In this document: in pieces, positions 1 through 32,142 of the stretch
Layout: every line of letters begins with the position of its first letter
How positions within the stretch are numbered: the first letter of the stretch is position 1
Source: an uncultured bacterium
GTDB lineage: Bacteria > Patescibacteriota > Minisyncoccia > Phycocordibacterales > GWA1-40-21
Assembly (NCBI GenBank): GCA_903832855.1
Contig: CAILDB010000006.1
Location: 1 to 32,142, forward strand
DNA: 32,142 nt
Direction: 5' to 3'
Program-made: the position numbers and the translations under genes
Notes under the pieces: generated by a model
What the model was told of the DNA's origin: nothing
The model's input: only the letters and a program-made list of their open reading frames with translations
Database searches by the model: none

Positions 1-105
1 AATGACTATCCAGAACAGAATTTTCAAAATGTCCTGAGTGTTCACTAGTCACCTCTTTCTTTTTGAAATGTTTAAGAACAAAACGAAACCTAAATTCCAT
101 CTACA

Positions 106-134
106 ATGTTAGCACAAAGAGATTAGAAAGTCAA
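106..134 (-). promoter_or_regulatory. sigma70-like promoter reading leftward
   Basis: Minus strand TTGACT (plus AGTCAA 129-134), 17-nt spacer, TAACAT (plus ATGTTA 106-111). Confidence 0.5.
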
Positions 135-149
135 GGTTTTGAAAATTAG

Positions 150-509
150 CTAAATAATTGTTGAAGTTGAACACTCTTCCCCGTCTGATATTGTATCTGC
201 AGAACAAGTAGTAATAGTGCAATCTTTTTCACCAGTTTCGCAGATTAGCGGATCACAACCTTCTACTGCTGGGTCACAAAGTTCAATATTAAAAGCTTTC
301 TTTTCTATCTTTTTATAATAATCTATCTGGGCAGGACAGTCAGTGCCTTCGCAAGGTGCATAGAAACAACTTTCTGTTTGTGGGTCACATTTTATTTGAG
401 CAAACACCAAATAATCTTTTTTGATTACATATTTGTGAAAAGTCACACCAATAGAAATGACAATCAAAACGCCAAATATCCAAAACAAAATTTTTGATTT
501 TTTATTCAT
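150..509 (-). CDS. Small membrane-anchored Cys-rich protein, hypothetical
   Basis: 119-aa ORF; N-terminal hydrophobic segment, then CDPQTESC/CDPAVEGCD-type repeated Cys motifs. Confidence 0.65.
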   Translation of the reverse strand: MNKKSKILFWIFGVLIVISIGVTFHKYVIKKDYLVFAQIKCDPQTESCFYAPCEGTDCPAQIDYYKKIEKKAFNIELCDPAVEGCDPLICETGEKDCTITTCSADTISDGEECSTSTII

Positions 510-512
510 ATT

Positions 513-1172
513 TTACTTTAATGTTTCAACAAAATTTTTCTCAATATCTTCTAAGCTTTTGTTGAAGACACTCAAAAATAACTTATCAAAAGCATTGCAA
601 GAATAATTTGACTTGAGTTTTTTAACTAGCTCAACAACCTTATTCAAGGAATATTTATTTATTAAAAAATCCACAAACAAACAAGAGTAGGCGTATGCAC
701 TATAATTTGAATACTTATTCCAGCCATATTCAGTTGATATTTTTGATAGATAATCATTTTCTACAAAAATACCTTTATCCCTGTATTGTGTCATTTGGTC
801 TGCAAGATACATCGATAATCCTTCATTTAACCACATTGGTATCATTTTTCCATCAGAGATTTTATTTATGTAAATATGAGATATCTCATGTTTCAATATT
901 CTTGGAAAATCATCTCTTGGATGTGAGCTGTATTTTTCAAAAGAGTCCTCGTGAATAATATCTATCTCATTTTTATCAGATGTATTTCCAACCTCCCAAT
1001 CAGAAGTTTTCCTATTCAGTTGTTTATCAAAACTTTTTCTCGTATCGTGTAATCTAACTTTTATTAAAAAATCGGTAGATATTCCTAATCTACTTTCAAT
1101 ATCTGGGATTATTTTATCCAAAATAATCTTTGTATTTTCTATATTTTTTCCTAAAACCTGTACTTTACTCAT
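513..1172 (-). CDS. Gluzincin-type metallopeptidase-like protein (HExxH ... NEG)
   Basis: KHEISHIYINK ... MWLNEGLSMYLADQ matches the HExxH + downstream Glu arrangement of peptidase MA-like families; start set at MSKVQVLGKN, not at the ORF-track start, which runs into the upstream terminator and peptide gene. Confidence 0.7.
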   Translation of the reverse strand: MSKVQVLGKNIENTKIILDKIIPDIESRLGISTDFLIKVRLHDTRKSFDKQLNRKTSDWEVGNTSDKNEIDIIHEDSFEKYSSHPRDDFPRILKHEISHIYINKISDGKMIPMWLNEGLSMYLADQMTQYRDKGIFVENDYLSKISTEYGWNKYSNYSAYAYSCLFVDFLINKYSLNKVVELVKKLKSNYSCNAFDKLFLSVFNKSLEDIEKNFVETLK

Positions 1173-1199
1173 AGTGCAATGATAGCATAAATTTAAAAT

Positions 1200-1237
1200 A
1201 AAAAAAGGAGTAACGGTGATATTCTCACCACTACTCC
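1200..1237 (-). terminator. Rho-independent terminator of the radical SAM/peptide operon
   Basis: GGAGTAgtGGTGA-gaata-TCACCgtTACTCC followed by T7 on the minus strand. Confidence 0.85.
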
Positions 1238-1258
1238 CCCGGGCAACCCCGTCTGGCT

Positions 1259-1432
1259 TCATTTGTTGCAGCCAGTGTTCTGACAGGAAACACACTGCTG
1301 GCAGCCCCGACAGGATTGTGCCAGGACTCCATCCATGATCCTCACAGGAGTGTTTTGCTCACTCCTGTCAAAACCACGGTTGAGGAGCTCATGTGTATCC
1401 GCAAAGAACTCAGATACCAGGTCCGTTTTCAT
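1259..1432 (-). CDS. Putative RiPP precursor peptide, Cys-rich core
   Basis: 57-aa ORF absent from the ORF track: MKTDLVSEFFADTHELLNRGFDRSEQNTPVRIMDGVLAQSCRGCQQCVSCQNTGCNK; AAGGAG 8 nt upstream of ATG; 34 nt after the maturase stop; terminator follows. Confidence 0.78.
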   Translation of the reverse strand: MKTDLVSEFFADTHELLNRGFDRSEQNTPVRIMDGVLAQSCRGCQQCVSCQNTGCNK

Positions 1433-1466
1433 GTTTTTTCTCCTTTTTTAGGTTTATCTTACTGCA

Positions 1467-2795
1467 TCAATTACTAACTTTCTTCACCTCCTTTCTTTTA
1501 ACTATCCCAGAAAAAACCAACTTCTGTATCACAGGTTCGAGCATCTCTTCTGTGTGTCCAGTCTTTTTCGCTAATAAACCGAGAGAAAAGCTCTCGAACT
1601 GTTTAATGAGCGAAACAAAACCAAACCCCTTCGAAGTAAGATACTCTAGCTTGCCATATACAGATACAACATACCCGTTCTGTTCCTCTCTGATTATACA
1701 ATGTTTGTTGAATTCAAACAAGTCGTTTGCGTCCAACAGAACTGGACATTCTCCTCGTGGTAACAGGGCCACTCTTTTCGGATCAGATATTGGTTCTGTC
1801 ATATACATGTCTTGCCCATTGTATAATCCAGTGGTAGTTCTCGCTGACATGCGACATCCACCTTCACACACCATAAGGGCATTACATTTTATACATTTCT
1901 CTGGAAGGATTGACGGCGATGACCATTCCTTCATTTTTTCCCAAACATCCAGAAACTTATCTGGCAACACATTACCGTATAACACATCAGAGTGTATACA
2001 CGGTCTCATATCACCTCTAGATGAAATGGCACAAGAAGAAACAGCCGCCGAGCACATTCTATTACCAAAAAAACGTACGAACTCGTTCTCATCTTCTGGT
2101 CCAAAAAGGCATCTCGCCAAGGGTTCAAGTACATCTACAGTAAGGGTCAGTTCTGAACTAATCCTTATGAGCTCCCTCAAGCAAACCTTGCATTCCTCCG
2201 CCGATAAACATAATGGAATGTTTGATTTACAAGACGGTACGATTGGTCCAGAACAAAAGTTTTTTACACCAATGTCTTTGACCAACTTAGCCGTATCCCA
2301 TAGAGAAGACAGACTGATCTTTGATACTGGCATATTGACTGCAACATCAATTCCAGCATCAAGGAGGTTTCTAATCCCGTCAATCGTTTTGGCGAAACTA
2401 CCTCCTGGTCCAGCTATAGAGTTATGTACTACTTCCGGTCCAAGAACAGAGATCAGGGCATGGTTCAAACCACGCCCAGCCAGAGTCCTGGCATCCTCTT
2501 TTTCGATGAGTACGCCGTTACTGTTTAGACCTATGTCTATATCAAGCCGGTGTAGCTCAGACACTAAGTCAAACAAGACCTTCTTCCGTAACATTGGCTC
2601 TCCACCAGTGAGCGTAACGGAGCCAACTTTCGCAGAATGGATTTGTCTGACAATCGTTATGAACTCGGCTGTACCAAGTTCATCATTGGGCGGATTCTTA
2701 TCCTTTCTCCAATAATTGTAACAATGCCGGCAAATCTGATTACAACGCTCAGTCAATTCAATCTGGACATCTAACGGAGACGATAGCCTATTCAT
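1467..2795 (-). CDS. Radical SAM/SPASM domain peptide maturase
   Basis: CNQICRHC (CxxxCxxC); GGEP; SPASM Cys pattern CAISSRGDMRPC ... CIKCNALMVCEGGC (CX2CX5CX3C) ... C; C-terminal winged-helix-like tail. Confidence 0.93.
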   Translation of the reverse strand: MNRLSSPLDVQIELTERCNQICRHCYNYWRKDKNPPNDELGTAEFITIVRQIHSAKVGSVTLTGGEPMLRKKVLFDLVSELHRLDIDIGLNSNGVLIEKEDARTLAGRGLNHALISVLGPEVVHNSIAGPGGSFAKTIDGIRNLLDAGIDVAVNMPVSKISLSSLWDTAKLVKDIGVKNFCSGPIVPSCKSNIPLCLSAEECKVCLRELIRISSELTLTVDVLEPLARCLFGPEDENEFVRFFGNRMCSAAVSSCAISSRGDMRPCIHSDVLYGNVLPDKFLDVWEKMKEWSSPSILPEKCIKCNALMVCEGGCRMSARTTTGLYNGQDMYMTEPISDPKRVALLPRGECPVLLDANDLFEFNKHCIIREEQNGYVVSVYGKLEYLTSKGFGFVSLIKQFESFSLGLLAKKTGHTEEMLEPVIQKLVFSGIVKRKEVKKVSN

Positions 2796-2862
2796 GATTT
2801 AGTTCCTTTCGTGGTTTGTAAAAGACCTTCATCTTAGAACACCTAAGACATCTGTTGTAAAG

Positions 2863-2888
2863 ACTAGCAAGCTAATAGTAAATGTCAA
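2863..2888 (-). promoter_or_regulatory. Promoter of radical SAM operon
   Basis: Minus strand TTGACA (plus 2883-2888) with TAGTCT about 16 nt downstream. Confidence 0.45.
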
Positions 2889-3018
2889 GGACGGTCAATT
2901 GTTCCTCATACTATGCTAGTTGTAGACTCAGTAGACATACCCAAATCCTCTAGTTCTTTGATTGAAAGCTTGATATCGTCACTATGTTGAATAAGTTCGG
3001 AAAGCCAGTATAATGGGT

Positions 3019-3066
3019 CACAATAAAGAAAAAGACTGGACTGCTCCAGTCTTTTTCTTTATTGTG
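3019..3066. terminator. Perfect 22-bp inverted repeat, probable bidirectional terminator
   Basis: CACAATAAAGAAAAAGACTGGA-ctgc-TCCAGTCTTTTTCTTTATTGTG. Confidence 0.75.
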
Positions 3067-3220
3067 AAAGCGCAGTGATATTTTGTCAGCAGACAAAATC
3101 ACGAGCTGGGGTCGCAAACACTTACACATTTTGAAATTAATTAATTTAAAAATGTTTAGTGATTTGTGACTACATAATTTATGAATGCGAAGCATACGAA
3201 AATCTGCTATAATCAAAAAT

Positions 3221-3946
3221 ATGGAAGTTGTTTTCCTGTCAATTTTAACTTTTATTTCCACCGCACTTGGCGGGCTTTTTTCAATTAAACAGAAAGATAA
3301 TCTTCACAGAATAATGGGCTTTACTGCAGGAGTGCTTCTTGGAGTCGTGTTTTTTGATATTTTCCCTGAAATTATAAATTTGATTAAGGAAAATAATTTT
3401 AGTTCAAATGGAGTTATGATTGCTCTTGTCCTTGGATTTTTGGTTTTTCATATTTTGGAAAAGACGATTTTGATTCACCATTCACACGAGGATGAATATG
3501 CAGACCACAAACATCCACAAGTTGGTGTCGCTTCGGCACTAGCACTCGTAGTTCACAGTTTTATGGATGGTGCAGGTATTGGTCTAGGTTTTCAAGTAAG
3601 TAACGAAGTTGGAATTTTAGTGGCAATCGCTGTCATAGCTCACGATTTTACTGATGGGATGAATACTGTTACGTTAATGCTAACCCACAAAAACAGTTTG
3701 TTGAAAGCAAAATGGTTTTTATTACTAGACGCACTGGCACCGATTCTCGGAGCTATATCCACATTATTTTTTAAAGTTCCAACGAATTTCCTTGTTTTGT
3801 ATCTTGGATTTTTTGCCGGCTTTCTCCTCTACATTGGTGCAAGCGATATTTTACCTGAGGCACATAGTAAAAATAGTTCACTCAAAACAATTGCTTTAAC
3901 CATTGCTGGAGTAATTCTTATTTTTATAATTACTCGTCTAGTCTAA
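3221..3946 (+). CDS. ZIP family metal transporter
   Basis: MEVVFLSILTFISTALGGLFSI ... HSFMDGAGIGLGF ... HDFTDGMNTV; ZIP-type TM4/TM5 His/Asp motifs; start trimmed from the ORF-track 3185. Confidence 0.8.
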   Translation: MEVVFLSILTFISTALGGLFSIKQKDNLHRIMGFTAGVLLGVVFFDIFPEIINLIKENNFSSNGVMIALVLGFLVFHILEKTILIHHSHEDEYADHKHPQVGVASALALVVHSFMDGAGIGLGFQVSNEVGILVAIAVIAHDFTDGMNTVTLMLTHKNSLLKAKWFLLLDALAPILGAISTLFFKVPTNFLVLYLGFFAGFLLYIGASDILPEAHSKNSSLKTIALTIAGVILIFIITRLV

Positions 3947-3982
3947 GTTGATTAAATTTCAATTTTAGATTACTCTTCTAAT

Positions 3983-5170
3983 ATGATTATTTTAGGTATT
4001 GAAACATCCTGCGACGAGACAGCAATAAGCACTTTGGATATTGAAAAAATTGGAGAAAAAACGGTTATAAAAGTTCTGGGAAATCAACTTTTTTCACAAA
4101 TTGCAATACACGCACAATACGGCGGGGTCTTCCCTATGATGGCCAAAAGATCTCACGCAGAAAATATTCTTCCGTTATTTTCGGAATGTTTGAAGGAAGC
4201 AGGACTTTATAATGAAACTCGAACTGAATTGTCGGAAGAAAAAATTCAAAAGACAAAAGAAATTTTAGAAAGAGAATTTGAACTTGCAGAAAAAGTTGTG
4301 GAATTTGCAAAAAATGTTTCTGCTCCGAAAATTGATGCAATTTCCGTCACACAAGGTCCCGGACTTGAGCCAGCACTTTGGGTTGGACTCAACTTTGCAA
4401 AAGCAATTTCATATCTTTGGGACATTCCGCTCATTCCCACAAATCATATGGAGGGGCACATTTTTGCAGGGCTTATGCAAAAGTCTGAAAGCGGTTACGA
4501 AATCACAAATCCAGAAATGCCAGCAATTTCATTGCTTATTAGCGGTGGTCACACACAGCTCGTTCTCTCAAAATCATTACAAGAATATGAGGTTGTGGGC
4601 GAAACAAGAGATGATGCCGTGGGTGAAGCATTTGATAAGGTGGCAAGAATTATTGGACTTCCCTATCCTGGTGGACCGCAAATTTCTAAACTTGCTGAAA
4701 AAGAAAGAATGGATTGCTTCGCAGAGCTCGCAAAGACAGAAGAGAAAAAATGGAATTTCCCTCGCCCAATGATTCACTCAAAAGATTTGAACTTTTCTTT
4801 TTCTGGATTAAAAACTTCCATACTTTACACTGTCAAAAAAATCCCTGAAATGACAGAAAAAATAAAACAAGAAATTGCGCGAGAATTTGAAGACGCTGTA
4901 GTAGAAGTCCTCACACACAAAACAAAGGATGCGATAGAACAGTATGGAGCAAAAACCCTCATACTCGGTGGAGGAGTAAGTGCCAACAAAGAAATTCGAA
5001 AGAAACTGGCCGAGCTCGCAGACTCGCTCGGCGTCTCTTTCTTCGTCCCAGAAATCAGTGCCTCAACCGACAACTCTCTCATGATGGCGGTCGCTGGGTT
5101 TTTTAATTTTCATAATCAAAAACCATATTCCGGAGAAACTCTCAAGGCTGATGGCAATTTGACTTTGTAA
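3983..5170 (+). CDS. tsaD: tRNA N6-adenosine threonylcarbamoyltransferase
   Basis: MIILGIETSCDETA; GPGLEPALWVGL; NHMEGH; ISGGHTQL; FSFSGLKT; GGGVSANKEIR. Confidence 0.96.
   Translation: MIILGIETSCDETAISTLDIEKIGEKTVIKVLGNQLFSQIAIHAQYGGVFPMMAKRSHAENILPLFSECLKEAGLYNETRTELSEEKIQKTKEILEREFELAEKVVEFAKNVSAPKIDAISVTQGPGLEPALWVGLNFAKAISYLWDIPLIPTNHMEGHIFAGLMQKSESGYEITNPEMPAISLLISGGHTQLVLSKSLQEYEVVGETRDDAVGEAFDKVARIIGLPYPGGPQISKLAEKERMDCFAELAKTEEKKWNFPRPMIHSKDLNFSFSGLKTSILYTVKKIPEMTEKIKQEIAREFEDAVVEVLTHKTKDAIEQYGAKTLILGGGVSANKEIRKKLAELADSLGVSFFVPEISASTDNSLMMAVAGFFNFHNQKPYSGETLKADGNLTL
4711..4740 (+). repeat. Palindromic repeat fragment inserted in frame in tsaD
   Basis: GGATTGCTTCGCAGAGCTCGCAAAGACAGA, 27/30 identical to the copy in alr; encodes MDCFAELAKTE. 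Confidence 0.7.
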
Positions 5171-5327
5171 AAGTCTTTTGCTAATCTTTATGAATCGCCA
5201 CCAGTCCGAACTTTGCGGGATTGGGAGTTGATCAAGGACATACAGGTGGTTCTCTTTCCGGAAGAGGACTGCAGTAAAGCCGACACAGCAAGGGTAGTTG
5301 TTCTCCTTCCAGGAGGTGACGACTACG

Positions 5328-5357
5328 CCGTACCTACACGTGGGTACGGCTTTTTTA
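5328..5357 (+). terminator. Rho-independent terminator
   Basis: CCGTACC-tacacgt-GGGTACGG followed by CTTTTTTATT. Confidence 0.8.
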
Positions 5358-5397
5358 TTTCCCAAAAAACATTATTTTTGCTATTATCAACGCAGTA

Positions 5398-5637
5398 ACC
5401 GACGTGAAGGATTTCTCTCATCCAAAAGTCGGTGAGGCGGTCGCGCCCGAGAGATCGTCTGGTTTGGCAACTCACCACACTTATCGGACTAAAGAATAGG
5501 AGAGAATTAAAGCGAACTTGTACACAAGCCAAGATTCCGCTTGCCACCCTGACCTGAGCCCGCATCTTTCCTTATTAGTACGAATCCTAGGTTCGCAACG
5601 AAAAGGAGAAATGACGAAGCGGGGGTGGTTTTTCTTT
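5398..5637 (+). ncRNA. Candidate structured ncRNA or valS leader
   Basis: Upstream TATTAT box; nested CCGAC(GGAT/ATCC)GTCGG hairpin; GGTGAG...CTCACC pairing; CGAAtcctaggTTCG hairpin; ends GCGGGGGTGGTTTTTCTTT; no credible ORF. Confidence 0.4.
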
Positions 5638-5670
5638 GTCTAAATATCATTTATTTGCTATTATTTACCC

Positions 5671-7842
5671 GTGAACGACAAATTTTTAAAACCATACAAT
5701 CCGCAAGAAACTGAGCCAAGAATTTACAAAGAATGGCTAGATAGCGGTTTTTTTAATCCTGATAATCTTCCGGAAAGACACAAGATTCCATACACTATAA
5801 TGATGCCTCCGCCAAATGTTACGGGGATTTTACATATGGGCCATGCAATGATGCTTACCGTGGAAGACATAATGATTCGTTATCAAAGAATGCTTGGCAA
5901 AAAAACTCTCTGGCTCCCAGGCACAGATCACGCCGCCATCGCCACTCAAGCGAGAGTTGAAAAAGATATTTATAAAAAAGAAGAAAAAAACAGATACGAC
6001 CTCGGCCGAGAAGAACTTTTAAAAAGAATTGATAAATTTGCAAAAGAAAGTCACGATACTATCACCTCACAAATAAAAGTGCTGGGTGCTTCTTGCGATT
6101 GGTCTCGAGAGGCATTTACTTTGGATGAAAAAAGAAATCTCGCAGTCCGCACCGTCTTCAAAAAAATGTATGATGACGGACTTATTTATCGTGGAAATAG
6201 AATTATAAACTGGGACCCAAAAGGTCAGACGACTATTTCTGATGATGAAATCGTCTATGAGGAAGAAAAAACAAAATTTTATTATTTTAAATATGGTCCA
6301 TTTGTAATCGGAACTACTAGACCTGAAACAAAATTTGGCGATAAATATGTCGTTATGCATCCAGATGACAAAAGGTATTCCGAATACAAACATGGACAAA
6401 AGATAGATCTTGAATGGATAAACGGACCAATCACTGCAACAGTAATAAAGGATAAATCCATCGACATGGAATTTGGAACTGGCGTGATGACGATTACTCC
6501 TTGGCACAGCAAAGAGGATTTTGAAATTGGAGAGAGACACAATCTAGATAAGGAACAAATAATAGATAAGTATGGGCGACTTTTACCGATTGCTGGAGAA
6601 TTTTCCGGTATGAAGATAGCAGAGGCCAGATTAAAAATAATTGAAAAATTAAAATCAAAGGGTCTTCTTGAAAGAGAAGAAGATTATATACACAACACCG
6701 CGACAGCGGAAAGAACAGGAGGAAAAATTGAACCTCAAATAATGAACCAGTGGTTTGTCGCAGTGAATAAAAAGTTCACACTTCCCCACTCAGAAATAAA
6801 TGGCATCTCAAGTGGCGCAGAAACTACATTAAAAGAAATAATGAAAAACGCCGTGGAAGGTGGCCTAGTAAATATTATTCCTGATTATTTTTCCAAAACA
6901 TATTTTCATTGGATAGAAAACTTGAGTGACTGGTGCATTTCAAGACAAATTTGGTATGGTCACAGAATTCCAGTTTGGTATAAAGGTGAGGAAATTTATT
7001 GTGATATTGAAGCACCAAAAGATGACGGCTATGTACAAGACGAAGATACACTAGACACATGGTTTTCATCCGCACTTTGGACTTTTTCTGCGCTCGGTTG
7101 GCCAGAAAAAACAAAAGATTTGGAACTTTACCATCCGACAGACGTGCTAGAAACTGGGTATGGAATTATTTTCTTTTGGGTTGCTAGAATGATAATGATG
7201 TCAGGATACAATCTCGGCACGATTCCATTTAAAAATGTTTATTTCCACGGCACAGTCAGAGATGCAAAAGGCAGGATAATGTCAAAATCTCTCGGAAATG
7301 GTATGGACCCACTGGAAGTTGCCAAAAAGTTTGGAATGGATGCTGGCAGAATGGCACTCATTGTAGGCATCGCTCCAGGCACAGATACCAAAATTGCAGA
7401 AGATAAAATAAAAGGCTACAAAAACTTTGCAAATAAAGTTTGGAATATTGCAAGATTTGTTTTTTCAAATACCGAAGATGTAAAATATGACCCAACGTTT
7501 GAGGACTACAATATTTCTGATAAAGAACTCATAGACGAGAGACGAGCAGTTTTGGAAGATATTACCGGAGAAATGAATGAATACAAAATTTACATAGCGA
7601 GCGAAAAATTGTATCATTACATCTGGCACAGATTTGCAGACATTATTCTAGAAGAAAGTAAAAAGATTTTTGACAGCGGAAAACCAGAAGAAAAAGTTTC
7701 TAGAAAGCAGTTTTTGTTGAAAACTTTTGATGAAATACTGCACGCTTTACACCCATTTATGCCATTTCTTACAGAAGAAATCTGGAGTGAAATGCCAATA
7801 GACAACAAAAAACTTTTGATGATAGAAAAATGGCCAATTTAA
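5671..7842 (+). CDS. valS: Valyl-tRNA synthetase (short C-terminus)
   Basis: PPPNVTGILHMGHA; GTDHAAIATQ; SDWCISRQIWYGHRIPVW; GRIMSKSLGNGMDPLE; GTG start. Confidence 0.95.
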   Translation: MNDKFLKPYNPQETEPRIYKEWLDSGFFNPDNLPERHKIPYTIMMPPPNVTGILHMGHAMMLTVEDIMIRYQRMLGKKTLWLPGTDHAAIATQARVEKDIYKKEEKNRYDLGREELLKRIDKFAKESHDTITSQIKVLGASCDWSREAFTLDEKRNLAVRTVFKKMYDDGLIYRGNRIINWDPKGQTTISDDEIVYEEEKTKFYYFKYGPFVIGTTRPETKFGDKYVVMHPDDKRYSEYKHGQKIDLEWINGPITATVIKDKSIDMEFGTGVMTITPWHSKEDFEIGERHNLDKEQIIDKYGRLLPIAGEFSGMKIAEARLKIIEKLKSKGLLEREEDYIHNTATAERTGGKIEPQIMNQWFVAVNKKFTLPHSEINGISSGAETTLKEIMKNAVEGGLVNIIPDYFSKTYFHWIENLSDWCISRQIWYGHRIPVWYKGEEIYCDIEAPKDDGYVQDEDTLDTWFSSALWTFSALGWPEKTKDLELYHPTDVLETGYGIIFFWVARMIMMSGYNLGTIPFKNVYFHGTVRDAKGRIMSKSLGNGMDPLEVAKKFGMDAGRMALIVGIAPGTDTKIAEDKIKGYKNFANKVWNIARFVFSNTEDVKYDPTFEDYNISDKELIDERRAVLEDITGEMNEYKIYIASEKLYHYIWHRFADIILEESKKIFDSGKPEEKVSRKQFLLKTFDEILHALHPFMPFLTEEIWSEMPIDNKKLLMIEKWPI

Positions 7843-7846
7843 AAAA

Positions 7847-8632
7847 ATGCATATTAGCACACAATTAATTACTACTTTATTCTTTGCATCTATCGGTGGT
7901 TTATTACCTGTATGTATTTGGCTTTATTTTTGGCTTAGGGAAGACAGGCTCTGTCCAGAACCAAAATTTTTAATTTTCTTAACTTTTCTCGGTGGTGCAA
8001 TCGGAACAGTTGTTGCTTTGTTTTTAGAAAAATTAGTTTATTCAGTAAATATTTTATCATTCTTTTCTTCCCAGCATCTTTCACAAATAAATGATTTTAT
8101 CAGAAATTCAATGCAATCGGGAGTGACTCTGGAAAAATTATTGATGGTTGCATTTTTTGCTCCCATAATAGAAGAACTTGTTAAATTTTTCTTTGCGTAT
8201 TTTATTGCTATGAGAAATAAAGCAAATGATGAGCCAATCGACCCAATTATTTATATGATTACGGCAGCACTTGGATTTGCTGCTATTGAAAACTTATTCT
8301 TTCTCATAGATCCACTTACTAAAAATAACCTTATTTTTGGCCTTCTTACTGGAAATATGAGATTTATCGGAGCTACACTTTTACACACGGTTTCTTCTGC
8401 CGTTATTGGAATGTTTCTAGGATTTACATATTTCAAAACGAGAGGAAAAAAGTGGTTTTATACAGTCGCGGGAATTATTTTTGCAATCCTCTTGCATTCC
8501 GCCTTTAATTTTTCTATAATTATGAAAGGTGAAAATAATGCGATGCTTTCAATGGAAAGTATTTGGATCGTCGTAGTCATTATTCTTTTGCTTTTTGAAA
8601 AAATCAAAAATATTAAACTTAATAAAATTTAA
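7847..8632 (+). CDS. PrsW-family intramembrane metalloprotease
   Basis: APIIEELVKFF, AAIENLFF, LLHTVSSAVIGMFLG, LHSAFNF motifs in a polytopic protein. Confidence 0.85.
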   Translation: MHISTQLITTLFFASIGGLLPVCIWLYFWLREDRLCPEPKFLIFLTFLGGAIGTVVALFLEKLVYSVNILSFFSSQHLSQINDFIRNSMQSGVTLEKLLMVAFFAPIIEELVKFFFAYFIAMRNKANDEPIDPIIYMITAALGFAAIENLFFLIDPLTKNNLIFGLLTGNMRFIGATLLHTVSSAVIGMFLGFTYFKTRGKKWFYTVAGIIFAILLHSAFNFSIIMKGENNAMLSMESIWIVVVIILLLFEKIKNIKLNKI

Positions 8633-8634
8633 TT

Positions 8635-8724
8635 CACCCTAAAAAATTTTTACTGTCGCATTCGCTTCAAGCGAATGCATGGAAAATTTGAGAAAATTTT
8701 CTAACAGTAAAAACTTTAAAGGGT
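8635..8724. repeat. Cloverleaf-like intergenic inverted repeat
   Basis: Outer arms ACCCT...TTTTTACTGT / ACAGTAAAAA...AGGGT enclosing GCATTCGCTT-c-AAGCGAATGC and GAAAATTT...AAATTTTC. Confidence 0.7.
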
Positions 8725-8734
8725 AAACAATATT

Positions 8735-9190
8735 ATGAAAAATAAAAGATCTCTTTGGCAAAAATTGACAGGCTCATCAAAAGACGATGATGATTTTGAT
8801 GTAGAAAATGAAAAAGATAATGATACAGACGAAACTGAACTTATGGAACAAGACGAGGAAGAAGGTCAGCTTGCGATAGATATGCATCAGACGCCAAGCG
8901 AGATAATCGTCAAAACAATTGTCGCTGGAGTAAGGCCTGAGGATATAGATATTTCTATTGCTCGAGATATGGTCACAGTCAAAGGCAGGAGAGGAGAAAA
9001 TCATGATATTATTGGCGAAGATTATTTTCATAGAGAATTATATTGGGGTGCTTTTTCCAGAACCGTCATCTTGCCTACCGAAATAGATGTGGATGAAGCG
9101 GAAGCAATAAATAAAAACGGGATGCTTATCATCAGACTTCCTAAACTTGATAAAAATAGACAGACGAAATTAAAAATTAAAACAACGTAA
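8735..9190 (+). CDS. Hsp20/alpha-crystallin family small heat-shock protein
   Basis: IDMHQTPSEIIVKTIVAGVRPEDIDISIARDMVTVKGRR ... GAFSRTVILPTEID ... NGMLIIRLPK. Confidence 0.9.
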   Translation: MKNKRSLWQKLTGSSKDDDDFDVENEKDNDTDETELMEQDEEEGQLAIDMHQTPSEIIVKTIVAGVRPEDIDISIARDMVTVKGRRGENHDIIGEDYFHRELYWGAFSRTVILPTEIDVDEAEAINKNGMLIIRLPKLDKNRQTKLKIKTT

Positions 9191-9199
9191 AATTCTGTC

Positions 9200-9315
9200 A
9201 AAACTCCTTCATAAAATGCTTTTAAACTGCACGGATATTTTTTTGCTAAAAAATTCCTCGTGCTCGCGCCGTCGCGCTCCCAAGTCAGTTTGAAAGCATT
9301 TTATTACGGAGTTTT
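9200..9315. repeat. Large inverted-repeat element with internal hairpins
   Basis: Arms AAAACTCCttcATAAAATGCTTTtAAACTG / CAGTTTgAAAGCATTTTATtacGGAGTTTT enclosing CACGGATATTTTTTTGCTAAAAAATTCCTCGTG and CTCGCGCCGTCGCGCTC. Confidence 0.75.
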
Positions 9316-9336
9316 TTATGTTACACTTTTTGCATT

Positions 9337-9408
9337 GCCCTTGTAGTTCAATGGATAGAACAGGCCCGTCCTAAGGGTCTGATGTCAGTTCGATTCTGGC
9401 CAAGGGCA
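9337..9408 (+). tRNA. tRNA-Arg(CCT)
   Basis: Acceptor GCCCTTG/CAAGGGC; D stem GTTC/GAAC; anticodon loop GTCCTAA; T arm GTCAGTTCGATTCTGGC; CCA not encoded. Confidence 0.95.
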
Positions 9409-9423
9409 CACCACTCACAAAAT

Positions 9424-9452
9424 TTGACTAAAATTAGGCCCTGTGTTACCAT
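9424..9452 (+). promoter_or_regulatory. sigma70-like promoter
   Basis: TTGACT-17 nt-TACCAT upstream of the small gene at 9503. Confidence 0.45.
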
Positions 9453-9502
9453 GTCTGAGGAAGTTTGGATACTCTATACAACAACATACACAGGAGCAGA
9501 AA

Positions 9503-9862
9503 ATGAAATTGAGAGAGCTGAAAGCGAAAAATGTTCTCGGATGCGTAGTGGGTTTGTCGCTTGTCGTTTTGTTCGTCTTGATGGGGCTGGCACACATAAA
9601 AACTGATGGACAGATGGAGGTCATCCTTGCGGGGATAGTGACCTTAATTCTTCTCATGGGAACGACTGTGGGCTACATGAGGTCAAACCGGTATACTATG
9701 AGAGAAATGTGGCGAGTGAAATCTTTGTATTATTTTCACATTTCATTTGTGGAACAGAAACTTCTGCAAATGTCTGTCATCATGTCAGTCTCTGGGATTA
9801 TCCTCGTAGCCATTAAAAAGGCACCGAAAGTTTGGATGCTGATTATGGCACATTTGAACTGA
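9503..9862 (+). CDS. Small membrane protein, hypothetical
   Basis: MKLRELKAKNVLGCVVGLSLVVLFVLMGLA...; GGAG upstream; start placed after the promoter, not at the ORF-track 9443. Confidence 0.65.
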   Translation: MKLRELKAKNVLGCVVGLSLVVLFVLMGLAHIKTDGQMEVILAGIVTLILLMGTTVGYMRSNRYTMREMWRVKSLYYFHISFVEQKLLQMSVIMSVSGIILVAIKKAPKVWMLIMAHLN

Positions 9863-9883
9863 TTGCCTATAAATGTCTTCGGC

Positions 9884-9914
9884 CTCGTCGCGAATCGCGA
9901 CGAGGTCTTTTTTA
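9884..9914 (+). terminator. Rho-independent terminator
   Basis: CCTCGTCGCG-aat-CGCGACGAGG followed by TCTTTTTTATTT. Confidence 0.85.
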
Positions 9915-9942
9915 TTTATTTTTGTGATATAATATTTACAAT

Positions 9943-10164
9943 ATGGAAAATGAAAAATTGTTAAATCAAATACTAGAAAAAGTTGAAGAAAACCACAGAA
10001 TCCTCGTGAAAATGAGACGGGCTTCTTTTTGGGGAAATGTTTTTAGAATTTTTTATTGGGCAATAATAATACTTTCAGCTATCGGTGCATACTGGCTGAT
10101 ACAGCCATACATAGACACTTTAAAATCAGTTTATAGCGGAATATCAGGTGGCTTATTTAAATAG
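9943..10164 (+). CDS. Small single-pass membrane protein, hypothetical
   Basis: 73-aa ORF, charged N-terminus plus one TM segment, -10-like TATAAT upstream. Confidence 0.55.
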   Translation: MENEKLLNQILEKVEENHRILVKMRRASFWGNVFRIFYWAIIILSAIGAYWLIQPYIDTLKSVYSGISGGLFK

Positions 10165-10248
10165 TTTGAAAAATCTCATCAGATAATCACCGAAGTTATC
10201 CACTTATATTTTATTGCATATATGAACCCACGATGCTATACTCTATGT

Positions 10249-10962
10249 ATGTCATTAAAAGAACGAACCATCTCCTTAAGAAAAACTGGTCTCAGCTATA
10301 ACGAAATAAATAAAATCCTGAATGTACCAAAATCAACACTCTCTGGTTGGTTAAAAAATATCAATCTTTCAAAAAAGGCTAAAAGTAGATTGACAAACCG
10401 AGTAAGAATGGGTTTATTCAATGGGTTAATAAAAAGAAATATAGCACAAACTGCAATAGCACAAAAAAGAGTCACAAAAATTCGAATTGAATCATCAAAA
10501 GAGATCGGTAAGTTTTCCGAGAGAGATTTATTTGTTGCTGGTATTGTCCTATATTGGGCTGAAGGGTACAAACGTGTAATAATTAGAGACGGGAGAGAAC
10601 GAACATGTCATCCAATTTCTTTAACTAATTCTGATCCGTTTGTAATTAATAGTTTTATATTTTTTCTACTCAAAATAATGAAAATTCCTAAAGATAAAAT
10701 TAGGATGGAGCTAAGATTGTTCCCAACAATGAACGCTCAAAAAATGATAGGACATTGGAGTAGAGTTACTAAGATTCCAGCTTCGCAATTTGATAAACCT
10801 ATGTTTGTGATAAGTAAATCAAGCCAAGGTATTCGCCCTTTTAACCGCTTACCACACGGTATTGCTCAGGTCAGAGTTCTAAACACAAACGAATTTTATA
10901 GACTACTGGGTTGGATTGAAGGCGTTAAAAAATCACTTGATATTTTAATTAAAAAAAGATAG
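10249..10962 (+). CDS. HTH + LAGLIDADG-like protein, possible free-standing homing endonuclease
   Basis: N-terminal HTH (ERTISLRKTGLSYNEINKILNVPKSTLSGWLKNI); two degenerate LAGLIDADG-like motifs FVAGIVLYWAEGYK and FYRLLGWIEGVK; leaderless-type start just after TATACT. Confidence 0.6.
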   Translation: MSLKERTISLRKTGLSYNEINKILNVPKSTLSGWLKNINLSKKAKSRLTNRVRMGLFNGLIKRNIAQTAIAQKRVTKIRIESSKEIGKFSERDLFVAGIVLYWAEGYKRVIIRDGRERTCHPISLTNSDPFVINSFIFFLLKIMKIPKDKIRMELRLFPTMNAQKMIGHWSRVTKIPASQFDKPMFVISKSSQGIRPFNRLPHGIAQVRVLNTNEFYRLLGWIEGVKKSLDILIKKR

Positions 10963-10991
10963 AATAATCAGGTCAGTAAAATAGAGAATAT

Positions 10992-11296
10992 GCCGAGGTA
11001 GCTCAGTTGGTAGAGCATTTGCCTGAAAATTCGGGCCTTTATTCAGAAATGAATATCGAAAATTGGGTGAATTCGGGGAAGGCCTTCAATTAAATATTGA
11101 TTGATAATCCCGAGCCGAGCTAGGAAGGGTTTAAGTTTCCTAGAAGGTGTAGAGACTAACAGGTGAGTCCCAACAATAATCCTGTAATAGCGCCCGATAC
11201 CCTTAGGGGTAATGAGATAGTCCAAATTTATCTAATGCCAGACATTTGATAAACAGGAAGAGCAAGTGGTCGGCGGTTCGAGCCCGCCCCTCGGCA
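10992..11296 (+). tRNA. tRNA-Phe(GAA) interrupted by a group I intron (exons 10992-11024 and 11257-11296)
   Basis: Acceptor GCCGAGG/CCTCGGC; D arm GCTC/GAGC; joined anticodon arm TTTGC-CTGAAGA-GCAAG; T arm GGCGGTTCGAGCCCGCC. Confidence 0.92.
11025..11256 (+). other. Group I self-splicing intron (tRNA type, IC3-like)
   Basis: P1 GCCT|GA-aaat-TCGGGC with U.G wobble at the 5' splice site; Q-like AATCCCGAGCCGAG; R-like GTGTAGAGACTAACAGG; S-like GAGATAGTCC; terminal omega-G before GAAGAGCAAG. Confidence 0.88.
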
Positions 11297-11351
11297 CAAA
11301 AATAAAATCTGTGAGAAATTTTTTCTCACAGATTTTATTTTTGTGCCGAGG
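11289..11351. repeat. Perfect 30-bp inverted repeat continuing the tRNA-Phe 3' end
   Basis: CCTCGGCACAAAAATAAAATCTGTGAGAAA-ttt-TTTCTCACAGATTTTATTTTTGTGCCGAGG; the right flank carries a further inverted copy of the T arm (GGCAGGCTCGAAC) after an inserted GGAGTGAActgcTTCACTCC hairpin. Confidence 0.85.
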
Positions 11352-11493
11352 AGGAGTGAACTGCTTCACTCCGTGGCAGGCTCGAACAGCGGAACTATGT
11401 TTTTCTAGCAAGAAAAACAAGTGAGCTGGTGCCTAGACTTTTCCGAGCGACGGCGAGGAAAAAGTCGAAGGAGAGACCCCGCCCCTTTACTTT

Positions 11494-11727
11494 CTATATC
11501 CCCATCATCCCCCTTATCTTCTCTTCATCAAATCCTACTACCATTTCATCTCCAATGTAGATAACCGGAACACCCATTTGCCCGCTCCTTTCTATCATTT
11601 CTTTTCTCTTTTCCAAATCAGCTGATACATTATAGACCTCATATTTTATTTTATTTGCATCAAAAAAATCCTTTGCTAAATTACAGAAGTGACAAGTCGG
11701 CGTCGAATACATTATTACTTTTTTCAT
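11494..11727 (-). CDS. Glutaredoxin-like protein
   Basis: MKKVIMYSTPTCHFCNLAKDFF ... GVPVIYIGDEMVVGFDE; CxxC redox motif; start trimmed because the ORF-track N-terminus is terminator plus tRNA. Confidence 0.88.
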   Translation of the reverse strand: MKKVIMYSTPTCHFCNLAKDFFDANKIKYEVYNVSADLEKRKEMIERSGQMGVPVIYIGDEMVVGFDEEKIRGMMGI

Positions 11728-11772
11728 ATTTATATTGTAGCACAAAAAAGAAAAATAAAAAAAGACCCTGTA

Positions 11773-11841
11773 GCAAAGTGGTTTAAAGTGTCCCTGTCCG
11801 GACTTGGGACACTTTAGGCCACTTTGTGGAGGGGTTTTTAT
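11773..11841. terminator. Long imperfect hairpin terminator
   Basis: CAAAGTGGtttAAAGTGTCCC ... GGGACACTTTAggCCACTTTG flanked by A- and T-tracts. Confidence 0.65.
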
Positions 11842-11853
11842 TTTTCTTTTTTG

Positions 11854-11924
11854 TGCGGGTGGCGGTAATCGAAACCGCGTATCAACCTTGGGAAGGTCGC
11901 ATTCTGCCACTAAATTACACCCGC
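11854..11924 (-). tRNA. tRNA-Gly(CCC)
   Basis: GCGGGTG/CACCCGC acceptor; anticodon arm CGACC-TTCCCAA-GGTTG; T arm GCGGTTTCGATTACCGC. Confidence 0.92.
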
Positions 11925-11925
11925 A

Positions 11926-12300
11926 TTATTGAAACCAACCTAAAATCTTGCTCCAAAAACCACCGCCGGAAACATTTTGACCATTTGTGCTCGAATTCTT
12001 CTCATCCACAATCACAATATCAACTTCCCCATTTTTAGCAACATTATATTTGCTTCTTATTTCTGCCTCAATCCCCTCCTGCGTTTTCAATTTATTTATA
12101 CTTTCTGTCAAAACATTTTTTCTATCGGCCAAACTTTGATATTCTTTTTTCACCTCTCCAAGATTATTTACACTACCTCTCGCTTTGATAAAAATTCCTA
12201 TCGCACCCTTTGCAAGAAAAATTAAAACAATAAGCAATATCACCAAAGTCACCTTCGAATACAAAACATTTCTAACTTTTCTTTTCTGTTGAAAATCCAT
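11926..12300 (-). CDS. FtsB/DivIC-like septum formation initiator
   Basis: N-terminal TM followed by coiled coil (LGEVKKEYQSLADRKNVLTESINKLKTQEGIEAEIRSKYNVAKNGEV). Confidence 0.75.
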   Translation of the reverse strand: MDFQQKRKVRNVLYSKVTLVILLIVLIFLAKGAIGIFIKARGSVNNLGEVKKEYQSLADRKNVLTESINKLKTQEGIEAEIRSKYNVAKNGEVDIVIVDEKNSSTNGQNVSGGGFWSKILGWFQ

Positions 12301-12347
12301 AAATTAAATGCTAGTATTATTCTAACAAAAACATTAACAAATTCACA

Positions 12348-12452
12348 ATGCTTTTTGATAAAAGAACCAAAAAAATAGTGAAAAGAGCTTGGATTGTCGT
12401 CGGGGCCTTACTTATCTTGGGTATGATTGCTCTCTACGCACCTCTTTTCTAG
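12348..12452 (+). CDS. 34-aa single-TM peptide, hypothetical
   Basis: MLFDKRTKKIVKRAWIVVGALLILGMIALYAPLF; below the ORF-track size cutoff; converges on the lepA end. Confidence 0.45.
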   Translation: MLFDKRTKKIVKRAWIVVGALLILGMIALYAPLF

Positions 12453-12453
12453 C

Positions 12454-14244
12454 CTAATCGCTCTTTACCATCTTCAAGAACACATCCTGAGGAATATTTA
12501 CTCTGCCCGTTGCCTTCATCCTTTTCTTACCTTTTTTCTGCTTTTCTCGGAGCTTCATCTTTCTGGTAATATCTCCACCATACAAATAATCCGTAACATC
12601 TTTTTGCATTGCGGACATTGACCTTGAGGCTAAAATTCTCCCCATTGCAAACCCTTGAATCTTGAAACTAAACATTTGTCTTGGCAAAACAGAGTGAAGC
12701 TTTTTCACCAGCTCATCAGCTTCTTCCTGAGCCCTTCTCCTAGAAACAACTCTAGAAAATGCTTGCACAGGTTCGTCCGCTACAAGAATATCAAGTCGCA
12801 CGACATCCGCCTCTTTCAAATCCATAATCTTGTAAGAAATGGAAGCATATCCAGAAGTAATACTTTTTAATTCATTAAAAAAGTTTCTCATAAGTTCGCG
12901 AAGTGGCATATTAATTGTAAGAGAAGTTCTGTTATCGCCAAATGTTTCTGTGGTTTCTATTGAGCCCTCGTGATCAAAAAGCTTCTGGATAATATCTCCG
13001 ATGTATTGACTTGGCGTGATAATTTTTACCAAAACCCAAGGTTCGTAAACTTTTGTAATCTGGTGATCATCAGGAAAAAGTGACGGCGAATAAATCATTT
13101 CTGTTTTTCCGTTTTTGTATTCAATTTTATAGGTAATACTCGGCAGGGTGACGACAAGATGTAAATTAAATTCTCTCCTAAGTCGCTCCACAATAATTTC
13201 CAAGTGAAGCATTCCCAGAAATCCGCAACGAAATCCTCGTCCAAGTGTTCCGGAAGATTCTTCTTCATATGCAAAAGACGAATCAGAAAGTCGAAGTCGT
13301 CCGAGGGCCTGTTTTAATTCGTCAAAATCATCTTGACCTTCAGGATAAACAGAAGCCCAAACCACAGGACTTGGTGTGAGATACCCAGGAAGTGCTGGCG
13401 TAGGATCTTTTGCAAAAGAAACAGTATCTCCGACAGATGCAATACCTGGCTGTTTGATACCCGTCACAATGTAGCCAATCTCACCACTCGAAAGTGATTC
13501 CATCGGAACATCGGATGGAGAAAAAATTCCAACTTCAACTGCATTGAAAGTTTCGCCAGCAACTTTGAAAATGAGCGGAGTATTTTTACGAACCTCGCCA
13601 TTAAAAACTCTGACGTAAACAATAACCCCGCGATGATTTGAATATTGAAAATCAAAAACAAGTGAGCGAAAAATTTTCGTATCCAGAAGTTCTGAAGTTG
13701 GTGGAGGAACTCTTTTGATAACTTCATTTAAAAGATTTTCCACACCTTCGCCTGTCTTTCCAGACACTTCCAAAATCTCGCTTTCATCAATTTCCAAAAG
13801 CTTTGCAATCTCTTTTTTCACCCCCTCAACCATGGCCAAAGGAGAATCGATCTTACTCACAACGGGGATGATTTTTAGGCCCTGATCTTTCGCCATATTT
13901 AGTGTAGTTAATGTTTGAGCTTGGACACCCTGAGTCGCATCCACGAGCAAAATTGAGCCTTCCACGGCCTTTAGAGCCCTAGAAACCTCGTAGGAGAAGT
14001 CAATATGCCCTGGTGTATCAATGAGGTTTAAAATGTACTCCTGACCATCGTGAGACCATTTCATACGCACCGGTTGCATCTTTATCGTGATCCCCCTTTC
14101 CCTCTCCAAATCCATACTATCCAAAACCTGTTCACACATTTTGCGCTTTTCAATTGTGTGAGTTATTTCAAGCATCCTATCAGCAAGTGTGGATTTGCCG
14201 TGATCTATATGAGCGATTATGCTAAAGTTTCTGATATTCTTCAT
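12454..14244 (-). CDS. lepA: Elongation factor 4 (LepA)
   Basis: [26 protein letters not shown] ... DTPGHIDFSYEVSRAL ... LEIIVERLRREF; classic C-terminal KMKLREKQKKGKKRMK. Confidence 0.97.
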   Translation of the reverse strand: MKNIRNFSIIAHIDHGKSTLADRMLEITHTIEKRKMCEQVLDSMDLERERGITIKMQPVRMKWSHDGQEYILNLIDTPGHIDFSYEVSRALKAVEGSILLVDATQGVQAQTLTTLNMAKDQGLKIIPVVSKIDSPLAMVEGVKKEIAKLLEIDESEILEVSGKTGEGVENLLNEVIKRVPPPTSELLDTKIFRSLVFDFQYSNHRGVIVYVRVFNGEVRKNTPLIFKVAGETFNAVEVGIFSPSDVPMESLSSGEIGYIVTGIKQPGIASVGDTVSFAKDPTPALPGYLTPSPVVWASVYPEGQDDFDELKQALGRLRLSDSSFAYEEESSGTLGRGFRCGFLGMLHLEIIVERLRREFNLHLVVTLPSITYKIEYKNGKTEMIYSPSLFPDDHQITKVYEPWVLVKIITPSQYIGDIIQKLFDHEGSIETTETFGDNRTSLTINMPLRELMRNFFNELKSITSGYASISYKIMDLKEADVVRLDILVADEPVQAFSRVVSRRRAQEEADELVKKLHSVLPRQMFSFKIQGFAMGRILASRSMSAMQKDVTDYLYGGDITRKMKLREKQKKGKKRMKATGRVNIPQDVFLKMVKSD

Positions 14245-14284
14245 GATAAATTTAACTAACTTTTTCAAATGTTACCACTTCTCG

Positions 14285-14322
14285 CCCCGTAGTAAGAAAT
14301 TCTGATTTCTTTACTACTGGGG
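14285..14322. repeat. CCCCGTAGT palindrome
   Basis: CCCCGTAGTAAGAAATTCTGATTTCTTTACTACTGGGG. Confidence 0.7.
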
Positions 14323-14323
14323 T

Positions 14324-14359
14324 GTGGGCGATAATACTAAAATTCCTGATATTTTTCAT
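14324..14359 (-). pseudogene. Remnant of a second lepA 5' end (12 codons)
   Basis: Encodes MKNIRNFSIIAH, identical in protein to the intact lepA start but with 7 synonymous differences in 12 codons. Confidence 0.7.
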
Positions 14360-14376
14360 TTTGACTCATCATACCA

Positions 14377-14513
14377 CCCCGTAGTGAAATTTGCCATTGG
14401 TTTTTTAAAAAACCATAAAATAGGAATAAGAGATGGAATATTTGAAATGAAAATTTAGAAAAGTTGTATATAAAAAATTGTCTAGTTTTTTAATGGCAAA
14501 TTCTACTACGGGG
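14377..14513. mobile_element. MITE-like element with 22-bp terminal inverted repeats
   Basis: TIRs CCCCGTAGTGAAATTTGCCATT / AATGGCAAATTCTACTACGGGG (20/22); AT-rich interior with no ORF. Confidence 0.55.
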
Positions 14514-14627
14514 TACCAGAAATTCTAAAAAAACCCAGCAGAAAAAATAGGGACCGAAAATTTTGTTAGGGGTGGCGATCCTGTTACTTTTGAAATGTCT
14601 TGATCTTTTTGTCATTCCCGTGAAGAT

Positions 14628-14800
14628 GTGAGCTTGGGTTGGGACCCAAGCGCAAGATCGGAGCGCGACGGCGCGAGATGGGCCCTGCAGGCTTTTCAGC
14701 AGAAAAGCACTGTGGGGAATCCATCCCCTCTGTCTTTGCGAGTGAAACGAAGCAATCCAAAGAATCAGAACTGGATCCCCGCATACGCGAGGATAACAGA
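14628..14800. repeat. Mosaic of intergenic palindromic repeats
   Basis: CTTGGG..CCCAAG, GAGCGCGACGGCGCGAG, GCTTTTCAGCAGAAAAGC, ATCCATCCCCTCTGTCTTTGCGAG...GAAGCAATCC, CTGGATCCCCGC..GCGAGGAT modules, each with relatives elsewhere in the window. Confidence 0.7.
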
Positions 14801-14853
14801 AAAAACAGATTGCGAAGCGCTTTAGTGAAAAGAGGGTCCTACTTTTTTTATTT

Positions 14854-15711
14854 TTATTTTTTCGGTGTTTCCAAGGATTTCAGTCTAGTTAAAATCGACA
14901 TAAAAACAGTATCGTTCCTAACATCCGCCAAATCAATTGGAGTGAAATGTCGGTCAGCAATTATTTTCTCAATTAAAGTCAATGTCTTTTGATAAATTTC
15001 AGCCAATTTTGATTGATTAACCTCGGTCGCAAAATCTCTAAATTTTTCCAATTGCACTTTTATTTCTTCTAAAACAATTGCTCTTAAAATATGTTCCTTT
15101 AATTCTGCATTTTTATTTCCTACCCATTTATCAACTGCATCCAAAATAGTTTCCTTGTTTGCACCAACAATTACTCGTGGGACATTACTTACACTTCCTT
15201 TGAAATGAAGATGCTCAGAAATGAAATATTTTATATTTGTTAAATGACCATTCTTTATATCATTAATAATCTCATCAAATTTCTTTTGAGAATTCATCGT
15301 AGTGGTAATATCCACAGCCAAAGCCAAATGAGAAGAACTCATCGGCCCAGTTTTTATTTCTGCGATAGCGTCCACTTTATTTTTAATATCGTCATACTCG
15401 GATGTTTTTTTAATTTCCGTCCCGTGCCCAAACCATTCATTTGTTCCAATCTGTTCTATTATCAATGCTTCAAAGACCTTTGCTAAGACCCTCAGAAATC
15501 TTTGCTCGTGATCGTCATTTTCCATATCCTCCTTAAACTTCGCCTTCATCCTTTGAACATATTCAATATCGGCAGGAGTATCTGCATAATTAAATTTATT
15601 CATATCAATTTTTTCTCTTTCAAATACCGGTATGGCCTTATCAGCCCACTCTGCCATCCGCACCTCATTATCTATCTGTGCTATTGCAGGACTTTCCTTC
15701 ATATTTATCAT
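14854..15711 (-). CDS. Conserved-looking hypothetical protein
   Basis: 285-aa ORF; NKVDAIAEIKTGP resembles a D-x(n)-ExK nuclease-like strand, weak evidence. Confidence 0.6.
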   Translation of the reverse strand: MINMKESPAIAQIDNEVRMAEWADKAIPVFEREKIDMNKFNYADTPADIEYVQRMKAKFKEDMENDDHEQRFLRVLAKVFEALIIEQIGTNEWFGHGTEIKKTSEYDDIKNKVDAIAEIKTGPMSSSHLALAVDITTTMNSQKKFDEIINDIKNGHLTNIKYFISEHLHFKGSVSNVPRVIVGANKETILDAVDKWVGNKNAELKEHILRAIVLEEIKVQLEKFRDFATEVNQSKLAEIYQKTLTLIEKIIADRHFTPIDLADVRNDTVFMSILTRLKSLETPKK

Positions 15712-15751
15712 AATAATTGTATTATCTCACTAATCAAAATTAAAACAAGAT

Positions 15752-15792
15752 AACGGCCCCGAAAATCGGATTTTCGGGGCCGTTATTTTCTA
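15752..15792. terminator. Bidirectional terminator
   Basis: AACGGCCCCGAAAA-tcgga-TTTTCGGGGCCGTTATTTT. Confidence 0.8.
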
Positions 15793-15803
15793 ATTTTTTT
15801 ACA

Positions 15804-15844
15804 AAAAAAAGGGGCTGGAATTTGCATCGTGCAAACCCAGCCCC
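15804..15844 (-). terminator. Terminator of secreted-protein gene
   Basis: GGGGCTGG(G)TTTGCACGATGCAAATTCCAGCCCC followed by a T-tract on the minus strand. Confidence 0.75.
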
Positions 15845-15875
15845 AGCTACTCAACCGTCAGCAAGCAATGAACCC

Positions 15876-16958
15876 TTATCCTCCATGACTCGGTAAACCA
15901 TAATACCGATGGAAGGCAACCCACGGCCCCGATACGTTATTCGACGGTTTCGGGACAATCGTCACGACGACTTTCCCGACGTTTTGACTAAACGTATGAA
16001 CTCTGGTCTGTGACCAGTATTGCCCGGAAGTACTATCGTCCTTCAACGGTAGCAACGGCATATCGCCATCGCTACTCGTAGCTGACTGAACGTAAACATC
16101 GTACTCGCCGTTCAACACGATTTCCAGAGCGCCCGGTCCAACATCGGCAAATATTACCTTGCCCAAAACATTAGAACCGCCGTTCATTGGAACCGAACAG
16201 TCAAAACTGATCGAAGGTACCGAAGCCCAACACTCGACGCCATCAGGTTGTGTAAATTCCACTCCCTGAACATTGCCGATGTATGAAAATCCCACATAGG
16301 CATTGTCTGGCGTGACCACACTGTGGAAAGGCTCCAGCCATCCCTCGCCAATCACCATTCCATCACTCCGACGCCGGAGGATATAGTGGTAACTTCCACC
16401 GACGGGCGACATATAGACGTAAAACTTTCCATCAGTTACGCCCCAGCCGTATCCCTGATTGTATCCCTCGATCGTGAGATCGAGATCGTTTCCATACTGG
16501 GATACATCAATCGGGATTTCCTGCCTAATTTCAGCCGGACTAATCACGACCTTGAGGCTATCGCCTTTCGAAACGCTTTGTAGATAGAGATAACCGCTAC
16601 CGGCATACTCCCCACCCTTGGTCATCGCGTTCATGTTCAGCCAAACATTACGCATCAGGCCCGCATCGCCCATCGGAATTCCGTAAATCGGTTCCGGTAA
16701 TGCGATTTGGTTTCCATTGATTGCGAGGTTCGTGATGGCGAAATCGCCACGCATGGTAAACGACATGTTCATCATTTGCCACGAATTGCTCACCAGCATC
16801 TCTCCAGCCATTTGGCATTGGAAACTCGCCGGCGTCTTCAAGGCGAAAGCCCTGGCGACGTTAAGCGGGTTAATGTTGGTATCGGTCTGCGCCTGCACCG
16901 GAGTGCAGAGGCCGACGATGATTGCGAACAGAACTGCGAACATGATTGTCTTTTTCAT
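15876..16958 (-). CDS. Secreted protein, unknown function
   Basis: Signal peptide MKKTIMFAVLFAIIVGLCTPVQAQ; beta-rich 360-aa ORF; visibly more G+C-rich than neighbours. Confidence 0.75.
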   Translation of the reverse strand: MKKTIMFAVLFAIIVGLCTPVQAQTDTNINPLNVARAFALKTPASFQCQMAGEMLVSNSWQMMNMSFTMRGDFAITNLAINGNQIALPEPIYGIPMGDAGLMRNVWLNMNAMTKGGEYAGSGYLYLQSVSKGDSLKVVISPAEIRQEIPIDVSQYGNDLDLTIEGYNQGYGWGVTDGKFYVYMSPVGGSYHYILRRRSDGMVIGEGWLEPFHSVVTPDNAYVGFSYIGNVQGVEFTQPDGVECWASVPSISFDCSVPMNGGSNVLGKVIFADVGPGALEIVLNGEYDVYVQSATSSDGDMPLLPLKDDSTSGQYWSQTRVHTFSQNVGKVVVTIVPKPSNNVSGPWVAFHRYYGLPSHGG

Positions 16959-16990
16959 TTACTTACCTTTCCTACTTTCTTGTTTACTGT

Positions 16991-17272
16991 TTACTTTCTT
17001 TTCGCTGACACACTGAACGAGTTACTCATAGAAAGGCCCAAACGATTCAGGTCCTTCTCCGTGGCAGTCCGCCGATCAACCACCTGGTCAACCGACGCAT
17101 TTGTCTCCACGATTTCCTGCTCCGGCACTCTTGCCGAAACTGGAGGAGCTAGTTTGTGTGAGCGACTCGGCTCACCAAACTCAATGTGTCCGTTATTCGT
17201 CGTGCTGATTATCATCCACGATAGGACAACGGCCACGAAACACACACCAACCACGATCAGTGTCTTTTTCAT
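16991..17272 (-). CDS. Small membrane-anchored protein, hypothetical
   Basis: 93-aa ORF, MKKTLIVVGVCFVAVVLSWMI TM anchor; RBS; directly upstream of the secreted protein gene. Confidence 0.65.
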   Translation of the reverse strand: MKKTLIVVGVCFVAVVLSWMIISTTNNGHIEFGEPSRSHKLAPPVSARVPEQEIVETNASVDQVVDRRTATEKDLNRLGLSMSNSFSVSAKRK

Positions 17273-17351
17273 TTTTCCCTTCTTTTTTTGCTTGCTTATT
17301 CGGTTCTCAAACTACGAAACAAGGGCGTTAGCCCTGTTTTTCCTATTTACA

Positions 17352-17380
17352 ATGTTAGCATATCTGATATTAAAAGTCAA
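17352..17380 (-). promoter_or_regulatory. sigma70-like promoter
   Basis: Minus strand TTGACT-17 nt-TAACAT upstream of the 16991-17272 gene. Confidence 0.55.
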
Positions 17381-17383
17381 GCC

Positions 17384-18598
17384 CTAAAAATAGATTCTTT
17401 TGATAAGAGGGTTAATTCTGGTCAAAAACTCATATGTAGAGCCGTCAATTAGACTTGAGAGATAGTCGGCAGAGACCTCTTTTTTACTACTTTTTCCTAT
17501 TAAGGTGACTTCATCCCCCACTTTCGCTCCTTTTACATCTGTGGCATCAATCATAATAATATCCATACAAACTCGTCCGAGAATTTTGCAAAAAATGCCA
17601 TTTACCAAAACTTTTCCGATACTAGAGAGTGCCCTGGGATAACCATGCCAATACCCCACCGGTATCACAGCGACCACAGAATCTCTAAACAAAGTTTCCG
17701 TGCAATCATATCCGACCTTCGTTCCTTTTTTTAATTTTTTGATTTCGGCAATAACTGTCTTCCAAGACAAAACTGGTTTGAGAGAGATTTTACCTTCACA
17801 ACATGCCTGCGATTCTTTTGATGGCCAAATTCCGTAAAGACTAATTCCGACTCGGACCATATCAAAATGCGCTTCCTTAAAAAGTAATGTTCCGGAAGTT
17901 GCAGATGCATGACAGATAGGTTTTAAACCTGCTTTTAGGAAAGCTGTTCTCCATTTATTAAATTTTTCTATTTGAGAATTTGTGTAGGAAGGAAAAGCTG
18001 GATTTTTTGCCATTGCAAAGTGAGTGAAGAGTCCCTCAACAATAATATTTTTATTATTTTTTATTTCTTTCAAAACTTTTGTGATTTCGTCTTCGGAAAA
18101 TCCATGACGACTCATACCAGTGTCCACTTTTATGTGAATTCTAATTTTACCGATGTCATCCCCGCCTTTCCTTCTGTCATCCCGGCGGAGGCCGGGATCC
18201 ATCCCCTCTGTCTTTGCGAGCCACGCGAAGCAATCCAGTTTTTTAATTTCTGCAAGCGTCTCAAAACTAGAAACCGAAATACTAATATCTTTTTTAACCG
18301 CTTCTTCCAGCATTTCAGGTAAAGTGTAGCCGAGAACGAGAATAGGAATTTTAATTCCCTCTCTTCGCAAAGCGAGCGCCTCAATAACAGAATCAACCCC
18401 AAGAAAATCTGCACCATTTTTTTGCATTTCTTTTGCAAATTCAAAAAGATTGTGACCGTAAGCATTTGATTTTACCACCGCAAGCATTTTGCATTTCGGC
18501 GAAATAAGCGAACGAAAAACATCATAATTGTGTTTTATGGCTTTTCTGTCTATTTCTATCCAGGTTCGCAAACCTTTTCTTCCCGAGCTTTTTATCAT
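17384..18598 (-). CDS. alr: Alanine racemase
   Basis: TWIEIDRKAIKHNYDVF, AVVKSNAYGHN (PLP Lys), KVDTGMSRHGF, VRVGISLYG, GRVCMDIIMID; start trimmed to MIKSSGRKG. Confidence 0.95.
   Translation of the reverse strand: MIKSSGRKGLRTWIEIDRKAIKHNYDVFRSLISPKCKMLAVVKSNAYGHNLFEFAKEMQKNGADFLGVDSVIEALALRREGIKIPILVLGYTLPEMLEEAVKKDISISVSSFETLAEIKKLDCFAWLAKTEGMDPGLRRDDRRKGGDDIGKIRIHIKVDTGMSRHGFSEDEITKVLKEIKNNKNIIVEGLFTHFAMAKNPAFPSYTNSQIEKFNKWRTAFLKAGLKPICHASATSGTLLFKEAHFDMVRVGISLYGIWPSKESQACCEGKISLKPVLSWKTVIAEIKKLKKGTKVGYDCTETLFRDSVVAVIPVGYWHGYPRALSSIGKVLVNGIFCKILGRVCMDIIMIDATDVKGAKVGDEVTLIGKSSKKEVSADYLSSLIDGSTYEFLTRINPLIKRIYF
18155..18237 (-). repeat. In-frame palindromic repeat within alr
   Basis: Encodes LDCFAWLAKTEGMDPGLRRDDRRKGGDD; DNA shares ATCCATCCCCTCTGTCTTTGCGAG and GAAGCAATCCA with the intergenic copy near 14720-14759. 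Confidence 0.85.
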
Positions 18599-18623
18599 AT
18601 TTAAATAATACATTAAAATCGGG

Positions 18624-18725
18624 CTAGGCACCAGCTCGTCCGAAACATTTGTGGTCACAGGTATTTTTCTGCTGAAAAATCCCGCGACCCCGCCTCGCGC
18701 CGTCGCGCTCCGGCTCGCACACTGT
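18624..18725. repeat. Mosaic palindromic element upstream of alr
   Basis: CTAGGCACCAGCTC (inverted match to 11423-11436), TATTTTTCTGCTGAAAAAT hairpin, GCGACCCCGCC, CTCGCGCCGTCGCGCTC. Confidence 0.7.
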
Positions 18726-18774
18726 AAAAGAAAATCGCCCAAGATTAATGGGCAATTTTCAATTATTTACAGTG

Positions 18775-18856
18775 TGCGCCGGGTTGGACTCGAACCAACG
18801 ATGCCGTGAGGCCGGAGATTTACAGTCTCCTGGAATAGCCGCTATCCGACCGGCGC
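18775..18856 (-). tRNA. tRNA-Tyr(GTA)
   Basis: GCGCCGG/CCGGCGC acceptor; CTGTAAA anticodon loop; long variable arm; TTGGTTCGAGTCCAA T arm. Confidence 0.95.
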
Positions 18857-18897
18857 ATATTTGTGACTTATAGAGTGTATCAGATTTAAAATTTCTA

Positions 18898-21573
18898 TCA
18901 AGAGACGGCGACCTCCCTCTCCACAAGAAACCCTCTCCTACCCCTTTTTACATCAAGAGAAATTCCCTTGCCTTTCATATCAATTACAATAGAACCGCCT
19001 TTCATTATGCCTCCGGAAATTATGAGTGATGCAATAGGATTTAAAATTTTATTTTGTATGAGACGCTTGAGAGGTCTAGCACCATACTGTGGATTGTAAC
19101 CTTCCTCAGCAAGATATTCGACGGCTGATTTTGAAACCTCGAGGGTAATTTCTTTTACGGACAATCTTTCGCGAACTTCATCAAGCTGAATATTTACAAT
19201 TTTTTCTATTGCTTCTTTGCTCAAAATATCAAAAATAATTATGTCATCAACTCTGTTGAGAAATTCTGGTCTAAAAAAATCTTTCAAGCTTGCCATCACT
19301 TTTTCTTTTACTTGCACATATTCGTGTTTGTCATCTCGAGAACTTGCAAAACCAAGTTGTTCCATTTTGTCTATGTATTGAGCACCGATATTTGAAGTCA
19401 TTATGATAATTGTATTTTTGAAATTCACCACACGGCCTTTTGAATCCGTAAGTCTCCCACTATCCAGAACCTGCAAAAGTAAATTAAAAACTTCCGGATG
19501 TGCCTTTTCTATTTCATCAAAAAGAACTACAGAATACGGACGGTGCCTTACCATCTCGGTCAAATTTCCTCCTTCTTCATACCCCACATAACCCGGAGGT
19601 GAACCGATGAGTTTGGAAATTGAATGTCTCTCCATCATCTCGGACATATCCACTCTGATGAGCGATTTCTCATCATCAAACAAAAATTCTGTAAGTGCCT
19701 TTGTGAGCTCTGTTTTTCCAACGCCTGTTGGACCAAGAAAAATGAATGAGCCGATAGGTCTATTTGGGTCTGCAATCCCCGCACGAGATCTTTTAACCGT
19801 TTCAGAAATCTTTTTCACAGCATCACTCTGGCCGATAATTCTTTTTTCCAGTTCCTCCTCCATCCTGTTTAATTTATTTGCTTCGCCTTCAAGCATTTTT
19901 GAAATAGGAATTCCCGTCCATCTGGAAACAACATTTGCAATATCTTCCTCGGTAATTTCTTCCTTCAAAATTCTTCTTGAGCCCTGAAGTTTTTTTAATT
20001 TCTTGGATTTTATATCCAAATCCTTTTCAACTTCCGGAATTTTGCCATAGCGAATTTCGGCCACTTTTGAGAGGTCGGCTCGCATTTCTGCGTTGTCTGC
20101 TTCTATTCTGAGACTTTCAAGCTGTTTCTTGTCAGTCTTAATTCCATTGATTGTTTCTTTTTCTGTTTTCCATCTTATCTCTACGTCAGATGTCTTTTCT
20201 TTCAGATCGGCAATTTCTTTTTCTATAACCTTTACTCGAGCTTCTGTCTCTTTTTTCTTGCTTCCGTTTGCTTCTTTTTTCAACGCTTCTTTTTCTATTT
20301 CAAGTCTCATCACCTTTCTGTGCGTTTCTTCGAGAACCGGTGGCATATTTTCCAAAGAAATTTTGAGAGATGAAGACGCTTCATCAATAAGGTCTACCGC
20401 TTTATCCGGCAAAAATCTATCCGCAATATATCTTGCACTCAAATTTACAGCTGACAAAATAGAATTATCTGTAATTCTAACTCCGTGAAAAAGCTCGTAT
20501 TTTTCTTTCAATCCTCGAAGTATCGCGATCGCATCCTCAATGGACGGCTCGCTCACAATCACCGGCTGAAAACGACGCGTCAAGGCAGGGTCTCTCTCAA
20601 TCCTTTGATATTCCTTCAGCGTAGTCGCACCGATAGTTCGAAGTTCGCCTTTTGATAAAGCGGGCTTGAGCATATTTGAGGCATCAAGCGAACCCTCGGC
20701 AGAACCCGCACCAACAATAGTATGCATTTCATCTATAAAAAGAATTATTTTTCCTTCCGACTTTTCTATTTCTTTTATAATTCCTTTCATTCTGTCTTCA
20801 AATTCTCCTCTATATTTTGTACCGGCAATCAAAAGCCCGAGGTCAAGAGAAACTAGTTCCTTGTCTTTCAAAGATTCCGGGACATCACCCACTGCAATGC
20901 GGGTAGCAAGCCCTTCCACAATTGCTGTCTTTCCCACACCAGCTTCACCTATCAAAACCGGATTATTTTTTGTGCGTCTAGAAAGTATTTGAATTACCCT
21001 GGAAATTTCGCTATCTCTGCCGATGACTGGATCCAATTTATTATCCCTCGCCATCTTTGTCAGATTTCTCGTGTATTTTGAAATTGATTTATATTTTTTC
21101 TGGGAATTATCCGTCTGCCAACTTTTGTCCGTCTTAAATTCATTTACAAGTTTTATTACTTCTTCTTTTTCTATTTTAAATTTAAAAAGCAAATCGCGCG
21201 CATTACAAGAAACATTAAAAATCGCAAGGAAAAGATGCTCAGTGGAAATAAAACTATCTTTGAGCTCACCTGCCACTTTTCCGGAACTATCCAGTATCTG
21301 CGCAAGGTCAGGTGTTAGATAAAGCTGATACGAAGATGCCACAGCAGAAGTACTGCCAGTCACTTCAAGTGCGTCAAGAACATTTTCGGTAAGTAGCATT
21401 ATATCCACATCGAGTCTTTCAAGAATTGATGAAACAGGACTGTCTTCTTGCATAATCAAAGAGACAAGCAAATGCAAAGGATTTACATGATTTTGCCCAC
21501 GCTCAATAGCCAGCTCGTGCGCCCTCTTTATCGCCTCTTTGGCCTTTGTTGTAAAATTATTTATTGGTGGCAT
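18898..21573 (-). CDS. clpB: Chaperone ATPase ClpB
   Basis: Clp N-domain; two Walker A motifs GEAGVGKT and GPTGVGKT; full-length M-domain coiled coil with [12 protein letters not shown]. Confidence 0.94.
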
Positions 21574-21610
21574 TACGGTGATTATAAATCATATCAGCAA
21601 AGAATCAAGC

Positions 21611-21638
21611 TTGACGAAATTTAACCATTTGCTATACT
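21611..21638 (+). promoter_or_regulatory. Strong sigma70-like promoter
   Basis: TTGACG-16 nt-TATACT. Confidence 0.65.
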
Positions 21639-21644
21639 CTTAAG

Positions 21645-21711
21645 TACACATTGGCCATCCGTGCAAACGGACAGTGCCTCCGAGAAAGCCCGCTTCACGG
21701 CGGGTTTTTGT
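21645..21711 (+). ncRNA. Short stand-alone transcript, candidate sRNA
   Basis: Promoter at 21611-21638; GGCcaTCCGTgcaaACGGAcagtGCC hairpin; terminator CCCGC-ttcacg-GCGGGTTTTTG; no ORF. Confidence 0.55.
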
Positions 21712-21781
21712 TTTATCAACTTTAGCAATGGCAAGGACCGTCCTTGATATTTGCTCAATATTTTTTTTAGGATATATTAAT

Positions 21782-22033
21782 TTAGAGAAGAAAAGTAAAA
21801 ACAAATAGAATAATTGAAGCTAATGACAGATACATCCAGATAGAATAATTCTTATTTTTTCTCATTCTAATAATCCATACTATAGAAAATATCGGAGAAA
21901 TTATATAAACAAAAAATAGTGGGTGTGGGTTATCAAATACTAATCCGAATAAAAGGCCATAGTAGGCTATTATTATTTGTATCAATAAAACTATAACTGC
22001 AGATATATATCCCATATTTAAAAAGTATATCAT
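21782..22033 (-). CDS. Small multi-TM membrane protein, hypothetical
   Basis: 83-aa hydrophobic ORF. Confidence 0.5.
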   Translation of the reverse strand: MIYFLNMGYISAVIVLLIQIIIAYYGLLFGLVFDNPHPLFFVYIISPIFSIVWIIRMRKNKNYSIWMYLSLASIILFVFTFLL

Positions 22034-22078
22034 TGTTTAGTTAACCAGCAAGGGTGACACTGTGGATAAGAACCACCT

Positions 22079-22107
22079 GATATGGCAAGGTCTGACCTTG
22101 CCATATT
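22079..22107. repeat. Intergenic palindrome
   Basis: ATATGGCAAGGTC-t-GACCTTGCCATAT. Confidence 0.8.
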
Positions 22108-22168
22108 GAAAAGATGGATTCCGTTCTTCAACGGAATGACAGAGAAGCTGGAATTACATTCAAAAATG

Positions 22169-23008
22169 TCATTTTTTTAGGGCAGAAATAGCGGTTTTTA
22201 CAAAACTGGTTGGAGCAAAAAGATTGGTGAGATCGTTTGAAGGAATGACGGTTTTGATACCGACTAGGTCGCCGGAAAGATTGAAAATTGGGCTACCAGC
22301 GAGAAGACTACCAGAAGAAAAATTGGTTTGAATGTAGGAGACAGGATTGTCGGAAGGTGTGGAAGTGCTAGTCGTATCGGAATTGTCCACTCCAAGACTT
22401 GAAACGATACCTACAGAAACAGTATTTTTTGATTGCCCGCCAACAAGGATGACTGTCTGACCAAGCTGTACATCTTCTGAACCTAAAGTGAATTTGGATA
22501 ATTTTGTACTTGTGGCAAGATCGCTAACTTTAAATAAAGCGACAGGATTTGAAGAGGAAGAATATGCGAGATCCAAAGTATGCATTTTGCCGTCGGATAA
22601 AGTAGCGAGATATTTTCCACCGTTAATTACAAAATTATTATCTGTTGCAATAATTCCATCATTTGAGACTAAAGCTCCTAGGCCAAGAAAAGCATTATAA
22701 TTTTGTGCATCTGTATCGGAAGTTTTAATAATATATAATCTGACTACATTAGATTTATTTTTATCTACTGCTTCTACTGTACGATCACCTTCAGTGACTA
22801 CAACTGTCTCTATAGTCCTCGTGGTGGTAGCTGCTGGAGCCGACACAACTGTCTGAATAGTTTTTTCTACAACTCTGTTTATGGTTTGAATTGCTGTCTG
22901 AGGTGCTTGATTCATAAGAGCCACGGTAACAATACCCGTCGCGATAGAAGTAATGAAGCTTACAAGAAGTGTAAGCAAAACGATTTGTTGTTTATTTAAA
23001 TTTTCCAC
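22169..23008 (-). CDS. HtrA/trypsin-like fold protein, apparently catalytically dead
   Basis: TM anchor plus GALVSNDGIIATDNNFV ... NPVALFKV ... SLLAGSPIFNLSGDLVGI; aligns to HtrA positions but lacks the His/Asp/Ser triad. Confidence 0.7.
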   Translation of the reverse strand: MENLNKQQIVLLTLLVSFITSIATGIVTVALMNQAPQTAIQTINRVVEKTIQTVVSAPAATTTRTIETVVVTEGDRTVEAVDKNKSNVVRLYIIKTSDTDAQNYNAFLGLGALVSNDGIIATDNNFVINGGKYLATLSDGKMHTLDLAYSSSSNPVALFKVSDLATSTKLSKFTLGSEDVQLGQTVILVGGQSKNTVSVGIVSSLGVDNSDTTSTSTPSDNPVSYIQTNFSSGSLLAGSPIFNLSGDLVGIKTVIPSNDLTNLFAPTSFVKTAISALKK

Positions 23009-23015
23009 ACAAGTA

Positions 23016-24239
23016 TTATATCAACTTTTGCAAAGACTTCAATAGTTTTTTAATATCACTTGATTTAGTGCTTCTGCCGAGAGAAAAACGCAGGGAACCT
23101 TCAGCTCTTTTGGATATCTCCTCTTTTGTGGCATCACTTTTTGAAGCAATGATTTTCACTACACGAGAAGAACCGAGGTCGGACTCGCAAGCACTAGCTG
23201 AGGAGCAAATAATTCCTTCTTCATCAAGTTGCAAGACCATAAATTCTCCTGATTTTCCGGGGATTGAAATGTTGATATTGTTTGGGAGGCGGTTTGAGAG
23301 AGGGCCGTTTATAATGGCGGAGGGGACGAATTTTTTGAGCTGCTCAAAAAATTCGTCTTTCAGCTTCCCCACTCTTTTCGCTTCTTTTGTTGTCGCCAAG
23401 GAGAGACCTTTTTTCAGATTTAAGGTCTCACCTTTGCGACAAATTTCAATTGCTTTTGCAAATCCAGCTATCAATGCCACATTTTCTGTCCCGGCTCTCA
23501 TTCCATTTTCTTGTCCTCCACCAAAAATCATAGGCTTTATTTGAATTCCGTCTTTTACAAAAAGCGCACCGACACCTTTTGGCCCGTACATTTTCTGTGC
23601 ATCAAGTGTGACCAAGTCTACCCCAAGCTCCTCTACATTCATATTTAAATATTGCCCTGCCTGACTTGCATCGATATGAAAATACGGATATCTGTTTTGA
23701 ATTCCCAATCCTTTTCTCGCGTGACGAATTTCTTTTGCAATTTCTCTGACTAACTGAACTGTACCGATTTCACTATTTGCATATCCGACAGTCACAAGCG
23801 CTGTATTTTTATTTATTATTTTTCTCAAATTCCTTGGCTCAACAAGTCCCTCGGGAGAAACAGAAAGATATTTTATCTTCACACCTCTTTTCTCCAATTC
23901 TTTCAAACATTCCAAAACAGAACTATGTTCTATTTCTGTTGTTATGATTTCTATTTCCTCTGGTTTTCTTCCATCATCAATCAGCTTCTGCACAGTTCCA
24001 AAAATTGCCAAATTATTTGCCTCGGTTCCTCCTGATGTGAAAATAATTTCTTTACTACGAGCATTCAAAAAACCCGCAACAACTTTCCTCGCATCTTCAA
24101 CAGCATTTTTCGCTTTCACACCAAAACTATGTATGGAACTTGGATTTCCAAAATCATTCAAAAACCACGGCTTCATTGCCTCAAAAACTTTCTTATCTGT
24201 GGGCGTGGTTGCCGAATTGTCTAAAAAAATCTTGACCAT
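23016..24239 (-). CDS. Cysteine desulfurase (NifS/IscS family)
   Basis: IFLDNSATTPTDKKVFEAM; FTSGGTEANNLAI; HIDASQAGQ; DAQKMYGPKGVGAL; CSSASACES. Confidence 0.95.
   Translation of the reverse strand: MVKIFLDNSATTPTDKKVFEAMKPWFLNDFGNPSSIHSFGVKAKNAVEDARKVVAGFLNARSKEIIFTSGGTEANNLAIFGTVQKLIDDGRKPEEIEIITTEIEHSSVLECLKELEKRGVKIKYLSVSPEGLVEPRNLRKIINKNTALVTVGYANSEIGTVQLVREIAKEIRHARKGLGIQNRYPYFHIDASQAGQYLNMNVEELGVDLVTLDAQKMYGPKGVGALFVKDGIQIKPMIFGGGQENGMRAGTENVALIAGFAKAIEICRKGETLNLKKGLSLATTKEAKRVGKLKDEFFEQLKKFVPSAIINGPLSNRLPNNINISIPGKSGEFMVLQLDEEGIICSSASACESDLGSSRVVKIIASKSDATKEEISKRAEGSLRFSLGRSTKSSDIKKLLKSLQKLI
23390..23442 (-). repeat. In-frame palindrome within the cysteine desulfurase gene
   Basis: TTGTCGCcAAGGaGAGACCTT-ttttcagattt-AAGGTCTCaCCTTtGCGACAA; encodes approximately CRKGETLNLKKGLSLATT. 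Confidence 0.85.
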
Positions 24240-24296
24240 GATTAAGAATCTAACATTTTTTGCAAAATATTAAAAGTGTAGTATAATCTAACAATT

Positions 24297-24758
24297 ATGG
24301 TATTAAACGATTACATTCTAATAGGTGCCCTTGCTGTTGCACTGATTTCTCTACTTTGGGCTATCAGACTTGAAATAAAACTTCGAAAAATTCTGGGACA
24401 AAAAGGCACAAATCTAGATGAGGCAATTATTTCTATGAAAAAGGACACTGAGCACCTAAAAAACTTCGCCAGAAAATCCGCAGAAAATTTTGGTGTGATT
24501 TCTAAAAAATTAAGAAAGACAATTTCAGGCGTTGAGACAATTAGATTCAATCCATTCAAAGGCACTGGTGCTGGAAACAACCAAAGTTTCGCCACGGCAT
24601 TTGTAAATGAAGATGGAGACGGGGCAATCGTCTCAAGTTTGTATTCCAGAGAGCATGTCAGCATTTTTAGCAAACCAATCAAAAATATGAAGTCAGAATA
24701 TGAATTAACCGCCGAAGAAAAGGAGGCCTTGCAAAAAGCCAAAGAAAGCATAAAGTAA
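24297..24758 (+). CDS. DUF4446-like protein
   Basis: TM plus coiled coil plus RFNPFKGTGAGNNQSFATAFVNEDGDGAIVSSLYSREHVSIFSKPI. Confidence 0.75.
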   Translation: MVLNDYILIGALAVALISLLWAIRLEIKLRKILGQKGTNLDEAIISMKKDTEHLKNFARKSAENFGVISKKLRKTISGVETIRFNPFKGTGAGNNQSFATAFVNEDGDGAIVSSLYSREHVSIFSKPIKNMKSEYELTAEEKEALQKAKESIK

Positions 24759-24796
24759 CAAAGTGAAACAGACATTCACACATTTTAATACAAGTC

Positions 24797-26287
24797 ATGA
24801 TTACCAAGGACAACAAAGGCATATTGGAGCGTCCACCCGTTATTTGCATAATGGGGCATATTGATCATGGTAAATCGACTCTTTTAGATTACATTAGAAA
24901 AACAAACATTGTTGACACAGAAGTTGGCGGAATTACTCAAAGACTCTCTGCATATGAGGTAGTTCACAATAATAAAAAAATAACTTTCTTAGATACTCCC
25001 GGCCACGAGGCTTTTGGTGCGATGCGCTCTCGCGGAGTAAATGTCGCGGATATTGCTGTGCTTGTAGTCTCTGCAGAAGAAGGTGTCAAAAAGCAAACTC
25101 TTGAAGCTTACAAAAATATTAAAGATAGTGGTGTCCCATATATTGTCGCAATAAATAAAATTGACCGCCCAGACGCCAATGTAGAAAAAACAAAAAATAG
25201 TTTGGTTGAAAATGAAATTTATATTGAAGGATACGGAGGTTCTGTCCCCTGCCTTCTTATTTCTGCAAAGACCGGTCAGGGTGTAAATGAACTTTTGGAT
25301 ATGATGCTTCTCCTCGCCGAAATTCAAGAACTCAAAGGTGACACAAATAAAGATGCCGAAGGTGCTGTAATAGAATCTTTTCTTGACCAGAAAAAAGGTA
25401 TCACCGCCACACTTGTCATTAAAGATGGAAAAATAAAAAGTGGAATGTATGTAGCTTGTGGATGTAGCATTGCCCCAACAAGAATGATGGAAGATTTTTT
25501 GGGCAAAAAAATTACAGAAGCCACTTTCTCATCCCCTATAAAAATAATCGGCTTTGATAAACTTCCTGAAGTTGGAAGCGATTTCAAGATTTTTGAAGAT
25601 AAAAAAGATGCCGAGGAATATTGCTTGATGCAACAAAAAGCTTGTAACAAATTTGAGAAATGTAATGTAGAGGAAGAAAATGAAGGCCACATAAATGTAA
25701 TAATTAAGGCCGAGGTTTCGGGAACATTGGACGCCATCAGTCACGAAATTAAAAAAATAAAAAATGACAAGGTCAAAGTTCGTGTGGTTAGCTCCGGAAT
25801 TGGAGATATTTCAGAAAGTGATGTAAAGACGGCTTCAGCTAAGAAAGGTGCCGTAATACTTGGCTTTGATGTGAAAGTGGCACCAACCGCCGTGAACCTT
25901 GCCGACAGAGACAATATCCCAATAAAAATATTTAACATAATTTACAAACTCACAGAATATCTCGAAGAAGAAATTAAACTTAGGACTCCAAAAGAAAAAG
26001 TTGAGGAAATCACCGCAAAAGTAAAAGTCCTAAAGATTTTTGGAACAGTAAAAGACAAGCATGTCTTCGGTGCAAGAGTTGAAATGGGTGAATTATCGCT
26101 CGGAGATGAAGTAAAAATAATGCGAAGAGAAGAAGATATCGGTAGAGGAAAAATAAAAAACTTACAAAAAGATAAGAAAGAAGTAAAAGAAGTTACAGAA
26201 GGTATGGAATTTGGTTGTCAGATACAAAGCGTTATTCCACCGGCACCAGGAGATAAACTGGAAGTATTTAAAATTGTTGAAAAATGA
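24797..26287 (+). CDS. infB: Translation initiation factor IF-2 (short form)
   Basis: [47 protein letters not shown]-terminal IF-2 domains; N-terminal extension absent. Confidence 0.95.
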
Positions 26288-26296
26288 CAATTCTGA

Positions 26297-26327
26297 TTGT
26301 CATCCCCGCGAAGGCGGGGATCCAGTA
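26297..26327. repeat. GTCATCCCCGCGAAGGCGGGGATCCAG palindromic repeat
   Basis: ATCCCCGC-gaag-GCGGGGAT, related to segments near 14600-14800 and 18155-18200. Confidence 0.8.
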
Positions 26328-26337
26328 AAAAAATATT

Positions 26338-26670
26338 ATGGACAACAAAGAAGAAAAAATAAGTAATCAAATAAAAGAGCTCGCCGCAAAGTTTATTCAA
26401 AGAGAATCAAACGGCCTTTCGCTTATTACCATTACCAATTCACAGGTTTCAAAAGACGGAAAATATGTTACTATACTTTTTACGGTCTTACCCGAGGACA
26501 AAGAGTCAGATGCTTTGGACTTTACGAAAAGGAAAAGATCGGAATTTAGAGATTTTGTAAAATCAGAATTAAGACTCGGAAGAATTCCAACTTTTGATTT
26601 TGAGATAGACTACGGCGAAAAACACCGACAAAAGATAGACAAAATTTCTATAGAAAGTAACAAGGCCTAG
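26338..26670 (+). CDS. rbfA: Ribosome-binding factor A
   Basis: Position after infB; NSQVSKDGKYVTILFTVL ... LRLGRIPTFDFEIDYGEKHRQKIDKI. Confidence 0.85.
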   Translation: MDNKEEKISNQIKELAAKFIQRESNGLSLITITNSQVSKDGKYVTILFTVLPEDKESDALDFTKRKRSEFRDFVKSELRLGRIPTFDFEIDYGEKHRQKIDKISIESNKA

Positions 26671-26735
26671 TTGCTAAGTGGTAAAGCGACGGTCTGCAAA
26701 ACCGTTATGCGGCAGTTCGATTCTGCCCTAGGCCT
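26664..26735 (+). tRNA. tRNA-Cys(GCA)
   Basis: GGCCTAG/CTAGGCC; CTGCAAA loop; overlaps the last codons of rbfA. Confidence 0.94.
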
Positions 26736-26771
26736 CACTAAAACAATAGATTGTTTTAGATAAAATAAAAT

Positions 26772-26855
26772 GCCCGAGTGCTGAAATCGGTAGACAGCCC
26801 TGACTTAAAATCAGGTGGTCGTAAGGCCGTGTGGGTTCGATTCCCACCTCGGGCA
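26772..26855 (+). tRNA. tRNA-Leu(TAA)
   Basis: GCCCGAG/CTCGGGC; CCTGA-CTTAAAA-TCAGG; long variable arm. Confidence 0.95.
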
Positions 26856-26891
26856 CAAAGGTGATTGATACGGTTTTGAAAATTAAATAAT

Positions 26892-26964
26892 GCGTCCATA
26901 GCTCAGCTGGTAGAGCAGGTCCCTCTTAAGGACAAGGTCGTAGGTTCGAGCCCTACTGGACGCA
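26892..26964 (+). tRNA. tRNA-Lys(CTT)
   Basis: GCGTCCA/TGGACGC; CTCTTAA loop; TAGGTTCGAGCCCTA T arm. Confidence 0.94.
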
Positions 26965-26966
26965 CA

Positions 26967-27203
26967 GTGCTGTTTCCTTGAGGATAGACGTATCCTCAAG
27001 GAGACCTACCGCGGGAAGTGATGACATGAGCAGGGAAAATTATGTCATTAACTCCGCGTCCGAAGCACTTTTATTGCTGCACATCTGGTGACCCCAGATT
27101 AAGGTATGCGCTAGACACGTGACGCATGCAAATAGCGAAGAGGATACGGGTAATTCCGTATTAGCGGTATGGAGTCAGATCCCTGTCTGATTCCATTCTT
27201 TTC
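26967..27203 (+). ncRNA. Candidate structured ncRNA between tRNA genes
   Basis: Serial hairpins TCCTTGAGGATA-gacg-TATCCTCAAGGA, ATGACAT...ATGTCAT, ATCTGG..CCCAGAT, ATGCG...CGCAT, ATACGG..TCCGTAT; ends with terminator ATGGAgTCAGA-tccctg-TCTGAtTCCAT TCTTTT; no ORF. Confidence 0.6.
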
Positions 27204-27284
27204 GGGCGAGTGGTGAAATGGTAGACACGCATGCCTTAGGAGCATGTCCCGCAAGGGATGGAGGTTCAAGTCCTCTCTCGCCCA
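27204..27284 (+). tRNA. tRNA-Leu(TAG)
   Basis: GGGCGAG/CTCGCCC; CATGC-CTTAGGA-GCATG; long variable arm. Confidence 0.94.
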
Positions 27285-27335
27285 CTGAAAAACTTAAACA
27301 AAATGCGATTGAGCATTTTGTTTTTTGTTTTTGGA

Positions 27336-27460
27336 GCGAGAGAGGACTTGAAAGACGGAAGCAAATTTTTCAGCAGAAAAATTTGCTGAGTCGGGGTCGC
27401 GGAAATTTGCGAGTGGCGACGAGAAAATTATCTGTGACCAAGTCCTCTCCCCTCGCCCAC
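27336..27460. repeat. Mosaic element with inverted and direct copies of the tRNA-Leu(TAG) 3' end
   Basis: Inverted GCGAGAGAGGACTTGAA (27336-27352), AAATTTTTCAGCAGAAAAATTT hairpin, GAGTCGGGGTCGCGG, direct AAGTCCTCTCCCCTCGCCCAC (27440-27460). Confidence 0.8.
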
Positions 27461-27507
27461 AAAATTCCCTTATTTATAGCCATATATTAGCAGATGGTCT
27501 TTTTTGC

Positions 27508-27536
27508 TTGACTTTTAGAGTGAAAGGTGCTATCAT
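27508..27536 (+). promoter_or_regulatory. sigma70-like promoter
   Basis: TTGACT-17 nt-TATCAT. Confidence 0.6.
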
Positions 27537-27595
27537 TGTATTGTGTTCTTTTGAAATGAATTTACGTCCGAAACCAAGGCAAAAGGAGAAAAAAC

Positions 27596-27760
27596 ATGGG
27601 TTGCAAAAGCAAACGGAACAGCGACGATCGTAAGTTGAAGGGAATGGACACAAAGCGCCAAAAACGGACCCGCAAATGGGTCTTCTACGGTCTAGCGTTC
27701 GTGATTCTTGTCATCATCGCCGCTCTTGGATGCGCCGATATCCGGCTAACGAAATTCTAA
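27596..27760 (+). CDS. 54-aa single-TM basic peptide, hypothetical
   Basis: MGCKSKRNSDDRKLKGMDTKRQKRTRKWVFYGLAFVILVIIAALGCADIRLTKF; AAAAGGAG RBS; own promoter and terminator; missed by the ORF track. Confidence 0.7.
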   Translation: MGCKSKRNSDDRKLKGMDTKRQKRTRKWVFYGLAFVILVIIAALGCADIRLTKF

Positions 27761-27773
27761 ATCGACAACAAAA

Positions 27774-27813
27774 ATGGCCCGCACCTTCCTAGGTGCGGGC
27801 CATGTTTTTTTCT
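27774..27813 (+). terminator. Rho-independent terminator
   Basis: ATGGCCCGCACC-ttccta-GGTGCGGGCCAT GTTTTTTTC. Confidence 0.85.
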
Positions 27814-27830
27814 TTTTTAAAACTTCCCCA

Positions 27831-30113
27831 CTACACTATCTCGCACACCCCACCTACGCAAGCCAATTCTTTTTTTGCATCACTATTATCTTGTTTTTCA
27901 TAAGTCATAATTTTTGAGAAATCAATTGTTCCAAGTTTTTTTACAAGTTCGTTATATTTTTCTTCATTTATCTCCTCATAAGGAGCAAGCTGATAGACAT
28001 GGTCATTGCGAGGCAGAAATGCTAGCCCACCAATAATATCCCAATTATTGAAAACCCAATTTGCCACTTCTATCCATTCATTTTCTCCGACATAAACCGT
28101 GATTGAAGGATTGTGTTCGGTATAATGAATTTTTACTGTCTTCCAATATTCAAGTTGTTCAATCGCAGTCAAATCATTCTTGAAAACGGAATTCTTTGGT
28201 GCCTTGATAGGAAATTCAAAAACAAAAGTTGTAGCATTTTCTTTTGACTGCCCTACTTCCGGAAGATAAGGAACTCCTTGATCTCGCAACATTTTAAATA
28301 ATGAATCGGTGCCAGTAATTCTAATTCTTCTGATATAGAATGGAGCATATCTCGGATGCATTCCGGAGGCACAGTCCACTGTTTGCGAGACAGTTCCCGA
28401 TGGCTTTACTGATGTCGCACAAGTAGAAGGATTTATTTTAAATCTTTTTGCGTAAGTTTCATTTGTTTTCAAAACCTCTTTTCTCATTTTGTCCAAAACT
28501 TTTGCATCACGAACAGCCGGACAATCCCATTGACCCGTAATAGAAACGCCAAGTAATCTTTCTTTTTCACAATTAGCTTTCCATTCTTTTGATAAATAAT
28601 CAAATTTAGTCAGAGTCGCTTGATATGTTCCCAAAATTGTTGCGAGTTTAATTTTTCTCAATAAACTTTTTTCATCATCTTCTGATCTCGCGACCACTTC
28701 TGAAAGATTACAAAACTGTTTTGATTGCAAAATAACTTCTCCACAAGGATTTGAACCGAGGTTACCTACATATCCTCCCAAAACTTTAATTCTTCTTTCC
28801 GGCAAAGTCTTCAAAAGTCCACTCCTGTTAAAAATACCTCTTTCTCCCGAACCGCTTTTCATTAGAGCCACCCATTCGTCCATAAATTCTGCAGAAGTTG
28901 GTTTAGTCAGATAAACTGCAGAGTTATTGGCAATGCTTCTCTGTGGTTCGGTGATATAAAACTGACCTTTTTTGGCATCTCTCATTGCATCATCATCTAA
29001 ATCTGAGAGAGAAATAAGCGCGCTTCTTCTGACGCCTCCGGAAACTACACAATCTCCAATACAACAGACAATATCGTGCACATCTATGTTTGTAAGTCTC
29101 TTTCCCTGCCTTGATAAAACTTTCTTTTTGGCAATAGCAAGCAATCTGACAAGAGGATCAGGTCCTGATGATTTTCCTCCCATTGTTTTAAGTCGAGCAC
29201 CTGCAGGTCGAAGTTGTGAAATATCAAAATCAACATCATTTCCGTCATACCAAGTCTTCAATCCAAAAGTTAATGCATCTGCCCAACCTTCTTTACTATC
29301 CGGCACAACAAAAGTTGGTATTTTTTTCCCACTTTGAAATTTTATTTGTGGAAGTGATTGCGCATTTTGACTTTCAACAGAAAATCCTACTCCGGTTCCA
29401 CTCATTGATAAATACATTATCTCCGCAAAGTCCTGAAGACAAGATGGCGCGATAAAAGAACAATTGTAAGCGCAAACATTTGATCTCTCAACAGCAGGAC
29501 CTGCAAATTGCAAGAGTCGCATAGAAGGCATAATTTCTTGTTTCAAAATCGCTTCTCTAATTTCTTTGTACTCGGAATCTTTTAATGACTTCCCGAGTTT
29601 ACCTTTCATAAAATTAATATATCTGTCCACTGTCTCTATCCATGTCTCTCTTCTGCTTTCTTCTTCTATCCATTTTGAATAGGTTCTGTAATAAACAAAT
29701 TCACCAAGTTGATTTTTGAAATATTTTTTACTTTCTTTTTCTAAATCCTTAACTTTCTGAGGAACACTTACGCCGATTTCTCTTAATTTATTTCTTTCCT
29801 GTCTGTAAATAATGTATTCCTTTGCAGTCTTTACATATTCGCTTAAAATAAGCTCTTTTTCGACAATATCTTGGATACCTTCAACTGTGGGAATGAAGTC
29901 TTTGAATTTTTTTACAATACGAATAAGCTCTGCGAGAACTTTATTTGCCACCATTTCTGCTTCATCATAACTTCCCTCACCGGTAACGGTCATCGCCTTG
30001 TTCACGGCTTCAGTAATTTTTCTAACGGTAAACGGAACAAGTTCACCTTCTCTCTTTCTTACAGTTTTTATAAACTTATTTCCGAAATTTTCTGTCTCTA
30101 CTGTTTTTACCAT
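27831..30113 (-). CDS. nrdJ: Class II (adenosylcobalamin-dependent) ribonucleotide reductase
   Basis: ATP-cone N-terminus; CAYNCSFIAPSCLQDF; GTGVGFSVE; NPCGEVILQSKQFCNLSEVV; ATSVKPSGTVSQ; C-terminal CVGGVC. Confidence 0.9.
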   Translation of the reverse strand: MVKTVETENFGNKFIKTVRKREGELVPFTVRKITEAVNKAMTVTGEGSYDEAEMVANKVLAELIRIVKKFKDFIPTVEGIQDIVEKELILSEYVKTAKEYIIYRQERNKLREIGVSVPQKVKDLEKESKKYFKNQLGEFVYYRTYSKWIEEESRRETWIETVDRYINFMKGKLGKSLKDSEYKEIREAILKQEIMPSMRLLQFAGPAVERSNVCAYNCSFIAPSCLQDFAEIMYLSMSGTGVGFSVESQNAQSLPQIKFQSGKKIPTFVVPDSKEGWADALTFGLKTWYDGNDVDFDISQLRPAGARLKTMGGKSSGPDPLVRLLAIAKKKVLSRQGKRLTNIDVHDIVCCIGDCVVSGGVRRSALISLSDLDDDAMRDAKKGQFYITEPQRSIANNSAVYLTKPTSAEFMDEWVALMKSGSGERGIFNRSGLLKTLPERRIKVLGGYVGNLGSNPCGEVILQSKQFCNLSEVVARSEDDEKSLLRKIKLATILGTYQATLTKFDYLSKEWKANCEKERLLGVSITGQWDCPAVRDAKVLDKMRKEVLKTNETYAKRFKINPSTCATSVKPSGTVSQTVDCASGMHPRYAPFYIRRIRITGTDSLFKMLRDQGVPYLPEVGQSKENATTFVFEFPIKAPKNSVFKNDLTAIEQLEYWKTVKIHYTEHNPSITVYVGENEWIEVANWVFNNWDIIGGLAFLPRNDHVYQLAPYEEINEEKYNELVKKLGTIDFSKIMTYEKQDNSDAKKELACVGGVCEIV

Positions 30114-30312
30114 GGCGATTAAAATTAATAACTAATAATATTAAATAGGTACTAATTTTACAACAGTTTTTAATTTAAAAAAAGCGAAATGCAAACTTTT
30201 TTGAAAGAGAAAAATGAAAAGTGGGAAGTGTAAAGGATAAATAATTTCTTGCCTAAAAAGTGACTAGTAATATAGCAAATCTAGGTACGATTTTAAGGTT
30301 TTTGAAAAGAGG

Positions 30313-30353
30313 CATTTTTTGTTTTTGCGGCAAAAACAAAAAATGCCTCTTTA
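30313..30353. terminator. Perfect long hairpin terminator
   Basis: GAGGCATTTTTTGTTTTTG-cgg-CAAAAACAAAAAATGCCTC. Confidence 0.75.
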
Positions 30354-30896
30354 TTCTCCCAAATCTGCTTTATCGCCTACTTTTATCACATTCATATCCG
30401 CAAAACCTGCATTCACTTCCAAAACATATTTTGAAACAAACTCCTCACCAAAAATTTCTGGATATGTGCTCGTCGCCAAACTTCTTTCTACTCCAACCAC
30501 CTCCAAATTTTCATTTAAAAAAATAATATCAATCGGAAAATTCATATCCTTCATCCAAAATCCGTGGCTTCCTACTTCATTAAAAACAAAAAGCATACCT
30601 TTACCATTTTCCAAACCTGTCCTACCCGAAAGTCCGATCATCATTTCTTCCGGTTTACTTTTTTCCTCCACTAAAATAGTACTACTTGCAAAAAAAATAC
30701 TTTTCAAATTATTTTCTACGACAGTTTTATTACAAAAATCTTTTGGTACAATCCCAAGTAAATTAAAATTTGTCAGTATTCCTTTTTCTCCGCACAAAGT
30801 TTTATCTTTCTCATCAATTACGGTTTTTGAAAATAAAAATATAAAAACACAAAAAATAATTATTCCAAAAAATATTTTTGTCCCTTTCTTTTGCAT
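30351..30896 (-). CDS. DUF192 family protein, membrane-anchored
   Basis: MMIGLSGRTGLENGKGMLFVFNEVGSHGFWMKDMNFPIDIIFLNENLEVVGV. Confidence 0.88.
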   Translation of the reverse strand: MQKKGTKIFFGIIIFCVFIFLFSKTVIDEKDKTLCGEKGILTNFNLLGIVPKDFCNKTVVENNLKSIFFASSTILVEEKSKPEEMMIGLSGRTGLENGKGMLFVFNEVGSHGFWMKDMNFPIDIIFLNENLEVVGVERSLATSTYPEIFGEEFVSKYVLEVNAGFADMNVIKVGDKADLGE

Positions 30897-30943
30897 AGTT
30901 TATATTATACCAAAAAGAAAAGCCGAGTGTATGTCCTCGGCTT

Positions 30944-31285
30944 CTACTTCTTCATGTGTTTGAAAAAGCAAATTTCTTCTCCCCCTTCCACTTTTTTCGT
31001 GAAAACCACGACCGGAAGATTTTTGTACCAAAGATAGACATCCTTGGAATTTCTCGCCTCCTTAAGGCCGAGATCTTTGGCAAACCTTTCAGCATCAGGA
31101 AATGCCACTCCAGAAAAGAAAATTATTTTGATGCCCGAGCTGTCTTCCCTCAATACATTAATGGAAAACTCTCCATGAGCATACATCAAAACATAATCTT
31201 TTCCAGAAAGAACCTCAAGAAGGTTTTCCGTATTAATGGATACCGCACTCGTAGCAATACTACATACTTTATCAATTGTGCTCAT
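30944..31285 (-). CDS. Hypothetical protein
   Basis: MSTIDKVCSIATSAVSINTEN...; AAGGAGG-type RBS; start trimmed from the ORF-track 31351. Confidence 0.6.
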   Translation of the reverse strand: MSTIDKVCSIATSAVSINTENLLEVLSGKDYVLMYAHGEFSINVLREDSSGIKIIFFSGVAFPDAERFAKDLGLKEARNSKDVYLWYKNLPVVVFTKKVEGGEEICFFKHMKK

Positions 31286-31401
31286 CTTGAGCCTCCTTTC
31301 TTTATATTTGAAAATTGTGTACTTCCAGTGGCTATTATAGCACAAAATCACCTAAAAAGCATTGTCTTATGGTCAAAATTAGTGTATCTTTTATGAAGCA
31401 C

Positions 31402-31488
31402 GGAGGGTTCGCATAGCGGTCGATTGCGCATGCTTGGAAAGCATGTAAGGTGTCAAAGCCTTCGAGGGTTCGAATCCCTCACCCTCCG
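31402..31488 (+). tRNA. tRNA-Ser(GGA)
   Basis: GGAGGGT/ACCCTCC; CATGC-TTGGAAA-GCATG; long variable arm. Confidence 0.95.
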
Positions 31489-32142
31489 CATAATTTGGAA
31501 ATCGGATTCCGAAGCAGACAAGTGGTCGCGCCGAAGGCGCGACTGTTCCCGATTCCCCCCAAAAAAATCAGAATCCGAAAGGGTTTTCCACGCTCCGCGG
31601 GGCTCAAAAAGGAGCGTTCGATCTTTAATAAAAAAGTTCGAACCGACTTTTTGGAACAAATGAAGGTTTTCTTCATTTGTTCGTTCATTTGCCAATTCCA
31701 CATTGGTAATATTGGTTTTTAGGAATCTGTCCGTAAGTTCGAACCGATTATGAGATTTTTTCTCAAAAGCGGATAATTTCTCTTTGAGAAGCTGTTTTGA
31801 GTTAACCAGCTTGTTCTTAGACTCGCGATATTCTTCCAGTGATAAAGCGTTCTCTAGATACAAAGTCATCAGCTTCTCAATTTTAGAATCCAAAAGAGAA
31901 ATTTCCGCTTTTGTTGAATCTGAAAAAATCTCACTCGATTGGATTTCTGTTGATTGGTTTTTTTGATTTTCTTCAATCATCCATTTAGCCCAATCGAGAG
32001 GCAAAGAAACTTTTTTGATATTTTCCTTGATTTCAGAAGTGATGATTTCTTCACGAACATATTTTTGCAAACAAGGATTTTTCCTTTTGGTGCAACGGAG
32101 ATAATTGTGACCTTTTTGGGTTTCGGTAGTTATAAAACAACC
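31453..32142 (-). CDS. C-terminal part of a serine site-specific recombinase (runs off the window)
   Basis: Open frame continues past 32070 to the window edge as ...CFITTETQKGHNYLRCTKRKNPCLQKYVREE (recombinase zinc-ribbon-like), then a coiled coil; the 3' end lies antisense to tRNA-Ser. Confidence 0.7.
   Translation of the reverse strand, partial: GCFITTETQKGHNYLRCTKRKNPCLQKYVREEIITSEIKENIKKVSLPLDWAKWMIEENQKNQSTEIQSSEIFSDSTKAEISLLDSKIEKLMTLYLENALSLEEYRESKNKLVNSKQLLKEKLSAFEKKSHNRFELTDRFLKTNITNVELANERTNEENLHLFQKVGSNFFIKDRTLLFEPRGAWKTLSDSDFFGGNREQSRLRRDHLSASESDFQIMRRVRDSNPRRL

Follow-up and report, generated by a model that had tools for sequence, protein, structure and literature searches.

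A putative radical SAM/SPASM peptide-modification cassette with an adjoining HExxH metalloprotease gene in Patescibacteria

What does a radical SAM/SPASM enzyme encoded beside a short Cys-rich peptide do in a bacterium with a 746 kb genome? The stretch of DNA analysed here (the window, 32,142 nucleotides) is contig CAILDB010000006.1 (C6) of assembly GCA_903832855.1, a Patescibacteria (CPR) genome that is 99% complete. Genomes of Patescibacteria measure about 1 Mb and hold very little dedicated metabolism, and keeping a radical SAM peptide pathway in so small a genome implies that what it makes repays the expense, possibly through the interaction with a host cell. A first-pass annotation, made from the DNA letters, had read the locus as a RiPP system in a reduced CPR-like genome; the size and affiliation of the genome bear out the latter part. 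As for the former, sequence and structure comparisons make it very probable that the locus is a RiPP biosynthetic cassette, in which a precursor leader would be bound by an RRE-like domain, the Cys-rich core modified and the leader removed by a gluzincin. The features, all on the minus strand, are as follows.

1467–2795, minus strand: radical SAM/SPASM enzyme, putative peptide maturase, 442 aa (Pfam matches, fold search, invariant Cys)
1470–1745, minus strand: C-terminal RRE-like (PqqD-type winged-helix) domain, maturase residues ~351–442 (predicted topology)
1259–1432, minus strand: putative precursor peptide, 57 aa, with a 40-aa Cys-free leader and the core CRGCQQCVSCQNTGCNK (AGGAG, homologous peptides)
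1200–1248, minus strand: predicted intrinsic terminator, hairpin GGAGTAGTGGTGA GAATA TCACCGTTACTCC followed by T7 (folding of the intergenic region)
513–1172, minus strand: HExxH gluzincin-type metallopeptidase, 219 aa, probable leader peptidase (Peptidase_MA_2, structural model, recurrence)
150–509, minus strand: 119-aa Cys-rich protein with a hydrophobic stretch at its N-terminus (ORF list)

On re-reading, the coordinates, strand and sequence first reported for the maturase and peptide genes were all correct, as were the 34-nt gap between them (1433–1466), the ribosome site (AGGAG, within the AAAAAAGGAGAAAAAAC that precedes the peptide ATG) and the strong terminator. The statement that neither a protease nor an exporter adjoins the pair fared differently in its two halves: no exporter is conserved there, but the gene that follows on this strand (513–1172) matches Peptidase_MA_2. 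The 119-aa ORF (509–150, minus strand) begins 3 nt past the protease stop; it belongs to no Pfam or NCBIfam family and has no counterpart among the repeated neighbour families of other loci.

The maturase matches the Pfam families Radical_SAM (1.3e-23) and SPASM (2.7e-4), and it scores highest among the three radical SAM proteins found in a search of the whole genome. The radical SAM motif CX3CX2C lies at residues 18–25 and the SPASM-type Cys at about 248–314. Ten Cys are invariant across 22 homologues (C18, C22, C25, C229, C248, C266, C301, C304, C310 and C314), which agrees with the first identification of this gene as a SPASM radical SAM enzyme. The conserved SPASM-type patterns are C248-x12-G261-x4-C266 and C301-x2-C304-x5-C310-x3-C314; of the seven SPASM-type positions, six never vary, whereas the final canonical Cys is not conserved, C229 being invariant instead. 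D329 is nearly invariant in the homologues. In PqqE, an Asp is a ligand of the second auxiliary cluster and, by analogy, D329 may be an auxiliary-cluster ligand in the maturase. The nearest solved structures by fold search are the RiPP maturases SkfB, SuiB and PqqE. Against NCBIfam, the enzyme scores far under every cut-off, and the SCIFF maturase model is absent from the best 25 of the 92 models matched.

The C-terminal domain (residues ~360–434) has a predicted b-b-b-(b)-a-a-a order, which is the RRE topology, with a block pLDDT mostly between 75 and 91, and it carries the signature R-x-E-x-F-G. A profile built from 17 such domains gave a weak match (E 0.037) to SuiB residues 24–67, within the N-terminal RRE region of that enzyme; its remaining matches were generic winged helices, and a Pfam scan gave no PqqD match for this family. 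The predicted topology and the weak profile match make this a candidate RRE-like domain that would probably bind the leader.

Homologous maturases were gathered by score alone and their flanking DNA was examined afterwards; 26 loci from Patescibacteria genomes were kept, each with a full-length enzyme including the C-terminal domain and with enough contig around it. A short Cys-rich ORF occurs near the maturase in all 26 intact loci. It is located 3' of the maturase in 24 of them, close to the gene end in 23 and at 453 nt in L147, while in L149 and L155 it lies past the protease gene, on the opposite side of the maturase. An automated rule (a ribosome site, a start at most 110 nt from the gene end and at least three Cys near the C-terminus) was passed by 20 of the 26 maturases and by 5 of 160 control genes (p = 3e-17); a version with at least four Cys was passed by 0.08% of sequence shuffles. 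The four control hits with at least four Cys adjoin second radical SAM or HExxH genes, and so look like further cassettes. In L033, the contig end falls inside a matching leader. The closest maturase homologue, about 60% identical (L032/L171, genome G714; L032 5983–8824), has no C-terminal domain, and no hidden peptide was found on checking that locus; nor was a clear Cys-rich peptide seen beside the more distant homologues in L039, L041 and L177. As a separate observation, the gene next to the L032/L171 enzyme encodes a PLP-decarboxylase-like protein with the C-terminus EVCTSGGNSPACWS, possibly a protein-borne substrate.

Several neighbourhoods contain more than one such gene set. Second Cys-rich peptides accompanied by further radical SAM and/or HExxH genes were seen in L037 (5100–6711), L170 (4972–6691), L172 (7367–9670) and L176 (3235–3885); in L172, the second radical SAM enzyme lacks the C-terminal domain and instead matches PqqD weakly at its N-terminus. 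Mutually related genes that by eye resemble ATP-grasp ligases were noticed less than 5 kb from the cassette in L156 (4910–5905), L158 (7168–8145) and L170 (750–1727), an arrangement that may point to RiPP islands, hybrid or clustered.

The 40-aa leader of the window peptide contains no Cys and carries the motif FFADTHELLNR. The corresponding pattern FFxxxxE-h-h-N-R (FFxxxxExxNR) is shared by the window, L159, L034, L035 and L037, and a GFxSLL-like motif is found in nine other loci. These motifs were spotted first and shuffle-tested afterwards; an unbiased motif sampler, also run, scored 169 on the real leaders and 139–152 on 15 shuffles. Cys makes up 0.1% of leader residues and 27% of core residues, the cores also being rich in Asp (18%) and Asn (10%). 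Across the whole family, cores range from 7 to 47 residues with 3–12 Cys, and given this wide variation a single chemistry for all members is not assured. Among five relatives of the window's clade, a 15-residue core (CQCVNCQSCDNKCNK and variants) shows a mean identity of 75%, compared with 49% for the maturase and 42% for the protease in the same clade. The window core, C-x2-C-x2-C-x2-C-x4-C-N-K, aligns with the C-x-C-x2-C-x2-C-x3-C-N-K of these relatives.

Two close pairs allowed the reading frame itself to be assessed. The L172/L175 peptides give dN 0.026 and dS 0.197, and the 25-aa peptides of L153 and L154 (MFVSIYIDENQVDQNVSFCCQNCGT and VFVSIYIGENKADQNISFCCQSCGT) differ at 11 synonymous and 6 non-synonymous positions (pN 0.10, pS 0.79); the peptide frame is under purifying selection in both. 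The first-pass annotation had itself named homologous maturase loci lacking a short Cys-rich ORF, or a peptide frame that is not conserved, as findings that would speak against a RiPP; the presence of the ORF in 26 of 26 loci and the conservation of the frame in both pairs support that reading. Searching 60 related genomes (11 from the same family) with the window peptide returned no match except itself, and its relatives were reached only via the maturase homologues. NCBIfam gave no match for the window peptide and chance-level matches only for ten relatives; the earlier remark that the core pattern was not recognised as a named family holds for the cassette, which matches none in NCBIfam or Pfam. 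Horizontal transfer was considered from the GC contents of the maturase (0.43), peptide (0.51) and protease (0.28) genes. This contrast was dropped as evidence of transfer, because in three of four relatives examined the genes differ by a comparable margin (~0.10–0.12; 0.05 in the fourth).

The intergenic region after the peptide gene folds at −29.2 kcal/mol, its hairpin (within 1173–1250) being followed by T7. Of the 14 loci in which the protease follows on the same strand, 13 have a strong hairpin, usually with a T-run, between peptide and protease genes, and the stems share no common sequence between the loci compared. Such a hairpin would fit a strongly expressed maturase and peptide, with the protease expressed apart from them and at a lower level. 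An AT-rich stretch resembling a −10 element was noticed by eye, in several loci, a few bases ahead of the protease ATG, a position that would make a leaderless protease transcript possible.

The protein encoded beyond the hairpin has HEISH at residues 95–99 and Glu117 in a WLNEG motif, and it matches Pfam Peptidase_MA_2 at 8.7e-12, above the curated cut-off. All 14 members of its cluster match this family, with H95, E96, H99 and E117 invariant. An HExxH gene adjoins the cassette in 24 of 26 loci. Genes of the Peptidase_MA_2 type account for 12 of these, a second type, whose members scanned belong to no Pfam family, for 11, and a third type for one. The HExxH motif and a downstream Glu are invariant in both main types. 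The motif occurs in 25 of 45 genes less than 700 bp from the maturase and in 2 of 82 genes more than 2.5 kb away; L153 and L154 have no HExxH gene and carry in its place a gene that looks, by eye, methyltransferase-like. The model of the window protein (pLDDT 87) resembles collagenase H, M61 and M1 peptidases, with a Foldseek probability of about 1.00 and modest E-values (best 0.002). The HExxH motif, the downstream Glu and the match of the predicted fold mark the Peptidase_MA_2 gene as that of a gluzincin peptidase. From locus to locus, this place is taken by HExxH families with no relation to one another, every one retaining HExxH, a pattern suggesting that proteolysis is what they have in common.

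Relatives of the maturase were found in 4 of 197 genomes of the order (E < 1e-50), 16 of 387 genomes of the class (E < 1e-100, with a clear gap before the next score) and 11 of 381 genomes of the phylum (E < 1e-60). The distribution is patchy, and the gene set recurs in at least two dozen related ultra-small bacteria. A search of a plasmid collection returned nothing but pseudo-SAM proteins of Halobaculum. Some more remote homologues were seen outside this set. Two IMG/VR viral contigs (L141 and L142) encode radical SAM/SPASM homologues without a Cys-rich peptide, in operons that by eye resemble sialic-acid-type sugar biosynthesis. The alphaproteobacterium PG1894_72 (L040, 822–3248) has a distant maturase homologue split between two pieces that overlap; a 70-aa peptide encoded upstream of it ends in repeated CSAC units (CSACSACSACSSACCACTACGSW). 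In a Nanoarchaeota genome (L041, 5782–7888), a distant homologue is followed by an overlapping HExxH gene, and a 65-aa ORF just upstream ends in NRCVWGQCVYRT, a core of a different kind.

In the pathway we propose, the precursor leader would bind to the RRE-like domain at the C-terminal end of the maturase. The enzyme would then modify the Cys-rich core, and the likeliest reaction couples Cys sulfur to a carbon of a nearby residue; the predicted bonds are thioethers, as in sactipeptides or ranthipeptides. The HExxH gluzincin of the neighbouring gene, acting in the cytosol, would cut off the leader, while the hairpin after the peptide gene would set the expression of enzyme and peptide apart from that of the protease.

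The cleavage step could be read otherwise, in that the HExxH protein, rather than acting as a leader peptidase, might also modify the peptide, as do the HEXXH hydroxylases of recent RiPP pathways, which depend on alpha-ketoglutarate. A step that needs O2 would sit awkwardly next to a radical SAM enzyme, which is sensitive to oxygen. HEXXH proteins annotated as peptidases in RiPP clusters have turned out to be alpha-ketoglutarate oxygenases, including some that are fusions with radical SAM domains (PMC12636437). We regard a hydroxylase as unlikely here: none of 29 HExxH proteins matched the HEXXH-hydroxylase model of NCBIfam, the 14 proteins of one cluster all match Peptidase_MA_2, the window model resembles true gluzincin peptidases, and unrelated HExxH families alternate in the slot. 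A leader peptidase is preferred. Still less credible, in our estimate, is a peptide that stays unmodified or acts through disulfides or metal binding, like a metallothionein, with the radical SAM enzyme working elsewhere. The cores are indeed hydrophilic and rich in Cys, Asp and Asn, and their Cys spacings (C-x-C, C-x2-C) are of a kind usual for metal ligands; what speaks against this reading are the strict pairing with a SPASM enzyme bearing an RRE-like domain, the conserved leader motif, and L032/L171, where the RRE-like domain and the peptide are missing together.

A further alternative concerns the role of the product and leaves the pathway as proposed. That it is a bacteriocin-type sactibiotic, directed by an episymbiont against its host or competitors, is conceivable but doubtful. 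Known sactipeptides of similar architecture are antibacterial, and the patchy distribution (4 of 197 order genomes, 16 of 387 class genomes) would suit such a function. No exporter or immunity gene recurs in the cassette neighbourhoods, however, and within the window's clade the core is conserved; many relatives have strongly acidic cores. This conservation and the missing exporter favour a product whose target or role stays constant over a fast-evolving bacteriocin; metal binding, a signal or a cofactor are candidates. More speculatively, the cassettes could amount to a RiPP class of their own, new and found in ultra-small episymbionts: Patescibacteria and, through a distant relative, a Nanoarchaeota genome. 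Its defining features would be a C-terminal RRE on the SPASM maturase, a Cys-rich core more strongly conserved than the enzyme acting on it, and gluzincin leader peptidases that can replace one another behind a terminator. The product would then be a conserved factor, intracellular or at the surface, perhaps a peptide that binds metal or has a redox function, rather than an antibiotic. We hold this broader proposal tentatively. The gene set is compact (maturase, precursor and peptidase) and comes with 26 natural precursor variants, which makes the crosslinking chemistry and the leader peptidase directly testable.

Among known systems, SkfB, SuiB and PqqE share with the window maturase a radical SAM domain, a C-terminal cluster-binding region and a short peptide encoded nearby as the substrate, a putative one in the window. 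They use an RRE, to which the RRE-like domain of the window enzyme would correspond. The position differs: the RRE is N-terminal in SuiB and SkfB, a separate PqqD protein otherwise, and the RRE-like domain of the window enzyme is C-terminal. Ranthipeptides and SCIFF resemble the window in having a Cys-rich core and a SPASM enzyme encoded next to the short precursor. A Cys followed by Asp or Glu, as in ranthipeptides, is present in many relatives of the window peptide but not in the window itself, where the PapA-type CX3D is absent because the core has no Asp or Glu. The SCIFF precursor has six Cys, whereas the window peptide has five, with no NCBIfam SCIFF match above the cut-off. The arrangement of HExxH protease and terminator lies outside the definitions of both groups. 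In Patescibacteria and CPR, graspetides, modified by an ATP-grasp ligase where the window cassette has a radical SAM enzyme, have been reported (PMC8939145); they were the sole RiPP class, and radical SAM RiPPs were not found, in the open literature searched, which covered few subscription papers. The PQQ and mycofactocin pathways likewise combine a radical SAM/SPASM enzyme, a short precursor and a peptidase without a dedicated exporter, and have an RRE where the window has the RRE-like domain; the window differs from them in its Cys-rich core, in having no downstream redox enzymes and in its peptidase family. On comparative grounds, the placement of the cassette within the general class of radical SAM/SPASM RiPPs, and the pathway logic that it implies, appears well supported.
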